NCBI GenBank assembly: GCA_020629155.1
Contig: JAHDDW010000010.1
Location: 1-64,000 of the forward strand
Source of the DNA: Acidimicrobiales bacterium
GTDB lineage: Bacteria > Actinomycetota > Acidimicrobiia > Acidimicrobiales > SZUA-35
Direction of reading: 5' to 3'
Length of the DNA: 64,000 nucleotides
Under the pieces are notes generated by a model. It worked only from the letters and a program-made list of their open reading frames with translations, did not search any database and was not told the DNA's origin. Numbering within the stretch: the first letter of the stretch is position 1; each line of letters opens with the position of its first letter. Below, one piece after another: positions 1 to 64,000 of this stretch. A program made the position numbers and the translations under genes.

Positions 1-10
1 AAACAACCCG

Positions 11-340
11 TTAATTCAAAACTGAACTTGCCGCAATCCCAAAGAGAACTATGCGCCCTGCTTTCTTTGCCTCGACCCAGTTATCTGCAAAACGTTGGTC
101 TGTCCAATCGCCACCTTCAGAAGACTTAATATAAACAGCATCGATATTATCTTGTTTAACTGCTTGCCAGTCGATCACTCCCTGATGATTCGAAACATCA
201 AGGCCATATACTTCCTCTGCTGAAATCCCTGGACGATACTCAGGCAAGAATAGGTATCTAGTAAAAAAGCCAAGTAGTAGAAGAAACGCACAACTGGCTA
301 GAGAAATGACTAAGATCTTACGTCGACGGCTCATAGACAC
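11..340 (-). pseudogene. GH25 muramidase N-terminal fragment
   Basis: An uncleaved signal anchor (basic start, hydrophobic residues 9-27) is followed by the beginning of a glycosyl hydrolase 25 domain: YGLDVSNHQGVIDW carries the first catalytic-barrel strand with its Asp, and AVYIKSSEGG matches the second strand. GH25 enzymes cleave peptidoglycan and are about 190 residues. Here the frame stops at 109 aa, just after the third strand. The next frame down to the window edge reads KFSFELTGC, which resembles the GH25 continuation, so a frameshift close to base 20-40 is likely. The start is GTG at 340 or ATG at 334. The rest of the gene lies outside the window, so truncation versus frameshift is unresolved. 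Confidence 0.6.
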
Positions 341-530
341 TAGTCTACGAGGAAATGAGCCTTTAGATTTTCTCGCGATGCATTAGATACATGATGCTTA
401 TTGCCTGTAGGGGTGGCATTAAGAACGGTGTCATAGGGGTGCAAAGTAGCAAGCTGCACTGTCGTGAGCAGGAACAATTTCGACGTTTCTGAGTCAAACT
501 CAGCCGGAGTTGGTCATTGGGTGATAATAA

Positions 531-580
531 GATACTTAGTAATTATCACAGAATGATACTTACTAAGTATATAATTATCA
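531..580 (+). promoter_or_regulatory. Palindromic promoter/operator of the Fic gene
   Basis: An 11-bp perfect inverted repeat, ATACTTAGTAA (532-542) and its complement (560-570), sits just before the Fic start. GATACTTA (531, 555) and AATTATCA (541, 573) are also directly repeated. TATAAT at 570-575 lies 7 bases before ATG 582, so transcription probably begins at or beside the start codon. A repressor on the arms would cover the -10 box. Confidence 0.5.
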
Positions 581-581
581 T

Positions 582-1727
582 ATGATGTATGTTGCGCCGG
601 TTTTATCGAGTGAAGATAGTGCCGTTTTAGAGTTGATTGGAAGCTTGAGATCAGATCTCAAGCTTCATTTGCGAACTCCGAGACGTTGGTTCGGTACTCT
701 GAGAAAATCTGCGATTGCACGTTCAATCCAAGGGTCAAATTCTATTGAAGGATACAACGCTTCGCTTGAAGAAGTAGCTGCCTTAGTTGAAGGCGAGCGA
801 CCGCTTAACGTTGCAGAAGAAACAATGAAAGCGATAGAGGGCTATAGAGATGCGTTGACCTATGTATTGCAGCTGGCCTCTACTGGACAAGCAATTGATG
901 TAACATTACTTAAAGCTTTGCATTATATGATGATCCGTCATGATCCTAGAAAAAATCCAGGACAGTGGCGGCCTGGTTCTATCAGAGTTGAAGATTCTCA
1001 TGGAGTCGTCGTCTATGAAGCTCCGCCGCAAAAACAAATCGAATCGCTTGTCAGCGAGCTTCTTAAAAGCCTAACTTCAGATGACAATCACCCGTTAGTG
1101 ATCGCCGCTATGGCGCATCTAAATTTAACGTTGATACATCCGTTCAGCGATGGTAATGGGAGAATGGCTAGATGCCTACAAACGCTTGTTATCGCATCTA
1201 GAGGTTTAGACTCTCCAGAGTTTTCAAGCATCGAAGAATATTTAGGACACAATACTGTCGAGTATTATGCAGCCCTTGAAGCAACGGCGCAAGGGCATTG
1301 GTCGCCTGAGCGTTCTACAAAACCCTGGATACGGTTCTGTCTACTAGCGTATTACCGGCAAGCTCATACAACAATGCAGCGGATTCGAGAAACGGAAACG
1401 CTCTGGAGTGAATGTGAAAATATTGTGAAGGACAAAGGAGTCAATCCTCGTGTCGTGGGTGCTCTTATGGACGCAGCGCGCGGTTGGAAATTGCGACGGC
1501 CGCTATATCAGAAGCTAACTGAATCTTCTCACGGTGAAAAGATTTCAGGGTTGGTTGCAAGTAGAGACCTAGCGGCGCTCGTCGAAGCTGAATTGTTGGT
1601 GCCTATCGGCCAGAAAAGAGGCCGACACTATGTTCCAGCCGATGCGTTGCTTGATCTTTGGAGAGAAATTAAATCACAACGTCCGACTAAACAAGAAACG
1701 AACCCGTATAACCTAGTTAGTCCATAA
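582..1727 (+). CDS. Fic-domain AMP-transferase-type protein with C-terminal winged helix
   Basis: The Fic family usually transfers AMP from ATP to a hydroxyl on a target protein. The core motif HPFSDGNGRMAR is at residues 186-197, with the catalytic His and phosphate-loop residues intact. The autoinhibitory motif SNSIEG ([S/T]xxxE[G/N]) is at 52-57, making this a class II Fic with its inhibitor helix in cis. The C-terminal third (about 285-365) looks like a winged helix, as in Fic proteins that repress their own promoter; the palindrome over the -10 box fits that. There is no Shine-Dalgarno, so the mRNA is probably leaderless, starting at ATG 582 or 585. The gene stands alone and its target is unknown. 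Confidence 0.88.
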   Translation: MMYVAPVLSSEDSAVLELIGSLRSDLKLHLRTPRRWFGTLRKSAIARSIQGSNSIEGYNASLEEVAALVEGERPLNVAEETMKAIEGYRDALTYVLQLASTGQAIDVTLLKALHYMMIRHDPRKNPGQWRPGSIRVEDSHGVVVYEAPPQKQIESLVSELLKSLTSDDNHPLVIAAMAHLNLTLIHPFSDGNGRMARCLQTLVIASRGLDSPEFSSIEEYLGHNTVEYYAALEATAQGHWSPERSTKPWIRFCLLAYYRQAHTTMQRIRETETLWSECENIVKDKGVNPRVVGALMDAARGWKLRRPLYQKLTESSHGEKISGLVASRDLAALVEAELLVPIGQKRGRHYVPADALLDLWREIKSQRPTKQETNPYNLVSP

Positions 1728-1752
1728 GTTGAAGGTGAGGTCGAATGCTAGC

Positions 1753-3891
1753 TCACGCTAGGGTTTTGGTTTTTTTGATGAACTCTTTTGAGTTGCTGAA
1801 ACCAAGCATAACGCCGCCGCGACTCATGCCAGCATCTAGCCCAGCTAGCCACGTTTTGCGGCCTTTCGCGTCTGGTTTGCGTTTTAGCACGTTTTTGTAG
1901 ACCAAGTCGACGAATTGCGCGTTGGTAAGTTTGCCGTATCGTTTTTTGAATTCTGGAGATTCGGCAAACGCCTCACTAATCGCTTCATACGAGAACCCTG
2001 TGCCGCCCCAATAATGGAGCCCTTTAGCATCTGGTTTGCGTCCGAAGTAAGCCATATAAAGTCGACTAACTGGGCCTCTTGTTTCAACAGACCAAACGAG
2101 GGCTTTAGAGCGGGTAACAAATTCAGGGCTTTCGCTGAAGCCAACCATAACCGCGCCTCTAGATGTGCCGCTGTTTAGCAGGCCAACCCAGTGGGCGTAG
2201 CCTTTCGCGTCTGGTTTGCGTTTCAACACGTTTTTGTAGACTAGTGTCACAAAAGCTTTATTGCTCAGCTTGCCGTAACGTTTTTTGAACTCGGTTGAGT
2301 CTGCAAAGTTCGCAGAAACGTCAGCGAGTGATTCACCGTTTTGGCGAGCCTTGACCCAATAGTCTAAACCTGCAATATCAGGTAGGCGTAGGAAATAGGC
2401 TGAGTACAGCCGAACGATTTGTGCTTTGCGAGCATGCACCGCTGTAGGAGGATAGTTAGGCGGTTTTTCGAGCCCATCTTTTGGTGTGGCCGTCTTCTTT
2501 TCCGTCGTAACAGGTTTTTTAGGCGTGGTTGTCGGCTTTGGAGCAGCCGTGGTTGGCGGAGATGTTGTTGGTGTCGTGGTCGGAGGAACAACAACTGGTG
2601 TTTCTGGTTCTTGGGTCGCCCCGTCGCCAGAGAGAAATCCGATCGGCTCGTAACGGGCGCCGAAAATAGCATTGCCGTCACCACCAAACCACTGATCAAT
2701 CGCTGTGGTATAAACACTTCGATAATCAACAGTAACAGCCAAGTTGCCGTGTCGATCAGGGTTTTTGATAGAAGGCGCTTCGCCGTAAAGACCGCCTTCG
2801 ACAGAAGAGCCAAAAACCATCATCGAGCTGCCAGCCCCGTGGTCGGTGCCGTTCGAGCCGTTGGCATACACTCGTCGACCAAACTCTGAAGCGGTCATAA
2901 CAAGTGTGCGTTTCTCCCACGCACTGCCAAGTGTTTGATAAAAAAGACGCAGCCCATTGTTGAAGCTGGTCATCAACGCATCGTGATCGTTCGCTTGTCC
3001 TGAGTGTGTATCGAAACCGCCGATCATAACGTTGATAACTCGAACGCCAAGGTTCGCATTGATCAAACGTGCGCTGATCGCCATTTTTTTAGCAAACGCA
3101 TCTTCAGGTAAATCGTTTGAATAAACAGGATCTAGGTCTTTCGAAATGTCGATAGCTTTACTGCCTGTATCTGCAAGCAAATCACCAAGCTGGCCAAGCC
3201 CAGACGAGCCAGCGCCGAAATTTTTGATTGCTTGATGCTGGTTGATATGGGTCTGACTTGTCGCGGCGATGGTACTATTCGCAGTTGGGGGCAGACCTAT
3301 AGCCGAGCGAGTATTGCCGATGCCGATAAGCGGAACTGAAGTGTCAATATGGACGCCAGCATAGTCGCCGCCAACATTATCTATGTATCGACCCAGCCAG
3401 CCAGAACGCCAGTCGCTTCTGTTGCTCTTGCCAGACATCCAGCGAGCCATATTGCTGAAATGGCTCAGATCTTCAGTCGGTGAGCCAACGCCTTCGATAA
3501 TGGCCATATTGCCTTGGCCCCAGGTGTCAGCTAAAAAGCTAAGCCTTGGATGCAGCCCTCGATCAGATGTTATTTTTATAGTTTCACTTTCGGCCAGAGC
3601 AAGGCCGCCTCGGCCGTCATAATAGGCGCCGTCTTGAAAAGGGACAACGGTGTTCAAGGTGTCGTTGCCGCCAGCTAAAATCACATGCACTAAAATATTT
3701 TCACCGCTACCTAACGGCGTCGCTGCCTCAGCGTAGGAGCTCATCCAGCTAGGCAACATCGTGACAGTACCAGCAAACGCAGCAGCTTGGAGAAACCGTC
3801 GGCGGTTAATACCGAAAGTGTCTGAGGCAAGAGGCTGCGACAGTGAAGAAACAATAGCTTGTGTTGAAGGTTCTGATCCGCACATAGTCAA
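1753..3891 (-). CDS. Tat-exported DUF1501 protein with two C-terminal DUF4214 repeats
   Basis: A twin-arginine signal (NRRRFLQAA, residues 28-36) precedes a DUF1501 domain (about 60-425) of the sulfatase-like alkaline phosphatase fold; GGFDTHSGQ and the SEFGRR and DHGAG segments are characteristic. A Pro/Thr linker (about 430-478) leads to two DUF4214 units of about 100 residues. Each contains YGKL and VYKNVLKRKPDAKG, and the units are similar at DNA level. DUF4214 occurs in surface and S-layer-type proteins; surface location is inferred. The start is TTG 3891 or ATG 3885, directly after the DUF1800 stop, so the two genes form a coupled operon. The biochemical role of DUF1501 proteins is largely unknown. 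Confidence 0.88.
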   Translation of the reverse strand: MTMCGSEPSTQAIVSSLSQPLASDTFGINRRRFLQAAAFAGTVTMLPSWMSSYAEAATPLGSGENILVHVILAGGNDTLNTVVPFQDGAYYDGRGGLALAESETIKITSDRGLHPRLSFLADTWGQGNMAIIEGVGSPTEDLSHFSNMARWMSGKSNRSDWRSGWLGRYIDNVGGDYAGVHIDTSVPLIGIGNTRSAIGLPPTANSTIAATSQTHINQHQAIKNFGAGSSGLGQLGDLLADTGSKAIDISKDLDPVYSNDLPEDAFAKKMAISARLINANLGVRVINVMIGGFDTHSGQANDHDALMTSFNNGLRLFYQTLGSAWEKRTLVMTASEFGRRVYANGSNGTDHGAGSSMMVFGSSVEGGLYGEAPSIKNPDRHGNLAVTVDYRSVYTTAIDQWFGGDGNAIFGARYEPIGFLSGDGATQEPETPVVVPPTTTPTTSPPTTAAPKPTTTPKKPVTTEKKTATPKDGLEKPPNYPPTAVHARKAQIVRLYSAYFLRLPDIAGLDYWVKARQNGESLADVSANFADSTEFKKRYGKLSNKAFVTLVYKNVLKRKPDAKGYAHWVGLLNSGTSRGAVMVGFSESPEFVTRSKALVWSVETRGPVSRLYMAYFGRKPDAKGLHYWGGTGFSYEAISEAFAESPEFKKRYGKLTNAQFVDLVYKNVLKRKPDAKGRKTWLAGLDAGMSRGGVMLGFSNSKEFIKKTKTLA

Positions 3892-5229
3892 TCACGCCAA
3901 TTGGAATTCGGGGGTTAATAAAGGAAGCATTAAAAGACCAGCTCGTTGCGCCCAATTGCTTGTCTGGCGTTCAGCAGTCACATAGGTGTGCAAGGCATCA
4001 CGGGTTGATGATGAAACGTTACGCAGCCCATAAAACTCTAACGCGTCGTTGACAGCATCGCTGACAGGTTTGTCTGCAACGTCGGCTAGTTCCCCGTTGC
4101 TGAAAAGTGCCCATCGTAGCTGGCTGGCAAACTGAGTTTTCGCCCAGACAGACGAGGCGCTAACCCAATAGCCGTTTTGTTTCCAACCAGACACGTTCGG
4201 AGGGTAGAAAGGGTGCTGTCCCATTGATCGCAGCGACCACTGAGGGTTAGTCTCTGCGGCGGTTAATCCTGTTTGAATCATAGCTGAAATAGCAAACTCG
4301 ATAGGGCTTTTAATAAGTCCTTGTTTTGCTTGGGTGGAAACAAACTCAGGTCGCATCACAATAGCTCTGACCAGTTCTTTAATGTTCATCCCGCTGCTGA
4401 CAAAACTGCTTGCTATTGCATTCACAATAGAATCTGCAGGGTTAGGGTAGGCAAGAAAGCTCCACAATTTTTTTGCTATAAATCGTGCAACAATTTGTTG
4501 TTTCGGCCCGTTGATTATGTGGCTAACAATGTCGGGGCCGTCCCAGTTTTGTGTAACGCCAAAGAATGTTTTGCTTTCGTTATCGTGTCTGTTTGCGTTA
4601 AAAGCATATTGCTGGTTATCTAGACCATGACCAGTCCATGCTCTAGCCGATTCACGCACGTCGTCTTCGCTGTAGTTGCCGACGCCGAGGGTGAAAAGTT
4701 CCATAAGTTCTCTAGCGAAGTTCTCGTTAGGGCTGCCTTTCCGGTTCTGGAAGTTGTCGAGATAACGGAGCATCGCAGGGTCAATCGAAACTTTTTGGGT
4801 TAAGGTTTCAAAGTTGCCAAGTCCCTCTGTGCGGAAGATCTGATTTTGGTCGAACATCATCTTGTGGTAGCTGACTTTTTCCATCGAGCTGCAGAAATGG
4901 CCGTGCCAGAACAAAACCATTTTTTCGACGATTGGGGCTTGCGACGTGCGGGCCCTTTCGAACCAGAACGCAACCATATCCAAAAATCGGTCGTTCCAGC
5001 TGCGTGATTCGTTCAAATCTGGTAGCCCCTGGTTTGCTGGTGTGGCAAGATCGGTGTTTAAAACATGGTCGACAAGCTGATCCCAGGTCTGATCCATCAA
5101 AGATTCAATCTTTGCTGGAGTGGCCCCGAATCCAGTTCGGCTCAATAGGTGTTCGACGTTTTCGTAAGAAGTAGCGATAGATAGATGATCGTCGACTAGG
5201 CAAAATATCTTGAGAGTAATACCACTCAA
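3892..5229 (-). CDS. DUF1800 family protein
   Basis: This 445-residue protein matches DUF1800, for example HLLSRTGFGATP near the N-terminus, MVLFWHGHF, ENFARELMELFTLG, YSEDDVRESARAWTG and HPFYPPNVSGW. DUF1800 genes are commonly paired with DUF1501 genes, and here the DUF1501 start abuts this stop. The function is unknown; the pair is associated with exported or surface material. No clear signal peptide is seen. The extreme N-terminus (about 13 residues) is doubtful, and GTG or TTG codons slightly downstream are possible starts. The 5230-5321 gap is a divergent promoter region shared with the oxidoreductase on the other strand. Confidence 0.85.
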   Translation of the reverse strand: MSGITLKIFCLVDDHLSIATSYENVEHLLSRTGFGATPAKIESLMDQTWDQLVDHVLNTDLATPANQGLPDLNESRSWNDRFLDMVAFWFERARTSQAPIVEKMVLFWHGHFCSSMEKVSYHKMMFDQNQIFRTEGLGNFETLTQKVSIDPAMLRYLDNFQNRKGSPNENFARELMELFTLGVGNYSEDDVRESARAWTGHGLDNQQYAFNANRHDNESKTFFGVTQNWDGPDIVSHIINGPKQQIVARFIAKKLWSFLAYPNPADSIVNAIASSFVSSGMNIKELVRAIVMRPEFVSTQAKQGLIKSPIEFAISAMIQTGLTAAETNPQWSLRSMGQHPFYPPNVSGWKQNGYWVSASSVWAKTQFASQLRWALFSNGELADVADKPVSDAVNDALEFYGLRNVSSSTRDALHTYVTAERQTSNWAQRAGLLMLPLLTPEFQLA

Positions 5230-5321
5230 ATAGCAAGGCCAAATGGCCTATGCAGTACTGTGTGATCTCATTGCAACGCTAACAAGCAGGCCAGTGGAAG
5301 CTGCGACTATACTCAACAGCA

Positions 5322-6836
5322 ATGGTAGAAAAAAGCGAACAGTTTGAGCGAACCGAAGAAAACAAAAAACCTCGTGACGCAGAAATTGAAATCATTCACA
5401 GTCGGGCCACGCGGTGGATGCATTGGGCGAATTTTCCTTTGCTTGTAATCATGATTTGGAGTGGCCTGCGGATTTATTGGGCTGACCTGCGTGACCCGTT
5501 CGCTGTTGGCGTTGGTAGTGCAGATTTCACGCTTTTCCCTACGTGGCTAAATGAATTTCTGGGTTTGGATACCAAGCTGGCTGCTGGTATGGCGTACCAT
5601 TTCACGTTTGGCTGGCTTTTTGTTATCAACGGTTTAATTTTCTATATATACGCATTCAAATCAGGGCATTGGCGTGAACTGTTTCCTAGTCGAGGAGCGC
5701 TCAAAAATGCTGCTATTGTTGTTTTGCACGACATGTATATATGGCGTAAACCATTGCCTGAACAGGGTAAATATAACGCAGCGCAACAGATAACCTATAG
5801 TTTTATTTTGTTGCTTGGTGCTGTTGCTGTCGTCTCGGGTTTTGCTATTTATAAACCGACGCAGCTTAGTTTGTTGACAACAATGCTCGGTGGCTACGAG
5901 TTCGCTCGCGCTATCCATTTCGCTGTCACAATCATATTTATATTGTTTTTCTTTCTGCATATAGTGCAAGTCGCCCGAGCAGGGTATGGCAACTTCGAGG
6001 CGATGCTCGTTGGCTATAATCGGCGAGCGCTGCTAACAAAAGCGGCTGCTGATGGACATGCGGACAGTGCATCTCTTGAAGCGATAGACGCTGAACTGAT
6101 CGGTAAATCTCGCCGTTCGTTGCTTGTTGGAGCGGCCGCTTTTCTCGTAGCTGGTGGGGCATGGAAAGCAATGCGTTCAACCGAGTCGCAAAGGATCCCG
6201 ACGCTGTTGCGAGCAGGGCATGAAATCAACGAGTCCATTTGGCGAAGACTATTTCGCGGTAAACACCTTGCACCTACATATGATCGCAGCGAAGCTTCAC
6301 AAATTCGTGTGAATGGCCGTCACGGAGTCAGAAACGAGGTTGATCTCACACGTTGGGAGCTGCGTGTTCTAGGTCCTGATGGATCGCAGCTCGGTGTTGA
6401 AACCATGGACGATATTATTGGGTTAGAACGCACCGAAATGACTGTTGAACATAAATGCGTCGAAGGGTGGAGCCATATAGTCACGTGGAGCGGTGTGCAG
6501 TTCTCTACATGGGTCAAGAAATATGAAGAGCAACTCGGCGGCTCTTTGCCTGCGTATGTAAACCTTGCAACGCCACCGTTGGTAGCAGGAGAGCAAGAGG
6601 ATCGTGATTATTATGTGAGTCTCGATATTGAATCGATGATGCATCCACAAACAATGCTGACTCACGAGTTAAATGGGGCTGCGCTCACCTCTGAACACGG
6701 TGCGCCTCTGCGGCTAACAACACCACTGAAATATGGGATTAAGCAAATCAAACGAATTGGCACTATAGAGTTTTCTGACACGAAAGGCCCAGATTATTGG
6801 GAAGAGCGAGGCTATGACTGGTACGCGCACTTATAG
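5322..6836 (+). CDS. Cytochrome b561-type membrane domain fused to molybdopterin oxidoreductase domain
   Basis: Residues 22-230 form a four-helix di-heme cytochrome b561-like domain (HSRATRWMHWANF, then YHFTFGW, AIHFAVT and FFLHIVQVA provide histidines). After a hydrophobic stretch near 264-280 comes a sulfite-oxidase/MsrP-type molybdopterin domain with HKCVEGWSHIV; Cys379 is the expected molybdenum ligand. In MsrPQ-like systems these are separate proteins: a periplasmic reductase and a heme membrane partner. Here both lie in one chain, so electrons could pass from quinol through heme to the Mo centre. The substrate is unknown. The gene ends back to back with the convergent ATL gene, with no gap. 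Confidence 0.85.
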   Translation: MVEKSEQFERTEENKKPRDAEIEIIHSRATRWMHWANFPLLVIMIWSGLRIYWADLRDPFAVGVGSADFTLFPTWLNEFLGLDTKLAAGMAYHFTFGWLFVINGLIFYIYAFKSGHWRELFPSRGALKNAAIVVLHDMYIWRKPLPEQGKYNAAQQITYSFILLLGAVAVVSGFAIYKPTQLSLLTTMLGGYEFARAIHFAVTIIFILFFFLHIVQVARAGYGNFEAMLVGYNRRALLTKAAADGHADSASLEAIDAELIGKSRRSLLVGAAAFLVAGGAWKAMRSTESQRIPTLLRAGHEINESIWRRLFRGKHLAPTYDRSEASQIRVNGRHGVRNEVDLTRWELRVLGPDGSQLGVETMDDIIGLERTEMTVEHKCVEGWSHIVTWSGVQFSTWVKKYEEQLGGSLPAYVNLATPPLVAGEQEDRDYYVSLDIESMMHPQTMLTHELNGAALTSEHGAPLRLTTPLKYGIKQIKRIGTIEFSDTKGPDYWEERGYDWYAHL

Positions 6837-7133
6837 CTATTTAGTGAAAACGACCTTGTCGTTGCGTACGGTAACGTTCTCGTTTTGTAGTAGTTCTCGT
6901 TGTTGTTTTGTGCCGTGAATGTGAAGACGGCCGTTAGCCGCCACAACTCGCCACCATGGCACACCTTCAGCAGTCCGCAAGTAGTTGCCGACTGCTCGCG
7001 CCGCACCAGGATAGCCAGCTTCGGTTGCTACTTCTCCATAGGTAAGGACATCGCCAGCAGCAGTTTCGCATAGGATCGTACGTACTGCTAGTTCAAATTT
7101 GGTTTCGTTGTTGTCGATTGTAGAGGTGTCCAC
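6837..7133 (-). CDS. Alkyltransferase-like DNA-binding protein (ATL)
   Basis: This 98-residue protein matches the DNA-binding half of O6-methylguanine methyltransferases (VLTYGEVATEAGYPGAARAVGNYL, split here as VLTYGEVATEA and GYPGAARAVGNYL). The active-site PCHRV is replaced by PWWRV (59-63), so there is no acceptor cysteine. ATL proteins of this type bind O6-alkylguanine and hand the lesion to nucleotide excision repair. The start is GTG 7133, and its first G is the last base of the upstream stop (TAGTG), so translation is coupled to the LD-carboxypeptidase gene. The pairing looks incidental rather than functional. Confidence 0.85.
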   Translation of the reverse strand: MDTSTIDNNETKFELAVRTILCETAAGDVLTYGEVATEAGYPGAARAVGNYLRTAEGVPWWRVVAANGRLHIHGTKQQRELLQNENVTVRNDKVVFTK

Positions 7134-8122
7134 TAAAGGTCGCCATTTTCTATAGTCACTGGTTCTATGATTTCGAACGATTTATTAGTAGCGTCGAGCC
7201 GTGCTTTAGCTCCTATAGGGAGCATAATATTTTCGACGTGATGGCCTACCTCGCCTATATGGAGCACAGGAAAGTCGTAGCCATCAGTTACTTCCTCAAC
7301 CAGGTTTTTCAGCGTCCTGTCATTACCAGGAACTTCTGGGTCGTCGCTGCCAACGCTGTAACCAAGCAGTAAGCCTGCAATCTGGTCAAAAATGCCCCAG
7401 AGTTTCAGTTTCGCAAGTGCCCAGTGAATGTTGCGCTTGCTCGCTTTGTACATCTCTAACGCTAAAATGCCGTCTTGCAGGGTGATCCCATAGTCGGTGT
7501 GTATCAGTTGGCTATAGCTTGGAAAGTTGCCGCCGACAATGATGCCTTCAGCAGCACCTGGTTTCAGGCATTGCCAGCCGCTATAACCATTCGGGACATC
7601 CTTTAGATCTTTCCAATCAGGGTTGGGTTCAATTTTGCCAAGCTCGCCATCGAACCAAGCTTTACGCATGGAAGCGACTTCATATGGCATGTCTTGTCTT
7701 GCGTAGTCGAAAAATTCGGTTCCCAGAAAGGTGATAAGGCCAGTTCTGTGGGTTATCGGGTTAAGTAGTGTTGATGCATCTGAAATGCCGGTGATAACTT
7801 TAGGGTTCTGGCGAATCAGGTCGTAGTTTAAACGGTCGACAAGTTCGAGTGCGTTTTTGCCGCCGACGCTAAAGATGATGCCTTTGATATCTGGTTGAGT
7901 GAGCGCCCAATGAAAATCGTCGAGGCGATCTTGCACGGTGCCAGCAGCATAATAGTTATGGTTGAAACAGTTTGGCGCAGTGATTGTCTGTAAACCAGTG
8001 CCACGCTCAAACGTTGCACGAGCCTTGTCTAGCGCTTCTCGACGATCAGCGATTGAACTTGATGGCGAGATAATAGCCATCGTGTCACCAGACTGTAATT
8101 TCGGTGCTTTCACAACGTGCAT
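7133..8122 (-). CDS. LD-carboxypeptidase (peptidase S66, LdcA/MccF family)
   Basis: At 329 residues this is the usual S66 length. Key features are the N-terminal GDTMAIISPSSS, the SVGGKNALELVDRL loop, the nucleophile Ser114 in TGISDAS, the Glu in LALEMYKASKRNIHWAL, and the C-terminal His of GEVGHHVEN before the substrate-loop LPIGAKARL. Family members remove the terminal D-Ala from peptidoglycan tetrapeptides or cleave microcin C-like peptide nucleotides. The tail and insert resemble MccF-type proteins more than classical LdcA, so the substrate is left open. It is the first gene of a two-gene operon with ATL, and its start ATG 8122 has only a weak ribosome site. Confidence 0.85.
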   Translation of the reverse strand: MHVVKAPKLQSGDTMAIISPSSSIADRREALDKARATFERGTGLQTITAPNCFNHNYYAAGTVQDRLDDFHWALTQPDIKGIIFSVGGKNALELVDRLNYDLIRQNPKVITGISDASTLLNPITHRTGLITFLGTEFFDYARQDMPYEVASMRKAWFDGELGKIEPNPDWKDLKDVPNGYSGWQCLKPGAAEGIIVGGNFPSYSQLIHTDYGITLQDGILALEMYKASKRNIHWALAKLKLWGIFDQIAGLLLGYSVGSDDPEVPGNDRTLKNLVEEVTDGYDFPVLHIGEVGHHVENIMLPIGAKARLDATNKSFEIIEPVTIENGDL

Positions 8123-8492
8123 AAAATCCCTTAGTGTTATGGTTTTTAGATTCTATCTCGTAGGCAAGCAAGATCGCTAGCAGCGTTTGCAGATCGCAGA
8201 GTCAATTGGACAGCAGTTTCGAGATCAGGAATTTTCAATTGTTGACCGAACAAGTTGGGCAGCAATGCAACGACTCGGTGCACCCCACAACTTCGACGTT
8301 GCCTTCTTGCCGATAGATCGTTTTCTTCTACTCGTGTTGCATCGAACTTGCAGTTGAGGTAGGTTGTTGTTGCTTTAGTTAGCTTGTGTGATTTGAAACG
8401 AAACCAATGACGCTTTCGCTTCTTTGCTTCAAGTGTGAATTCAAGACCATGTTGTGGTCTATAGTTTGAAGTCCAAAAGAAAGTAGTGTGTT
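8123..8492. other. Intergenic region without a recognised gene
   Basis: This 370-base stretch separates divergent genes. A minus-strand reading across 8146-8586 ends in protein-like text (IPDLETAVQLTLRSANAASD) but overlaps the lipoprotein start and matches nothing I recognise. It may be decayed coding sequence. It must also hold both divergent promoters. Confidence 0.3.
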
Positions 8493-9101
8493 GTGAAACG
8501 TTTTGTGTGTGTAGCATGTTTGATACTGGTTTTTTCGGCGTGTTCCAGTTCGGCCGAAACTGATAGCAGTGATACCTCACCGTCAAGTGATCAAGCCGCA
8601 GCGCCTTCTGTCTCCGTTGAGGAAAAAGAGGAAGTAAAACGGACCCCTATCGAACTGTACCCAGGCGGCACATTCCAACAAAGATACGAGTCATACCATC
8701 ATGCCTATCTAGTTGCTGCAGGTGACCCATATGCAGATCCAAATTTTGAGCCTCTACAAGAATTATCAACCGAACGCATGAATAAGTCTGACAAGGAATT
8801 TCTTGAAAAACTAGAGAAACAAGGAGAAGTTCTGCAGTTTCCTGTGGAAAGCCCTATAGATGAACATATTCTAAGCGATATTGGAGGTGACGCTGTTGTC
8901 GTTGATCCAAACATTGCCCTTTTTATGGACTGTTACTATAGCAATAGTTACCTAGCCAAAGAAGGTTCTCCTCAAAAGATTGAGGCAGAAGCAGAAACAA
9001 TTTTTTATCTCGTTGAAATGAAATTTGTTGATGGGCAGTGGCGACTCAACGGACTTTCGGAAGAAGCGTATTGGGAAGGTGAAGGCGAATGCGTAAAATA
9101 A
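8493..9101 (+). CDS. Secreted lipoprotein, unknown function
   Basis: The N-terminus is a lipoprotein signal: KR, a hydrophobic stretch and lipobox VFSAC with the acylated Cys at residue 17. A Ser/Asp-rich linker follows, then a 150-residue domain containing YYSNSYLAKEG and FVDGQWRLNG, a pattern seen in small actinobacterial lipoproteins with an NTF2-like fold (weak resemblance only). GTG 8493 is chosen because it yields the signal peptide directly. The stop lies inside the next gene, so the two genes are translationally coupled and probably act together outside the membrane. Confidence 0.7.
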   Translation: MKRFVCVACLILVFSACSSSAETDSSDTSPSSDQAAAPSVSVEEKEEVKRTPIELYPGGTFQQRYESYHHAYLVAAGDPYADPNFEPLQELSTERMNKSDKEFLEKLEKQGEVLQFPVESPIDEHILSDIGGDAVVVDPNIALFMDCYYSNSYLAKEGSPQKIEAEAETIFYLVEMKFVDGQWRLNGLSEEAYWEGEGECVK

Positions 9102-10063
9102 TGGGCGGGCTATTTTGTTGTTGTCTAATCGTATTAGTTGTAGTAGCACAGGCGAATGCACAAGAGAGAATAGAGAAAAGAAATTCAAAGCAGGTCAACG
9201 TTGAAACTTTGCCTGATGGGGTTCAAACTGAGGCTGGCAGCGCATATTATCCAAGTTCTAAAAAAGGTTCGGGTGATTCCAGTTGTAATGACAAGGGCGA
9301 CACGTGGATCCTTACTATCAAAGATGACAAGAAATCTACTGTGAGTAAGGTTGAAAGTAATCAGCTAGTGCGAGATCATGAACGTTTCTCAAAACATTTT
9401 GCTGGCACAGGTGGAAAAGAATCCATCTTGCCGCATCAAGATTCTATGACTGACAGTTTTGTTGATTTCATGCCTAGAACTCAACCTATGACACATACTC
9501 GCACCTACTCAAAGACAGGACGATGGTGGCGATGTGGATTCAATAGTAGTGTCCTTTACCCCGAAGATGGAGTTGTAGATATCAATGCTCTTGTGTTGCA
9601 GGCTATTGATGAAGCGAAACCAGGGTCGCCTGTGTTCAACATCAGCCCAAACAAAGACATGATTCTTGTGCAGACTGTACATATGCACGGTATTGATGCA
9701 ACATATTGGAAGCCCTATAGCGCAACCGCATCGGCGGGTACTGTTAGCGTGACAGCAACAATGACACCTATACAATCTCGGTGGGATTCGGGAGAACCAA
9801 ATAAAGGCCCTGTTATCTGTAATGGGCCAGGAAAACTCTACAGCAAAGGAGTTGAAGCCACAAAAGCAAACTATCCATGCTCAACGTTTTATAACTGGGC
9901 GACAACCGACGGCGATCCTTACACCTTGACAACTACCGTTGTCTTTGACGTAACAGCCACGTCATCTTTAGGGCCACTAGGGCCATTCCCTCCAATAGCG
10001 ATCTCAACAACAGACGAAGTATACGTTAAAGAGCTTCAAGCAGTTGTTGTCGCTAACGAATAG
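9089..10063 (+). CDS. Secreted protein with PKD-like C-terminal domain
   Basis: A signal peptide (GLFCCCLIVLVVVAQANAQ) with probable cleavage after AQANA leads to about 300 exported residues. The second half has the pattern GTVSVTATMTPIQSRWDSGE, then VICNGPGKLY, a Cys-containing segment, and TDEVYVKELQAVV. This resembles actinobacterial exported proteins with a PKD-like fold that often sit beside small lipoproteins. The start is ATG 9089, with GGAAGG upstream; ATG 9101, which overlaps the preceding stop as TAATG, is the alternative. No enzymatic motif is visible. It is probably co-transcribed with the lipoprotein. Confidence 0.65.
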   Translation: MRKIMGGLFCCCLIVLVVVAQANAQERIEKRNSKQVNVETLPDGVQTEAGSAYYPSSKKGSGDSSCNDKGDTWILTIKDDKKSTVSKVESNQLVRDHERFSKHFAGTGGKESILPHQDSMTDSFVDFMPRTQPMTHTRTYSKTGRWWRCGFNSSVLYPEDGVVDINALVLQAIDEAKPGSPVFNISPNKDMILVQTVHMHGIDATYWKPYSATASAGTVSVTATMTPIQSRWDSGEPNKGPVICNGPGKLYSKGVEATKANYPCSTFYNWATTDGDPYTLTTTVVFDVTATSSLGPLGPFPPIAISTTDEVYVKELQAVVVANE

Positions 10064-10069
10064 TCCAGC

Positions 10070-10996
10070 TTAATGGCTTTTGTGGAAGCGAGAAACAACG
10101 CCAACAATGCCAGCACCCACCACTATGCCAACAACGGCAGACAACGCAGTGTTAACAAGCCAAGCAAGAGTGGAGCCGATAGCGCTTATGCCGCTAACCG
10201 ATTCTTCTGCGCCATGGACTATGTCGTAAAGAAAATCCCAGCCAAGTTCGTGCGAGCCGATAACCAGAATATGTCCGCCAACCCAAAGCATCGCGGCGGT
10301 GCCAATGGCTGCTAAAACTTTCAACAATGTCGGCATGCCAGAGACCAGCGCACGGCCGAGGCGCTGTGACGTTCCCGATTCTCGGCTAGCAAGTGACAAG
10401 CCGATGTCATCCATCTTGACGATAAGTGCAACAAGACCATACACAATTGCGGTGATAAACAAAGCAACGACGACAAGGATGATTGCTCGTTGAGCGAATG
10501 ACTCGTCGATAACCTCTTTCAACGAGATGACCATAATCTCAGCCGACAAGATAAAATCTGTTCGCACGGCGCTAGAGACGACCTCTTTTTCGGCTTCAGG
10601 CCCTTGAATAACGGCAGGTGCATCATCGCTGTGGCCGGCTCCAGAAAATTTGTGGTAAAGTTTCTCGGCTCCTTCGAAGCAAAGGAATGCGCCGCCAAAC
10701 ATTAAAATAACTTCTACGATTTTTGGTTCGATAGCGCTTAGCAGCAAGGCAATGGGTACGATAAACAGAAGTTTGTTGCGCAGCGAGCCTGTCGCAATTC
10801 GTTTAATGATCGGCAGCTCCCGATCAGCAACGACACCTTGCACATACGCTGGAGTAACTGCGGTGTCATCAACAACCACACCAGCAGCCTTTGCGCTAGC
10901 TCGCCCAGAAGCGGCTGCAACATCATCGATAGATGAGGCAGCAAGTTTCGCTAGCGCCGCAACATCATCAAGTAAACCTACTAAACCACCAGCCAT
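10070..10996 (-). CDS. DUF808 family inner-membrane protein (YedI-like)
   Basis: This 308-residue protein starts with the family hallmark GGLVGLLDDVAALAKLAASSIDDVAAA, here read as GGLVGLLDDVAALAKL followed by ASSIDDVAAA. IKRIATGSLRNKL, FGGAFLCFEGAEKLYHKF and several membrane segments (about 75-105, 160-200 and 210-300) follow. The family is widespread; E. coli YedI is a member, with no established function. It converges with the secreted-protein gene, with only six bases between their stops. Confidence 0.85.
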   Translation of the reverse strand: MAGGLVGLLDDVAALAKLAASSIDDVAAASGRASAKAAGVVVDDTAVTPAYVQGVVADRELPIIKRIATGSLRNKLLFIVPIALLLSAIEPKIVEVILMFGGAFLCFEGAEKLYHKFSGAGHSDDAPAVIQGPEAEKEVVSSAVRTDFILSAEIMVISLKEVIDESFAQRAIILVVVALFITAIVYGLVALIVKMDDIGLSLASRESGTSQRLGRALVSGMPTLLKVLAAIGTAAMLWVGGHILVIGSHELGWDFLYDIVHGAEESVSGISAIGSTLAWLVNTALSAVVGIVVGAGIVGVVSRFHKSH

Positions 10997-11040
10997 TATC
11001 TTCCTTCTTTAGGTGTCGCCTTATAGTGTACATCTCCTTA

Positions 11041-11112
11041 GCATTTCCGCTGCGCTTGGCGCGTTGCCACGTAGGTTTGGCGTTTCCTAGTCAAATAATT
11101 CGGTAGAAAACT
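11041..11112 (+). repeat. Degenerate copy of the TIR-hairpin intergenic repeat (R4)
   Basis: The segment ATTTCCGCTGCGCTTGGC and the following AAAACTG tail align with the core of the elements at 55708-55825 and 36936-37064. The leading hairpin is absent and the terminal repeats are eroded. Confidence 0.5.
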
Positions 11113-11162
11113 GTTTCAAGGCTCTCTAGTAAATGATGGCAACGAGTGTTTCAATTTAATGC

Positions 11163-11208
11163 TTATCAATAAATGCATAATGATAAACATTGATCAACAA
11201 GATATATT
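11163..11208 (+). promoter_or_regulatory. Operator-like repeat and -10 box of the DUF2975/PDZ gene
   Basis: TTATCA (11163-11168) and TGATAA (11181-11186) flank the palindrome ATGCAT. A TATATT box at 11203-11208 lies eight bases before ATG 11217, which has no convincing Shine-Dalgarno. The repeat could be the site of the small XRE regulator encoded just downstream; this is inference. Confidence 0.3.
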
Positions 11209-11216
11209 TATTAGGT

Positions 11217-12179
11217 ATGAATTTAAAAATAGCTAGCAAGGCGAACTGGCTCTTGGGGTTTGGGTTGAAATTCCTGGAGTTTCTTCTCTGGGGGGTTTTT
11301 GCGGTCTCTTGTTTAATGGCGGTTTCGGCTGGGTTTGGCGGCAGTAGTTATGTGAACCTTACAGGTAAAACAGTGGAGTCAATTGGCATTGAGTATTTTG
11401 AAAAAATGGCGAGCCCTGAAATAAAAGTTGCTGAAGATGCACCTGCTCAAGCTGGTTTTTTAGGGGTAACACCAGTGGAAGAAGCTGGCATCAGCGTTGG
11501 GGATATTGATGTGGGATCAGCTGCTGAAGCGTCTGGACTTCAAGTTGGTGATCGTATTCTTAGTGTCAACGGTTATAGCGTGGAGTCTCGCGAATATCTT
11601 GTAGATCTCATTGCTAGTTTCGCTGCTTTCGATGAGGTTGCAGTAAGAATTTCGCGAGATGGTGAACCGCAGAATTTGCAAGTTGTGCTTGACGAAAAGC
11701 CAGAAGGGTACGTCGAAAGCCCATTAGGTGATGCTATAGCTTCTGAATTGAAGCCATTTGATGGTGAATTGAGGGTAAAGGAGTCTGCTGTCTCGTTTAA
11801 GTTGGGTGATAGTTATAAGTGGCACAACGTTGCTTTGCTGGCCTTATCCTCCACAATGCTTGGGCTTATTGCATTTGCTGTCAGTAACGTTATTGGCTTG
11901 TTGGATAGGGCACATGCTAGTTTGGCGTTTACTTGGGGCAGCGCCCTTCATCTGTCTCGTGCTGGATGGTCTTCGTTGGCAGTAGCTTTCTTGAATTTTC
12001 TTTTTGGTGTTTATGTCAATCGGCTCGTCGGTTCGCTGCAAGCTGATGGTCTTGCGTTTGAATATGGTTCTCGGATGATTTCTTGGCCATTCGTGGTATT
12101 TGGGCTGTTCATGTTAGTGGTGGCTAGCGTATTCGAAAAAGGAATAAAGCTTAAAGAATTTGACGAGGTGACTATCTAG
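11217..12179 (+). CDS. DUF2975 membrane protein with a PDZ domain between TM1 and TM2
   Basis: TM1 (about 12-39) is followed by a large outside loop holding a PDZ domain (about 79-160, with GLQVGDRILSVNG at 107-119). Three more membrane helices then match DUF2975: LLALSSTMLGLIAFAV, then ASLAFTWGSALHLSRAGWSSLAV and the final segment. DUF2975 proteins are normally only the four-helix part and are encoded beside a tiny XRE repressor, exactly as here. A PDZ ligand-binding domain in the loop suggests sensing of an exported protein C-terminus. ATG 11217 is preferred to TTG 11190 because of the -10 box placement. Confidence 0.72.
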   Translation: MNLKIASKANWLLGFGLKFLEFLLWGVFAVSCLMAVSAGFGGSSYVNLTGKTVESIGIEYFEKMASPEIKVAEDAPAQAGFLGVTPVEEAGISVGDIDVGSAAEASGLQVGDRILSVNGYSVESREYLVDLIASFAAFDEVAVRISRDGEPQNLQVVLDEKPEGYVESPLGDAIASELKPFDGELRVKESAVSFKLGDSYKWHNVALLALSSTMLGLIAFAVSNVIGLLDRAHASLAFTWGSALHLSRAGWSSLAVAFLNFLFGVYVNRLVGSLQADGLAFEYGSRMISWPFVVFGLFMLVVASVFEKGIKLKEFDEVTI

Positions 12180-12392
12180 ATGACAGTAAAGGTACACCTT
12201 AATAAGATTTTAGCGGAGCGTGACATGTCGCTTACAGAGTTGTCTAAGGCTGTTGGTGTTAGCGTTGTGAATCTCTCGATTTTGAAAACAAACAAAGCGA
12301 AAGCGGTACGGTTCACGACGCTTGATGCAATTTGTAAGGCCCTAAACTGTCAGCCTGGTGACCTGTTGTCTGTCGAGGGTGATTTAAGTTAG
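12180..12392 (+). CDS. Small XRE/Cro-type regulator (YozG-like)
   Basis: These 70 residues are almost entirely one helix-turn-helix domain: LNKILAERDMSLTELSKAVGVS, then LSILKTNKAKAVRFTTLDAICKALNCQPGDLL. YozG-type regulators are the usual partners of DUF2975 proteins. ATG 12180 directly follows the upstream TAG, with GAGGTG in front, so the two genes are one operon. The target is probably the operon's own promoter. Confidence 0.88.
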   Translation: MTVKVHLNKILAERDMSLTELSKAVGVSVVNLSILKTNKAKAVRFTTLDAICKALNCQPGDLLSVEGDLS

Positions 12393-12461
12393 TGGTGTGT
12401 CTCAGCTGAAATCAATAGCCTAGGCAGCCTGCGATCGGTTTGTTTGCTGCGAATCCTGACT

Positions 12462-13187
12462 TTAACGATCGAGAGGTTCTGTGGTTACAGGGTCTTCGTT
12501 CGTGTCAGAAGGTTGCTGGACTGGTTGTGCAAATCTATCAGCGTCAACCTCGGCGCCACATTTTTCAATTGAAGCTTCAAATTTGCTTTCCATTACGTCA
12601 AAGGCAGCTTCCAGTTCGTTCTTTCGATCATCATCTAAATCTGAGTCTGCATGTTCGAGCAACATTTCAGTTCTCGCATCGTAATCTTCTTTATTGAATT
12701 CGTTAGCAACACATGTAGCATCACTTTGTCCGTAGCCATCCCAGGCGACAGCAGCTGTAAAGTAGCTTTCATAGCTTAAACAATCTTTTTCTGCGGTGAG
12801 AGAAACTTTTGTGTCTTCGTCGGTTAATTCGATGGCGGAGCTAGCGGAGATAATTCGAAATGGATTAATTTCGTACTGCTCTAAGACATTGATGCCTATG
12901 CCAGCGACTAGACGTTGTCCGTAGCAAGTCAACTCTTCATCTGTAATGATTCCCTCGGCGCCGTTGGATGCAAGACTTTTTTTAATCGTTTCGATGTATT
13001 CATCGGCGAATATTTGTTCTTCTTCACTGAGTGTCACAGTAGTAGGTGTAGTGTCATCTTTAGAGTTGGCTGTTGGGGTTTCTCTGTCAGTTTCCTCTGA
13101 GGGATCGGCCGAGTTTGTTTCTTGATCTGTTCCACAGGCGGACAAGAGCAATCCTAAAGTTGCGATGATGCAAATACTTTTTTTCAT
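12462..13187 (-). CDS. Secreted lipoprotein, unknown function
   Basis: MKKSICIIATLGLLLSACG is a clear lipoprotein signal, with the lipobox LSAC. The next 40 residues are a Ser/Thr/Glu-rich linker. The remaining domain (about 60-225) is acidic, has four cysteines and no recognised motif. ATG 13187 is chosen because AGGAGA lies eight bases upstream, which excludes the TTG at 13193. The gene converges with the XRE regulator and nothing in the context suggests a role. Confidence 0.7.
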   Translation of the reverse strand: MKKSICIIATLGLLLSACGTDQETNSADPSEETDRETPTANSKDDTTPTTVTLSEEEQIFADEYIETIKKSLASNGAEGIITDEELTCYGQRLVAGIGINVLEQYEINPFRIISASSAIELTDEDTKVSLTAEKDCLSYESYFTAAVAWDGYGQSDATCVANEFNKEDYDARTEMLLEHADSDLDDDRKNELEAAFDVMESKFEASIEKCGAEVDADRFAQPVQQPSDTNEDPVTTEPLDR

Positions 13188-13546
13188 GAACAAATCTCCT
13201 AAGTGGCATAGTGTTACGGGGTAAAGATCCGACTTTGATTTTATCTGGAGGATCCCTGACTCGTATAGTCGCGCATAACTGATACAGAACAGTCATGTGG
13301 TGTCGTAAATTGTTTGATAAACCCTATTGTGGTCGTCATTGCTACGAAAGTGGGAATCTGCTGGACAAGATTCCCGTTTCTGGGGATGACGCCCCTGGAA
13401 TCAAGAGAGGGCAAAAACGATAGCGCTACTTGCGTGCAAGGTACTTTAAAATTCGACGTGTCCTTGGAGTATCTTTCACAACGCACGATCAAAAACAGTT
13501 ACAAAAATTGTTAGTCAAGCTACACGACTAATTGCGTCGGCAAGGC
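13188..13546. other. Intergenic region holding a long hairpin element
   Basis: This 359-base gap lies between a minus-strand lipoprotein gene and the 3' end of a minus-strand racemase gene. Besides the inverted repeat listed separately (13334-13391) and a presumed lipoprotein promoter, I see no gene in it. Confidence 0.5.
13334..13391. repeat. Imperfect 25-bp inverted repeat, MITE-like hairpin
   Basis: Arms 13334-13359 (CGTCATTGCTACGAAAGTGG and on to AATCT) and 13368-13391 pair with about four mismatches around an 8-base loop. The CGTCATTCCC...GGGAATCC pattern is the familiar form of short palindromic repeats scattered in many bacterial genomes. It lies in a long gap and is unrelated to the R1-R7 family. 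Confidence 0.6.
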
Positions 13547-14218
13547 TTAAGAAATCAATTCCCAAGCAACAGCAACATGTGCTTCAATAGAGCTGATAAC
13601 TGGAAATGGGGCTTCGTCATTTTTAACGACAAGAGGCAGCTCTGTGCAAGCTAAAACAACACCGTCGAGATGTGTATATTTGTTTAGTAATGTGAAGAAA
13701 GAGTCGAAAAATTCTTGTTCCATTTTGCCTTGACTTACAAGCGTTTGGATCCGCTGAATTTCGGTAATCTCGCTAGCTGATGGGAGTTGCACACCAAAAC
13801 CATGGGACTCTAGACGTCGTTGATAGAAACCATCTTCAAGCGTGAATTGAGTGCCTAACAGCAAAAGATTTCGCAGCTCTTTTTGCTTCGTCTGCTCGGC
13901 AACCGCATCAACAATATGGACAACTGGGTTGGTAAGTTCAAGGTCGGTAAGTTGATCGTATGCTTTGTGTAACGTGTTATTGCAAATAACTATTGCCTTC
14001 GGATCGTAGCCATCGAGTTCAACTAAGCTTTTCCTGAGAAAGTCTTGAACAAATGTCCAGTCGGTGCTGTAGTTTGCCCGAACATCGTGATAATCAACGC
14101 TACGCAAAAGGAGCTCGGCGGAGTGCCCTGGCCCCAATGTTGTTTCTGCTAGCTCATTAAATCGTTTGTAATATTCAATAGTTGAAGGCCAACTTGTTCC
14201 ACCTAATAAAGCAATCAT
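13547..14218 (-). CDS. Aspartate/glutamate racemase family protein
   Basis: This 223-residue protein starts with IALLGGTSWPSTIEYYKRFNE, typical of the Asp/Glu/hydantoin racemase superfamily. Both catalytic cysteines are present: Cys79 in VICNNTLHKAYD and Cys191 in LACTELPLVV. Such enzymes racemise acidic amino acids without a cofactor, often for cell-wall or D-amino-acid metabolism. Substrate choice cannot be told from sequence; the ICNNT and ACTELP motifs are closer to aspartate-racemase-type YgeA relatives than to MurI. It is divergent from the HEAT-like gene at 14277. Confidence 0.8.
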   Translation of the reverse strand: MIALLGGTSWPSTIEYYKRFNELAETTLGPGHSAELLLRSVDYHDVRANYSTDWTFVQDFLRKSLVELDGYDPKAIVICNNTLHKAYDQLTDLELTNPVVHIVDAVAEQTKQKELRNLLLLGTQFTLEDGFYQRRLESHGFGVQLPSASEITEIQRIQTLVSQGKMEQEFFDSFFTLLNKYTHLDGVVLACTELPLVVKNDEAPFPVISSIEAHVAVAWELIS

Positions 14219-14276
14219 ATGGCCAGGCTAGCGATTAGAACGGTAAACTGTCTGCTGTATGAACTAAGGTGTAAAG

Positions 14277-14801
14277 ATGAAGCCAGACTTTATAGCCATG
14301 TTGAATGAGCCTAAAAATACTTTGGGAAGAACCGAAGAAGCCGTTACGTTGATTTTGGAAAACAACGAGCTTATCGAAGACCTCTATCAATGCTATTTTC
14401 AGTCTGACGAGTGGGTTCGGCTTCGTGTTTCAAGTTCGTTCAAAAGAATCTGGCGAGCCGACCCTACGCTTTTTAAACCCTATATCAAGGGGTTCGTAGA
14501 AAAGGTAGCTTTCATTGATCAGCCATCTGTCAATTGGACGTTTTCACAGATGTGTTTAGAACGCCAAGACGATTTAAGCGTTAAGCAAAAAGCGGCTGCG
14601 GTATCGCAAATGAAAAAATATCTAGAGAACTCTGATGACTGGATTGTTCAGAACGCAACGATAGAAACGCTTGCTAGCTGGGCGCAGCAAGATGCAGCGC
14701 TGCGGCTGTGGCTTTGCCCGAAGTTGCAGGAGTTGACAATCTCCGATCGTAAGTCTGTAGCGAAACGGGCAGCGAAGTGGCTAGGTAAGCTTGAAAAATA
14801 A
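14277..14801 (+). CDS. HEAT-repeat-like protein, unknown function
   Basis: This 174-residue protein is predicted to be all alpha. Repeated helix pairs such as DEWVRLRVSSSFKRIW, then DDWIVQNATIETLASWA and KSVAKRAAKWLGKL have the pattern of HEAT/PBS-lyase repeats, which make protein-binding solenoids. No catalytic motif or signal peptide is present, so it should be cytosolic. It ends before a perfect 12-bp inverted repeat ahead of cysS. Confidence 0.6.
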   Translation: MKPDFIAMLNEPKNTLGRTEEAVTLILENNELIEDLYQCYFQSDEWVRLRVSSSFKRIWRADPTLFKPYIKGFVEKVAFIDQPSVNWTFSQMCLERQDDLSVKQKAAAVSQMKKYLENSDDWIVQNATIETLASWAQQDAALRLWLCPKLQELTISDRKSVAKRAAKWLGKLEK

Positions 14802-14847
14802 CTAGATGGTTGATTCCAAGCCGATTTCAGGGTCTTCAACCATCTAG
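14802..14847 (+). terminator. Stem-loop after the HEAT-like gene
   Basis: CTAGATGGTTGA (14802-14813) is perfectly complementary to 14836-14847, giving a 12-bp stem with a 22-base loop. There is no U-run, so it is either a factor-assisted terminator or a structured leader of cysS. Confidence 0.45.
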
Positions 14848-14882
14848 CGTTGAATTGGCACTCTAGTAGATAGAATCTCTCC

Positions 14883-16193
14883 ATGTTTAGTTTGTATGAC
14901 ACGATGAGTTCGTCAGAAGTTGCTTTGCCATCAGTCGATGAGAAAAAGACGATCGGCATGTATGTGTGCGGCCCAACTGTCTATCAACGCGCCCATATCG
15001 GCAACGCTCGACCATATATTGTTTTTGCTTGGATGAAGAACTGGTTGATCTCTCAAGGGTACGACGTCAACTTTGTGCATAACATCACCGACATTAACGA
15101 CAAAATTTATGAGCACACGCCAGAAGGTGTGTTGAGCACGCAACACGCTATAGATATGGCAAAATTCTATAACGCTGACATCGCTTCGCTTGGGCTACCT
15201 ATGCCAGATGCTATGCCAACGGTGACCGACACTATGAGTCAAATTATTACCTTTATCGAGCAGATTATCGCTGCAGGTCATGGGTATGTGGCTGGTGAAG
15301 ATGTTTACTTTGATGTGGCCTCATCAGCTGATTATGGCAAATTGTCAGGCACGGTCGATCATGAAACGCTTGGCGATGGTGACGCAGCACACAAAAAAGA
15401 TCCGCGAGATTTCGCGTTGTGGAAGTCGGCAAAACCAGGTGAAGATACACATTGGGATTCGCCATGGGGTAAGGGGCGCCCTGGCTGGCATATTGAATGT
15501 TCGGCGATGGCTCATAGTGAACTTGGCGAGGCGTTTGAGATTCACGGCGGTGGCAACGATCTGACATTTCCTCATCACGAAAACGAGGTTGCGCAGTCAA
15601 CATCGGTTGGTTATGCGTTTGCAAAAATTTGGGCGCATAGTGGCATGTTGACCCTCGGCGGCGAAAAAATGTCGAAGTCGTTAGGCAATATCGACCCAAT
15701 CCATGCTGCTGTCGAGCGTTGGGGGGCCGAAACGCTACTGCTTATGTTCCTCAATTCTCATTGGCATAGCCCCGTCGAATATTCACAGAAAACGTTGCAG
15801 GCTGCCGAGTCTCGTTTGAACACATTACTCGAAGCAAACGCAACAGTGAAAGAAACCGAGCCTCCAGCGGACGAATGGGCTGCGCTCGAAACAGTTTTAA
15901 ACAAAAACTTTAACACTGCCGAAGCGTTGGCGTTGCTCCATGAGTGGGTCAATAAAGGCTATAAAGAGCTAGCGGCAAAGCTGCTCGCGATGTTTGGCTT
16001 GGGGCGTGTCGCATCGCCGCCGCAGCCGCCAGCAGATGTTGCAGCTGTTGCACAGCAACGATTGCAAGCCAAAGCCGACAAAGACTATGAGCAAGCCGAC
16101 GCCCTTCGCGCCCAAGTCGAAGCAGCAGGCTGGCTACTTCGCGACGAAGTCGACGGCCAAGTGATAATCCCCACTGTCCAGGCCTTGCGATGA
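14883..16193 (+). CDS. cysS: Cysteinyl-tRNA synthetase
   Basis: Class I aminoacyl-tRNA synthetase that charges tRNA-Cys. It shows the zinc-site Cys29 in [16 protein letters not shown], the HIGH-type HIGN (38-41), the conserved [12 protein letters not shown] and [18 protein letters not shown], and KMSKS (262-266). The 436-residue length is slightly short for CysRS (about 460). The related MshC of mycothiol synthesis is less likely, because LYDT, the DINDKI segment and the C-terminal DALR-like region ([18 protein letters not shown]) are those of CysS. Its stop overlaps the next start as ATGA, linking it to the broken phosphatase gene. Confidence 0.92.
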
Positions 16194-16914
16194 CTGCGGG
16201 GGATTCAGCGGAATTTTATGAGCAAGCGCTTGAAGTGGCACTAGAAGCATCATCGGAAGCTGCAACGTTGCTTCTCGAAGGGTTTGGCGAACCTTTAGAG
16301 TTGGCTGAAAAGTCTAACAAGCGAGATATCGTCTCGAACTTTGATGTAGCTTCGCAAGAGTCGATGTGGAAACATACTGGCTGGTAGACCCGATAGACGG
16401 AACGACAAACTACACACGCCAGCTAGAATTTTTCTCAGTATCGATAGCGTTGATTGACAAAGGCGTGCCCGTCGTTGGCGTTGTCAACTGTCCGAAATTA
16501 GGACAATTATATTCAGCCCGTTCAGGAAACGGAGCGCACTGCAACGGTGATCGTATCACTGTTTCTGATAAGGCCACAATCGCTGAATCTATTCTCACGA
16601 CGAGCATGCCTTACGAAACTAATGCGAGGAAAAAGGTTCTGCAATTCTTAGATAAAGCATCGCAAGAAGTTGATGGGATACGCTTATTTCTTTCGTGTGC
16701 ATATGACCTATGTTTGCTTTCCCGAGGAAGTATTGATAGTTCTATCTTCTTTGGTGTTAGCCCGTGGGATATAGCTGCAGGTCTATGTATTCTCAAAGAA
16801 GCAGGCGGCCAATTTACTGATGATCATGGCAATGTCTGGGCTCCAGCTAGCCAGTTGTGTGTCGCATCTAATGGGCAAGTTCATAACGAACTTCTCAAAT
16901 TGCTATCCAGATAG
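16190..16914 (+). pseudogene. Inositol monophosphatase family gene broken by an internal deletion
   Basis: The first frame (16190-16387) gives the family N-terminus up to KRDIVSNFDVASQESMW. A different frame (from 16366) continues with YWLVDPIDGTTNYTR, the metal-binding DPIDGTTN, and later SPWDIAAGLCILKEAGG. Compared with SuhB-type enzymes, about 28 residues between them are missing, including the Glu-Glu metal site (the usual EE of the GEE loop), and the join is out of frame. No continuous functional phosphatase can be made. The ATGA overlap with cysS shows it was once part of that operon. A misassembly is possible. Confidence 0.8.
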
Positions 16915-17054
16915 ACAATCCAAGCCGTTCAAAAATTTCTCGATGGCGTAGATTTGGCGCAAAGTAACGTAACTCTCTTGGTCTCAGACTTGGTAGCTTG
17001 AAGGGTAAACTCTGTGTATCTTATATGTAATCGAGGCGGCGAAAGCATAAGTAA

Positions 17055-18479
17055 ATGAAACATATATCTGCACGTAGGTTAATCATCGGAGGCGTAGTTC
17101 TTACTGTCGCTGGTGCTTTAATAGCTTTGATTCTGACCGTCTCTGATTCAGATGGTGTGAAAACACAAGCCCAAATTGAACAGGTAGTTACGACAAATTT
17201 TGCTACTACCCTTTTACCTCTTGCGTCAGAACCAACAGAGAGCACGAATACACCCGATGAACCCAGTGACGACATGGATTCCATGGACTCTAGCAACGTG
17301 CCGAAAGACTATGAGGAGAACCTTTCATTAATTAAAAGTAACTCGACAAGGAATGCAGATGCAGATTCAAGTCCGTGGGCTTCGTCTAAAGCTAGTGAGA
17401 TAACCTATTCTGGTTTAACGACCAGCACGAATAATCCAGCTCCTTCAGGTCGCTCTAAAGGGATATTTCACGAAACTTGTAGCTTCTCTCACTTTGCATA
17501 TGATGACTTTATCGTTACTCCTAACATGCCAGGGACTATGCACTTGCATATGTTCTTTGGTAATACAAATGCGAATGCATTCTCTGATAACGACTCTTTA
17601 AGAAATGAAGGAGCAAGTACTTGTATCCGCAACGAGCTGAATCGCTCAAGCTACTGGATTCCTGCAGTGTTTAATGGGGATAATCAAGTTCTTATTCCAG
17701 AAGATATTATGGTGTATTACACTGAACGGGCTGACACTAACGTCGAGCCTTTTCCCGAAGATTTTCGCATGATAGCTGGTGATGCTATGGCTACGAGCGA
17801 GCAAGAACCTTCTGTGCCAGGCAATCGAGTGATTTATTGGAAATGTGGTTTCTTTGACAAGGCCCAACGAACTGGCGGAGGTTCTGGTGGTGATTCTGCT
17901 GGGACAATACCAAGTTGTGACCCATCTGTTTATTCTCACATGGAAATGAAGATTGAATTCCCAAATTGCTGGGACGGGGAAAATGACGGGAAACAAGGTA
18001 ACCATCGTTCGCACATGAGTTATCCTGTCGGTCTCTATAACGCCTGCCCAGCTGGAACGATTACCTTGCCATCGATTATTTATAGAATCCATTTTAAGCT
18101 TGGGCCAGAAACTGGTCCTACAAATCAATGGTATCTTTCGTCAGATGTAAGAATTAAAAACGATGGCGACCTATATCTTAACGAAGAAAAGGGCGCGAGT
18201 ATTCATGCCGATTGGGTAAATGGTTGGAATGCTGAGACAATGCGAACGGCTATTGACAGTTGCTTAAACGAGGCTAATAAGGATTGCTGGAGAGAGCTTG
18301 GTGATGGGCAAAGCGCAATCCCAGATACTAAGTACGATGACAAGAAAGCTACTGCATATAAGGGCCCGTTAGCCCTCGATCCGCAAGAAGTCGCATCATT
18401 GTGTAAAGGGCGTGCAGAAGTATCTGGTTTAGAGGCTTCTTATTGCGATAAGACGATGATGCAAAATATGATGAACTAG
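17055..18479 (+). CDS. Membrane-anchored DUF1996 protein (paralogue 1)
   Basis: An N-terminal anchor (about 9-31) and a Ser/Thr-rich stretch precede a DUF1996 domain (about 130-400): CSFSHFAYDDFIVTPNMPG, then HLHMFFGNTNANA, RSSYWIPAVF, and later FPNCWDG, SHMSYP and CPAGTITLPSIIYRIHF. DUF1996 is common in fungal secreted proteins and actinobacteria, with unknown activity; conserved His, Asp and Cys residues are present. The tail ASYCDKTMMQNM is shared with the paralogue at 46120-47544. It has its own promoter region and lies alone between the phosphatase remnant and rimP. Confidence 0.82.
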   Translation: MKHISARRLIIGGVVLTVAGALIALILTVSDSDGVKTQAQIEQVVTTNFATTLLPLASEPTESTNTPDEPSDDMDSMDSSNVPKDYEENLSLIKSNSTRNADADSSPWASSKASEITYSGLTTSTNNPAPSGRSKGIFHETCSFSHFAYDDFIVTPNMPGTMHLHMFFGNTNANAFSDNDSLRNEGASTCIRNELNRSSYWIPAVFNGDNQVLIPEDIMVYYTERADTNVEPFPEDFRMIAGDAMATSEQEPSVPGNRVIYWKCGFFDKAQRTGGGSGGDSAGTIPSCDPSVYSHMEMKIEFPNCWDGENDGKQGNHRSHMSYPVGLYNACPAGTITLPSIIYRIHFKLGPETGPTNQWYLSSDVRIKNDGDLYLNEEKGASIHADWVNGWNAETMRTAIDSCLNEANKDCWRELGDGQSAIPDTKYDDKKATAYKGPLALDPQEVASLCKGRAEVSGLEASYCDKTMMQNMMN

Positions 18480-18520
18480 TTTGCTTGTGCTACGTCTTGT
18501 ATGAAACAGGGCCATGGAAG

Positions 18521-18580
18521 TTGCATTTGTAGATTTGCAGCTATGCTAGAATGCAGCGTGGTTTCGAGCCACGCTATTTT
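18521..18580 (+). promoter_or_regulatory. rimP-nusA leader with attenuator-like hairpin
   Basis: TTGCAT (18521) and TATGCT (18542) or TAGAAT (18547) are plausible promoter boxes. AGCGTGG (18555-18561) pairs with CCACGCT (18569-18575), followed by a T-rich run, so the leader may attenuate transcription. NusA autoregulation of this operon is known in other bacteria. Confidence 0.35.
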
Positions 18581-18622
18581 CTTGTTCTGCCTGAGACGCT
18601 ATTTGACAAAGGAGGTGCGCAG

Positions 18623-19228
18623 ATGCTTGAAGAAAAACTTGTTGACCTGCTGACCCCTTTGATCGAAACGCAACAAGCGGAGCTTTATGATGTCCGCTGG
18701 AAATCTGGCCTGCTCTCTATTGTTGTTGACAAGGAAGGCGGCGTTTCGACTGACGTCCTTGCGAAGCTTAACCGTTTCCTCAGCCCCCTTCTTGAACAAA
18801 GCGAGCTGATCAAAAGCGAGTATCGTCTTGAGGTGACAAGTCCAGGTGTTGAACGCAGTTTGCGCACACTGGCCCATTACGAAAAAGCGGTTGGTGAAAG
18901 CGTTATCGTGAAAAAACCTTCTGCACAGTCACCTAATCGGTTTCAAGGCGTCGTGCAAGCTGTTGATGCTGATAAGGTCATACTTGAGGTGAGTGAGGTT
19001 GATGGCACTGAGCTTAAGGTCAAAGAAAATGTAGAAATTGCTTTGTCTGACATAGTTCAGGCGAAGACAGTTTTTGACTGGCAAAAGTCATTAGGTACAA
19101 GCTCAAAATCTCAAAATCATCTTGTTTCTCCAGATAACTGGCAGGAACAAGCAAAATCGAAGCGTAAAAACAAAAAAAGTAAGAGTAAAAAATCAAATAG
19201 GAAGACCACAAAAGAGGTGGCAAAATGA
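18623..19228 (+). CDS. rimP: Ribosome maturation factor RimP
   Basis: RimP helps assemble the 30S subunit. The 201-residue product shows the family segments LIETQQAELYDVRWKSG, VDKEGGVSTDVLAKLNR and YRLEVTSPGVERSLRT, plus the C-terminal SH3-like part. The long frame begins at 18551, but ATG 18623 is chosen because AAAGGAGG lies just upstream and MLEEKLVDLLTPL matches the family N-terminus. A Lys-rich tail (about 175-201) is unusual. The stop overlaps nusA as ATGA, giving the standard rimP-nusA operon. Confidence 0.9.
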   Translation: MLEEKLVDLLTPLIETQQAELYDVRWKSGLLSIVVDKEGGVSTDVLAKLNRFLSPLLEQSELIKSEYRLEVTSPGVERSLRTLAHYEKAVGESVIVKKPSAQSPNRFQGVVQAVDADKVILEVSEVDGTELKVKENVEIALSDIVQAKTVFDWQKSLGTSSKSQNHLVSPDNWQEQAKSKRKNKKSKSKKSNRKTTKEVAK

Positions 19229-20541
19229 GCAACGAAATGACAGAAGCGATCAAGGCAGTAGCCGAAGATCGGGGCATAGCGGTAGAAAAGCTGTATAGCC
19301 TGGTAGCCAACGCGTTGGAGCAGTCATATAAACGTCTGCCTGATTCGTTTGAATACGCGTGGGTTACTATCGATCCGAATACGTTTGGTATCACCGTTTT
19401 TGCCCAAGAGCTTGACGACGAAGGCGAGCCAACAGGCCCCGAAATAGATGTTACGCCAGAGTCGTTTGGGCGCATAGCGGCGCAAACAACGAAGCAAGTT
19501 CTCACGCAGGGTATTCGCGAAGAAGAACGCGAAATGAAATACGAAGAATACGCAGGCCGTGAAGGTGACATTGTCACTGGCATTGTGCAGCAGACCGAAG
19601 CACGCTACACGTTGCTTGACCTTGGCCATATTGAAGCGCTTATGCCGCAATCTGAACACGCTGGTGGTCATGCTAGTTCTGGCGCTCGTATTAAGGCCTA
19701 TATTGTCGAAGTTCGCCGCACGGCGAAAGGCCCGCAGATTGTTGTCAGCCGCACACACCCTGGTTTGATCAGACGCTTATTCGAGCTTGAAGTTCCTGAA
19801 ATTGCTGACGGGATCGTCGAGATCAAAGCATGTTCTCGTGAGCCTGGGCATCGCACAAAAATTTCGGTTCTTTCGAACGACCCTAATGTCGATCCAGTCG
19901 GCGCTTGTGTTGGTGCGCGCGGTTCTCGTGTGCGCATGGTTGTTAATGAACTCAACGGCGAAAAAGTCGATATTATCCCGTTTAGTGAAGATCCATATGA
20001 GTTTGTTGCCAAAGCGCTTTCTCCTGCAAAGGTAAAAGATGTCAGGATTGATCATGAAAGCGGCACAGCCGAAGTTATTGTCCCTGATTTTCAGCTGTCC
20101 TTAGCGATAGGTAAAGAGGGGCAAAACGCTCGTCTGGCGCACCGCTTAACAGGCTGGCGCATCGATATTAAGAGCGAAACTCAAATTGCTGAAGAGGCTG
20201 AATATGCAGGTGAAGGCTGGGCGCAAGGTGAATGGGTGCAAGACAAAGAAACTGGTGAGCAGATGTGGCAGCCCGCTGATGGCAGCCCAGCTATCTCAGT
20301 TGATGAGTGGCGCAAGCTGACAGAAGACGATGCCGCTGACAGCGAACAGCGCGACGATGAAACTTCTGAACAGAGTGAAGATGCAGCTAGTAGCCCTGAG
20401 GAAAATGTAGATAATGCCGTCGAAGAAGTTGCAACAGAATCTGTGCAGAACTCTGATGAAGTAGACGTTTCTGACGAAGAAAAATCTAGTGATGAGGATG
20501 AAGAAACTTCAGCAGTTGTTGAAGAAGAAGTTGAAAGTTAG
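19225..20541 (+). CDS. nusA: Transcription termination/antitermination factor NusA
   Basis: NusA binds RNA polymerase and nascent RNA to control pausing, termination and antitermination. The RNAP-binding N-terminal domain (1-115), the S1 domain (about 120-185, GDIVTGIVQQTEARYTLLDL) and two KH domains (DPVGACVGARGSRV, LAIGKEGQNARLAHRLTGW) are present. A Trp-rich segment (EGWAQGEWVQDKETGEQMW) is followed by an acidic tail of about 90 residues not found in typical NusA. No ylxR gene follows, and infB comes after a short gap. The rimP overlap indicates coupled translation. Confidence 0.93.
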   Translation: MSNEMTEAIKAVAEDRGIAVEKLYSLVANALEQSYKRLPDSFEYAWVTIDPNTFGITVFAQELDDEGEPTGPEIDVTPESFGRIAAQTTKQVLTQGIREEEREMKYEEYAGREGDIVTGIVQQTEARYTLLDLGHIEALMPQSEHAGGHASSGARIKAYIVEVRRTAKGPQIVVSRTHPGLIRRLFELEVPEIADGIVEIKACSREPGHRTKISVLSNDPNVDPVGACVGARGSRVRMVVNELNGEKVDIIPFSEDPYEFVAKALSPAKVKDVRIDHESGTAEVIVPDFQLSLAIGKEGQNARLAHRLTGWRIDIKSETQIAEEAEYAGEGWAQGEWVQDKETGEQMWQPADGSPAISVDEWRKLTEDDAADSEQRDDETSEQSEDAASSPEENVDNAVEEVATESVQNSDEVDVSDEEKSSDEDEETSAVVEEEVES

Positions 20542-20609
20542 AAAGTAAAGTAGTTCATCATCATTGTTGCATGGGTATATGTAACGAGGGTGGTAGCATT
20601 GTTAGTTGT

Positions 20610-20640
20610 CGTCGAACAATCGACGTTTATCCCCTTGGGG
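20610..20640 (+). promoter_or_regulatory. Two small hairpins in the infB leader
   Basis: CGTCGA (20610-20615) pairs with TCGACG (20620-20625), and CCCCTTGGGG (20631-20640) is self-complementary. Both lie just before the ribosome site GGAAG and the GTG start at 20654, where they could hinder initiation. Confidence 0.3.
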
Positions 20641-20653
20641 TGGAAGAAACAAA

Positions 20654-23533
20654 GTGCCAGCAAAAGTACGTGTGTATGAACTAGCGAGAGAGCTAGGAAT
20701 GGAAAACAAAGAGATCATAGATCTTTGTGGATCCCTTGGGATAGGCGTAAAAAGTCATTCTTCAAGCGTGGTTGAGCCGCAAGCCGACCGCGTTCGTCGA
20801 AAGGCTGAACGTGAAGGCCTCATCAGAGAGCCAAAACCAGAAGTTAAAGAAGAGCCTAAAGAAGTCGCAAAACCTGGTAAGACAAAAAAGCCTGAGGACA
20901 GCGAAAAAGACGGCAAAGATAGCAGCGATAAAGGCAGTGCTGGCACGAAGAAAACTAAACCAGTTGCTAAGGTTGAGAAACCAAAAGCTGTCAAAAAGCC
21001 TGCTGCTAAAGCTACTAGTCCTGTAGTTTCTTCAGCACGACCCAAGAGACCAGTGTCAGCTCCACCTTCGACGCCACAAGGATCTATTGTTCGGCCAGTT
21101 GAAAGGCCGCCAGCTCGTGCAGCGCAACCAGCGCCTGTGGCAGAACAAAAAGTAAGCGCCCCCGCTAAACCTAGCGCTCCTAAAGAGCCTGTTAAGGCTC
21201 CAGTTAAAAAAGAAGCAGTAGCCGAGAAGGCTCCAGCTGCACCAGTAAAGCCTTCTAAAATAGAAGCTAAGAAGGCTCCGGTTAAGCCGAAAAAAGCTGT
21301 ACCTAAACCGCCTCCAGGTGCGCCGCCGGGCCCTCCTCGTGGTCGTGGTGGAGCGCCTATCCCTCCTCCTCCTGGTGGTGGTAAGATTCCTCCTCCTCCT
21401 GGCAATAAAGGTTCATCAGGTGGTCGGTCTGGTGGTAACAATTTCCGTTCGCGTTCTAACACAGGGTCTCCTTCTTCTCCTGGCCGTTTCTCAGGTCCGA
21501 GAAGCGGGGGTAATGCAAGACCTGCTGGTGGCGGCGGTTTCAGGTCTATGCCAGGCAGTGGTGGCCCTTCAGGCCCTCCAGGTCGTGGTGGCCCTCCAGG
21601 TCGTGGTGGCCCTAACCGTGGGCCTAATAGAGGTGGCCCTAATCGTGGACGTTCTCGCCGTAAGAGCAGACGTCGTGATATGGAAGAGTTGGCGCCAATT
21701 AACGCAGCTCCATCATATTCAGCTGAAGACGCTCCAGTGCCAGAAGGCGTTGTTGTTATCGAGCGTGCTTCTACCGCGCAAGACTTAGGTCCAGCGCTGA
21801 ATCGTACCGCAGCCGATGTTGTGCGTTTCTTGCTGACAAGTGGCGAAATGGTTACTGCGACGCAGTCTCTTTCTGACGAGATGATCACTTCGTTCGCTGA
21901 AGATGTCGGCGCAGAAATTAGGCTTGTTAACCCTGGCGAAGAGCAAGAAGTTGAACTGCAAAAACTTCTCCAGTTCGATGACGAAGATGATACTGATGAA
22001 GATGCGCTTACGCATCGTGCGCCTGTTATCACTGTGATGGGTCACGTCGATCACGGTAAAACAAAGCTATTGGATTCAATTCGTTCAGCAAACGTCATTG
22101 ACGGTGAAGCTGGCGGAATCACACAGCACATTGGTGCCTACCAGGTTGACCGTGACGGCAAAAAAATTACTTTCTTAGACACACCAGGTCACGAAGCGTT
22201 TACTGCGATGCGTGCTCGTGGTGCAAGTTCTACCGATATTGTCGTGCTTGTCGTCGCAGCAGATGATGGCGTTATGCCACAAACAGTTGAAGCGCTCGAT
22301 CACGCGAAAGCTGCAGAAGTGCCAATTGTTGTTGCTATCAACAAGATCGACCGTGAAGGTGCCGATATTCAAAAAGTAATGACGCAGCTTTCAGAGCGTG
22401 GGCTTGTGCCTGAAGAATGGGGCGGCGAAACTATTATGGCGCCTGTGTCTGCGATGACACGCGACGGCATCGACGATTTGTTAGATAGCCTCTTGCTTGT
22501 TGCTGAGGTTGAAGATCTCAAAGCTGAAGAGACAGGCCGTGCCTCTGGTGCGGTGCTTGAATCAAACCTTGATATTGGCCGTGGTCCTGTAGCTACAGTG
22601 CTTGTTTCTAAAGGAACGTTGCGTGTCGGTGACCCTCTTGTCGCTGGTGCTGCATGGGGTCGAGTCAGAGCGTTAGTGAATGACAAAGGCGAAAGCGTTA
22701 CCGAAGCGTTGCCTTCAACACCTGTGCAGGTTCTTGGCCTTAATGAAGTAGCCGAAGCAGGCGATGCATTTGTGATCGCTCCTAGCGAAAAGATTGCCGC
22801 GAAAGTTGCGTCAACTCGTGAGCACTGGCAGCGTATGTCAAGCTTCGGTCGAGGGACATCTACGAGTGCCGCAAGCGGCGCGAAACTGGAAGACCTTTTC
22901 AAGCAGATTCAAGCTGGCGAGGCAGCCACCTTAAATCTTGTTGTGAAAGCCGATGTGAACGGTTCACTTGAAGCGGTCTGCGATAGTTTGAAGAAGCTTG
23001 AGCGCCCTCAAGCGAAACTTTCATTCGTCTTGCGAGGTGTTGGTGGTATTACCGCTAACGATGTGCAGCTAGCTGCTGCTTCAAACGCTACTATTATTGG
23101 CTTTAATGTGAGGCCAGATAAGAAAGCCCGCGATCTTGCAGCGCAAGAAGGCGTCGAAATTCGCAACTACGAAATCATCTATAAGCTGATTGAAGATATC
23201 GAAAAAGCTATGCTCGGTCTTCTTGTTCCTGAAACAGAAGAAGTTGTTACTGGTGAAGCCGAAGTTCGCGAGATCTTCAAGCTGCCTAAGATCGGTTCTA
23301 TTGCTGGTTGTATGGTTACTAGCGGTGTTATCACTCGTAACTCACAGGTTCGTTTCTTGCGTGAAGGCACAATCATTTGGAAGGGCGACGTTAAGTCCTT
23401 GAAGCGCTTTAAAGAAGATGCGAAAGAGGTTAAAGCTGGCTTTGAATGTGGTATCGGCTTGTCTGACTTCCAGGACCTTAAAGAAGGCGACACGATCGAA
23501 ACGTTCGTCGAAAAAGAGATCCCAGTTTCATAG
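20654..23533 (+). CDS. infB: Translation initiation factor IF-2
   Basis: IF-2 delivers initiator tRNA to the ribosome using GTP. From GTG 20654 the product (959 aa) begins [15 protein letters not shown], the normal IF-2 start; the TTG at 20606 would add 16 atypical residues. A Lys/Ala/Pro region and then a Pro/Gly/Arg linker (about 60-365) precede the core. G1 is GHVDHGKT, G2 region [13 protein letters not shown]3 DTPGHEAFT and G4 NKID, followed by domains II-IV. The Gly/Pro-rich linker is typical of actinobacterial IF-2. A strong hairpin follows at 23548-23575. Confidence 0.95.
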
Positions 23534-23547
23534 CAGCTGACAGTTTG

Positions 23548-23575
23548 ATGATTCCCAGTCACCGCTGGGAATCAT
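23548..23575 (+). terminator. Terminator-like hairpin after infB
   Basis: ATGATTCCCAG (23548-23558) pairs perfectly with 23565-23575 around a six-base loop. There is no clear U-run after it. It separates the rimP-nusA-infB unit from the next gene. Confidence 0.55.
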
Positions 23576-23758
23576 ACAGTCCCGAAGACTGCTAGGAAGA
23601 ATAGAAATGTCTTGGTTAGTGTTAAGAGTCATACCTAGCGATCAAAAAAGTGTCCAGACATTTAGACGTACTTGTCTAGATGGAATTTGTGGCTATGAGT
23701 GAAAAATAGATACTGAATCTGTTAGAGTTTCCACGTTACAGCAATTGGAAAGCCATCA

Positions 23759-24184
23759 ATGACTTGGAAAAAAACTTTCAGAATTATCCGCCGACAATGG
23801 CGGAGGCATCCTAAATTTTATAATCTGCTCTTGCTCGGGGTTGTCTATCTCTTATCATTCACTAGCGACAAGAGCGCGGCTGCGGTAGCCCTTGCAATCG
23901 CACTGTTCTTATTGTTCTGGTTCATTTATAAAGCTCCGACAGAATGTCTCGCCTTAAACAGAGACAGCCAAACGAGATGCCGAAACAACGCTAGAGGGCT
24001 GCTTGGGGGCTGTAAGCTAAAGTCGCATCAACGGATGACAGTGTCGCAACGTCTGAAACCGAGAATCGATGTGGCAAAGCTCCGCCGAGGTAGACAACAA
24101 TTGAGTGCCGCTGTTCATATTTTTGGCTCAGTTGGTAGTTTGATTGGCGGATTGATAGCCGCTTACCAGTTTTTAGTCGCGTAG
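23759..24184 (+). CDS. Membrane protein with a CxxxxxxxxxxC-type Cys/His knuckle
   Basis: The 141-residue product has a basic start (RIIRRQWRRHPKF), two close membrane segments (about 22-60) and a last hydrophobic segment (about 118-138). Between them PTECLALNRDSQTRCRNNARGLLGGCKLKSHQ (split: PTECLALNRDSQTRCRNN, ARGLLGGCKLKSHQ) carries three Cys and one His at spacings seen in small zinc-knuckle modules of actinobacterial membrane proteins. The function is unknown. It interrupts the usual infB-rbfA adjacency. ATG 23759 is the only good start, and no clear Shine-Dalgarno is seen. Confidence 0.55.
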   Translation: MTWKKTFRIIRRQWRRHPKFYNLLLLGVVYLLSFTSDKSAAAVALAIALFLLFWFIYKAPTECLALNRDSQTRCRNNARGLLGGCKLKSHQRMTVSQRLKPRIDVAKLRRGRQQLSAAVHIFGSVGSLIGGLIAAYQFLVA

Positions 24185-24341
24185 AAGTGGCTCTGGAGTT
24201 GTTTGGGTTAGCGTCGGGGTGGAAATTTACGTGCCAACTTACGATAGGCCTTAGTCAGAGTCGTAGTACTTTCCATAGAGTAGCCTATTAATTCTATGTA
24301 TCTCTAGTGCTTCCTACCTTTTGCACGTTAAAGTTAGTGCT

Positions 24342-24800
24342 ATGGCTAGAAGGCAAGAACGGCGTCGCAAACGTCCGCAAACAAAAAGACAATATCCTCG
24401 TACTGCAAGGTTAAATTCGTTGCTGCAACAAATAATTGCCTCGCAACTGGCCAATCTTGATGATGAGCGGCTTGACCTTATTACGGTCACTTCTGTTGAT
24501 GTCGACAATGATTTGAACAAAGCTAAGGTGTTTGTTTCGTCAATGGATGATGAAGCGCAAGATGAAGAAATCTTGGGAATCTTGGCTGAGTATCGAATAG
24601 AAATGCAAAGCGCTATTGCTAATGAAGCTCGCCTACGTAAGACACCTCAGGTCGTGTTCTTTTTCGATCCTGCTGTTCGAGCTGGCGCACGTATTGAAGA
24701 AATCCTCGGCGACATCTACCCAGAAGGGCAAAAGCCCGATAGTGATAGCAGTGGGCCTTTAGCTGATACATACGACCAAAATCTAGAAAATCAGGAGTAG
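24342..24800 (+). CDS. rbfA: Ribosome-binding factor A
   Basis: RbfA assists late 30S maturation near the 5' end of 16S rRNA. The product (152 aa) has the family core TARLNSLLQQIIASQLANL, ITVTSVDVDNDLNKAKVFVS and RLRKTPQVVFFFDPAVRAGARIEEIL (read as RLRKTPQVVFFFDPA, VRAGARIEEIL). ATG 24342 is preferred to the ATG seven codons earlier because MARRQERRRKR is a standard start. The acidic tail is longer than usual. truB follows after two bases, so the two genes are an operon. Confidence 0.9.
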   Translation: MARRQERRRKRPQTKRQYPRTARLNSLLQQIIASQLANLDDERLDLITVTSVDVDNDLNKAKVFVSSMDDEAQDEEILGILAEYRIEMQSAIANEARLRKTPQVVFFFDPAVRAGARIEEILGDIYPEGQKPDSDSSGPLADTYDQNLENQE

Positions 24801-24802
24801 CG

Positions 24803-25690
24803 GTGGGAAGAAGACGGACGAAACGTCCTGATTCCAAAGTATCTGGTTGCCTCGTGCTTGACAAGCCTGCAGGGTGCACTAGCCACGATGTTGTCGACCA
24901 GGCGCGTCGAGCGTTAGGTACACGCAAAGTTGGTCATGCTGGCACGCTAGATCCTGACGCCACAGGTGTGCTTGTTCTTGGCGTAGGCGCAGGCACGAAA
25001 CTGTTAGAGTTTGTTGTCGGCACCGATAAGACCTATGAAGGCACTATTCAATTCGGATCGGAAACATCGACACTTGACGCTGCTGGTGAGGTTACTGCTA
25101 CCTACGATATGTCATTTGGTGAAGCGCAAGCACAGAAAGCTAAAGAGCAGTTCCTCGGCGACATCGAGCAAATTCCTCCTATGGTTTCGGCTGTGAAAGT
25201 GAATGGGCAACGGCTGCACGAGTTAGCTCGTCAAGGTAAAGAAGTCGAACGTAAAGCCCGCGCCGTGACTATCAGCCGATTTGACCTTTTCACAACAGAT
25301 GACCCACTGGTGTATTCGTTCGTGGTTGATTGTTCTTCTGGCACTTACATTCGCACCCTAGCTGCCGATTTGGGCACTGCTTTAGGTGGGGGAGCGCACC
25401 TCAAAACATTACGCCGTACCCGTGTTGGCGCTTTCCAGATAGAGAAAGCACAGAAGCTTGATCCAGAAAATCCAGACACCCTAGCATTGCAGCCGCTAGA
25501 AGAGTTGCTAACAGGGGTTCCCTTACTCGAAGTTGACGATACCGTTGCACAACAAGTTCGTAACGGTCGGTCGCTTGGTCAAGCTCCAGGCGAAGGCTTA
25601 GTAGGAATCAAAGACCAGCATGGTAAGCTGCTCGCAGTCTATAGCGCACAAGATGGGCATCTAAAACCCGCTAAAATTATGCCTCAGTAG
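24803..25690 (+). CDS. truB: tRNA pseudouridine-55 synthase TruB
   Basis: TruB makes pseudouridine 55 in the T-loop of tRNAs. The product (295 aa) contains LVLDKPAGCTSHDVV and the catalytic motif GHAGTLDPDATG, where Asp50 is the nucleophile. TYEGTIQFG, IPPMVSAVKVNGQRLHELAR and SSGTYIRTLAADLG, the tRNA and uridine contacts, follow. The C-terminal part is a short PUA-like region. The start is GTG 24803, two bases after the rbfA stop. Confidence 0.93.
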   Translation: MGRRRTKRPDSKVSGCLVLDKPAGCTSHDVVDQARRALGTRKVGHAGTLDPDATGVLVLGVGAGTKLLEFVVGTDKTYEGTIQFGSETSTLDAAGEVTATYDMSFGEAQAQKAKEQFLGDIEQIPPMVSAVKVNGQRLHELARQGKEVERKARAVTISRFDLFTTDDPLVYSFVVDCSSGTYIRTLAADLGTALGGGAHLKTLRRTRVGAFQIEKAQKLDPENPDTLALQPLEELLTGVPLLEVDDTVAQQVRNGRSLGQAPGEGLVGIKDQHGKLLAVYSAQDGHLKPAKIMPQ

Positions 25691-25789
25691 GGTAGTTTGT
25701 TTGTTAAACCAGTTGGATAGCAGAACGCTAAAACTGCATCTACTACCCTTAAAGAAGCGGATAGTCCAAGGAAAATACTAGAAAGACTT

Positions 25790-26572
25790 ATGAGTTATCA
25801 AGCAACGTATACGGTTCAAAATCGCAATGATATTTCGCTAGCAGTTGTTGTAACTGGTTCAGAAAATCGCGATGGTCTCGCTTTCGTAGCCCATGGTTTG
25901 GGTGGGTTTAAAGAGCAGCGCCATATTGTTGCGATGGCAGAAGCGCTGGAACAACTGGGCTATTGCGTTGTTCGTTATGACGCAGCTAACTCGATTGGCG
26001 AGAGTGGCGGACAGATGCAAGACGCAACGTTGACGAACTATTACGCCGATCTTGAAGATATTGTCGAATGGGCTTCAACGCAACCATTTTTTCAAGCACC
26101 ATTTTTTGTTGGCGGTCACAGTCTTGGCGCTGCATGCAGCCTACTTTTTGCTGCGCAGCATAGTGCGCAAGTGCGGGGAATCTTTCCGATCAGTTGCTTT
26201 GTCGGCGGCGAGCGCTACAAGAAGATTATCGGCGAAGAAAAACTAGCGCAGTGGCAAAAAGACGGTTTTATTTTCGAAGAAAGTGGTTCGCGTCCAGGTG
26301 TTATGAAACGTCTAAATTGGGGCTTGATCGAAGATCTCGAACGCTACGACCTTGTTGCTAATGAAGCTGCGCAGATTGATGTGCCAACGCTGCTTGTCGT
26401 TGGGACGAAAGACGTTGGCACGCCGCCAGAATTTCAAGAACAGTTGAAGCAAAACATTTCGTCACCGTGTGAGCTGCATCTGATCGGCGAAATGGAACAC
26501 AACCCTAAAACCGATGCAGAACTTGAAGAGCTGCAAGCAGTACTTACAACTTGGGTCAAATCGCTACAGTAG
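25790..26572 (+). CDS. Alpha/beta hydrolase
   Basis: A serine hydrolase of 260 residues with the oxyanion-hole segment FVAHGLGGFKEQRH and the nucleophile elbow GGHSLGA (Ser111). A late Asp lies in VVGTKDVGTPP and the catalytic His in GEMEHNP. The arrangement resembles small YqiA/bacterial dienelactone or acyl-hydrolase-like enzymes, but the substrate cannot be read from sequence. There is no signal peptide. It stands alone, convergent with mnmA. Confidence 0.8.
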   Translation: MSYQATYTVQNRNDISLAVVVTGSENRDGLAFVAHGLGGFKEQRHIVAMAEALEQLGYCVVRYDAANSIGESGGQMQDATLTNYYADLEDIVEWASTQPFFQAPFFVGGHSLGAACSLLFAAQHSAQVRGIFPISCFVGGERYKKIIGEEKLAQWQKDGFIFEESGSRPGVMKRLNWGLIEDLERYDLVANEAAQIDVPTLLVVGTKDVGTPPEFQEQLKQNISSPCELHLIGEMEHNPKTDAELEELQAVLTTWVKSLQ

Positions 26573-26683
26573 GCTGCCTTTTCTGTTGCATAGATGCTGA
26601 ATTGTTCTGAAAATATGCCTAACTGTCGTAACGCAATGCCACAAAGAAAACCGAAATAGACAGGTGTTAAAGAGCTAAGAACG

Positions 26684-27730
26684 TCAGTCATCGAGTACTT
26701 CTTGTGCAATTGCGCTGCCAACAACCGCATCGTCGTCATAGAACGCCACGGTTTGCCCAGCTGCGATACGCATCTGTGGTTGGGTCCAGCAGATAGCGTT
26801 GCCGCGTATCTCGCCTGGCAGCACCACACCATGCGCAGACGCCTGAATCGACAGTTCGCTATTTGCTACAGGATTGTGAGCCCACGTGAACTGCATGCAG
26901 GGCTGAGACGGCACAAGCAAGTCTTCAAAAGGGCCAAGAAGAACTTCGCCAGCAGCTCGGTCGATTTTCGTAACGTAGCGTCGCTCTTCATGGCCACCAA
27001 GGCCCAGCCCCTTGCGTTGGCCGATCGAGAGCAACTCAACAGCTTGCACGTTGCCGATCTTTTCGTTGCTTTTTTGGTCTACAAGCTTTCCTGGCGTCAA
27101 TGCAATTCGATCGCCAAGGAAGGCGCTACGTCCGCCGTCTGATTGAATAAAACACACGTTCTGACTGTCTGGCTTGGCGGCAGTTCGCAAATCCAGTTTC
27201 TCCGCCAACACACGAACTTCTTTTTTCTGCAAAGCGCCCACTGGCAGCAGAAGCCGTCGAAGTTGGCGCTGGCCGAGCATAGACAACACATAGGACTGAT
27301 CCTTGTCATGATCGACGCCTCGCAGCAACGAGTACACCCCATCGGCCGAGGTGACTTGCGCATAATGGCCTGTCGCTAGCAGTTCGATGCCTAATGCGTC
27401 TGCTCGACGAAAAAGTTTGTCGAACTTTATATGTCGGTTGCATTCCACGCAAGGGTTGGGGACAGAACCATTCGCGTACGCTGCAACATACGGGTCGACG
27501 ACATGTTCATTAAACTCGTCGCCGAAATTAAACACATGATGTTCGATGCCTAACATGTCAGCTACTCGTCGAGCGTCGTTCACGTCGCTAACGGAGCAAC
27601 AACCAGAATCTGACTTGCCGCCCCACAATTTGAGGGTTATGCCGATCACGTTATAGCCTTCTTGTTGAAGAAGGGCCGCTGTCACAGACGAGTCAACCCC
27701 ACCTGACATTGCTACAAGAACATCGGTCAT
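26684..27730 (-). CDS. mnmA: tRNA-specific 2-thiouridylase MnmA
   Basis: MnmA thiolates U34 of tRNA-Lys, -Glu and -Gln. The P-loop SGGVDSS (9-15) adenylates the uridine. Cys94 in NPCVECNRHIKF and Cys193 in NVCFIQ are the two catalytic cysteines. GHYAQV and DHDKDQSYVLS are tRNA and substrate contacts, and the C-terminal beta-barrel (about 235-348) completes the normal length. The ATG 27730 start is followed at once by the ATPase motif. Confidence 0.94.
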   Translation of the reverse strand: MTDVLVAMSGGVDSSVTAALLQQEGYNVIGITLKLWGGKSDSGCCSVSDVNDARRVADMLGIEHHVFNFGDEFNEHVVDPYVAAYANGSVPNPCVECNRHIKFDKLFRRADALGIELLATGHYAQVTSADGVYSLLRGVDHDKDQSYVLSMLGQRQLRRLLLPVGALQKKEVRVLAEKLDLRTAAKPDSQNVCFIQSDGGRSAFLGDRIALTPGKLVDQKSNEKIGNVQAVELLSIGQRKGLGLGGHEERRYVTKIDRAAGEVLLGPFEDLLVPSQPCMQFTWAHNPVANSELSIQASAHGVVLPGEIRGNAICWTQPQMRIAAGQTVAFYDDDAVVGSAIAQEVLDD

Positions 27731-27739
27731 GCCTATAGT

Positions 27740-28618
27740 CTAGGTATCTGCGAGCACCCAGCGGACACCGCCGAGGACATGTTTTCTATACGCCTCATTT
27801 TCGTAGGTGGAAATCTCGTGCCCAACCGCTGTGTACCAGCTGCGCGATCCTTCAAATGTGTGATGCCACGCAATCGGATGAGGTGACCCCATCGTGCCAC
27901 CGTTATAGGAGGTTTCGTCTAGCGTTAAGATAACGTCGACGTTCATAGGTTGGGCATCAAAGTTGTACCATTCGTCGTAAATAGTCCAGCGCTGCTCTAA
28001 ATGATCAGTCGATTGATGTGCAATGTCGGTGCGTTCGATAGTGGCTTGTTGCGGTTCAGGATGTTCAACAAACCGTTGCCCAACAAGTTGTTTATACCAA
28101 TCCCATTTGTCGTCTCGCCAATGCGTCGCCGAAGCTCCGTGGATGCCAATATAGCCTTTGCCGCTGCGAATGAACGCCTGAAAATCTTGTTTCTCCTGGT
28201 CGGTAGCAAACACTACGCTGTCGGTATTTAGAAAAACAACAGCGTCGTATGACTGCGCCTCAGGAGTAGCAAAAATAGCTGAATCTTCACTAAAATCGAC
28301 AGTGAATTCGCCAGTGCTGGCAAACTCTTTAAACATTGCGATTCCTGCTGGGATCGAAGCATGTCGATAGACACTCGTTTTAGTGAAAACAAGCAGCTTA
28401 GAAACATCAGAAGAAGTTTCTGACTGTGCTTCAGTGTCAGTTGTCGCCATACTGGTTGTTTCAGCTGTCGATAAGGTTGGTTCTTGCCCAACTGTTGGGA
28501 GAGTGGTTGCCTGCCCAGATAGCTGCGTCGACACTGTGGCATTTGAAGCTTGTGTTGCAGTGCTAGAGTCTGCGCCGCCCCACAGCATGTAGCCAGTTAG
28601 AAGTACCCCGCAAAGCAT
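27740..28618 (-). CDS. Secreted ThuA-like domain protein
   Basis: After a hydrophobic segment and a long Ser/Thr linker, residues about 75-290 form a ThuA domain: KLLVFTKTSVYRHASIPAG, YDAVVFLNTDS, FIRSGKGYIGIHGASATHW, then PHPIAWHHTFEGSRSWYTAVGHE. ThuA-like proteins have a glutamine-amidotransferase-like fold and occur with sugar utilisation, but their activity is uncertain. The start is doubtful: ATG 28618 lies inside the signal. The reading upstream, KRSRSF, would complete a better signal peptide, and a strong AAGGAGG lies before an out-of-frame GTG, hinting at a one-base error. Confidence 0.75.
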   Translation of the reverse strand: MLCGVLLTGYMLWGGADSSTATQASNATVSTQLSGQATTLPTVGQEPTLSTAETTSMATTDTEAQSETSSDVSKLLVFTKTSVYRHASIPAGIAMFKEFASTGEFTVDFSEDSAIFATPEAQSYDAVVFLNTDSVVFATDQEKQDFQAFIRSGKGYIGIHGASATHWRDDKWDWYKQLVGQRFVEHPEPQQATIERTDIAHQSTDHLEQRWTIYDEWYNFDAQPMNVDVILTLDETSYNGGTMGSPHPIAWHHTFEGSRSWYTAVGHEISTYENEAYRKHVLGGVRWVLADT

Positions 28619-28742
28619 AAAACTCCGACTTCTTTTGTTGCCACAAGATGATCCTCCTTGTCCACCTTAACAGTACCTGTTGTCGTTAGTAAATCACCCG
28701 TAGCCTGGGTTTTGGATTGAGCTGCTAGATATCCTTACCATT

Positions 28743-29687
28743 GTGAATATTTTGACAGACCCTCAACCAGGAGATATCGAACCAGGTTCGATAGTGGCTA
28801 TCGGCGTGTTTGATGGTGTGCATCTTGGGCACAAAACAGTTATCACTCATGCGTTAGCCGAAGCAAAAGAACGTGGGACGACGGTTACTGTTGTTACCTT
28901 TGAGCCTCATCCAGCCTATGTTTTGCGTCCAGAGTCTGCGCCATTGTTGCTTACTTGTCTAGACGCTAAGTTAGAACTTCTTGAGGCTGCAGGTGTTGAT
29001 GTGACTGTGATAGTTTCTTTCGACAAAGATCGAGCCAAAGAAACAGCCCACGATTTTGTGCAGCGTTTACTTGTTGATACGCTAGCAGCCACAAAAATTA
29101 TTGTCGGCAGTGACTTTCACTTTGGTTACAAACGCGAAGGTTCTGTCGCTATGTTGGAAAAACTTGGTTTGGAGAATGGTTTTTCTGTCGATCCAATCAC
29201 GCTGTTTGAACAAGACGACTCGGCGATAGAACCTGTTTCGTCAACGGCGATTCGTCGTGCGTTAGCTGGCGGCAACATTGCTTTAGCTGCGTCGATGTTG
29301 GGGCGATCATATGAGGTTCGCGGCACGGTGGTACAGGGCGACCAACGGGGCAGAACAATAGGATTTCCTACGGCTAATGTTGCTATTGATGAACACATAG
29401 CGTTGCCTGCTGATGCCGTGTATGCGGGCTGGTATAGCCGCCCCGATGGGACTCGCCATACATGTGCGATCAACTTGGGGAAGCGCCCAACGTTTCACCA
29501 ACATGCGCAACGTTCGTTGCTTGAAGCACATCTGTTAGATTTTGACGGCGATCTTTATGGCGAGGCCGCAACGATAGAGTTTGCTGCTTTGTTGCGTTCA
29601 GAGAAACGTTTCGCAGGCGTAGATGAACTTGTGGCTCAGCTGCATAAAGATGTTGAACAGGCTCATATGATTTTGTCGGCAGCTTAA
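28743..29687 (+). CDS. ribF: Bifunctional riboflavin kinase/FAD synthetase
   Basis: RibF converts riboflavin to FMN and then FAD. The N-terminal nucleotidyltransferase part has GVFDGVHLGHKTVI (22-35) and IVGSDFHFGYKREG. The C-terminal kinase part (about 185-310) has GDQRGRTIGFPTANV, YAGWYSRPDG and INLGKRPTF. The start is GTG 28743. In many actinobacteria ribF follows truB; here several genes lie between them. No FMN riboswitch is recognised upstream. Confidence 0.93.
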   Translation: MNILTDPQPGDIEPGSIVAIGVFDGVHLGHKTVITHALAEAKERGTTVTVVTFEPHPAYVLRPESAPLLLTCLDAKLELLEAAGVDVTVIVSFDKDRAKETAHDFVQRLLVDTLAATKIIVGSDFHFGYKREGSVAMLEKLGLENGFSVDPITLFEQDDSAIEPVSSTAIRRALAGGNIALAASMLGRSYEVRGTVVQGDQRGRTIGFPTANVAIDEHIALPADAVYAGWYSRPDGTRHTCAINLGKRPTFHQHAQRSLLEAHLLDFDGDLYGEAATIEFAALLRSEKRFAGVDELVAQLHKDVEQAHMILSAA

Positions 29688-29719
29688 CGCTACTTATCTG
29701 GCTTCTAAACGCAGAACTT

Positions 29720-30532
29720 TTAGGCGGTTAGCGCACATCGAAAACCTGTATCGTCGTCTTTCATTGCGATATCGGCGTCATTGAGTTCGTATGCTTTGGC
29801 GTGGATGAAAGGTGTGCTGAATGAGCCTCCTTTTAAGATGCGTCGGTCTTCTAACGCTCCAACTGAGTCGCACCATTCCCACACGTTTCCTGCCATATCG
29901 TACACGCCATAGGGGCTTGCCCCGCTTCGGTATTTGTCGACGGGGGTTGTCTGCCCAATTTGTGATTCACGGGCATTGCATTTTGAATGCGTGGCAGCGT
30001 TACCCCAAGGAAAGGTGAGGCCAGTAAGCCCTCTAGCAGCTGCTTCCCACTCCTGTTGGGTTGGTAAACGCTTTCCTGCCCATTCGGCGTAGGCAGAAGC
30101 ATCTTGATAATCTACAAAAACGACGGGGTGGTTTGCAAATGCCTTAGCGAAACCCTCTTGCCAGTGGTTCGGAATCTGATGCCCTGTAGCTTCAGTAAAT
30201 TTTTGGTAGTCGGCGTTTGTGACAGGGTAAGCATCGAGATAAAACGATTCCAAATATGCCATTTCATTTGAGTTGCCTTGAGGGAAAGCGCCGCTTTCTA
30301 TAAGAAACATTTTCCGATCGTCTGAAGGCGAAACGATCGATGTGTAGTCACTGTGATCGTAGGATTCTAGATGAATAAGTGTCTGTATTCTTTCCATCAG
30401 ATCGGCCTGCAAAACCATGTCATGTTTTAGCTGATCAACAGCTTTGTATATCTTGGCGTCTATACACTTTTTTTCTTCAAACAGAACTTCAAGGGTCAAG
30501 TTTTCTGTCGAGTTTTGATCGTCGGCCGCCAT
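29720..30532 (-). CDS. SUMF1/FGE-sulfatase-domain protein
   Basis: The N-terminal 75 residues look helical. The rest matches the formylglycine-generating-enzyme fold: FLIESGAFPQGNS, ESFYLDAYPVTNADYQKF, HPVVFVDYQDASAYAEWAGKRLPTQQEWEAAARG (split at KRLPT), FPWGN, GVYDMAGNVWEWC and ILKGGSFS, then DTGFRCA. The family includes formylglycine generators and ergothioneine EgtB-like enzymes, and many members have no known role. Trp-rich calcium and fold positions are conserved. No sulfatase gene is nearby. The gene converges with ribF. Confidence 0.85.
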   Translation of the reverse strand: MAADDQNSTENLTLEVLFEEKKCIDAKIYKAVDQLKHDMVLQADLMERIQTLIHLESYDHSDYTSIVSPSDDRKMFLIESGAFPQGNSNEMAYLESFYLDAYPVTNADYQKFTEATGHQIPNHWQEGFAKAFANHPVVFVDYQDASAYAEWAGKRLPTQQEWEAAARGLTGLTFPWGNAATHSKCNARESQIGQTTPVDKYRSGASPYGVYDMAGNVWEWCDSVGALEDRRILKGGSFSTPFIHAKAYELNDADIAMKDDDTGFRCALTA

Positions 30533-30646
30533 TTGATCCCTCTTTTGTTTCGTTAAGAAACTCTAAGCCGACTATTCTACTAAGTCAGGTGCATTCCTAA
30601 CAACTAGCGCAGAGTATCTACGATTTTTAGAGTGCCCGTAATAGCT

Positions 30647-30713
30647 AAGATCTAGGTACCCCATGCCGATCAGATCTTGGCCTACTGTAAGGCCAATCAA
30701 GATCCCTTCTTGA
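30647..30713 (+). promoter_or_regulatory. Three consecutive stem-loops in the glgP leader
   Basis: AAGATCT (30647-30653) pairs with AGATCTT (30672-30678). TTGGCCT (30677-30683) pairs with AGGCCAA (30690-30696), and TCAAGA (30697-30702) with TCTTGA (30708-30713). Stems 1 and 2 share two bases and may be mutually exclusive. The last stem ends 22 bases before the glgP start, suggesting a structured regulatory leader. Confidence 0.45.
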
Positions 30714-30735
30714 TGTATGAGAAAGCGTCGGAACG

Positions 30736-32703
30736 TTGACTAGCGATACACTCTTAAATAGTAGAAAAAAACTTACAAGAATTGCTGCGAACAGCTATTG
30801 GGTGTGGGATGAACCATGCAGAGAGCTTTTGTTTTCGCTGCCGACAGCTGATGTCGACATGGCCCCTGCGCAAAGTGTTGCGTTGCTTGAAGATAGCCAG
30901 CTCGCTGATTGGGTCAGCGGTAACGCCGACGCATTGCAAACCTGTTTTGAAGCCATCGACGCTATAGAAGACCATGATATTGCTGCAGAGATCGCATATT
31001 TCTCCCCAGAGTTTGGCGTAGCGGCACAGATTCCACAATATTCAGGTGGTCTCGGAATTCTCGCTGGCGATCACATGAAATCAGCAAGCGACCTGGCTAT
31101 TCCGCTCGTAGGTGTCGGCCTTTTCTACGGGCAAGGGTTTTTCCGACAGCAGATTCAAGAAAACGTGCAACAAGAAACATATGAGACGGTAGATCCGCAT
31201 GCGATAGGTCTTGTCGATACTGGTATCACAGTTGAAGTGATAGTTGCTGGCGAACAAGTGCAAGTGAAAGTTTGGCAACAAAAAGTGGGTGCTCGAACAA
31301 TATATTTGCTTGACACGAACATTGAGGCTAACAGTGAGCAGGCCCGTAAAATAACGGACCGTCTCTATTCAGGTGACCGCCGTCATCGTCTCCATCAAGA
31401 ACTTATTTTGGGTGTTGGTGGTGTTCGTGCGTTACGTGCCCTTGGCGTAGCGCCCCAAGTTTTCCATCTTAACGAAGGCCATGCTTGTCTGCTGTTGCTT
31501 GAACTTCTCGCCGAGCAGCGAGAACAAAACAAAACGCTCGATGAAGCGGTCGAAATTGTCCGTTCGCAAACGCTCTTTACCACGCATACTCCAGTGCCTG
31601 CTGGCATTGACCGCTTCGACCGTACGCTAATTGAACCGTATTTAGAGCCTTGGGCGCAGCGGCTGGGCGCGACGACAGAACAGCTATTTGATTGGGCGAC
31701 ATTGCCAAGTGACGGCCCAGCAAAACCCTTCAACACCGCCGCCTTGGCTATACATTTGTGTGACCGCATCAACGGTGTGAGTCAGCTTCACGCAAAAACA
31801 TCGCGTCAACTTTTTGCAAGCCTGCCGAGAGCGCAAGCGATTGAAGGCATCACCAATGGGGTTCACGGAAGAACCTGGGTGGACCCAAAACTGCAAGAAC
31901 TCTATGACGAGCTGCTTGGACCTCAGTGGGATGTGGGCGATGAGGCTTCGTGGGACGAAATTGGGCAACTCAGCAGAGAACGCTATGACGAAGTGAAGCA
32001 GCAAAGCCGTCAAGATCTGGTTGATCTTGTGCAGCAAAAAACAGGCAAATCAATCACAAGTGGCGGCCCTATTATTGGTTTCGCGAGACGTTTCGCTACC
32101 TACAAACGTGCCGCCCTGCTGCTTAGCGACAAAGCGAAACTGCAAACTATTTTAGCCAGCGGCGCGGTGTTTCTTTTTGCTGGTAAAGCACATCCAGCTG
32201 ACGATAAAGGCAAAGCCGTTTTGGCTGAAATTATCGCCTATAGTAACAGCGTAGAATCGCAAGGAGGCATAATTTTCCTTCCTGATTATGATATTACTAT
32301 CGCGCAGCATATGTATTTTGGCTGCGACGTGTGGCTAAACAATCCGATCCGTCCGCATGAAGCATCTGGAACAAGTGGCGAAAAAGCTGCGTTGAACGGC
32401 TGTCTGAACCTTTCAATCAACGATGGTTGGTGGGCTGACTTCTATCAAGAAGGCATCGGTTGGGTCATTGACGCTGCCGAAACAACAGATGCTGTCGAGC
32501 GTGATTTGTTAGAAGCAGCGTCGCTGTATCGACTGCTCGAACAAGAAGTACTGCCGACATTTGCCGACAAAGACGCATGGTTCGCGATGGTCAAAAAAAT
32601 GCTAGCTGAGTTAGGCCCGAAGGTTACCGCCGGGCGTATGGTCAGCGACTACAACGATCGTTTTTACGGTCCGATATTACAGTCGTCACTTGCTAAGAAG
32701 TAG
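30736..32703 (+). CDS. glgP: Alpha-glucan (glycogen/maltodextrin) phosphorylase
   Basis: This GT35 enzyme releases glucose 1-phosphate from alpha-1,4-glucans using pyridoxal phosphate. It is the short bacterial form (655 aa). Motifs include AYFSPEFGV, PQYSGGLGILAGDHMKSASDL, HLNEGHACL, FTTHTPVPAGIDRF, FARRFATYKRAALL and GTSGEKA with the PLP lysine about residue 550. The start is TTG 30736; no better start or strong ribosome site is seen, so a few residues are uncertain. It is the first of the glycogen genes here and has its own structured leader. Confidence 0.92.
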   Translation: MTSDTLLNSRKKLTRIAANSYWVWDEPCRELLFSLPTADVDMAPAQSVALLEDSQLADWVSGNADALQTCFEAIDAIEDHDIAAEIAYFSPEFGVAAQIPQYSGGLGILAGDHMKSASDLAIPLVGVGLFYGQGFFRQQIQENVQQETYETVDPHAIGLVDTGITVEVIVAGEQVQVKVWQQKVGARTIYLLDTNIEANSEQARKITDRLYSGDRRHRLHQELILGVGGVRALRALGVAPQVFHLNEGHACLLLLELLAEQREQNKTLDEAVEIVRSQTLFTTHTPVPAGIDRFDRTLIEPYLEPWAQRLGATTEQLFDWATLPSDGPAKPFNTAALAIHLCDRINGVSQLHAKTSRQLFASLPRAQAIEGITNGVHGRTWVDPKLQELYDELLGPQWDVGDEASWDEIGQLSRERYDEVKQQSRQDLVDLVQQKTGKSITSGGPIIGFARRFATYKRAALLLSDKAKLQTILASGAVFLFAGKAHPADDKGKAVLAEIIAYSNSVESQGGIIFLPDYDITIAQHMYFGCDVWLNNPIRPHEASGTSGEKAALNGCLNLSINDGWWADFYQEGIGWVIDAAETTDAVERDLLEAASLYRLLEQEVLPTFADKDAWFAMVKKMLAELGPKVTAGRMVSDYNDRFYGPILQSSLAKK

Positions 32704-32788
32704 TGTTCACAAGAAATTAGAGCCATTCAGAGTTGCGTAGTTCGGAGAATTTACGTGTTCATTGCTCATGCCCCAAAATCTAAAGTGT

Positions 32789-33268
32789 TTATAATGAGGG
32801 CGGTGTGTTTGTGCGCCGGTCGGAAGTAGCAGTTGGAGGTGAGGGAATGATAGGAGAGCTAGTGTCTGGTTCTATCTGTGATTTAATTGCAGGTCTCCAT
32901 GTTGGAGCGTTGCTAGCGGAGCCTTGGTGGATCGGGACGACATGGTCAGGGTCGTCCAAGCTCATTATCGTAACCCCCATGCGAGTGCCCTCGTAGTCAA
33001 AAGCAGCGATGGATGTCCCACACTCTGGGCAGAAGCCACGTTTGGTTTCTCCAGGGTAGGTGTCAAACCATTTTGGTTCACCACTCGGGCCTATCCAATG
33101 AAAATCCTCTACTGGGAAATCGACCCAGCTCATTGCGTCAGCTCCAGAAATCTTCTGACAGTGCTGACAGCTGCAAAGATGGGGAAAATCCAACTCGCCT
33201 TTAGCTTCATATCTAATTTCTCCACACAAGCAACCGCCGAAGCAGGCATCAGCAGACCCGATGTCCAT
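32789..33268 (-). CDS. GFA/CENP-V family zinc protein
   Basis: The fold named after glutathione-dependent formaldehyde-activating enzyme is recognisable from its zinc cysteines: CLCGEIRY, then CSCQHCQKISG and FCPECGTSIAAFDY. These mostly uncharacterised proteins bind two zinc ions; some act on glutathione adducts. Residues about 120-159 (Pro/Ser/Thr-rich) do not look like the usual GFA ending, so the C-terminus may be altered by a frameshift. It lies isolated between glgP and the heme-oxygenase-like remnant, in opposite orientation to both. Confidence 0.78.
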   Translation of the reverse strand: MDIGSADACFGGCLCGEIRYEAKGELDFPHLCSCQHCQKISGADAMSWVDFPVEDFHWIGPSGEPKWFDTYPGETKRGFCPECGTSIAAFDYEGTRMGVTIMSLDDPDHVVPIHQGSASNAPTWRPAIKSQIEPDTSSPIIPSPPTATSDRRTNTPPSL

Positions 33269-33318
33269 AATTTCTCCCGATGGTAAAGTGGCTAAGTGTA
33301 AGATTCATTATTAAATGA

Positions 33319-33852
33319 GCAGACCCTTGGTATAAGCCCGCTCCACTCTATCGGGAAATGGCTATCAATGGCGCATTCAAACTTTGATGGCTCGTAGCTT
33401 GTCGAGCAGATCGTTTCGGAAGATTATCATAGAGCAGGGATTGTTCAACGTTCAAAACTTATTGCAGAAATATTTCGGAAAACGTGTCCTAGCACAATAT
33501 GTGGTGCCTATTATGCTACAGAAGCTGTAGCTATAGACGAGACTAAACTTCTGCGAAAAATAACCAATAGGTACCCAGAAAAAAAGGCATTCTGACAAGT
33601 GATCTTACTTCGTTGAAGTTCTATTACGATCTTCATCTTGATCATGGGGGAACTGGTGACATGTCAGTTTGTGATGCAGGCGTTGAAATTGAACATCAAG
33701 AAGGCATCGCCATGTTTATTCGTGACTACGAACGTTACGGGCTAGTTAAAGCTCGAATAGTAGATGGATTTATGCAGATCCTTGGAGCAATGAATACTTG
33801 GTGGCTTGACCTTGCTGAAATGTCAAACCGTATGAAGGACTGCCCTTCTTAG
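33319..33852 (+). pseudogene. Heme-oxygenase-like iron-containing redox enzyme pseudogene
   Basis: Three frames together give one protein. Frame 1 (about 33319-33384) reads PLYREMAINGAFKL. Frame 2 (33398-33592) reads VEQIVSEDYHRAG and CGAYYATEAVAIDETKLL. Frame 3 (about 33586-33852) reads SLKFYYDLHLDHGG and continues to the natural end. This is the order and pattern of helical di-iron heme-oxygenase-like enzymes. The lesions are a frameshift near 33385, an in-frame TAG at 33395 and a one-base slip in the seven-A run 33579-33585. The last part alone, from TTG 33613, would give 79 residues, but it is unlikely to work. Confidence 0.68.
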
Positions 33853-33900
33853 TTTCAGCGAATCGCACAGTCAGCAGCGGCGGTGAATTAGTCTCGTGGC

Positions 33901-36009
33901 ATGCAATTAGCAGATCAGACAGTTTGGTTAGGCGACCCGTTTCCTTTGGGGGCGACGTGGACAGGCGAAGGCACGAACTTTGCGCTCTATAGCGAAAAAG
34001 CAGACAGGGTCGACCTGTGCCTTTTCGACGACAAAGGTGTCGAAACTGCCATCACAATGCCTGAACATACCGCTAACACGTGGCACATGTTTTTGCCAGC
34101 GGTTCGGCCTGGTCAGCGATATGGGTATCGAGTATATGGCCCTTGGGATCCTAGCCAAGGGCTGCGGTTTAATCCGCAGAAACTTCTTATCGACCCTTAT
34201 GCCAAAGCTGTCGAAGGCGAAGTCGGTTGGGAGGGTCCTGTTTTTGGGCATAACCCGACGAAGCCGTGGGAACCAGATATGGATGACAGCGCAGCGTTCG
34301 TGCCTCGCTCGATTGTCATCGATGATCATTTTGACTGGGGCGATGATGTTGCGCCTCGAACGCCGTGGAATCAAACCGTTATCTATGAAGGCCATGTTCG
34401 TGGGATGACAATGCGTCACCCAGACATTGACCCGGCAATCAGAGGCACCTATGCTGCGCTAGCGAGTGAACCGATGCTTGCCTATTTCAGCGAGCTTGGC
34501 ATAACAGCACTTGAACTTATGCCAGTGCATCATTTCATTCCTGAAGGGTTTGTTGTCGAGCGTGGCCTCACGAACTATTGGGGCTATTCAACTGCGGCTT
34601 TTCTCGCTCCACATGGCCCTTATAGTGCCAGCGGCCGCCGTGGTCAGCAAGTAACCGAGTTTAAGCAAATGGTCAAAGCGTTGCATGGCGTCGGTATCGA
34701 AGTGCTGCTTGACGTGGTCTATAACCATACGACCGAAGGTACCGCAGACGGGCCGACGCTTAGCTTGCGTGGGGTTGATAACACCACGTATTATCGCCTG
34801 CAAGAAGATGACCCTGGCCAATATCTTGATTTCACAGGCACAGGCAATAGCCTCAATGTTCGCCATCCTGCGTCGTTGCATCTTGTGATGGATTCGCTTC
34901 GTTATTGGGTGCAAGAAATGCATGTCGACGGGTTCAGGTTTGATCTGGCTTCAACGCTTGCTCGTGATTTTTATGAGGTTGACCGCCTTGCCTCGTTTTT
35001 TGATCTGATTCATCAAGATCCGATTGTGAACCGCACGAAACTTATCGCCGAGCCGTGGGATGTTGGCCCTGGCGGCTATCAGGTTGGTAATTTCCCACCG
35101 TTATGGTCAGAATGGAACGCTAAATACCGTGACGAGATGAGAGATTTCTGGCGAGGCGCTGGTCATCTGGCTGATTTCGCGTATCGTTTTACTGGCAGTT
35201 CTGACCTTTATAATGCTGATGCTGGCCGTCGCCCGTCAGCGAGCATCAACTTTATAACAGCACATGATGGCTACACGCTGCGTGATCTTGTTTCCTATGA
35301 GAAGAAACATAACCACGCTAACGGCGAGTCTAATCGTGATGGCCACAACGATAATCGTTCATCAAACGGTGGTTGCGAGGGTGAAACTGATGACCCAGCG
35401 ATCCGTGAAAATCGGCGTAGCAGACAGTATGCGATGCTAGCAACGTTGTTGTTGTCTCAAGGCGTGCCGATGATCTCAGGCGGCGACGAGATAGGCCGCA
35501 CGCAGCAAGGCAACAACAATGCCTACAATCAAGATAACGAAATCTCTTGGTATGACTGGGAAAACGTTGATGAGCATTTACTAGCCTTCACCAAAAGGTT
35601 GCTGCGGATACGTGCCGAACATCAAGTGTTTCGTCGGCGTAAGTTTTTCCAGGGCAAAAAAGTGCTTGGCAGCCATCTTGATGACATCGGCTGGTTCCGC
35701 CCCGACGGGTCGCCGATGGATGACCAAGATTGGCATAACGGCTATGCAAAAGCTATAACCGTCTTCTTAAACGGTCAGGCAGTCGACGGCGAAGATCCAC
35801 AGCTAACGCCTGGCAACGACACAAGTTTTATGTTTTTCCTTAATGCTAGCAACGAGCCGTGTTCTTTCGTAGCGCCCGAACACGTTGGTGGCAAGTGGGA
35901 AGTTGCTGTCGATACTGCTGATAAGCAGAACAGAGATCAGCTGATAACATCACAACTAGAATGGGCTGTCGACCCATGGGGGTTTGTTCTTCTAGAACAA
36001 ACAGGGTGA
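33901..36009 (+). CDS. glgX: Glycogen debranching enzyme GlgX
   Basis: GlgX, a GH13 isoamylase-type enzyme of 702 residues, removes short branches left by glycogen phosphorylase. The N-terminal CBM48 domain (about 10-110; GATWTGEGTNFALYSEKADRV split as GATWTGEGTNF, ALYSEKADRV) precedes the barrel. The barrel carries LLDVVYNHTTEG, VDGFRFDLASTL with the nucleophile Asp, LIAEPWD with the acid Glu, and FITAHDGYTLRDLVSY. NGESNRDGHNDNRSSNGG is the usual GlgX loop. It follows the pseudogene closely and shares orientation with glgP and glgA, so joint expression is likely but unproven. Confidence 0.94.
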   Translation: MQLADQTVWLGDPFPLGATWTGEGTNFALYSEKADRVDLCLFDDKGVETAITMPEHTANTWHMFLPAVRPGQRYGYRVYGPWDPSQGLRFNPQKLLIDPYAKAVEGEVGWEGPVFGHNPTKPWEPDMDDSAAFVPRSIVIDDHFDWGDDVAPRTPWNQTVIYEGHVRGMTMRHPDIDPAIRGTYAALASEPMLAYFSELGITALELMPVHHFIPEGFVVERGLTNYWGYSTAAFLAPHGPYSASGRRGQQVTEFKQMVKALHGVGIEVLLDVVYNHTTEGTADGPTLSLRGVDNTTYYRLQEDDPGQYLDFTGTGNSLNVRHPASLHLVMDSLRYWVQEMHVDGFRFDLASTLARDFYEVDRLASFFDLIHQDPIVNRTKLIAEPWDVGPGGYQVGNFPPLWSEWNAKYRDEMRDFWRGAGHLADFAYRFTGSSDLYNADAGRRPSASINFITAHDGYTLRDLVSYEKKHNHANGESNRDGHNDNRSSNGGCEGETDDPAIRENRRSRQYAMLATLLLSQGVPMISGGDEIGRTQQGNNNAYNQDNEISWYDWENVDEHLLAFTKRLLRIRAEHQVFRRRKFFQGKKVLGSHLDDIGWFRPDGSPMDDQDWHNGYAKAITVFLNGQAVDGEDPQLTPGNDTSFMFFLNASNEPCSFVAPEHVGGKWEVAVDTADKQNRDQLITSQLEWAVDPWGFVLLEQTG

Positions 36010-36101
36010 CATGTAGGGGAAAACGTATTGGTTCTTTCGATACCTGTAAGTAGTCTGAGATTAGCTATTTTAATGCTTAGAAATCGGCTAGGAGAATCAA
36101 C

Positions 36102-36428
36102 ATGCAATATGTAGTACTGGGGCTTGATGGTTTAGATAGCGAGGCTCCTGACAGGAGAGCTAAAGCACGTCCAGCGCATATAGCGATGGGTGATCGCTTG
36201 CTTAGAGAAGGGAAACTATGGTTTGGCGCGGCTCTTTTGCACGACGATGGTTCAATGAAAGGATCAACCTATATCGTCAACTTTGCTTCTGAAGAAGAGT
36301 TGCAAAGCTGGCTTAATGAAGAGCCATACGTGCTTGGAGATGTGTGGCAAGATCTAACAATACACAAATCAAACACACGTGACCCATGGCAATTTAGCCA
36401 CTCACAACAATGGTTCGAGAACAACTAA
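36102..36428 (+). CDS. YciI-like protein
   Basis: This 108-residue protein has a YCII-type ferredoxin-like fold: QYVVLGLDG, RAKARPAHIAMGDRLLREGKL with the conserved His, GAALLHDDGSMKGSTYIVNF and LNEEPYVLGDVW. These small proteins are mostly uncharacterised, and some act as hydrolases or dehydrochlorinases. AGGAGA sits eight bases before ATG 36102. It has no evident link to the neighbouring glycogen genes. Confidence 0.82.
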   Translation: MQYVVLGLDGLDSEAPDRRAKARPAHIAMGDRLLREGKLWFGAALLHDDGSMKGSTYIVNFASEEELQSWLNEEPYVLGDVWQDLTIHKSNTRDPWQFSHSQQWFENN

Positions 36429-36476
36429 GTTGTAGCCCATTAGTGCATGTCCCAGGGGTGTTGCGTAGATATGCAT

Positions 36477-36536
36477 AGGGAAAAATATTGCTATTCTTTC
36501 CCTGCATATAGGGAAAAATTTGTTGATTCCTTCCCT
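36477..36536 (+). repeat. Two tandem GGGAAA-TTTCCC hairpins
   Basis: AGGGAAA (36477-36483) pairs with TTTCCCT (36497-36503), and AGGGAA (36510-36515) with TTCCCT (36531-36536). The two units share GCATA(TA)GGGAAAAAT and are spaced 33 bases apart. They directly precede the DUF4143 remnant and may be an old operator pair. Confidence 0.45.
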
Positions 36537-36543
36537 GTGCTGA

Positions 36544-36894
36544 AAATATTATCTATATGACACTGGCTATATGGATATTCTTCATGCCGATACGCAGAAA
36601 GGTCCTGTGCTGGAGAATGCCGTTTTGCTAGAGCATACTCGTCAATCGCAACAAGCTCATTTTTTATCTCCTGGTTCTTGGGAGATAGATCTCTATGATG
36701 TTTCTTCGAAAACAGCGACACAGATTTGCTATAGGGTAACTCCCCAGAATCTAGAAAGAGAAACTCGCTTTCTAGCAAAGGGCGACTTTAAGCAGAAAAA
36801 CCTTCTATACACTGCTATTGAAACGACGTTAGATGCCATCGGCGACGACGTAACAGCAATTTCCTCGATCGAGTATTTCCTACGGGATCTTTGA
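36544..36894 (+). pseudogene. C-terminal remnant of an AAA/DUF4143 ATPase
   Basis: After a stop at 36541 the frame reads KYYLYDTGY, GPVLENAVLLEHTRQ and the nuclease-like WEIDLYDV...TQICYRV, then ETRFLA, which is the C-terminal DUF4143 part of a family of AAA ATPases of unknown role. The Walker A and B half (about 270 residues) is absent. ATG 36571 could still give 107 residues. The genome fragment between glgX and glgA has clearly collected and lost mobile-type genes. Confidence 0.65.
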
Positions 36895-36935
36895 TAAGCG
36901 TAGCTTTGTAGTTGTTGATGTCTTCCATCTATGAT

Positions 36936-37064
36936 TTAAGGGAATGTCTAGTAACTATACATTCCCTCGGTATTCCCGCTCCGCTCGGGGCGCTAGCACG
37001 CAGCTTTTAGCGTTTTTTTGGTAACGCGGTTCAGCAGAAAAACAATAAATAGACATACCCTTAA
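36936..37064 (+). repeat. TIR-hairpin intergenic element R1
   Basis: The ends TTAAGGGAATGTCTA (36936-36950) and its near-complement (37050-37064) differ at one base. Next to the left end, GGGAATGT pairs with ACATTCCC (36959-36966). The core CCGCTCCGCTCGGG and AGCACGCAGCTTTTAGCG is shared with other copies in the window. No gene is inside. Confidence 0.75.
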
Positions 37065-37167
37065 GTGTGCGGTGACTAGCCGCTTCCAACGGAATCAAGA
37101 AGATAACCCAGTGGCTAGCTAGGTTCTGCTAGAAAGGGGGCATCGTCAGCGAAGGGTGTAATCTGTC

Positions 37168-38544
37168 ATGAGAATTTTATTTGCTACCGCAGAGTTTAAA
37201 CCGCTTGTCACGGTGGGTGGTTTGGGTGAAGCGTCAGCTGGCATTGTTAAAGCATTGCGAGCGCAAGGCCACCATGTCGATGTGGTTTTGCCTGACTATT
37301 ATGCTTGGGATTTCCCGAATGCTGAGACGAAACCACTTGCGTTGCCTCACTGGGCAGCGCCTGCGTCGGTGCGTTATGGCACGCACGCACAAGCTGGGTC
37401 TTTAGCGCTTGTTGACGTGCCGCACATCGCTAAACCAGCGCCGTACGTTGACAGCGATGGTCTAGGTTGGCAAGAGAACACGATGCGTTTCTTGGCGTTT
37501 TCGGCTGCGGTTGCTGCGCTTGCTAAAGAGTTGAAAGCTGACGTTCTGCATCTCAATGATTGGCACACATCGTTTGCTCCCGCTTTTTTGGCAGAACCTA
37601 TCCCAACGGCGTTAACGATTCACAATTTGGCCTATCAAGGCCAGTGTGACAGCGCAGTGCTAGACCTTCTGCCGTCGCATCAAGCGAACTATTTCTTCGG
37701 TGAAAGCGGCAATGCGTTAGCTGGCGCGATCCGGCTAGCCGATAAGGTCGTTGCTGTAAGTGGCCGCTATGCCCAAGAGATAACAACCGAAGCTGGTGGT
37801 TTTGGTTTGCAGCGTTTGCTTAGCGGACGTGGCGATGATCTTGTTGGGATTCGCAACGGCATCGATATCGACGTGTGGAACCCTGCAACACAAAAACATG
37901 TGCCAGTATCATATTCTGTCGATTCGATGGACGGCAAAACAGAAGCTCGCGCGGCATTGCTTAGCCATGTCGGTTGGGAAGAAACAAAAGACCCGCTTAT
38001 CGTCATGGTCTCACGCTTAGTGCACCAAAAAGGGATCGACCTAGCTTTTAGCGCTGCAAAGTTCTGCGAAGGGTTGGGGGCACGGATGATTGTGCTCGGT
38101 TCTGGCGAACGTCACTTGGCTGACTGGGGGAGACACCTACAGAAAGAGAACCCTGGACGATTTTGGTTTCATGATGGCTATGACGTGGCGCTATCGCATC
38201 AGCTTTTCGCTGGTGGCGATCTTTATCTGATGCCGAGCCGTTTCGAGCCGTGTGGTCTAGCGCAAATGCAAGCAATGGCCTATGGCACGCTGCCTGTGGT
38301 AACAGCAGTTGGTGGGTTGGCAGACACCGTGATTGACGCTGATGTGCAGCCTCGCAAAGGTAACGGATTTGTGGCTGGCACCGCTGATGAAGCATCAGTC
38401 GTTGATGCTTTGCATCGTGCTGTTCGGGCATGCAAAAATGCTCGCCGTCGTCGAGCTATCGTAAAGCGTGGGATGGTTGCAGATTGGTCTTGGGATAACC
38501 CTGCACAACAATTCACCGAGCTTTATGAGACCATAGAAAGATAA
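37168..38544 (+). CDS. glgA: Glycogen synthase (GT5)
   Basis: GlgA extends alpha-1,4-glucan from ADP-glucose. The 458-residue product has ATAEFKPLVTVGGLGEA at the start, LHLNDWHTSFAPAFL, LTIHNLAYQG, NGIDIDVWNP, MVSRLVHQKGIDL and SRFEPCGLAQMQAMAYGTLPVV. In most GT5 enzymes the N-terminal motif is KxGGL; here the lysine position is Thr (TVGGL), so sugar-nucleotide binding may differ. The C-terminus DWSWDNPAQQFTELYE is duplicated at 39453. GlgC and GlgB are encoded about 4.5 kb downstream. Confidence 0.9.
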   Translation: MRILFATAEFKPLVTVGGLGEASAGIVKALRAQGHHVDVVLPDYYAWDFPNAETKPLALPHWAAPASVRYGTHAQAGSLALVDVPHIAKPAPYVDSDGLGWQENTMRFLAFSAAVAALAKELKADVLHLNDWHTSFAPAFLAEPIPTALTIHNLAYQGQCDSAVLDLLPSHQANYFFGESGNALAGAIRLADKVVAVSGRYAQEITTEAGGFGLQRLLSGRGDDLVGIRNGIDIDVWNPATQKHVPVSYSVDSMDGKTEARAALLSHVGWEETKDPLIVMVSRLVHQKGIDLAFSAAKFCEGLGARMIVLGSGERHLADWGRHLQKENPGRFWFHDGYDVALSHQLFAGGDLYLMPSRFEPCGLAQMQAMAYGTLPVVTAVGGLADTVIDADVQPRKGNGFVAGTADEASVVDALHRAVRACKNARRRRAIVKRGMVADWSWDNPAQQFTELYETIER

Positions 38545-38582
38545 GACCGTGGCCTTTTGTGCTTCTGTCGAACCAGCAAAAT

Positions 38583-38633
38583 CCTACGGTAGCCTACGGG
38601 AAAATCTTTAATTCTCCGTAGGGCACCGTAGAG
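38583..38633 (+). terminator. Stem-loop after glgA
   Basis: CCTACGGTAGCCTACGGG (38583-38600) pairs with 38614-38633 in two 7-bp blocks around an internal mismatch. There is no U-run. It is a probable transcription end or RNA-stabilising structure for glgA. Confidence 0.5.
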
Positions 38634-38635
38634 TG

Positions 38636-38833
38636 TTAGAAAATTAACTGATAGCGAGTAGCAGCGCTTCTGCCCTGCCGTTGGATAAAGTCTTTCTTTT
38701 GCAACACTCGCAATGCATCATTAATTGTTGCTCGTGCAAGTTCCGTCTTGTCCATAATGATTTTTATTCTCAGGCGCAGTTCAGGCAATTCTTTGAAACA
38801 CTGCAGCCAATGAGCGCCGAAGATATATGAGCT
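38636..38833 (-). pseudogene. Winged-helix C-terminal remnant
   Basis: Between a stop at 38834 and the stop at 38636 the minus strand reads GAHWLQCFKELPEL, then DKTELARATINDALRVLQKK and GRSAATRYQLIF. This is the pattern of a winged-helix domain at the C-terminus of Fic or ATPase-type proteins. No start codon or N-terminal part remains. It lies in the decayed segment between the two glgA tails. Confidence 0.5.
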
Positions 38834-38898
38834 TCATAAAACCCATCGATTGTCCCGAATCTACGCTTGCTTATGGTTTGGGCTGTTAGGCTGAAGGT

Positions 38899-39454
38899 GT
38901 GGTTAGAAGTGATGTCGTGCCAGCGGGTTATGTTTCTGTTCTTGCTGATGCCAAGAAGGCGATTCAAAACGCGCGGACTAAAGCTGCTTTAGCTGTTAAC
39001 AGTGAGTTGATAGAGTTGTATTGGCATCTTGGTGTTTGATATTAGATCGTCAAGAAGCTGAGAGTTGGGGTCGTAAAGTTATTAAGCATTTTCTGATGAT
39101 CTGCGGGCGAGTTTTCCTGGTATGACTGGTTTGTCGGTTCGTAATTTGTATTACAGGCGAGATTTTGCTTCGTGTTGGCCCGATAAGTTAATTGTGCAAC
39201 GACTTGTTGCACAATTGCCGTGGGGTCAAAATATAGCTTTGTTGACTTTGTTGGATAAACGTTCAGATCGTGAATGGTATGCAAAAAGCGCTGTTAAGAA
39301 CGGGTGGTCCCGAGCAGTACTTGAACATCAAATTAAAACGAAATTGCAGTTGCGTTCTGGTAGCGCTCCATCAAACTTTGCTGAAAAATCACCTGGACAA
39401 GGTTTAGCTCTAATCGGACGGCAATATCATCTTAATGTAGATAACGGCTGTTGA
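38899..39454 (+). pseudogene. DUF1016 (YhcG-like) PDDEXK nuclease pseudogene
   Basis: From GTG 38899 the frame gives AKKAIQNARTKAALAVNSELIELYWHLG, written here as AKKAIQNARTKAALA and VNSELIELYWHLG. A one-base shift leads to LILDRQEAESWGRKVIKHF, and another to SDDLRASFPGMTGLSVRNLYY. It continues LPWGQNIALL and NGWSRAVLEHQI, the DUF1016 N-terminal domain. Most of the middle is deleted, and it jumps to GLALIGRQYHLNV, the start of the nuclease domain, before stopping. These proteins are often carried near restriction loci. At least two frameshifts and one deletion exclude function. Confidence 0.78.
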
Positions 39455-39512
39455 TTGGTCTTGGGATAAACTAGCACAACAGTTCACCGAGCTTTATGAA
39501 ATAATTTCGTAG
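39453..39512 (+). repeat. Second copy of the glgA 3' end
   Basis: Bases 39453-39499 match 38482-38528 at 43 of 47 positions. The translation DWSWDKLAQQFTELYEIIS then a stop is still a plausible GlgA C-terminus. The two copies bracket the decayed winged-helix and DUF1016 remnants. Confidence 0.75.
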
Positions 39513-39558
39513 CAACGAAACTAATTGTAGATGTCCTCGCAGTTTAGTCGCCGCTGGA

Positions 39559-39649
39559 GCTTTCTCGCTTTGCGCAGACCGTTAGAATGCAGCTTTAGTG
39601 TTTCTGGGGTAAAGTGATTCGCAGAAAAAGAATAATGAAGAGAGCATAG
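39559..39649 (+). repeat. Degenerate TIR-hairpin repeat R6
   Basis: TGCAGCTTTAGTGTTT and the tail CGCAGAAAAAGAATAATGA align with R1 (ACGCAGCTTTTAGCGTTT and CAGCAGAAAAACAATAA). The leading hairpin is missing. Confidence 0.5.
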
Positions 39650-39695
39650 TGTCAACGGGGATGACATTTTTGCATAGAATGGTTACCCTGAGTCT

Positions 39696-42600
39696 ATGCT
39701 GACAACTCGATGGGCAAAAGAATTTCTCCCTCAAGACGTGGACCGTGGCTATGACTATTTTCGTGACGGCCATGTTTTTGATGTAACAAGAACCGATCGT
39801 TGTATCAGTGCCTCTGTTGCTGGGTCATATAACGAGTATGAAGTTCTGGTTGGCTATGGCATAGAGAAACAATTCGATCAAAATGTGGATTGCACATGTC
39901 CACGTTTTCAAGAGGCGAATTGTAAACATCTTTGGGCGGTGTTGACCTTTATCGATGCACATCGCATTGCGTTGCAACCTAAGGTCGGGAAAAGGCAAAA
40001 AAAGACGGCTGCAACGCCTGTCTGGAAATCTTTCTTGCAGAATACCTCTTCATTGCTCAACAGTCGAGATCACAGCGTTAACGTTTCCCTGAATGAAAAA
40101 GAAAGACAAATTTTCTATGTTGTTGATCTCTATAATCCGTATACCTATCAGCGCAGTGATCGATCGTTTAAACTAAAACTGTTGCAGCAAGAAAAAAGAA
40201 GCTCAGGTGGTTGGGGCACCCTCAAAGATTTTGCAGTTAATGCAGAGTCAATAGACGCGTTGTGCACTGGCGTCGATAGAGAAATTTTGCGTAGGTTGTT
40301 AGGGCATGCCCCTGCGCTGAACTATTACAGCTATCAAGGTGTGGAGAAATATTCTCGGTTCACCCTTTCTCCTTCGTGGAGTTCGGATCTGTTTGCCTTA
40401 CTCGCCTCCAGCGAAAGGTTTTTCTTATCTACACAAGAAAAACCTTCAGCGAACGATCTAGAGCAGATCCGCTTTGATAGCGCAGGTCCATTTAGGATCG
40501 GCACCAAAATGCAGTTTGTTGACGCAACAGGCGAGTCGGTTCTGCACATGTTTCTCGAACGTGACGATGAACGTATCGCAGTTGAAGACATCCGTGACGT
40601 CGCAGCTAATGCGATGGCTCTTGTCGACGATCGTCTTGTGACGCTTGAAAACAGCGATGTGGTAGATATGTTTCGGGTTTTCCAACAGTCGGAAGAAAAG
40701 ATTGTTATTGCCGCTGATGAACAAGATGATTTCGTTGAACAGTTTGTGCAGATGGGTGGCACGCAATCAGTGACGTTGCCAGCTGAATGGGAAATAAAAA
40801 CTCATCGTGTTAAACCACAAGGGCGAGCAATTCTTACCGCTAGTGAAACCTCAAAAAATAAGGTCGATCTGGCTATCAACTTTCTTTACAACGAGACGGT
40901 TATAGACCCAATGGCGTCGCCGTATAGGCTCTATAATGTAGCGACAAAAACTATTTTCGAGCGTGATTTAGAAGCCGAAGATGAGCTACAACTACCATTG
41001 CAAAATTTTCCTCTACAGCAAAACTATTACAGCGGCGCACTGCTTTTCCACCAAAAGCACTTGGCTGGGTTTGTGAAAGCTCTGGCACACGATGGCTGGG
41101 AAGTTCTTTGGGAAGGCAAACCTATTAAGCAGCCTGGCAAAACTTCTGTGTCTATCCAAACAAGTTCTTCGATCGACTGGTTTGACGTGCATGCTGCGGT
41201 TGAGTATGGCACTGAACAAGTTGCCATTCCTAAACTTTTAGAAGCAGCCAAGAGTGGATCAGATTTTGTAGTGCTTTCTGATGGGTCGCGAGGGCATCTT
41301 CCGAAGGAATTTATGCAGCGATATCTTGGACTTGTCAAACTTGGTGAGCTGCAAGATGATGACACGCTGCGTTTCAAACCAACGCAAGCCATGATTCTAG
41401 ACGCCATGCTTGACGCTCAAGAACAAGACACACAGATGGATGCGGCGTTTAAAAAGCTTCGCAAAGAGCTTGCATCGTTTGATGGGGTTAAGCCGTTGTC
41501 TGCGCCGAAAACTTTGCAAGGGCAGCTGCGTGATTATCAGCGCATGGGCTATGGTTGGTTACGATTTTTGCAGAAGTTCCAGCTCGGCGGTTGTTTAGCT
41601 GATGATATGGGGCTTGGTAAAACAATCCAGGTGCTTTCGTTATTGGAACAGCGTCGCACTCGTAAAAAGTCAGCAGAGCAGTCGACGCCTAAAACTGGCT
41701 CTTCAGCGGTCGCTACCAGAGTGTCGAGTCTTTCTCGTAGGCCTTCGCTCATCGTTGTGCCTAAAAGTCTTATTTTTAACTGGATCGACGAAGCAGCTCG
41801 TTTCGCTCCAAAACTTCAGCTGCTCGACTACACAGGGACACAGAGGAAGTCCGAAGTGAAGAAGGCGCAAGATTTCGACTGTATCTTGACGACTTATGGG
41901 ACAATGCGTAAAGACGTAGCAGATCTTTCTGAAATCGAGTTTGACTACGTCATTCTCGACGAGTCGCAGGCGATCAAAAACGGGGCGTCTCTGACAGCAA
42001 AAGCAAGTCGTTTGATTAAGGCGGAGCATCGTTTGGCGATGACAGGCACGCCAATAGAGAACCACCTGGGTGATCTGTGGTCTTTGTTTGAATTTCTGAA
42101 CCCAGGGATGCTTGGGACGAGTGCATCTTTCAAAAAATTAGCGAAGGAGAACGCTGGACAAGCCGATTCTGAAGCGCTAGAAGCATTACGTAAAGGTTTG
42201 CAACCGTTTATTTTGCGACGGACCAAAGAAGAGGTTCTGCCAGAGTTGCCGCCTAAATCTGAGCAGCATCTTTATTGTGAAATGACACCTGCCCAACGCA
42301 AAAACTATGGAGAGCTGCAAAAATATTATCAGGCGGCTCTTTCTAATCGTATCGAGTCAGACGGCATCAAAAAATCGAAAATCTATGCGTTAGAAGCGCT
42401 GCTACGTTTACGGCAAATCGCTTGTGACCCGAGGTTGATAGATCCTTCAGTAAAACCTGGCGCAAAACTTGAGCTTGTGCAACAACAGATACAAGAAGTA
42501 GTTGAGAAAGGCCATAAGGTTCTAGTGTTCTCTCAATTTACTAGTTTGTTAGATTTGTGTAAAACCGAGCTGGAGAAACAAGGCATTGTGTATGAATATC

Positions 42601-42965
42601 TGACAGGTCGCACCCGTAAACGAGAAGAGAAGGTGAAACGTTTCCAAGAAGATCCAGCGGTTTCTGTTTTCCTTATCAGTTTGAAAGCTGGTGGTTCTGG
42701 GCTTAACTTGACTGCGGCTGACTATATTTATCTGCTTGATCCGTGGTGGAATCCAGCAGCTGAAGCCCAAGCCATAGATCGTGCACACAGGATAGGCCAA
42801 ACCAAGTCGGTGATGGCGTATCGGGTGATCGCGAAAGGCACCGTCGAAGAAAAAATTATCGATATGCAAAAAGAAAAGAAAAACCTTGCAGAGTCAGTCT
42901 TGTCGAGCGATGAGTCGTTATTGCAGTCAATGAGTGCCGAAGATCTACAAATGCTACTCAGCTAA
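39696..42965 (+). CDS. SWIM zinc-finger SNF2 family helicase
   Basis: This 1089-residue ATPase resembles RapA2-type proteins. An N-terminal SWIM finger (DCTCPRFQEANCKHL, Cys66, Cys68, Cys76, His78) is followed by about 550 residues of beta-rich sequence. The SNF2 motor comes next: LRDYQRMGYGWL, Walker A MGLGKTIQVL (about 638-647), DESQAIKN in place of DEAH, MTGTPIENHLGDLWSL, then VFSQFTSLLDLC, LISLKAGGSGLNLTAADYIY and DRAHRIGQTKSV. Such proteins translocate on duplex DNA; the bacterial role is unclear, possibly RNA polymerase recycling. It stands alone between glgA debris and glgC. Confidence 0.92.
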   Translation: MLTTRWAKEFLPQDVDRGYDYFRDGHVFDVTRTDRCISASVAGSYNEYEVLVGYGIEKQFDQNVDCTCPRFQEANCKHLWAVLTFIDAHRIALQPKVGKRQKKTAATPVWKSFLQNTSSLLNSRDHSVNVSLNEKERQIFYVVDLYNPYTYQRSDRSFKLKLLQQEKRSSGGWGTLKDFAVNAESIDALCTGVDREILRRLLGHAPALNYYSYQGVEKYSRFTLSPSWSSDLFALLASSERFFLSTQEKPSANDLEQIRFDSAGPFRIGTKMQFVDATGESVLHMFLERDDERIAVEDIRDVAANAMALVDDRLVTLENSDVVDMFRVFQQSEEKIVIAADEQDDFVEQFVQMGGTQSVTLPAEWEIKTHRVKPQGRAILTASETSKNKVDLAINFLYNETVIDPMASPYRLYNVATKTIFERDLEAEDELQLPLQNFPLQQNYYSGALLFHQKHLAGFVKALAHDGWEVLWEGKPIKQPGKTSVSIQTSSSIDWFDVHAAVEYGTEQVAIPKLLEAAKSGSDFVVLSDGSRGHLPKEFMQRYLGLVKLGELQDDDTLRFKPTQAMILDAMLDAQEQDTQMDAAFKKLRKELASFDGVKPLSAPKTLQGQLRDYQRMGYGWLRFLQKFQLGGCLADDMGLGKTIQVLSLLEQRRTRKKSAEQSTPKTGSSAVATRVSSLSRRPSLIVVPKSLIFNWIDEAARFAPKLQLLDYTGTQRKSEVKKAQDFDCILTTYGTMRKDVADLSEIEFDYVILDESQAIKNGASLTAKASRLIKAEHRLAMTGTPIENHLGDLWSLFEFLNPGMLGTSASFKKLAKENAGQADSEALEALRKGLQPFILRRTKEEVLPELPPKSEQHLYCEMTPAQRKNYGELQKYYQAALSNRIESDGIKKSKIYALEALLRLRQIACDPRLIDPSVKPGAKLELVQQQIQEVVEKGHKVLVFSQFTSLLDLCKTELEKQGIVYEYLTGRTRKREEKVKRFQEDPAVSVFLISLKAGGSGLNLTAADYIYLLDPWWNPAAEAQAIDRAHRIGQTKSVMAYRVIAKGTVEEKIIDMQKEKKNLAESVLSSDESLLQSMSAEDLQMLLS

Positions 42966-42970
42966 CGACT

Positions 42971-44212
42971 CTACTCAATTTTATGATTCTTGGGGATCAC
43001 GACAATGCCTGAATCGGTGGTATGGAACCTTTCAGCGTCGGCTGCGAGGTCATAGCCAATTTCAAAGCCTTCAGGCACTTCGACGCCTTTGTCGATAATG
43101 GCGTTGCGTATACGTGCACCTTTGCCAACTCGTACGCCAGACATCAGCACCGAACGTTGCACGTCTGCTTCGCGCATTCGTACACCTTGTGAAATAACTG
43201 AGTTTGTGCATTGCGATCCAGAGACGATAACGCCGTTGCTCAAAATGCAGTTGTCGACGTTGCTGCTTGAACTGTTACCAGAAGAAATTTTTGCTGGCGG
43301 TTCTGTTGGGCTAGTCGTATAAATTGGCCATTGATCGTTGTATAAAGTGAACTGCGGAAGCGGTGCAACTAAATCCATATGTGCTTCATAGAACGCATCT
43401 AACGTTCCGACATCTCGCCAATAGTGGCTGTCGCTGCCGCTGTCGCCTGGCACCTGGTTAGTGGTGTAGTCATACATATAGGCTTTCCCTTCGCTAACCA
43501 GCTTCGGAATAATGTTGCCACCTATATCGTGTTTAGAGTTTGAGTCGCTAGCGTCGGTGTGCATGATTTCTCTGAATGTTTCCGTCTCAAAAATATAGTT
43601 ACCCATGGAAGCAAGTACCCGATTGGGGTCGTCGGCAAGGCGAGGGGCGTCTGGATTTTTCTCGTGAAACGCGACGATTCTATTTGTTCCTGGTTCTAGT
43701 TCGACAACGCCAAATGATGAAGCTTCCGACTCTGGCACTCTTGTGCAGGCAACGGTTACACCAGCGCCGCTATCTCTATGCTCATCGAGCATCTGACGGG
43801 GGTTGAATCGATAGATATGGTCGGCGCCTAACACAATGATATGATGTGGTTTTTCGTCTTCTATAATGTTCATGTTCTGATATAACGCATCAGCCGAACC
43901 GCTAAACCAGTGCGGCCCTCGTCGCATCTGTGCGGGCACGGTGGTGACAAAGTTGCCTAAAATGTTGGAAAGCTGCCAGGTGAGCGAAATATGCACGTCA
44001 AGGCTGTGGCTTTTGTATTGCGTTAGCACAATGATGTGGCGGAAACCTCCGTTCACCAGGTTAGAAATAGCAAAGTCGATTAGTCGATATTTGCCGCCGA
44101 ATGGGACTGCTGGCTTTGCTCTGTCAGCAGTCAGCGGCATCAAACGACTGCCCGATCCGCCCGCTAGAACAACGCTCATTATTGGTTTTCTGCCTATACT
44201 CGATGTGACCAT
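42971..44212 (-). CDS. glgC: Glucose-1-phosphate adenylyltransferase
   Basis: GlgC makes ADP-glucose, the committed step of glycogen synthesis. MSVVLAGGSGSRLMPLTADRAKPAVPFGG (split at LTADR) is the nucleotide-binding start. NGGFRHIIVLTQYKSHSLD, WFSGSADALYQNM, VLGADHIYRFN and the left-handed beta-helix end with ISQGVRMREADVQRSVLMSG (split at ADVQ) follow. The open frame extends to 44497, but that stretch overlaps glgB, so ATG 44212 (413 aa) or ATG 44179 is the start. Only 22 bases separate it from the divergent glgB start. Confidence 0.93.
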   Translation of the reverse strand: MVTSSIGRKPIMSVVLAGGSGSRLMPLTADRAKPAVPFGGKYRLIDFAISNLVNGGFRHIIVLTQYKSHSLDVHISLTWQLSNILGNFVTTVPAQMRRGPHWFSGSADALYQNMNIIEDEKPHHIIVLGADHIYRFNPRQMLDEHRDSGAGVTVACTRVPESEASSFGVVELEPGTNRIVAFHEKNPDAPRLADDPNRVLASMGNYIFETETFREIMHTDASDSNSKHDIGGNIIPKLVSEGKAYMYDYTTNQVPGDSGSDSHYWRDVGTLDAFYEAHMDLVAPLPQFTLYNDQWPIYTTSPTEPPAKISSGNSSSSNVDNCILSNGVIVSGSQCTNSVISQGVRMREADVQRSVLMSGVRVGKGARIRNAIIDKGVEVPEGFEIGYDLAADAERFHTTDSGIVVIPKNHKIE

Positions 44213-44234
44213 TTTCTTATCGTAGACTAAGTCG
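44213..44234. promoter_or_regulatory. Very short divergent glgC/glgB promoter region
   Basis: Between the two start codons lie only 22 bases, with TATCGT on the plus strand and overlapping TACGAT on the minus strand as possible -10 boxes. If both are used, each transcript would have almost no leader. The alternative is that promoters lie inside the opposite genes. Confidence 0.3.
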
Positions 44235-46109
44235 ATGGCAAGAGAGTTCATACATGAAGATTCCTGGCATCTAGCGGCTGGAACCCATACTCGTTTGTGG
44301 GAAGTGCTAGGTTCCCACCCTACTGTCAACGGCAAAGATCGACAGACAACGTTTCGGGTTTGGGCACCAAATGCGCAGAGCGTTTCGGTGGTTGGAGACG
44401 GCAACGGCTGGACTGCTGGACAAGACGTGCTCGACGCTGACCCTTCGGGAGTGTGGCGAGGAACATTTGCAGGGTACGAAGCAGGTTCTAAATACAAATT
44501 TGCTATTCTGCCTTCGGGCAGTGGCGACTATATGTATAAAGCTGATCCGTTTGCTTTCGCGTGTGAAGTGGCACCTGCGACCGCTTCGATCGTCACAGAC
44601 ACAAATGACGAATTTTTGTGGACTGACACAAAATGGATGCAGTCGCGTCACCAGACACAGCACTATCAACAGCCCGTGAGTATCTATGAGCTGCATCTAG
44701 GATCGTGGCGTTTCGAGCCAGGGGGATACGAGGCGTTAGGGAAACAAATCACGCAGTATTGCGTCGACATGGGGTTCACACATGTCGAGTTAATGCCCGT
44801 GACAGAGCACCCTTTTTATGGTTCATGGGGGTATCAAGTCACTGGGTTTTTTGCGCCCACTTCTCGCTATGGCAGCCCTGAAGAGTTCAAAAAGTTAGTT
44901 GATACGCTTCACGGTGAAGGTATAGGTGTTCTTCTTGATTGGGTTCCTGCGCATTTTCCAACAGATGCGCATGGTCTCGGTCTTTTCGATGGCACGCACT
45001 TGTATGAACACGCCGACCCTCGGCAAGGGTTTCATCCTGACTGGACGTCGCATGTGTTTAACTATGGACGCAGTGAAGTGAAAAGTTTTCTGCTGTCGTC
45101 AGCGCACTACTGGGTCGATCAATTCCATATTGATGGGTTACGTGTCGACGGTGTCGCCTCAATGCTCTACCTTGACTATTCACGTAAAGATGGCGAATGG
45201 ATACCGAATCAATACGGCGGTAACGAAAACTTTGAAGCGATAGCTTTTCTGAAAGAACTAAACCGAAGCCTATATGAGAAAAACCCTGACCTTTTGATAA
45301 TAGCTGAAGAGTCAACAGCATGGCCAGGTGTCACTGGCACTGTCGATAGCGGCGGTTTAGGATTCGGCTACAAGTGGGATATGGGGTGGATGCACGACAC
45401 GCTTAGCTATGTCGAGCAAGAGCCGGTGCATCGGTGGGATCATCATGACAAAATAACGTTCCGCTCGGTGTATGCAACGTCAGAAAGTTATGTGCTGCCG
45501 TTGTCTCATGACGAGGTTGTGCATGGTAAAGGCTCGCTGCTGTCGAAAATGCCTGGCGACCGTTGGCAACAGTTCGCTAACTTGCGGATGCTGTTTGGTT
45601 ATCAGTGGGCGTTACCAGGCAAGAAAATGTTGTTTATGGGCTGCGAGTTTGGTTCGCCTGATGAGTGGGATCACGAGCAAGAGCTTCCTTGGGCGCTCCT
45701 TGGTGACGAAAAACATGCTGGCATGCAAGGCTGGGTTCGTGAACTCAATAGCGTATATAAACAAACCCCTGCGCTGCATATGGTCGACCGTGACGCATCT
45801 GGTTTTCAGTGGGTCACTAACGATGACCGCAGCCAAAGCGTGTTAGCTTTTCTGCGATATGCTCCAAAGCAAAAACCTGTGCTTGTTATGGTCAACGCCA
45901 CGCCTGTTGTGCGACACGGCTATCGCGTTGGGGTGCCTTATGGCGGTCAATGGCAGCTGCTTGCCAACAGCGACAATGTCGGCTACGGCGGTTCTGGGCA
46001 GACCCCTGGTGAAATGATCGAAGCAAACGATGCAGGCTCCCACGGATTTGGCCACTCGCTAGATCTAACATTGCCACCGCTCAGCGTTTGTCTGCTTGCG
46101 TTACAATAA
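44235..46109 (+). CDS. glgB: 1,4-alpha-glucan branching enzyme
   Basis: GlgB forms alpha-1,6 branches in glycogen. The 624-residue product has a CBM48 domain (about 30-130; TTFRVWAPNAQSVSVVGDGN) and the GH13_9 barrel: LYELHLGSW-like YELHLGSWRFE, THVELMPVTEHPFYGSWGYQ, LDWVPAHFP, IDGLRVDGVASMLYLDY with the nucleophile Asp, IIAEEST with the acid Glu, LPLSHDEVVHGKGSLL and MGCEFG. It lacks the extra N-terminal domain of long GlgB forms. It is divergent from glgC and its stop lies ten bases from the convergent DUF1996 gene. Confidence 0.94.
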   Translation: MAREFIHEDSWHLAAGTHTRLWEVLGSHPTVNGKDRQTTFRVWAPNAQSVSVVGDGNGWTAGQDVLDADPSGVWRGTFAGYEAGSKYKFAILPSGSGDYMYKADPFAFACEVAPATASIVTDTNDEFLWTDTKWMQSRHQTQHYQQPVSIYELHLGSWRFEPGGYEALGKQITQYCVDMGFTHVELMPVTEHPFYGSWGYQVTGFFAPTSRYGSPEEFKKLVDTLHGEGIGVLLDWVPAHFPTDAHGLGLFDGTHLYEHADPRQGFHPDWTSHVFNYGRSEVKSFLLSSAHYWVDQFHIDGLRVDGVASMLYLDYSRKDGEWIPNQYGGNENFEAIAFLKELNRSLYEKNPDLLIIAEESTAWPGVTGTVDSGGLGFGYKWDMGWMHDTLSYVEQEPVHRWDHHDKITFRSVYATSESYVLPLSHDEVVHGKGSLLSKMPGDRWQQFANLRMLFGYQWALPGKKMLFMGCEFGSPDEWDHEQELPWALLGDEKHAGMQGWVRELNSVYKQTPALHMVDRDASGFQWVTNDDRSQSVLAFLRYAPKQKPVLVMVNATPVVRHGYRVGVPYGGQWQLLANSDNVGYGGSGQTPGEMIEANDAGSHGFGHSLDLTLPPLSVCLLALQ

Positions 46110-46119
46110 CTGACCATGG

Positions 46120-47544
46120 CTACATGTTTTGCATCATGGCTGTGTCGCATAACGCTACGCTTGACGGGCCAGAATATTCCTTTTCTGTTTTGCACAATCC
46201 AGAGAGGACTTCTTCCCCTGAAATCGTTCTAGGTCCAGCATATTCTGGACGTATTTTGAGTCCCATAGCGTTTTGGTCTCGATGCGAGTCTGCCAGCAGC
46301 CCTTCATCGCAATCGGTGTCGGCTATGTTCAAGCAATTGTCGACCCAACGCTGATTGATCTCTTTGTTCCAGCCGCCGAACCAGTCGCCATGGAGAGAAT
46401 AGCCGTTGCTAGTAATTGTTTTTTGATCTTTGATACTCACATCCGATGAGAGAAACCAGTCTTTCGATCCGCTGTGGTCGCTGAAAAATATGCGATATTC
46501 CATTTGTGGCAGTTTTCTAGGGTGGCTCGATGGGCATTCTCCTGACGTTGGCCACACGTTTGAGAAGCTAGTGTTTTCGCGAAAGTTTGATGCATCTTTC
46601 CCATTCCAACAGGTCTGAAACTTTATGTTCATCTCTAATCGAGCATTCGCCCCGCATGTCGGGATCTCGACAGATTTGACGCTGTCGTTGGTTGGAATGC
46701 CGCTCACGTGACAGCGGAAAAAGAGTTCTCGGCTATTGGCGGTGCCAGGTTGAGGCGACGTTGCCATAGGGTTACCGCTAACAAGCTGCATATTCTCGGG
46801 GTAAACCTCGGTCGATCCAATCGCTGGACCATAGGCTTTGTAATAGACCAGCAGTTCATCAGGAATCGGGATGTCGCCGTTCTGGTCGATCATTGCTGGA
46901 ACCCAATATGATGTCCGGTTTAGTTCTTGACCGTTGCATGTGCTAGAGCCAGAGTTGAGTAGCGAATCACTAGTTGAATATGCATTTGCGTCGGTGTTGC
47001 CAAAAAACATGTGCAAGTGTGAGACGCCTGGTTTATTTGGGAAAATAATAGGGTCATCATAGGCAAGGTGGGAGAACTCACACTCGACGCGAAATGCTCC
47101 AGATCCTTGGATGACGCTGGTAATACCATCTGCTTGATAATCACGCCAGCTAACAGTAAGTTTATCGATCGGCAAGGCAGCAGATGGCGTGTTGGCGTAA
47201 CTGCTTGTGTCATGGTTTTTGTTGCGCGCGTCGAATGCTTTGATCATTGCTTTGTTGGCTGTGGCGGAGTTTTCTGCTGGTTTTTGCGTGGTTTCAGTGG
47301 TTGACGTTGCTAAAGAAGATGAGAAATTGCTCGAACTGGTGGGGCTAGACGTTGATGAAAGAGTCGGTAGCGAAGTAGCATCAACTTTTGTCTGTGTCAG
47401 GTCTGGATTTGCTGAGTTAGCTGTCTGAATGCCACTTCTCTGGCCGAGATAAAAGACGCTAAGTACTATAATAATCAGGCTCACAGCGGCACATGATGCT
47501 GCAGCTAGCTGCGTGTTTCGGTTCCACGTAAAGACATGGTTCAT
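46120..47544 (-). CDS. Membrane-anchored DUF1996 protein (paralogue 2)
   Basis: A signal anchor (about 11-32) and a Ser/Thr-rich stem precede a DUF1996 domain with CEFSHLAYDDPIIFPNKPG, SHLHMFFGNTDANAYS, RTSYWVPAMID, FQTCWNGKD and LPQMEYRIFFSD. It has the same length (474 aa) and layout as the protein at 17055-18479, and both end with C-D-x-x-MMQNM. The two are clear paralogues, diverged but with all cysteine positions similar. The function is unknown; secretion or membrane display is inferred from the anchor. Confidence 0.82.
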   Translation of the reverse strand: MNHVFTWNRNTQLAAASCAAVSLIIIVLSVFYLGQRSGIQTANSANPDLTQTKVDATSLPTLSSTSSPTSSSNFSSSLATSTTETTQKPAENSATANKAMIKAFDARNKNHDTSSYANTPSAALPIDKLTVSWRDYQADGITSVIQGSGAFRVECEFSHLAYDDPIIFPNKPGVSHLHMFFGNTDANAYSTSDSLLNSGSSTCNGQELNRTSYWVPAMIDQNGDIPIPDELLVYYKAYGPAIGSTEVYPENMQLVSGNPMATSPQPGTANSRELFFRCHVSGIPTNDSVKSVEIPTCGANARLEMNIKFQTCWNGKDASNFRENTSFSNVWPTSGECPSSHPRKLPQMEYRIFFSDHSGSKDWFLSSDVSIKDQKTITSNGYSLHGDWFGGWNKEINQRWVDNCLNIADTDCDEGLLADSHRDQNAMGLKIRPEYAGPRTISGEEVLSGLCKTEKEYSGPSSVALCDTAMMQNM

Positions 47545-47677
47545 AGTTTGTCTAGTTCCGTTCGGCTCATCATAAATAGTGTAACAGCATGTACTCCACG
47601 GTGAACCGCGCTACCTGTTGCTATAGCTTAAAGCGCGGCTGTCACACCTTGCAGTAGTAACTTTCTCGGTAAAAAGC

Positions 47678-47723
47678 AGAATGCTACTTCACTTTTTGTG
47701 CGTTGCTCGTGAAGTAGCATTCT
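47678..47723 (-). terminator. Long hairpin after the FN3 gene
   Basis: A perfect 15-bp stem, 47678-47692 with 47709-47723 (AGAATGCTACTTCAC arm), encloses a 16-base loop and is followed on the minus strand by TGCTTTTT. Its loop and stem base are nearly the same as the hairpin at 49379-49421. Confidence 0.7.
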
Positions 47724-47778
47724 TGCTTGTTTTTCTGAAAATGTTGTGACTCTGTCACCTCTGGGTTCAGGATTACAG

Positions 47779-47899
47779 GCTATCTCTCATTTATTCGTTT
47801 TGTATCGAATCGTTTTGCTATAGAACCGCTAAATTCTGCGTGAAAACGTCCCGAGCGGAGCGGAAATACCGAGGGCATCTATAATAAATAGAGATGCCC
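47779..47899 (-). repeat. TIR-hairpin intergenic element R2
   Basis: Read on the minus strand, GGGCATCT...AGATGCCC forms the end hairpin (47892-47899 with 47873-47880). The core is CCGCTCCGCTCGGGACG. The far end AATAAATGAGAGATAGCC is the near-complement of the first 17 bases, giving terminal inverted repeats. It fills most of the gap 47545-47909. Confidence 0.75.
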
Positions 47900-47909
47900 T
47901 ATCTATCTC

Positions 47910-49148
47910 CTAGAGAGAGATTTCTATGTGTGTGCTTTGTTCTCCATCAGCGTTTACTGCTATGACTTTAAACGTTGAAGCTTGTAGGAGCTCTGAGCCA
48001 TATAGAGTGCTCGACCCTCTCCATGCTGGTTCTGTTGCTGCTTTGATATAGGTTCCGTCTGCTTGTTTTGCGCGGACTAGATACTTGACCGCATCTTCAG
48101 CATTATCCCACTCTATGTGAATTCTTTCATCAAATTGTCCTTCTTTTTCGAGTTTTTCGATGGTTACATGTTCTGGTGCTGTGACACCTTTGCTTGAGGC
48201 AGCGATAACACTTTTTTGATCTTCTGCGGCCTCACCGCTGTATACAGGCATCACCGTAATGTTGTGTTGTCGGCCTGAAACTGTTTGTAGCGTAAACCAG
48301 TTTTTGTTGACAACTTCTGATTCTTCACTACCATTCGCGTTCAGCCACACAATTTTATAGCCGTCAGCGTTGTTGACTTTGTCCCAAGTTGTAACAATCT
48401 TATTTTTGCTTTGATATGTCGATCGTAGATTGTTAATGTTGCCTTGGAGATTTTCTTTCAACGGAGTCTTCAAGGTTTTAAAATTTCGTGTTCTGGAGCT
48501 GCTTCTATCACCAGTAGCGTCAACTGCTGTTATTTGTATTTTGTAGTCTGTTAAAGGTTCGAGATTTTTTATAGTGTAGGATAGTTTCTCGTTTGCTTCA
48601 TCGGCGTAAACTGTTCTGATTTTGCTTGTTGTTCCATCCTCTTCTACTTTGCGGATGAGATATTTTGTAGCTCCTTGCGAAGCCTCCCATGCTACTAAAG
48701 CTGATTGATCTGTTTCATTGCTCACAGTAACGCTAGACGGTGCAGGTATGCCTTTCGTGCTGGCTGTAATCTCCGCAGAGAAGTCATAATCTGGGTTTCC
48801 TAGGTCTTCAAATATTGGAGATACAACGAATCGAACGTCTGTTCCTGACCCTGTCTCTAATGTGAACCAATTGTTGTTTCTTTCGTAATAGTCATATACC
48901 TGTTCGCCGCTATCTTCGTAGTAGAATTCAATGGCATAATGTGATGCATCTGGAAAGTCATCCCATGTGATAACGATGCGGTCTTTGCTTTGGTATGTTG
49001 ACTTCAACCCAGAAATGCTCGTTGCGTTTTCGCTGACTTGATTATTCTCTTGGGCATAGAGGGTAGTAGCGCCGAAGCCGCTTGCTAAAAGACTTCCTGC
49101 AACTAGTACCGAACCTGCGATAAATTTCTTACTTTTGTGTGCTTTCAT
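47910..49148 (-). CDS. Secreted protein with four FN3-like modules
   Basis: The signal peptide (KAHKSKKFIAGSVLVAGSL to YAQ) indicates export. The mature part consists of two similar halves, each starting LKSTYQSKDRIVITWDDF or LRSTYQSKNKIVTTWDKV and continuing through a WFTL segment to ASTKGIPAPSSVTV or ASSKGVTAPEHVTI. Each half is two fibronectin-III-like beta sandwiches. Such modules usually bind proteins or carbohydrate. ATG 49148 is chosen because it gives the signal peptide directly; the frame extends 11 codons further. It lies downstream of the sigma/M23 pair in the same orientation. Confidence 0.75.
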   Translation of the reverse strand: MKAHKSKKFIAGSVLVAGSLLASGFGATTLYAQENNQVSENATSISGLKSTYQSKDRIVITWDDFPDASHYAIEFYYEDSGEQVYDYYERNNNWFTLETGSGTDVRFVVSPIFEDLGNPDYDFSAEITASTKGIPAPSSVTVSNETDQSALVAWEASQGATKYLIRKVEEDGTTSKIRTVYADEANEKLSYTIKNLEPLTDYKIQITAVDATGDRSSSRTRNFKTLKTPLKENLQGNINNLRSTYQSKNKIVTTWDKVNNADGYKIVWLNANGSEESEVVNKNWFTLQTVSGRQHNITVMPVYSGEAAEDQKSVIAASSKGVTAPEHVTIEKLEKEGQFDERIHIEWDNAEDAVKYLVRAKQADGTYIKAATEPAWRGSSTLYGSELLQASTFKVIAVNADGEQSTHIEISL

Positions 49149-49378
49149 AGATGCCTTTCGAATAACCCTGCTATAGAACAAGAGAGTAACACAAGTAAGA
49201 AGAAGCGCTATTGGTAAAGTTGCTGCGTTGCAATCTAAAGGGCCTAGCTGGAATAGGGAGTTTTATGGGCTTGCAGTATGTATGTCTTATTTAAAGGTCG
49301 TCACAGCACAAGATAGACGTGTAGAAATTGTCGTTACCAAGAGTTAGCAAATTCGTTATACGTTACGCACAGAAAGTA

Positions 49379-49421
49379 AAGTGCCGCTTCACTTTTTGTA
49401 CATAGTTGTGAAGCAGCACTT
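49379..49421 (-). terminator. Long hairpin after the M23-like gene
   Basis: A 14-bp stem, 49379-49392 with 49408-49421 (one mismatch), has the loop TTTTTGTACATAGTT. It shares the CTTCACTTTTTGT sequence with the hairpin at 47678-47723. It lies in the 341-base gap 49149-49489, which otherwise holds the FN3 gene promoter and no gene. Confidence 0.65.
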
Positions 49422-49489
49422 GCTTTGCTATGAGCTCCTGAACACGGCAGAAACATTTTGCTGGATACTCATCGTATCTTGAGCTTGGC

Positions 49490-50353
49490 TTATCCGGGAT
49501 CTTGTGCCTCTCCGTAACGAGGGGCTTTGGGGCAGGCAGAACGTATAGCCTCAAAAGGGTTTGTGAGCGTGAGCCTTGGTTTGTGGATCTCAAAGTTGAG
49601 ATGAGAAGGACCAGTTTTAGCAATACCAGTTTTGCCGACGTATCCGAGAAGGTCTCCAGCTTTTACGCTATATTTTTCGCCGTTTTTTTGGGAGCCTTCG
49701 AGAACTCCTGCATACCCATCTAAGTATGAGCCATAAAAATAGTGGCCATTGTCTGCGTAGAGTCTAAATGCATTACCTCCTCGTTCACTCTCGGCGTTTT
49801 GAACTAAACCGTCTGCCGGGGCTACAACGGGTGTGCCTCGTTCAGCGAATATGTCAATACCTGAGTTGCCAATTTCGCCTGCTCTAGCATAATTCCAGGC
49901 TTCTACGAAATTACTTAGCCCGTCTACAGGGCAGACCTCGATTGCTGAAATAGCAGCCATAGGCGCTCCTTCTAGGACCTCGCTTCTATATACACCGTCC
50001 TTAAGCTGTTCAGACTCTATAGCTTGTGTGTCTAAAGACCCAGAAGATTTTTCTAGTGTTGTAGGACTTTGATCCTCTTTAAAGCTTGTAGTAACTGGTT
50101 CTTTATCAGAATCGTTTTGATTTACTGCGGATGCGTCATTCGTGGCTGTCACTGCAGGCTGATCTGCTGAAACGTTTGTCGTATCGTTTGTAAGTTGAAA
50201 GACCCCGTACGAAACGATTGCGAAAAGGCCAACCGAAAGTGATGAAAGAATAATGCGTTGTTTCTTCTGAAAAGAGGCTGCTTTTTTGTAGACAGCTTCA
50301 ATTGGTGGTGCATCGTCAGATATTTGATTAAAGATATCGTTAATGTTTTTCAT
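49490..50353 (-). CDS. Membrane protein with degenerate M23/LytM domain, sigma-factor partner
   Basis: From ATG 50353 (AAGGAG eight bases upstream) the product has 287 residues: a short cytoplasmic N-terminus, one membrane helix (about 33-54), a Ser/Thr linker and a LytM-like domain (about 140-275) with GTPVVAPADGLV and KAGDLLGYVGKTG. The zinc motifs are broken: HxxxD has Asn163 for His, and HxH is HLN (251-253), so peptidase activity is unlikely. Its start overlaps the natural sigma stop (ATGA), the usual arrangement for a sigma factor and its membrane regulator. Confidence 0.72.
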   Translation of the reverse strand: MKNINDIFNQISDDAPPIEAVYKKAASFQKKQRIILSSLSVGLFAIVSYGVFQLTNDTTNVSADQPAVTATNDASAVNQNDSDKEPVTTSFKEDQSPTTLEKSSGSLDTQAIESEQLKDGVYRSEVLEGAPMAAISAIEVCPVDGLSNFVEAWNYARAGEIGNSGIDIFAERGTPVVAPADGLVQNAESERGGNAFRLYADNGHYFYGSYLDGYAGVLEGSQKNGEKYSVKAGDLLGYVGKTGIAKTGPSHLNFEIHKPRLTLTNPFEAIRSACPKAPRYGEAQDPG

Positions 50354-50893
50354 GAAAGTTCTCCTTGTAAAGAGGCTCGTGCGCGTGAAAGATATTTTTT
50401 GACTGATCCCTGACATTCCCATATATTCTGCTGTTTCAGCTGTTTTAAGACCCATCCAGTAATGTAGAAAAACAACTGCTTTTTGTTGTGTGGGCAACGT
50501 TGTTAGCGCCCGTGCAAGGTCTATATCTTGCACTTTGTTTTCATACGAGGGGTCAGTGAGAAACTCACAATCTTTTCTTTTAAAAGGTCGTCGCATCAAC
50601 GAACATGATTCATTAAACACTGCCTTATAGAAGTACGCGCGAACGTTGGTAGCTTTCGAATAGCGTTTGCTTCTATACGCCTTAGCCATCACGGTAGCAA
50701 CGACATCGTCGGCGTTATTTGTTCCGACGAGTGAGCGTGCATACCGCGTTAGTTCATTTGCATACTGGTGATACACCTGTTCGAAGCTCGACAACTGTTT
50801 GACCTCTCTTTCTTGGATGCCAGTTTGTGGCAAAGGAAAGCCCATCGAGGCTCTCCTTGTTTGTCTAGGGATAGAGGAAATATTGATATTCAT
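50350..50893 (-). pseudogene. ECF-type sigma-70 factor gene with a frameshift in region 4
   Basis: Region 2 (about 37-105) is clear: FEQVYHQYANELTRYARSLVG, split as FEQVYHQYANELT and RYARSLVG, then DDVVATVMAKAYR. Region 4 begins LTTLPTQQKAVVFLHYWMGLKTAETAEYMGMS. At about 50411-50414 the frame changes. As sequenced, it runs on into the M23 gene as one 467-residue fusion, whereas the other frame continues QGSVKKYLSRARASLQGELS and a stop, the canonical end of region 4. About two bases appear lost. It could be a pseudogene, a sequencing error or a programmed fusion. Confidence 0.72.
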
Positions 50894-50969
50894 GCTTGTA
50901 TAACGCAGCTCAAGCTGTAATGGTTGTCATCGCATCCAATAATCCCAAAAACCTGTATCTCGTAGTGAT

Positions 50970-51956
50970 CTACGAGATAGCTATAGCCACTTTGCCGACG
51001 ATGTGGCCTTCTTCAACTGCGGCAATAGCCTCTGGAGTATCCTGCAGCGCATAGGTTTTGCTGACAATTGGCTTGAGTTTGCCAGCTTCGATCAACTCGG
51101 TAAGGTATGCAAGGTCTTTGTTTTTGTGTTTGGCAGTAAAGCTCGTTAACTTCTGGCTTACAAACGGTGAAAGAAAAGCTGCTTTGATAATTCGGCCAAC
51201 AGGCCCAATGATGTGGCCTTTCGATTCGCCGCCAGCAAGGACGAGTCGGCCTTTAGGTTTCAACACTTTCCGATAGTCGGCAAGTGTGTGTATGCCGCCA
51301 AGGTGAAAAACTAGATCGTAGCGATCTGTGTGGTCGGTGAAGTTTTCCTGCGTGTAGTCGATCGCATGATCTGCTCCTAAAGAGGTGACAAGCTCAAGAT
51401 TTTGTGTGCTGCATACACCAGTAACTTCTGCACCAAACTCTTTAGCTAGTTGCACAGCAAAGGTGCCGACTCCGCCTGATGCGCCGATAATAAGCACCGT
51501 GTCATCTGGTTTAATTTCGCCGTGGTCTCGCAGACCTTGCAAAGCAGTTGTGGCAGCTAGTGGCACGGCTGCCGCTTCTATGAAGCTGAGGTTAGCTGGT
51601 TTAGGCTGCACGTGTTTTTCGGTCGTAGAAACATAGTGCGCGAAGGCACCTAGCCCGCTGTCGAAAACGTCGCCATAGATAGCGTCGCCTTTCTTATAGT
51701 CAGTAACGTTAGCGCCAGTTTCTTCAACCACTCCAGCAATGTCAGCGCCTGGAATTTTCTTTTTTGGGGCGCGCAGGCCGAAAGCAAGCCGAGCGATAAA
51801 AGGGTCACCACGTACAACATGCCAATCTGCAGGGTTGACCGAGGCGGCTTCAACCGCAATAAGCAGTTCGTCGTCGCCGATGCTAGGTTTAGGCTTCTCT
51901 TCGAAGCTGAGAACCTTTAGGGGCGGCCCATACTCTTCATAGCTGATCGCTTTCAT
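50970..51956 (-). CDS. Zinc-independent quinone-oxidoreductase-type NADP-dependent reductase
   Basis: The 328-residue product belongs to the MDR/quinone oxidoreductase family: the N-terminal GroES-like part has VEAASVNPADWHVVRGDPF and GADIAGVVEETG. The Rossmann part has VLIIGASGGVGTFAVQLAKEFG and GADHAIDYTQENF. No zinc-binding cysteines are seen, so it is a quinone-reductase-like rather than alcohol-dehydrogenase-like member. ATG 51956 is chosen because MKAISYEEYGPP is the family start; the longer frame adds 45 unlikely residues. It has no evident partner. Confidence 0.87.
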   Translation of the reverse strand: MKAISYEEYGPPLKVLSFEEKPKPSIGDDELLIAVEAASVNPADWHVVRGDPFIARLAFGLRAPKKKIPGADIAGVVEETGANVTDYKKGDAIYGDVFDSGLGAFAHYVSTTEKHVQPKPANLSFIEAAAVPLAATTALQGLRDHGEIKPDDTVLIIGASGGVGTFAVQLAKEFGAEVTGVCSTQNLELVTSLGADHAIDYTQENFTDHTDRYDLVFHLGGIHTLADYRKVLKPKGRLVLAGGESKGHIIGPVGRIIKAAFLSPFVSQKLTSFTAKHKNKDLAYLTELIEAGKLKPIVSKTYALQDTPEAIAAVEEGHIVGKVAIAIS

Positions 51957-52033
51957 ATCACAATCATAGCTGCTTGAAATTGTGTCAAAGTTGTAGGAAT
52001 TCTGGTTGTCTCTGATGAATTGTAGGTGCTCTG

Positions 52034-52118
52034 TGTATTGCGCTCCGCTCGGGCGTTTGCACATAACTTGTGCGATTCTAGTGTGTAGCATGACAGAAAA
52101 AACAACCAGCTAGACATA
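52034..52118 (+). repeat. Degenerate TIR-hairpin repeat R5
   Basis: GCGCTCCGCTCGGGCG, a central AT-rich part and the tail GCTAGACATAG align with R1. The leading hairpin is not evident. It lies between the oxidoreductase and ABC genes. Confidence 0.5.
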
Positions 52119-52153
52119 GTTTGAATGTAGATTTTCTAGCTAAGGTATTCCGT

Positions 52154-52897
52154 ATGTTCAGAACTAAATTAGAAGCTGACGTTGATGTTTCATTAGGCGC
52201 TTCAGTAGTGTCGGCAAAAAAGGTGCGCAAAACCTATAGAACTGGCAATCTTGAAGTGCCAGCATTAAAAGGTGTCGATCTAGAGATCAGTTCTGGTGAG
52301 TTTGTTGCGATTATCGGCCCTTCTGGTAACGGCAAATCGACGTTGCTTAATTGTCTATCTGGTATAGACACGATTGATTCTGGTTCGGTGCATATTGCTG
52401 GGCAAGACATTTTCGGTGTCCGTGATGCGAAGCGGACAGCGTTACGCGCTTCGATGATGGGGTTCATTTTTCAAAGTTTCAATTTGGTTCCTGTTTTCAG
52501 TGCGGTAGAGAACGTGGAAATGCCATTGCTCGCGGCAGGCGTGAAACCGAAAATAGCGAGAGAAAAAGCCAGTAGAATGTTGGACCAAGTCAACATAGGA
52601 AAGCGAAGTGCGCACCGCCCGTCGGAGCTTTCGGGAGGTGAGCAGCAGCGAGTAGCTATAGCAAGGGCGCTAGTGGCTGAACCGGCGATTATTTGGGCTG
52701 ACGAACCGACAGGTAACCTAGATTCTGCTACGGCTGCTGTTATCGTCGACCTTTTGAAAGAAGTCAACGCAAATGGGCAGACTGTGGTGATAGTGACCCA
52801 TGATCGAGGTATAGCGAAACAATCAGACCGCATTGTCAAAGTTCGCGATGGCCGTATCGAATCTGATGAAACCTCAGCTGAAATGGCTGGCGCATGA
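52154..52897 (+). CDS. ABC transporter ATP-binding protein (LolD/MacB type)
   Basis: The product has Walker A GPSGNGKST, the Q-loop in FQSFNLVPVFSAVENV, the signature LSGGEQQRVAIARAL, Walker B IIWADEPTGNLDS and the H-loop VTHD, all intact. The NVEMPLLAAGV segment is typical of the LolD/MacB/FtsE class that powers FtsX-fold permeases. ATG 52154 is preferred to TTG 52121. The stop overlaps the permease start by four bases, so the two genes make one transporter. Confidence 0.92.
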   Translation: MFRTKLEADVDVSLGASVVSAKKVRKTYRTGNLEVPALKGVDLEISSGEFVAIIGPSGNGKSTLLNCLSGIDTIDSGSVHIAGQDIFGVRDAKRTALRASMMGFIFQSFNLVPVFSAVENVEMPLLAAGVKPKIAREKASRMLDQVNIGKRSAHRPSELSGGEQQRVAIARALVAEPAIIWADEPTGNLDSATAAVIVDLLKEVNANGQTVVIVTHDRGIAKQSDRIVKVRDGRIESDETSAEMAGA

Positions 52898-55698
52898 TTA
52901 CAACAGCCGCTTTGATCATTCTTGGAGTTCTAGCGTTATTTGTAATGTTTGATCTTCTATTTCGCCCGACTATTCGGCGACTTGGTTTGCGCAATGTTGT
53001 GCGTCGTCGAGGAGAGGCGATGCTCGTAATTGTGGGGTCGATGCTTGCAACGGCGTTAATTATTGCTTCGTTTGTAATCGGCGATAGTTTTGGCGCGTCA
53101 ATCCGTTCAGTCGCCGAAACAAGGTATGGTCCAGTCGATGAAATAGTGCAGGTAGAAGACCCTGAAGCTACCGCAGAGAAGATTAAACAAGGTGATACAG
53201 CCACTATTTTCGATGGGATTATGGTGAGTCGACAGGCTGATGTGGCTGTGCGAACTGAAACAGGCACGGTCGAACCTTCGCTGAGGTTGCTGGAGTTTGA
53301 TATTGGCGAAGCGAAAGCGTTTGGCAATGACACATCCAGCACGGGCGTAGTGGATTTGCCAGACACCTTAGGCGTGTCGAAGGTAGCGCTCAATCAGAAA
53401 ACGTCGGACGATCTAGGTCTCAAAGAAGGCGAAACGTTCGAGATATTTTTCGGTCCAACTCCTGTAGAAGTTGAAGTTGTCTCTGTTGTTCCTACCAAAG
53501 GCATGGCAGGTTTCGGCCAGATTATTGCCGATGCAGACGCTATAACGCGAATCTCGCCTGATCGTGATGAGTTCTCTTCCCATCAGGTTCTTCTTTCAAA
53601 CACAGGTGATGTATATAGCGGTGCCGAACGAACTGAAGAAGCCGAACAACTACTCGATTCTATTTTTGATACCGAAGCATCATCTGAAACTGTTGCGGAA
53701 GTGTTTCCAGTAAAAAGAAACCTGCTTGAAAATGCAGATGAAGAGGCTTCGGGAATGACGGAACTTTTCGGCACGATCGGTGGTTTCAGCGTCGCAGCAG
53801 GCATTTTGCTGCTTGTGAACCTTTTTGTGATGCTTGCTTCTGAACGCAAAGTCGAGCTAGGCACATTGCGGGCGCTAGGTCTAACCAGAAGCCAGCTGCG
53901 ACGCGCTTTCAGCCTAGAAGGTCTTACCTATGGCATCTTTTCGGCAGTGCTTGGAGTTGTCTGCGGTGTTGGAGTTGCTGCTGGGGTTATGGCATTTGCC
54001 GGTTCGTCGTTCGGAGCTGATAGTAATGTCACGCTTCGTCTGTCTGTTTCTCCTAATGCGTTGGTTTCTGGTGTTGCGATTGGGTTAGCTATTTCACAGA
54101 TCACGGTTTTGTTTACCGCATTGCGGCTTGTGAGGTTGAATCCTGCACGGGCGTTGGTTGACGCCGCTGATCCGAAGCGAGGTCTGAACAATAAAATAAA
54201 ATTTGCGTTAGCTACGCTTGGAGTTATAGCAGGCGTTGCCGTGTATCTGCTCTTAACCAACGAACCAGTACCAGTTATGCTTGCGCCAGTTATTGTTGCC
54301 GTAAGCGCAATATTTCCGTTGGGGTTTATGCTGGGTAAACGTCTTGCGGCTCCACTCTGTTGTGCACTAGGCATTGTGTGGGTGGCTGCGGTGTTTGGTA
54401 TCCGCTCTGATGCTATGGACGACCCTGACATTGTGCTGTTTCTTGTGCAGGGTCTTGTTATGGTCGGGCTTGGCGTGGTTGTTATGGGTTCGCTGAACAA
54501 AGTGTTTCGTCGCGCAATAGCGTTGCTCTCAAGTTCCTATGCAGTCAAGCTTGGTTTGGCATATCCGTTAGCTCGCCCTGTTCGTTCAGCTTTATTGATC
54601 TCTATGTATGCGCTTGTTGTGTTTACTCTGACGTTCATGTCTGTTCTAACTGCTGTTTTTGGTGGGTCGACAACGCAGTTTGCCGCTAAGTTTGGCGGCA
54701 GTTCAGATATTCTTGTCGAGGCTAATCCTGCGTCGCCAGTTGCTTTAGCAGAACTGGAAGCTGTTGAAAATGTCGATTCTGCGGTGGCGGTAGATCGGAT
54801 GCTTTTTGGTTATAAGAATGAAGGTTCGATAGAAGATGAAAGCGATAGAGAGGTCGGCTCGATACTAGACGCTAAGTTTGCAGAGCTGGTTGCGCCGCCG
54901 ACGCTGTCTCGGTCTTCGCAGTTTGCTTCTGATGAAGAGATGTGGCGTACGGTTGCTTCTTCTGATGAATGGATTGTCATGCCAACGTTTGATTCAAGTG
55001 TTCTTGAGGTTGATGATGTGGTGGAGCTAATCGGAGCCGACGAGCAGTCAGTGGCCGTTAAAGTTGCTGGGACGATTGAAAATACGTGGATGATCGATTC
55101 AGGTGCGCATCTTTCTGTTGAGCTGGCTGAACAGTTGAAAACATATGAAGAACGTTCGTCTCGGTTTTATGTGCAAGCAACAGAAGGGGCTGAGCTTACT
55201 GTCGTTGCCGATCAAATTGGGTCTCGTTTTGCAACAAACGGTGTTGAAGCTGAGTCGTTCCTCGCGATGGCAGAGTCTGACACGGCTGAGCAAGAGGTGT
55301 TCTTTAATATCTTGCAAGGGTTTCTCGGTCTTGGTCTACTTATCGGGATCGCAGGGTTAGGTGTTGTGCTTGTTCGTTCGGTGCGTGACCGCCGCCAGGA
55401 GCTTGGCATGATGCGCACTGTCGGTATTAAGTCGTCTGTAACCCGTAATTCTTTCCTTATCGAGGCGTGTTTCATCGGGTTTCAAGGCGTAGCACTTGGC
55501 GTTGGTCTTGGCTTGTTGAGTTCGTGGCTGACGATCACAAAGTCAACAGCTTTTGAAGAGGGGCTTTCTTTCACCGTTCCTAGTAGGCAGCTCATGCTTC
55601 TGAGCGCAATAGCTTTAGGAGCGTCTCTTCTCGCTGGTTTAATTCCAGCTGTGCGCGCTGCGCGGACAACCCCTGCCGAGGCTCTCAGGGTTGCGTAG
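52894..55698 (+). CDS. FtsX-fold ABC permease, fused two-domain form
   Basis: This 934-residue protein carries two FtsX/MacB domains, each with an extracellular domain and three or four membrane helices. The first is helix 1 near 1-22, GDSFGASI and ELGTLRALGLTRSQLRRAF; the second has QELGMMRTVGIKSSVTRNSF and LAGLIPAVRAARTTPAEALR. Actinobacterial versions of this type export lipids, peptides or lipoproteins by a mechanotransmission mechanism; the cargo is unknown. ATGA overlap with the ATPase gene shows coupling. No periplasmic adaptor gene is nearby. Confidence 0.9.
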   Translation: MITTAALIILGVLALFVMFDLLFRPTIRRLGLRNVVRRRGEAMLVIVGSMLATALIIASFVIGDSFGASIRSVAETRYGPVDEIVQVEDPEATAEKIKQGDTATIFDGIMVSRQADVAVRTETGTVEPSLRLLEFDIGEAKAFGNDTSSTGVVDLPDTLGVSKVALNQKTSDDLGLKEGETFEIFFGPTPVEVEVVSVVPTKGMAGFGQIIADADAITRISPDRDEFSSHQVLLSNTGDVYSGAERTEEAEQLLDSIFDTEASSETVAEVFPVKRNLLENADEEASGMTELFGTIGGFSVAAGILLLVNLFVMLASERKVELGTLRALGLTRSQLRRAFSLEGLTYGIFSAVLGVVCGVGVAAGVMAFAGSSFGADSNVTLRLSVSPNALVSGVAIGLAISQITVLFTALRLVRLNPARALVDAADPKRGLNNKIKFALATLGVIAGVAVYLLLTNEPVPVMLAPVIVAVSAIFPLGFMLGKRLAAPLCCALGIVWVAAVFGIRSDAMDDPDIVLFLVQGLVMVGLGVVVMGSLNKVFRRAIALLSSSYAVKLGLAYPLARPVRSALLISMYALVVFTLTFMSVLTAVFGGSTTQFAAKFGGSSDILVEANPASPVALAELEAVENVDSAVAVDRMLFGYKNEGSIEDESDREVGSILDAKFAELVAPPTLSRSSQFASDEEMWRTVASSDEWIVMPTFDSSVLEVDDVVELIGADEQSVAVKVAGTIENTWMIDSGAHLSVELAEQLKTYEERSSRFYVQATEGAELTVVADQIGSRFATNGVEAESFLAMAESDTAEQEVFFNILQGFLGLGLLIGIAGLGVVLVRSVRDRRQELGMMRTVGIKSSVTRNSFLIEACFIGFQGVALGVGLGLLSSWLTITKSTAFEEGLSFTVPSRQLMLLSAIALGASLLAGLIPAVRAARTTPAEALRVA

Positions 55699-55707
55699 AG
55701 ACTAGAG

Positions 55708-55825
55708 GCTATCTCTGCTTATTGGTTTCCTGTCCAAACGGTCTAACGGAAACCTGCTGAAAGCTGCGTGCTAACGTGCCAAGCGCAGCGGAAATATAGT
55801 GGGCATCTACATTTGAGAGATGCCC
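55708..55825 (-). repeat. TIR-hairpin intergenic element R3
   Basis: On the minus strand it starts GGGCATCT...AGATGCCC (55818-55825 with 55801-55808). It continues CCGCTGCGCTTGGCACG and CACGCAGCTTTCAGC and ends AATAAGCAGAGATAGCC, which is the near-complement of its start. It lies directly after the permease stop and may also end that transcript. Confidence 0.75.
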
Positions 55826-55917
55826 TAAAATTCGTCTTCTTGCGGCTGCGGTGGTGCTTGTTGTTTCATGGTCTACAGTGGATGACGTAACTATTTTCTT
55901 CTCTTTGGAGTCAAACT

Positions 55918-56502
55918 ATGCAGTCGGTGTCACTCGATGTGTTAACGCAGAAGGCAAAGCAAGGCAGTAAGAAGGCTTTCAGCGAGATCGTGCGTCGAAC
56001 CTATGCCGATACCTATACGCTTGCTTACCGTTTGGTAGGCACTTCGGAGGACGCTAAAGACGTGGTACAGGAAACGTATCTAAAAGCACATAAGGGGTTG
56101 CAGCGGTTCCGTGGCGATGCGCAGATAACAACGTGGCTGTACCGAATCACAGCCAACTGCGCTAACACCTATTTGTCGAAAAAGCTGCGGCATAAACACG
56201 ATGTTTTAGAAAACGATGAAGAAGTTATTGACCTAAACGTTCAGCGCGATCCTGCCCATATGGCGCAAATTGTTGGCCTGCGGTCTGAACTTACCGAAGC
56301 GTTAGAGCAGCTACCTGCGAAATTGCGCACTGTTGTGGTGTTGCGAGATATTTATGACATGGCACACGCTGATATCGCCGAGCAGTTACAAATCAGTGAA
56401 TCAGCGGCCAAAGTGCGGTTGCATCGTGGTAGGCAGAAGTTAAAAGAGCTACTCTATCCGCAAAGCACTGAGATGGAAGAGGGGAGTGCCCATGCTGTGT
56501 GA
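55918..56502 (+). CDS. ECF sigma-70 factor
   Basis: The 194-residue product has region 2 (about 18-88: DTYTLAYRLVGTSEDAKDVVQETYLKAHKGL, read as YRLVGTSEDAKDVVQETY, then TTWLYRITANCANT) and region 4 (about 125-178: LEQLPAKLRTVVVLRDIYDM, IAEQLQISESAAKVRLHRGRQKL). It directs RNA polymerase to a stress or envelope regulon. It overlaps a small zinc-finger membrane protein that is its probable anti-sigma factor. ATG 55918 is the natural start. Confidence 0.9.
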   Translation: MQSVSLDVLTQKAKQGSKKAFSEIVRRTYADTYTLAYRLVGTSEDAKDVVQETYLKAHKGLQRFRGDAQITTWLYRITANCANTYLSKKLRHKHDVLENDEEVIDLNVQRDPAHMAQIVGLRSELTEALEQLPAKLRTVVVLRDIYDMAHADIAEQLQISESAAKVRLHRGRQKLKELLYPQSTEMEEGSAHAV

Positions 56503-56851
56503 AAAAGTACAGGCGTTGTTGCCTCAAAGTCAAGGCTCTCCTGAAGGTCTTCCTGCGAAAGAAGCTGCCCATCTCGGGTCTTGTTTGCAGTGTCAGGTGC
56601 ACGCATCGCAATATGCTTCTATTGCTTCGTCATTGGCGTCTATGCGTCACCAGGTAGCGCCTATAGACGAGGCGCATCTAGCTTCTGTGTTAGAAGAATA
56701 TGAAACATTGGCCGACGTTATCCCGCTGAACCCTCGCCGTCGCCGCCTTCGTAAAGCGATCTCAACTGGCCGTGCGGTCACCGCAGTTACTGCCGCCGCT
56801 GCAACTGTTGTCGCCGTCAAGCTGCTAACAAAACAACGCTTAGCTAGTTAG
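56492..56851 (+). CDS. Probable zinc-finger anti-sigma factor
   Basis: From ATG 56492 (GAGGGGAG just upstream) the 119-residue product starts MLCEKVQALLPQ and contains HLGSCLQCQ, the HxxxCxxC motif of ZAS anti-sigma domains. A basic patch (PRRRRLRK) and one hydrophobic helix near the end (about 90-110) follow. Position and overlap with the sigma gene support the role. It lacks a long extracellular sensor domain, so the signal may come through another protein. Confidence 0.75.
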   Translation: MLCEKVQALLPQSQGSPEGLPAKEAAHLGSCLQCQVHASQYASIASSLASMRHQVAPIDEAHLASVLEEYETLADVIPLNPRRRRLRKAISTGRAVTAVTAAAATVVAVKLLTKQRLAS

Positions 56852-57051
56852 AAATTAGCCCTGACCTGGCTGTGTGTTCCAAATCGAGTCGGGTTTAGCG
56901 TCCAAAGGGGTTTGTCGTATCGTGTCTTGAATGAATTCCGCCATCTCTGCTCAGTCTGTAACGTTCTTTCTGATAAAGAAATTAGGTTTAGAAGTCTGAA
57001 TGAATTCAGAGCTAGTTGTGAAAAATGATGCTAGTCTTAGATGCTAGATAG

Positions 57052-57124
57052 AGGGCAGTGGCTCAATTGGTAGAGCGACGGTCTCCAAAACCGTAGGTTG
57101 GGGGTTCGAGTCCCTCCTGCCCTG
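57052..57124 (+). tRNA. tRNA-Trp (CCA)
   Basis: A full cloverleaf: acceptor AGGGCAG pairs with CTGCCCT, the anticodon stem ACGGT/ACCGT encloses CTCCAAA with anticodon CCA, and the T-loop is GGTTCGAGTCC. The discriminator is G, and CCA is not encoded. tRNA-Trp ahead of secE-nusG is a common arrangement. Confidence 0.95.
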
Positions 57125-57286
57125 CTCTATCTGCTGATGGAAAACAGCGGAAATGCGTTAGGTGAGTGAAAGCAGGGTATCGTGTAAGATGCTTGCAAGC
57201 TTCCTGGCCTTATCCGCATGATGTGGTCTAAAAGCTTCTAGTATAGATTTTTTGTAAGTTTGTTTTCGTCACTTTTAAGGATTGAT

Positions 57287-57598
57287 ATGGCGATGAATCG
57301 TGAGCAGCGCCGCTATTTGCAGCGTCAAGGACAGATGGATAGCGACGGCAATGCAGTTGCTCAAAAGAGAGAGCCGCGTCAAACAACGGCGGTGAAAGAC
57401 CGTGCGACTCCGCTTGAATACGCTTCTGGTGTGCGCACTGAAATGCGTAAAGTGTCTTGGCCAACTCGAAATGAGACCGTCAACTATACAATTGTTGTGG
57501 CGCTCACATTTGCATTTGTGACAGCGCTTGTCGCAGGGCTTGATTGGGTTTTTGCGAAAGGTATTTTGGAAGTGTTGAGGCTTAGTGACAATGGTTGA
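57287..57598 (+). CDS. secE: Preprotein translocase subunit SecE
   Basis: SecE clamps the SecY channel. The 103-residue product has the single-helix form: a charged N-terminal part, the conserved amphipathic [20 protein letters not shown] and a membrane helix (about 74-95). ATG 57287 (MAMNREQRR) is chosen because AAGG lies just upstream; the longer frame from 57260 is unlikely. It overlaps the nusG start, which is the usual gene order. Confidence 0.92.
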
Positions 57599-58427
57599 AA
57601 ATGAAGTTTCCGAGCAGGAAACAACTGAAAGTGGGAGCAACCAAATGGTTGAGGCGGAAGTTGAAGAAGTGGTTCAAGAAGGCAGCGATGTGATCGTGGA
57701 AGAAGAAGCTGCTGAAGAGGTCGTTGTCGAGGAGGTCACTAACACTGATGTCGATGGCGATGTGGACACTGGCGCTGAAAAGGTCGAAAGTGAAGTGCCT
57801 GCTGCAACAGCAGATGAAACCGCTGATGACAGCGAAGAAGCTGAACTGGAAGAGCCAGTTCCTGTAAAAACTGTGTCGCCCTATGACCGTCCTGGTCGAT
57901 GGTATGTGCTTCACACCCAGTCTGGCTACGAGAAGAAAGTCAGTAGCAACCTTCACGCTCGTACACAGTCTATGAGCATGGAAGAACGAATTTTCGAAGT
58001 TGTTATTCCGCTTGAAGATGTTGTTGAGTTTAAAAATGGCCGCAAAGTCGTTGTGCAAAAGAAGGTCTTCCCTGGCTATTTGCTTTGTCGCATGCATCTT
58101 GATGATGATTCGTGGTTTGTTGTTCGCAACACGCCTGGTGTGACAGGTTTTGCAGGGGCAGGCAATAAACCGTCGCCGTTGCGTCGCCGTGAAGTTGAAA
58201 AGTTCTTGTTTGTTAAAGATGAAGAAGAAGGACAAAACCGCAAGAGCCGTCCAAAACTTCAGTATTCTATGGGCGAAAGTGTCCGTGTTAAAGAAGGGCC
58301 TTTCGCTGACTTTGAAGGTGAGATCGTCGAAATTAACGAAGATCAGCTTAAAGTTAAAGTTCTTGTAAATATCTTTGGTCGTGAAACCCCTGTCGAGCTT
58401 GAGTTCTCACAAGTCGGCAAAGTATAG
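57591..58427 (+). CDS. nusG: Transcription antitermination protein NusG with acidic extension
   Basis: NusG links RNA polymerase to ribosome or Rho. The NGN domain ([37 protein letters not shown]) and KOW domain ([20 protein letters not shown]) are complete. About 97 residues of acidic, Glu/Val-rich sequence precede them, as seen in actinobacterial NusG. ATG 57591 or GTG 57585 are possible starts, both inside the secE end. A strong terminator at 58505-58533 separates it from rplK. Confidence 0.93.
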
Positions 58428-58504
58428 CCCAGAGTGTTTAATCGCTTCCAATCGTAAAGAAATAACCCTCTTCTCGTCGCTGAGGTTGTTGTTAGCCTAA
58501 TGTT

Positions 58505-58533
58505 CAAGGCACAATCGTATGTGCCTTGTTTTT
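58505..58533 (+). terminator. Intrinsic terminator between nusG and rplK
   Basis: CAAGGCACA (58505-58513) pairs perfectly with TGTGCCTTG (58520-58528), with a six-base loop and a run of five T. It may fully end the secE-nusG message or attenuate it before rplK. Confidence 0.85.
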
Positions 58534-58570
58534 AGGGCCCATTGTTTAAAACTAGTATGAAAGAAATGTC

Positions 58571-59002
58571 ATGGCTCCTGTCAAGGAAATTCTAGCAGTC
58601 GTAAAAATTCAAATCCCTGCTGGGCAAGCGTCTCCTGCCCCTCCTGTTGGTACTGCATTAGGCCCATATGGTCTGCAGATTATGGATTTCTGTAAAGAAT
58701 ATAACGCTCGCACTGAGTCGCAACGAGGTAACGTTGTTCCTGTTGAAATCACTGTTTATGCTGATCGAACCTTTACCTTCATTACGAAAACACCTCCAGC
58801 TGCTGAGCTCATCAAAAAAGCTGCCAAGGTTAAAAAAGGTGCAGGTAACCCTCTTTTGGAAAACGCTGGATCTATAACAGATGCTCAGCTAACTGAGATC
58901 GCAGAGCTGAAAATGCCAGATCTTAATGCGTACGATATTGAAGCAGCAAAGAAACAAATTGCTGGAACCGCTCGTCAAATGGGCATCGATATCAGAGGCT
59001 AA
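58571..59002 (+). CDS. rplK: Ribosomal protein L11
   Basis: L11 (143 aa) binds the GTPase-associated region of 23S rRNA. The product shows [29 protein letters not shown]-like [32 protein letters not shown] and the C-terminal [21 protein letters not shown] 58571 is clear. It is followed by rplA after 66 bases that contain a small hairpin (CCAGAT 59023 with ATCTGG 59035). Confidence 0.95.
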
Positions 59003-59068
59003 CGTTCGTAAAAAAGGCTAGACCAGATTACCTCATCTGGCTGCTGCTACAAAGAAAGAGGGAGCCCT

Positions 59069-59773
59069 ATGGCGCAAGGAAAGAAATATACAGATGCTCT
59101 AAAAAAGTACAACAGAGATGGATTGCATTCCCCTGTTGAAGCGCTAGAGCTAACAAAAAGTATCGCTACAGCTACATTCGATGAATCAATAGATGTTGCT
59201 ATTGCTTTGGGTGTTGATGCTCGCAAAGCAGATCAAATTGTGCGTGGCACGGTTGCTCTTCCAGCTGGAACAGGTAAGACTGTTCGTGTTGCTGTTTTTG
59301 CAAAAGGTGACGCCGCAGCAGCTGCGAAAGAAGCAGGTGCTGATTTTGTTGGCGCTGAAGATTTGGTCGCAGAAGTCGAAGGCGGCATGCTAGATTTTGA
59401 TCTTGCTATCGCGACGCCAGACATGATGCCACAGGTTGGTAAACTCGGTAGAGCGCTCGGCCCTCGTGGTTTGATGCCTAACCCAAAGACAGGAACAGTG
59501 ACGCCTAACGCTGCAAAAGCAGTCGCCGATTTTAAAGGTGGCACGGTTGAATACCGTACTGACAAGCACGGCAATGTGCAGGTTTCTGTTGGTAAAGTAA
59601 GTTTTGATGTTGCTGGCCTAAAAAGCAACCTTGGCACGCTCATCGATGAGCTTAATCGTGTGAAGCCGTCAGCTGCAAAGGGTCGCTACATCAAAAAGTT
59701 GACACTTTCATCGACGATGGGTCCAGGCGTTAAAGTCGATGTAACCAAGCTCGACGAATTAAGCGCTTCGTAA
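59069..59773 (+). CDS. rplA: Ribosomal protein L1
   Basis: L1 forms the 50S stalk near the E site and represses the L11-L1 mRNA in many bacteria. The 234-residue product has [39 protein letters not shown] (split at AGTGK), [26 protein letters not shown] (split at LGPRG) and ATTMGPG-like [21 protein letters not shown] precedes ATG 59069. It is the last gene before the rplJ leader. Confidence 0.95.
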
Positions 59774-59807
59774 GGTTTCGATTGATCTAAGAACTGAATA
59801 GTAAAGG

Positions 59808-59840
59808 AAAGGTCTAGAGACAGTAGGTTTCTAGACCTTT
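59808..59840 (+). terminator. Intrinsic terminator after rplA
   Basis: AAAGGTCTAGA (59808-59818) is complementary to TCTAGACCTTT (59830-59840), and T-rich sequence follows. It separates rplKA from rplJL. Confidence 0.8.
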
Positions 59841-60086
59841 TCTTATTGATCGCTCCATAGGTTTGAATTGGAGTTAGCTTCCAATACTCTTACTGGTGGG
59901 TTGTCTTAGATGATTCTAGGCCTCCCGAATCGAATATCTCTTCGCCCGAGACCTCAGGTTGGGTTACTGTAAATCCTGATATAGGCGATCGTTTTTCTCT
60001 GTTTCTGACCTCCGTGTTAGTGATGTAGGAATTGGTCGGCGATGCGGTGTCGAACCAAACCTAACTAACATTTGAAAGGAGGTGCA
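59841..60086 (+). promoter_or_regulatory. rplJ leader, candidate L10 autoregulatory RNA
   Basis: About 245 bases without a gene lie between the rplA terminator and rplJ, with several GC-rich paired segments and AAAGGAGG before the start. L10(L12) complexes repress this leader in many bacteria. I could not confirm the exact L10 leader motif by eye. Confidence 0.4.
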
Positions 60087-60785
60087 ATGGAAAACCCAAG
60101 AGCTGAAAAAGTAGCTGTCGTTGAAGAAGTCAAAACTCGTCTCGCTAATTCTGATTCGGTCTTCATTACTGAATACCGTGGATTAACCGTCGATGCGTTG
60201 TCACAACTTCGTCGCACGCTACGACCAGCAGGCGGTTCATACAAGGTGTATAAAAACTCTCTTGTGAGTCGTGCTGCTGCTGATGCTGGCATTGAGATTG
60301 GTGAACATTTAAGCGGTCCGACCGCGTTGACGTTCACTGAAACCACTCCAGATGGCTCGCCAGGTGACGTTGTCACCGTAGCAAAGGCTTTGCGTGATTT
60401 TGGTAAAGATCACCCTGAGCTTGTTATTAAAGGCGGCTATTTCGATGGTGCTGTCGTTGATGCTGATGAAATCAAAGCATTAGCTGACGTTGAGCCACGC
60501 GAAGTTCTCTTGTCTAAATTTGCTGGCTTGCTAGCTGCTCCTATGAGTCAGTTTGCTGCATTAATGCAGGCTGTGCCAAGCAAATTTGCATATGGAATCC
60601 AAGCACTTATTGATCAAGGTGGCGCAGCTGATGCTGTTGCTACCGAGGAAGAAACGCAAGAAGTTGCAGAAGCTCCGGCTGCTGCAGAAACCGAAACAGC
60701 TGAAGCGCCTGCCGCTGAAGTTGAAGAAACAGAAACCGAGGCTGTTGAGGAAACAGCTGATACAAACGAAAACGGAGAGTCATAA
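60087..60785 (+). CDS. rplJ: Ribosomal protein L10 with acidic tail
   Basis: L10 anchors the L7/L12 stalk. The core (about 1-175) has [40 protein letters not shown] and [12 protein letters not shown]. The tail from about 185 is rich in Glu and Ala ([20 protein letters not shown]) and adds some 50 residues, as in several actinobacteria. ATG 60087 is chosen for its AAAGGAGG. Its stop overlaps the rplL start. Confidence 0.93.
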
Positions 60786-61162
60786 TGGCTACAACAACTA
60801 AAGAAGATATTTTAGAAGCAATTTCTCAAATGTCAGTGCTAGAACTATCTGAGCTCCTCAAAGAGTTCGAAGAAAAATTTGATGTTACTGCTGCGGCACC
60901 TGCTGCTGTTGCTGTTGCACCTGCTGGTGGCGGCGAAGCTGCTGAAGAGAAGACAGCGTTTGACGTTGTTCTTAGCGACATCGGTGCAGGAAAAATCAAA
61001 GTTATCAAAGCTGTACGCGAAATTACAGGTCTTGGCCTTAAAGAAGCAAAAGCTATGGTTGAAAGCGCTCCAGGTCCAGTATCTGAAGGCGTTTCAAAAG
61101 AAGATGCTGACGCAGCAAAAGCGAAGCTCGAAGAAGCTGGCGCTACTGTAGAAATCAAGTAA
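60785..61162 (+). CDS. rplL: Ribosomal protein L7/L12
   Basis: The stalk protein that recruits translation GTPases (125 aa). The N-terminal dimer domain ([26 protein letters not shown]), the Ala/Gly hinge ([15 protein letters not shown]) and the C-terminal domain ([24 protein letters not shown] split at ITGLG) are all present. The rplJ stop overlaps this ATG as TAATG. Two hairpins follow. Confidence 0.95.
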
Positions 61163-61166
61163 TGAT

Positions 61167-61260
61167 GAGGGGAGGTCTAGATTTTATAGACCTCCCCTCA
61201 CTATTCCGCCGTGTTTGGTGCGTTTGCACGTAAGCCATTGAGCGGAATACTGCTTTAGAA
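61167..61260 (+). repeat. Hairpin plus degenerate TIR-repeat R7 after rplL
   Basis: GAGGGGAGGTCTA (61167-61179) pairs perfectly with 61187-61199 and is directly followed by TATTCCGCCGTGTTTGG and TTTGCACGTAAGC, resembling the core that follows the end hairpin in R1-R3. It probably also terminates the rplJL message. Confidence 0.5.
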
Positions 61261-61268
61261 GTAAAAAA

Positions 61269-61297
61269 GACCCTCAGTAAAACGCTGAGGGTCTTTT
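61269..61297 (+). terminator. Intrinsic terminator after rplL
   Basis: GACCCTCAG (61269-61277) pairs with CTGAGGGTC (61285-61293) followed by four T, with A-run before it, so it can work in both directions. It is the second hairpin behind rplL. Confidence 0.85.
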
Positions 61298-61561
61298 GTG
61301 TTCTCTAATAGCGTTTCGCATCAAATGGCTTGGGCAAACGGTCGCCAGTATTTGCTGGATTCTGAGTGTTTTGTTTATAGGTTTGAATCGCTGGCCGATC
61401 GATTGCAATGGCAAGACGACTTGGTGATTGTCGGAGCATTAGCAGCGCTCAAACTTGGCCCTGCCGCAGGTAACCTTGGCGGCGCTTGTGCCGCAGCAGC
61501 AGAGCTGCTCGTGCCGTATGCCCCAATTGTTTTGGATCGAAAGCCTTTGCTGTCGAGGTAG
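61298..61561 (+). CDS. Possible small protein, not recognised
   Basis: An 87-codon frame directly behind the rplL terminator, or 77 codons from ATG 61328. It includes LLDSECFVYRFESLADRLQW and an Ala/Gly/Leu-rich stretch that could be membrane-associated. Codon use resembles neighbouring genes, but no family is recognised and no ribosome site is seen. It may be a gene fragment or not coding at all. Confidence 0.3.
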   Translation: MFSNSVSHQMAWANGRQYLLDSECFVYRFESLADRLQWQDDLVIVGALAALKLGPAAGNLGGACAAAAELLVPYAPIVLDRKPLLSR

Positions 61562-61642
61562 CCCCAATGTTCACTGTGTTGCTTGTATGCGGCTCTGCGG
61601 TTTGCGATAAGAACGTCACACAAGAGTGCTAACATTAAGGGT

Positions 61643-61846
61643 ATGAATCGACTTGAAGCGATAGCTAGATGTAAAGAGTTGGGAATTCACCGCGATCTGA
61701 GTAAAAAAGAAATTCAAACCCTGGACTCTGAGTCGGAGAAGGTTTGGCTTAGGTCGCGCACATTTCTTGCTTGTGACGAGCTTCCTGATGAGCTGAAGAC
61801 CCGAACCTTTATCGGTTTCAGTCAGGCTTCGGGTTGTGACATCTAA
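61643..61846 (+). CDS. Small hypothetical protein
   Basis: From ATG 61643 the product has 67 residues: MNRLEAIARCKELGIHRDL, a Lys/Glu-rich middle and RTFLACDELPDELKTRTF. It looks like a small soluble helical protein, and no family is recognised. TAACAT about ten bases before the start may be a -10 box, giving a nearly leaderless message. Peptidase S51 follows after 40 bases and may be co-transcribed. Confidence 0.5.
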   Translation: MNRLEAIARCKELGIHRDLSKKEIQTLDSESEKVWLRSRTFLACDELPDELKTRTFIGFSQASGCDI

Positions 61847-61886
61847 ATCATTCTTGCTGCGTCAAGGCCTGTGATACCTTGCAAGT

Positions 61887-62531
61887 ATGAAATTGTATTT
61901 GTCATCTTTTAGACTCGGTGACCATAGCAATGAACTTGTGAAGCTTGTTGGTAAACCTGGCGCTAAAGTGGCTGTGAGCGTTAACGCTAAAGACCATGAC
62001 ACAAATCAGGCTCGTCAGAAAATGGTGCGACGCGAGCTAGATGACATGCAACGGCTAGGTTTCGATGCATCAGAGCTTGATCTGAGAGATTACTTTGGGT
62101 CTAAAAGTTTAGTCGAAACACTCGCGACCTATGATGCTATCTGGCTAAGCGGAGGTAACGCTTTTTTGCTTTTGAAAGCTTTACGGCAAAGTGGTTTTGA
62201 TGAAGTGATCAAAGAGCTTATTCAAACGAACAAACTTGTTTATGCTGGCTATAGTGCAGCTCTCTGTGCGATAAGTCCTTCGTTAAGAGGTGTCGAGCTT
62301 GTCGACGAACCGCAGGTGCAAGCCGAAGGCTACAACAGCGAAGTGCGATGGGATAGTTTCGGTTTGATAGATTTTTACCCGATCGTTCACTTTCGTTCAG
62401 ACCATTCTGAATCTGCTCTTGTCGAGAAAGAATATGAGTGGGTTTGTGAGAACAATATCGTTCATAAAACCATGAGCGACGGTGATGTCTATGTTGTCGA
62501 CGGCCCTAACAAAAAGCTGCTTTCAGGCTAG
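61887..62531 (+). CDS. Peptidase S51 family protein
   Basis: This 214-residue protein matches peptidase E/cyanophycinase-type S51 enzymes: MKLYLSSFRLG, then TYDAIWLSGGNAFLLLKALR, and the nucleophile Ser123 in VYAGYSAALCAIS. The His-bearing FYPIVHFRSDH follows. Known relatives cleave Asp-X dipeptides or cyanophycin-like substrates; the substrate here is unknown. It lies between rplL and rpoB, which are normally adjacent or close, so it is probably an inserted gene. Confidence 0.85.
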   Translation: MKLYLSSFRLGDHSNELVKLVGKPGAKVAVSVNAKDHDTNQARQKMVRRELDDMQRLGFDASELDLRDYFGSKSLVETLATYDAIWLSGGNAFLLLKALRQSGFDEVIKELIQTNKLVYAGYSAALCAISPSLRGVELVDEPQVQAEGYNSEVRWDSFGLIDFYPIVHFRSDHSESALVEKEYEWVCENNIVHKTMSDGDVYVVDGPNKKLLSG

Positions 62532-62772
62532 AATAATTGCATGATATGAATTATTGAGCTCGTGGTTTCTGACTGCTAGATAGGTGAAGTTTCGACAAAT
62601 TGCAACTTGCGTTACTAAAAGTGTTGAACTATTATGTTTGCCGGGTTGTTACTGAGTAATATTCTTATTAGAGTTGTTAGGCCCGTCTTCTCTTGCATTT
62701 TCATTTTTGGTCTGCTAGATAATTCGTGTTTGTCCTGTATTTCTTCGTGCTACTTTATTTTGGTGGTGTCCT

Positions 62773-64000
62773 TTGCCTGCACGTACCGTTGCCCGTAATC
62801 GTTATTCGTTTGGTAATCTTGCTGAAGCTATTGAGCTTCCAGACTTGATTGCCGCCCAGCGTGATTCATTCACCTGGTTTCTAGAGGAAGGCTTAGCTAA
62901 TGCTTTCCGTGATATAAGTCCCATTAAGGATTTCACGGAAACATTGCAGTTAGAGCTTGAGTTTGACCCTCATGATGAGGACCTCAAGCCATATCCTAAG
63001 TTTTCTGTTGAGGAATGTAAAGAAAAAGACATGACCTATGCTGCGCCTATTTTTGTGCGCGCTCGGTTCATTAACTCTTCAACTGGGGAAATTAAAGAGC
63101 AGACGGTCTTCATGGGAGATTTCCCGATGATGACCGAAAGCGGCACCTTCGTTATCAACGGCACCGAGCGTGTTGTTGTTTCGCAGCTTGTCCGATCGCC
63201 TGGCGTTATCTTTCAGCCTGGTGAGCGGTTCCGTCTGCGTAACTTAGCAAAACATCAGATGGTTACTGGCACCATTCATCCATATCGCGGTGAGTGGGTC
63301 GAGTTCGATGTCGAGCAAAAGCCTGGTAAAGATCCAACAGCTGGTGTGCGTGTCGCTCGCAAGCGTCGTTTGTCACTGTTCACGATGCTTCGTGCACTTG
63401 GGTACGACGAAGAGAACGCTCCAGGTTTTCTAGATGCGTTTGTGCGCCACTTTGAATTTCTTGAAGGCCAGTGGGAAAAAGATAAAGAGCTGCTTCCGAC
63501 ACAAGATGAAGCTCTTATCGAAATCTATAAAAAAGCTCGCCCTGGCGAGCCGCCAACACTTGAAGCGGCACGTTCATATCTTAAGAATGCATTTTTCGAG
63601 AATCGTCGTTATGACCTTTCACGGGTCGGTCGTTATAAACTAAACCGCAAATTAGGTCCTGAAATAGAGAAACTAGCAAAACTCTTCCCTATGTTGGACA
63701 TGGACATTCCTGAAGACGATCAGCCTGTGCTTTCACGTTGTGAAGTTCTCGCTTCTGCAACATATCTACTGCATCTCATGGTTGCAGAACCTGGCTATCG
63801 TCTTGACGATCAAGACCACTTCGCAAACCGTCGTGTGCGTTCTGTCGGTGAGCTTATTCAAAACCAGGTTCGTATTGGTCTTTCCCGTATGGAACGTGTT
63901 GTTCGTGAACGAATGACAACGCAAGACGTTGAAGCAATTACACCGCAGACGCTGATTAACATTCGTCCTGTTGTGGCTTCGATCAAAGAGTTCTTCGGTA
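62773..64000 (+). CDS. rpoB: RNA polymerase beta subunit, 5' part
   Basis: The frame starting at TTG 62773 runs off the window end. It reads PARTVARNRYSFGNLAEAIELPDLI, split as RNRYSFGN and LAEAIELPDLI, then AAQRDSFTWFLEEGL, TAPIFVRA-like YAAPIFVRARFIN, MGDFPMMTESGTFVINGTERVVVSQLVRSPGV (split at GTFVING), and continues through the protrusion and lobe regions. RpoB forms half of the RNA polymerase active site. The TTG start is weakly supported (GGTGG upstream), and no ATG in frame is better. About 409 residues are in view. Confidence 0.93.
   Translation, partial: MPARTVARNRYSFGNLAEAIELPDLIAAQRDSFTWFLEEGLANAFRDISPIKDFTETLQLELEFDPHDEDLKPYPKFSVEECKEKDMTYAAPIFVRARFINSSTGEIKEQTVFMGDFPMMTESGTFVINGTERVVVSQLVRSPGVIFQPGERFRLRNLAKHQMVTGTIHPYRGEWVEFDVEQKPGKDPTAGVRVARKRRLSLFTMLRALGYDEENAPGFLDAFVRHFEFLEGQWEKDKELLPTQDEALIEIYKKARPGEPPTLEAARSYLKNAFFENRRYDLSRVGRYKLNRKLGPEIEKLAKLFPMLDMDIPEDDQPVLSRCEVLASATYLLHLMVAEPGYRLDDQDHFANRRVRSVGELIQNQVRIGLSRMERVVRERMTTQDVEAITPQTLINIRPVVASIKEFFG

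Follow-up and report, generated by a model that had tools for sequence, protein, structure and literature searches.

The short intergenic repeats that recur along the window, by which we mean the whole 64,000-nt stretch of DNA analysed here, very probably represent a family of miniature non-autonomous DNA transposons (MITEs) of the ERIC, Correia and RUP kind. A first-pass annotation had offered a small non-autonomous transposable element as one of two readings, and their copy number, sharp ends, 2-bp duplication, terminal repeats and private distribution agree with that description. Bacterial MITEs are defined by their size, non-coding nature, terminal inverted repeats, target duplication, TA at the termini, A+T-richness and dispersed intergenic copies (PMC2229807). 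The repeats analysed here are shorter than 200 bp, non-coding and A+T-rich, they carry terminal inverted repeats and a target duplication, and their many copies are mostly intergenic; they also form a stem-loop of the sort described for such elements (PMC2229807; PMC3049150; PMC10969869). Among the observations that count against this reading, no transposase with matching ends was found among the DDE_3, DDE_Tnp_1 and rve families, and the duplication is not always TA. Two further features are the family's own, namely a hairpin that pairs the left terminal repeat with an inverted copy of itself, and the re-making of stop codons at the insertion junction.

Three copies in the window (R1, R2 and R3) had been proposed to share one plan, and they prove homologous from end to end, not in the hairpin alone, with a mean column identity of 79%. 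A covariance model trained on 27 copies, including R1–R3 and excluding four degenerate copies of the window, scores the three at 133.5, 147.2 and 113.8 bits, respectively. In a search of the window, the same model recovers all four of the degenerate relatives that had been noticed near 11041, 39559, 52034 and 61167, with E-values from 6e-8 to 1e-4. The copies and their parts are as follows:

36939..37061, + strand: copy R1, of the GGGAATGTC-end subfamily, with a TA/TA duplication at 36937-36938 and 37062-37063
36940..36966, + strand: R1 left-end hairpin GGGAATGTCTA...TACATTCCC, formed by the outer left terminal repeat and its own inverted copy
36977..36992, + strand: R1 internal stem CGCTCC-GCTCG-GGGCG, whose covarying pair corresponds to model columns 45-53
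37050..37061, + strand: R1 right terminal repeat TAGACATACCCT
47777..47900, - strand: copy R2, of the main subfamily, with flanks AT/GT (one mismatch); its left end comes 7 bp after a gene's stop codon (gene end 47910)
47873..47899, - strand: R2 left-end hairpin GGGCATCTCTATTTATTATAGATGCCC
55706..55826, - strand: copy R3, with flanks TT/CT; its right end faces a permease gene (gene end 55698), whose stop codon is 5 bp away
55801..55825, - strand: R3 left-end hairpin GGGCATCTCTCAAATGTAGATGCCC
11009..11129, + strand: degenerate copy, 46.3 bits, E 5.7e-8
39507..39649, + strand: degenerate copy with an altered core, 36.6 bits, E 7.5e-6
52001..52124, + strand: degenerate copy, 33.7 bits, E 3.2e-5
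61166..61288, + strand: degenerate copy, 31.2 bits, between the rplL stop codon (ORF end 61162) and the rplL terminator (61265-61297)

As had been claimed, each of the seven copies in the window occupies a gap, and several do adjoin stop codons, with R2 and R3 at the distances given above and the 61166 copy within a few bp. The true ends of R1 fall 2–3 bp inside the limits first drawn for it (36936-37064). The 15-bp terminal repeat with one mismatch attributed to this copy is present (TTAAGGGAATGTCTA / TTAAGGGTATGTCTA), but it is composed of the duplication, the flanking T/A and the element end. The rplL terminator, behind the degenerate copy, is a strong bidirectional intrinsic terminator, and Rfam places a tRNA gene at 57052-57124 of the window (72.6 bits).

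The element is 123 bp long (A-GGGCATCTCTA...TAGAGATAGCC-T) and combines imperfect terminal repeats with a left-end hairpin and an internal stem; the alignment of 27 copies yields the consensus AGGGCATCTCTATTTATTRTAGATGCCCTCGGTATTTCCGCTCCGCTCGGGGCGTTTCCACGCAGATTTTAGCGGTTCTCTGGTAAARCGATTCGATACAAAACGAATAAATAGAGATAGCCT, flanked by ta on either side. The family terminal repeat is usually shorter than that of R1 and imperfect (AGGGCATCTCTA / AGGCTATCTCTA, about 10 of 12 positions matching), and over 17 bp its mean identity is only 56%. Its end motifs are found at 35 sites, against 6 for a reversed-pattern control, and the subfamilies bear the motifs GGGCATC, GGGAATG, GGGGATG, GGGGATC, GGCGATG and GGTATG. 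Coevolution of the left and right repeats within a copy was looked for and none was detected, the two ends being no more alike within one copy than between copies (0.556 vs. 0.551). Translation of three copies reveals no conserved ORF and stops in most frames, and the A+T-richness of the copies amounts to a small difference in GC content (44.4%, against 47.5% for the window).

The family extends throughout the genome. With R2 as a DNA query, 41 matches are obtained, about 20 of them near full length at 80–91% identity, and the covariance model yields at least 140 matches at E<=1 in the 3.17-Mb genome. Of these, 118 pass E<0.001, and 54 fall at E<=1e-14, the latter being full length (1-127) in nearly every case; with the best 150 candidates scored, the total is a lower bound. 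Nearest neighbours among the copies are only about 83% identical on average (94% at most), and the copies are hence judged to be old. A few loci show rearranged forms. At L085:1340-1640 (C5:350926-351135), three units of the core module follow one another head to tail at a period of roughly 68 bp, outside any complete element, and two head-to-tail copies seemingly share one common end, as if fused, at L081:1500-1751 (C58:80418-80650). A tandem duplication of about 26 bp lies within the left hairpin region of one copy (L010:1497-1649; C30:128659-128811), and an orphan right-end fragment (L062:1406-1450) sits about 40 bp from a complete copy of opposite orientation.

A scan of all direct-repeat registers around 55 strong copies places the best register at 2 bp, exactly at the element junctions, and no register for longer duplications (3–10 bp) performs better. 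The 2-bp flanks are identical in 22 of the 55 copies, against 9.35 expected, a value not reached in 20000 shuffles (P<5e-5). The duplication is preceded by T in 34/55 copies and followed by A in 44/55, pointing to a T-NN-A target, and the element is therefore taken to begin with A-GGG and to end with CC-T. The identical pairs comprise TA (9), AA (6), TT (4), CA (2) and AT (1). Since the element has A as its first base and T as its last, the register may be off by 1 bp; a TA target may apply to most copies, and the two CA/CA copies do not fit it.

The insertion junctions bear a close relationship to the ends of genes. Among 73 copies assessed against gene positions from a simple codon-usage gene caller, 67 lie outside predicted genes and 6 overlap one. 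Stop-facing ends fall within 10 bp of the stop codon in 31 of 64 cases, 15 of the 64 being at -4 to -2, and start-facing ends come equally close in 7 of 76 cases, with no pile-up. At the -4 to -2 junctions the stop codon consists of the duplicated bases together with the first base(s) of the element or a preceding T (TA+A, T+AG, T+AA); at 15 stop-facing ends, its bases come from the duplication, from the terminal A or AG of the element, or from both. When the element is removed and the flanks are joined, a stop in the same frame is found in 7 of these 15 junctions, and insertion into the stop codon was thus silent. The clearest case (L076) involves convergent genes on a shared TTAA (GAT-TAA / CAT-TAA), where both genes retain their TAA, one on each side of the element. 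The joined flanks of the other 8 junctions lack an in-frame stop, reflecting either later mutation or entry of the element just inside the gene. The end adjoining a stop codon is the left one in 18 cases and the right one in 13; orientation to genes is therefore not fixed and either end may face them, and copies that share the orientation of both neighbouring genes are in weak excess (24 vs. 11).

The MITE reading suggests a simple course of events. Acting in trans, a transposase would insert the roughly 123-bp element, bounded by A-GGG and CC-T, at T-NN-A targets, which most often resemble TTAA, and each insertion would duplicate 2 bp. The surviving copies would be chiefly those in harmless positions, and the TA within a stop codon would be one such favoured position: together with the terminal A or AG of the element, the TA (or T) produced by duplication would restore TAA or TAG, and the gene would keep its end. 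Convergent genes with TTAA as overlapping stops could both keep theirs. Once inserted, copies would decay nearly neutrally.

The end hairpins had been reported to differ by paired changes, and such changes are real and occur also in a second, internal stem. Under a structure-free score, covariation is strongest at three column pairs: 45-53, in the internal stem, and two of the left hairpin, 10-24 and 7-27; the covariation alignment was made with the model and leans to its structure, and the same changes are visible in an independent MAFFT alignment. Across 88 copies, the paired fraction of stem cells is 90.4%, against 78.8% when shuffled and 31–57% with the partners slid, and doubly changed stem cells number 116, against 36 in shuffles. 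Pair 7-27 spans four Watson-Crick types (CG, GC, AT and TA), and the right-end column matching position 7 is mostly A, whatever the base at position 7; the covariation is accordingly a property of the hairpin, rather than of a protein-binding site common to the two ends. Stem covariation of this extent exceeds the prediction of the simplest MITE model, and its cause may be either a need of transposition or the correction of arms by template switching in hairpin DNA.

Selection by the host on a dispersed functional RNA or terminator module, with hairpins in the 3' UTR serving as terminators, processing sites or mRNA stabilisers, would be in keeping with the doubly changed stem cells, the frequent position just past stop codons and the weak co-orientation excess, yet it is quite improbable in the light of several observations. 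Wobbles over 12 stem pairs are similar in number on the two strands (36 plus-strand G-T/T-G against 47 minus-strand A-C/C-A), so that the copies bear no sign of RNA-strand selection, and the left hairpin is followed by UCGGUAUUUCCGC and not by a U-tract. Furthermore, stop codons contact either end of the element, the rplL copy stands in front of a separate, ordinary terminator, and the element has no Rfam relative and is absent from the related genomes searched. The "mobile RNA/terminator module" offered as an alternative by the first-pass annotation is hence not supported.

The restriction of the hairpin to one end, and the passage of pair 7-27 through all four Watson-Crick types opposite a right-end column that is mostly A, could also be accommodated by a hairpin-dependent single-strand mobile element (an IS200/IS605-like PATE, a REP-like element or a new mechanism), with the left hairpin as its recognition site. 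IS200/IS605 elements lack terminal inverted repeats and insert without duplicating their target, but the present family has both such repeats and a duplication, and such an origin appears very improbable. In an asymmetric MITE with a folded structure, mobilised by an unknown enzyme, spread would need the hairpins, through an extruded DNA or RNA stage; arm pairs would have been selected over many source lineages with the right end fixed, and stop codons would act as safe landing sites. This form of the MITE reading is unlikely, if somewhat less so than either of the foregoing proposals.

A refinement of the same reading, in which an otherwise ordinary MITE has its arms corrected by template switching during replication, deserves more weight, although we would put it at somewhat below an even chance. 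Template switching has been described for hairpins and quasipalindromes (PMC8794818; PMC7202029), and a mutational origin is consistent with pairs 45-53 and 10-24, where C-G and G-C are both common and C-C or G-G intermediates are almost absent. Against it, no loop inversions were noticed, and the tree is too poorly resolved to identify double changes made in a single step: arm changes on the best tree number 17, 11, 7 and 10, with too few supported branches for a sign test.

With respect to the mover, the genome contains no DDE_3 (IS630-type) gene, and neither its one DDE_Tnp_1 gene, on a 3.1-kb contig, nor its two rve genes are framed by element ends, leaving no autonomous partner among the three transposase families tested. 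Ten solo end-motif sites were considered as possible partner ends; none was seen framing a transposase, and they are relic fragments or chance occurrences. A known partner is likewise missing for some of the bacterial MITEs accepted as such. The mover of the present family would have been a DDE transposase, since lost, with its copies left to neutral decay. An IS3-type transposase gene lies on a separate 12.5-kb contig (C10, locus L114), whose other genes look foreign to the assembly and which is possibly contamination or a mobile replicon.

Searches outside the genome returned no copy in 40 relatives (2 of the same genus and 22 of the same family), nor in 11 of these under a more permissive search. 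None was found in about 400 genomes of the order in a coarser search scoring the best 8 candidates per genome, in IMG/VR by exact pattern, or in the plasmids and phages searched. The single pattern match among genome contigs, in an Acidimicrobiales MAG, is due to chance and is not matched by the covariance model. At gathering score, a tRNA is the sole Rfam match in the window, and four copies with their flanks give none at E<=0.1; the first-pass annotation could not match the repeat to a named one, and the searches made here likewise return no match. The assembly contains no 16S rRNA gene, and a 5S-like sequence and the types of protein encoded tentatively point to Actinomycetota. The closest members of the genus are fairly distant (ribosomal L7/L12 73–74% identical), and neither of the two same-genus genomes carries the element after rplL. 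In one of them (G002, L118:1890-2035), an unrelated short tandem repeat (GTTAACGTCGTTCTGATCTAGCG) followed by the palindrome GTCATTCTGAACTTGATTCAGAATCT sits after rplL, where the window's genome has its element.

The nearest families in plan are ERIC, RUP, Correia and QMITE1/2, with no sequence likeness in the searches made, QMITE being compared by description. The family resembles the 127-bp ERIC/IRU elements of enterobacteria in size, in its many old intergenic copies, short imperfect terminal repeats and TA-type duplication, and in its stable fold and occurrence at the 3' ends of genes (PMC2229807; PMC10969869). It shows no sequence likeness to them in Rfam, plasmid and phage searches, and differs in a T-NN-A target that is not strictly TA and in having a one-end hairpin of terminal repeat and own inverted copy together with an internal covarying stem. 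The 107-bp RUP of Streptococcus pneumoniae is likewise small, with about 100 copies, terminal repeats and duplication on insertion (PMC3049150), but it has a matching IS630 partner in its genome, whereas no DDE_3 gene was found here. Correia elements (NEMIS) of Neisseria likewise exceed 100 copies between genes, carry terminal repeats and duplicate their target, and they have TA at their ends, as may most copies here (PMC2229807; PMC10969869), but their matching ends span about 24 bp, against about 10 of 12 positions here, and they often lie upstream of genes, whereas the present copies abut stop codons. In Coxiella, QMITE1 shows variable duplications of 2–3 nt, and QMITE2 resides for the most part in the 3' UTR, overlapping C-termini slightly (PMC5896051); both are longer and of different structure, and are set apart by description, not by sequence.

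The repeats of this genome would thus constitute a new, well-populated and precisely bounded MITE family, offering more than 100 copies in which target choice, stop-codon tolerance and the coevolution of hairpin arms can be measured. With its covarying stems, the family can serve to test whether compensatory changes within repeats arise by selection or by template switching, and its stop-codon junctions suggest a simple reason for the build-up of such elements at the ends of genes.

Follow-up and report, generated by a model that had tools for sequence, protein, structure and literature searches.

A sigma factor reading frame that runs into its membrane partner in an Acidimicrobiales bacterium, probably through a recent frameshift

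The analysis of a 64,000-nucleotide stretch of an Acidimicrobiales contig (the window) reveals a single 467-residue open reading frame at 49490-50893(-), open for all 467 codons in the list of reading frames with translations, in which an ECF sigma factor, cut within the DNA-binding helix of region 4.2, is joined to a membrane protein that crosses the membrane once and carries an M23/LytM ectodomain. We consider it probable, though by no means firmly established, that this frame arose when an ordinary operon of a sigma gene and its membrane partner recently acquired a loss-of-function frameshift. Among named genomes, the ribosomal protein L1 encoded in the window is matched best by that of an Acidimicrobiales MAG (79%), with Acidimicrobiia making up most of the matches that follow, so the source is probably an environmental bacterium of this class.

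The sigma portion was identified from Pfam matches to Sigma70_r2 (residues 41-102, 25.6 bits, cut-off 24) and Sigma70_r4_2 (residues 126-161, 34.2 bits, cut-off 25.7) and from the NCBIfam model TIGR02937 (45.2 bits, cut-off 42.9), so that both Sigma-70 regions expected of an ECF sigma factor, 2 and 4, are present; the best NCBIfam model, TIGR02983, stayed below its cut-off, and Peptidase_M23 was matched further along the frame at residues 343-438. The Sigma70_r4_2 match spans just profile positions 4-39 of 54, and a complete region 4.2 helix-turn-helix was not found in one frame of this gene, its remainder sitting in another. By direct reading, an ATG at 50845-50843 follows the sequence AAGGAG (50853-50858) at a distance of seven bases, and because of this placement 50845 appears likelier as the sigma start than 50893. 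From this probable true start to Ser161, the last family-matching residue, the sigma frame covers 50411-50845(-), as delimited by Pfam, NCBIfam, the AAGGAG and an alignment with 20 relatives. Scans of genome contigs and viral contigs with the whole 467-residue protein as query returned no relative.

The frame break was placed at 50408-50413(-) from the sequence, the tail profile and the tail lengths of relatives: one base lies between a TCA codon (50413-50411) and an other-frame GGA codon (from 50409), where relatives show a whole codon, and the spacing at this site is conserved in 20/20 aligned relatives (alignment A1). Past Ser161 the 467-residue frame continues as GISQKISFTRTSLF, and a profile built from the tails of 55 relatives gives this continuation -27.8 bits, while the peptide QGSVKKYLSRARASLQGEL is read in another frame starting at 50412(-). 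This frame scored 33.7 bits and ranked first of the 127,880 window positions on both strands (background mean -37.0, sd 9.3), ahead of a real sigma gene at 56398(+) in second place (29.0), and the displaced end of region 4.2 with its recognition helix, QGSVKKYLSRARASLQGELS followed by TGA, was assigned to 50350-50412(-) from this best-scoring position, the TGA lying at 50352-50350. On 18 columns the displaced tail reached 37.3 bits, compared with leave-one-out scores of 35.0 +/- 12.0 (sd) for the 55 relatives, 24 of which scored higher; judged by this profile, the tail is free of decay and as well preserved as in intact relatives. Because it is undecayed, the frame event should be either recent or not real. 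The partner ATG at 50353-50351 overlaps the other-frame TGA as ATGA (50350-50353(-), by direct reading), and the partner's ribosome-binding sequence AAGGAG, read directly at 50361-50366(-) inside the sigma gene end, precedes that ATG by 7 nt, the same sequence and distance as at the sigma ATG 50845.

Relatives of the locus came from searches of the family and of the order, with a single locus taken from each genome (29 + 26) and weaker and second matches excluded; their sigma genes were located by phmmer on stop-to-stop frames in all 55. In every case the sigma frame ends 19-47 residues (median 21) past the equivalent site, and none of the 55 is fused. In 54/55 a membrane-protein reading frame begins close by: counted from the first base of the sigma stop, its start falls between 17 bases upstream and 22 bases downstream. 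In 27 of these the start precedes the stop by one base, which gives the ATGA-type overlap. These results support the preliminary description, which had proposed that an operon pair has become a fusion through a frame change at about 50411 and had suggested comparing the locus in related genomes: two separate genes stand in 54/55 of them, and the other-frame tail and the 55/55 unfused relatives agree with such a change. Its account of one 467-residue frame leading from sigma regions 2 and partial 4 into a membrane M23-like protein was confirmed by the reading frame and the Pfam matches, and its expectation that a shift would restore the peptide and a stop overlapping the M23 start as ATGA, with its own AAGGAG, was borne out by the sequence and by the top rank in the profile scan. 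A close orthologue of the sigma gene was not found in genus, family or order searches (best identity 41%); two other genomes of the genus gave 23% identity in one and no match in the other (55% complete), and this lack of an orthologue weakens the case for a recent mutation.

The relatives also bear on how a fusion can come about. The partner frame is already open back to the break site in 37/54 relatives overall and in 24/27 of the ATGA type, and since it is open already, loss of frame in the matching phase near the sigma end makes fusion almost automatic; such a fusion is what a recent mutation would be expected to leave. The fused frame is, on this comparison of sequences, no evidence of design. 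The locus shows how easily a sigma/partner pair overlapping as ATGA becomes an apparent "fusion protein," and, given the open frame in 24/27, automatic annotation of single genomes would therefore report sigma-membrane fusions that are frame lesions only.

The same genome provided a further comparison. PF08281 gave 31 matches, 25 over the cut-off, and of the 26 loci that were read, 18 were judged sigma factors and 8 LuxR/NarL-type. The window gene alone among the 18 has region 4.2 broken off (profile position 39) with a frame running into a membrane protein, a point in favor of a recent mutation; one other sigma gene (L091) matches only to profile position 42, yet its frame closes about 25 residues later, and for at least six other sigma genes of this genome a membrane partner is encoded at the stop codon or close to it. 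A codon-model Viterbi frame scan of 464 kb of the genome flagged neither the window break site nor an inositol monophosphatase-like gene discussed below. It flagged three places, C37:19157, C37:92074 and C5:13098, none of which is a frameshift on inspection; all are gene junctions, which we take to be rimP/nusA, rpsM/rpsK and Nudix/ABC transporter, respectively. Indel errors are therefore uncommon in the assembly, a point in favor of a real lesion. In simulations the path model of the scan recovers 149/156 deletions when neither arm is shorter than 100 codons and only 50/84 when one is, so the short tail at the window site would escape it, and the support that the scan lends to a recent mutation is reduced to that extent. 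A promoter and terminator scan gave nothing usable.

In the reading that we prefer, the starting point would be an ordinary two-gene ECF operon, comprising a sigma factor and a single-pass membrane partner by which it is presumably held. The sigma gene would recently have been frameshifted inside the region 4.2 helix-turn-helix, leaving it, on balance, two bases shorter or one base longer than in relatives. The resulting sigma protein would lack the recognition helix and should therefore fail to read -35 elements, and its regulon is probably off. Given the ATGA overlap of the two genes, every shift of matching phase near the sigma end would enter the partner frame, making the fusion a geometric by-product. 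The partner could still start from its own AAGGAG/ATG and would be made beside an unhelpful membrane-tethered fusion.

The main competitor is an error of sequencing or assembly, or a variant from a minority strain that entered the consensus, in which case the true organism would have two normal overlapping genes; we hold this to be rather unlikely, though it deserves serious weight. The undecayed tail speaks for an error as well as for a recent mutation, and an isolated frameshift observed a single time could just as well be an error: the portion of PMC3711429 consulted treats such singletons as likely errors or recent indels and expects many of them to be sequencing errors. The inositol monophosphatase-like gene (about 16190-16914) is also broken, which shows that broken genes occur in the window and adds to the case for mutation, and as a second broken gene on the same contig it also adds to the case for error. 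Two-base losses outside repeats are unusual sequencing errors, the break site has no homopolymer (the longest run there is GGG), and no verified frameshift was found elsewhere in 464 kb, all of which argue against an error. A programmed frameshift or phase variation that toggles between the sigma and partner pair and the fusion seems quite improbable. Both frames are open through the junction, and a single +1 re-pairing step is conceivable at GGG-A; such a slip would leave the sigma factor one residue short in the helix-turn-helix, against the spacing kept in 20/20 aligned relatives, and a -2 slip would have no re-pairing codon. RNA folding at the junction is weaker than in shuffles (z +1.5) and no stable structure was found there. 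Within 50200-50600 a single tandem repeat was reported, whose unit of 9 bases cannot shift the frame; no hypermutable short repeat was found at the frame change in this interval, and an A6 tract comes only after the first correct codons of the other frame, so that its length cannot cause the break. The frame transition occurs in no other family member among the 55 relatives, and a conserved transition with a slippery site or stimulator was found neither at the junction nor in the relatives. Of the origins listed in the preliminary description, mutation and sequencing error thus lead, and phase-variable or programmed shifting loses ground for want of a suitable repeat, slippery site or RNA structure. 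A more elaborate form, a reversible population off-switch, is highly improbable; in it, cells with the present length would make a membrane-tethered, helix-less sigma factor as a decoy on core polymerase or partner, and cells of the other length would run the regulon under a dead-enzyme LytM cell-wall sensor.

A functional fusion, that is, a sigma factor tethered to the membrane, carrying its partner in the same chain and released by proteolysis as in IutY of Pseudomonas putida, has little to recommend it in our judgment. Natural ECF/anti-sigma fusions are described in the parts of PMC8999054 and PMC5411451 consulted, namely, IutY (ECF243) and ECF48/52/53; for IutY, release of the single protein by proteolysis has been shown, and for ECF48/52/53 it is expected (PMC8999054, same parts). 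The window protein resembles them in being one polypeptide, open for 467 codons, with an N-terminal sigma factor, a transmembrane helix and an outer domain, and differs from them, as far as those parts describe them, in its truncated region 4.2 and in having no fused relative. A full sigma factor fused in frame and kept in evolution was not found here: the recognition helix is absent, the region 4.2 profile ending at 39 of 54, and 0/55 relatives are fused. A long-lived fusion would, moreover, not preserve the other-frame tail, stop and AAGGAG undecayed. The window fusion is therefore not filed with IutY or ECF48/52/53, and the sequence evidence is more consistent with the recent frameshift, to which the 55/55 unfused relatives also point, 54/55 of them having a gene for a membrane partner whose start coincides with the sigma stop or lies close to it.

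The partner itself is the more durable point than the fusion. This intact gene of 287 residues (49490-50353(-), delimited by the reading frame, Pfam and a position as in relatives) is predicted to encode a short cytoplasmic N-terminus that begins with MKNINDIF, one transmembrane helix at residues 34-52 (hydrophobic IILSSLSVGLFAIVSYGVF, 50198-50254(-), from the translation read by eye) and an LytM/M23 ectodomain whose domain match, at 49580-49867(-), has a degenerate active site (Pfam, with alignments to LytM 3nyy and to the paralogue P0001). P0001, a paralogue in the same genome (G000:C47:55421-55849) that is 57% identical to the partner, retains HKGVD, THLD and HLHFE, where the window partner shows NSGID, SYLD and HLNFE; HxxxD has thus become NxxxD, HxH has become HxN, and the His of the HLD stretch has become Tyr. 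The alignment to LytM 3nyy agrees with the paralogue comparison on the lost motif residues, and the loss in HxxxD and HxH places the domain with the dLytM type. In the part of PMC8416486 consulted, HXXXD and HXH are given as the family signature, and domains substituted there are described without zinc. The partner is probably a membrane-held, inactive LytM domain and probably acts as a dead-enzyme sensor; a catalytically degenerate cell-wall hydrolase as the outer domain of a sigma partner would be a plausible direct sensor of peptidoglycan state.

As to how this partner relates to known systems, it lies directly after the sigma gene, overlaps it and carries one transmembrane helix after a short N-terminus, and by this position and topology it is presumably an anti-sigma factor, for which binding and inhibition of the sigma factor are predicted. 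Only M23-type models, and no anti-sigma models, matched it in Pfam and NCBIfam; likewise, no Pfam anti-sigma model matched three comparable partners, two from relatives and one belonging to another sigma gene of this genome, the NCBIfam check covering the window partner and that of one relative. A similar M23 domain was not found in the 55 relative loci, in which partners longer than about 480 residues are cut by the fetched stretch. No anti-sigma partner with M23/LytM was found in the portions of the literature consulted, and the search returned no paper combining Acidimicrobiia, ECF sigma factor and anti-sigma. The locus shares with the canonical pair of ECF sigma factor and overlapping membrane partner (SigE-like) region 2, most of region 4, the ATGA partner start and the one transmembrane helix, and it differs in the break in region 4.2 and in the M23 domain absent from the 55 relative loci. 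Degenerate LytM factors of the EnvC/NlpD type have likewise lost HxxxD and HxH residues (signature as in the part of PMC8416486 consulted); there the domain stands on a division protein, whereas in the window it stands on the membrane partner of a sigma factor, with a function predicted from sequence.

A large family of ECF sigma genes (L038-L066, L105-L130) extends across the order. Next after each of them comes a gene for a membrane protein that has a short N-terminus, crosses the membrane once and varies strongly in its outer domain; no anti-sigma model matched the few of these partners that were tested. Elsewhere in the window, the inositol monophosphatase-like gene is broken in two frames at 16190-16914(+): one encodes the N-terminal part, MTAGDSAEF...DIVSNFDVASQES, the other the C-terminal part, from ETYWLVDPIDGT onward, and roughly 25-30 residues are missing between the two in comparison with relatives; this supports ongoing gene decay or local assembly trouble, either of the two. 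The window also encodes two clearly similar secreted proteins (HLHMFFGNT...), presumably DUF1996-like, at 46120-47544(-) and 17055-18479(+).
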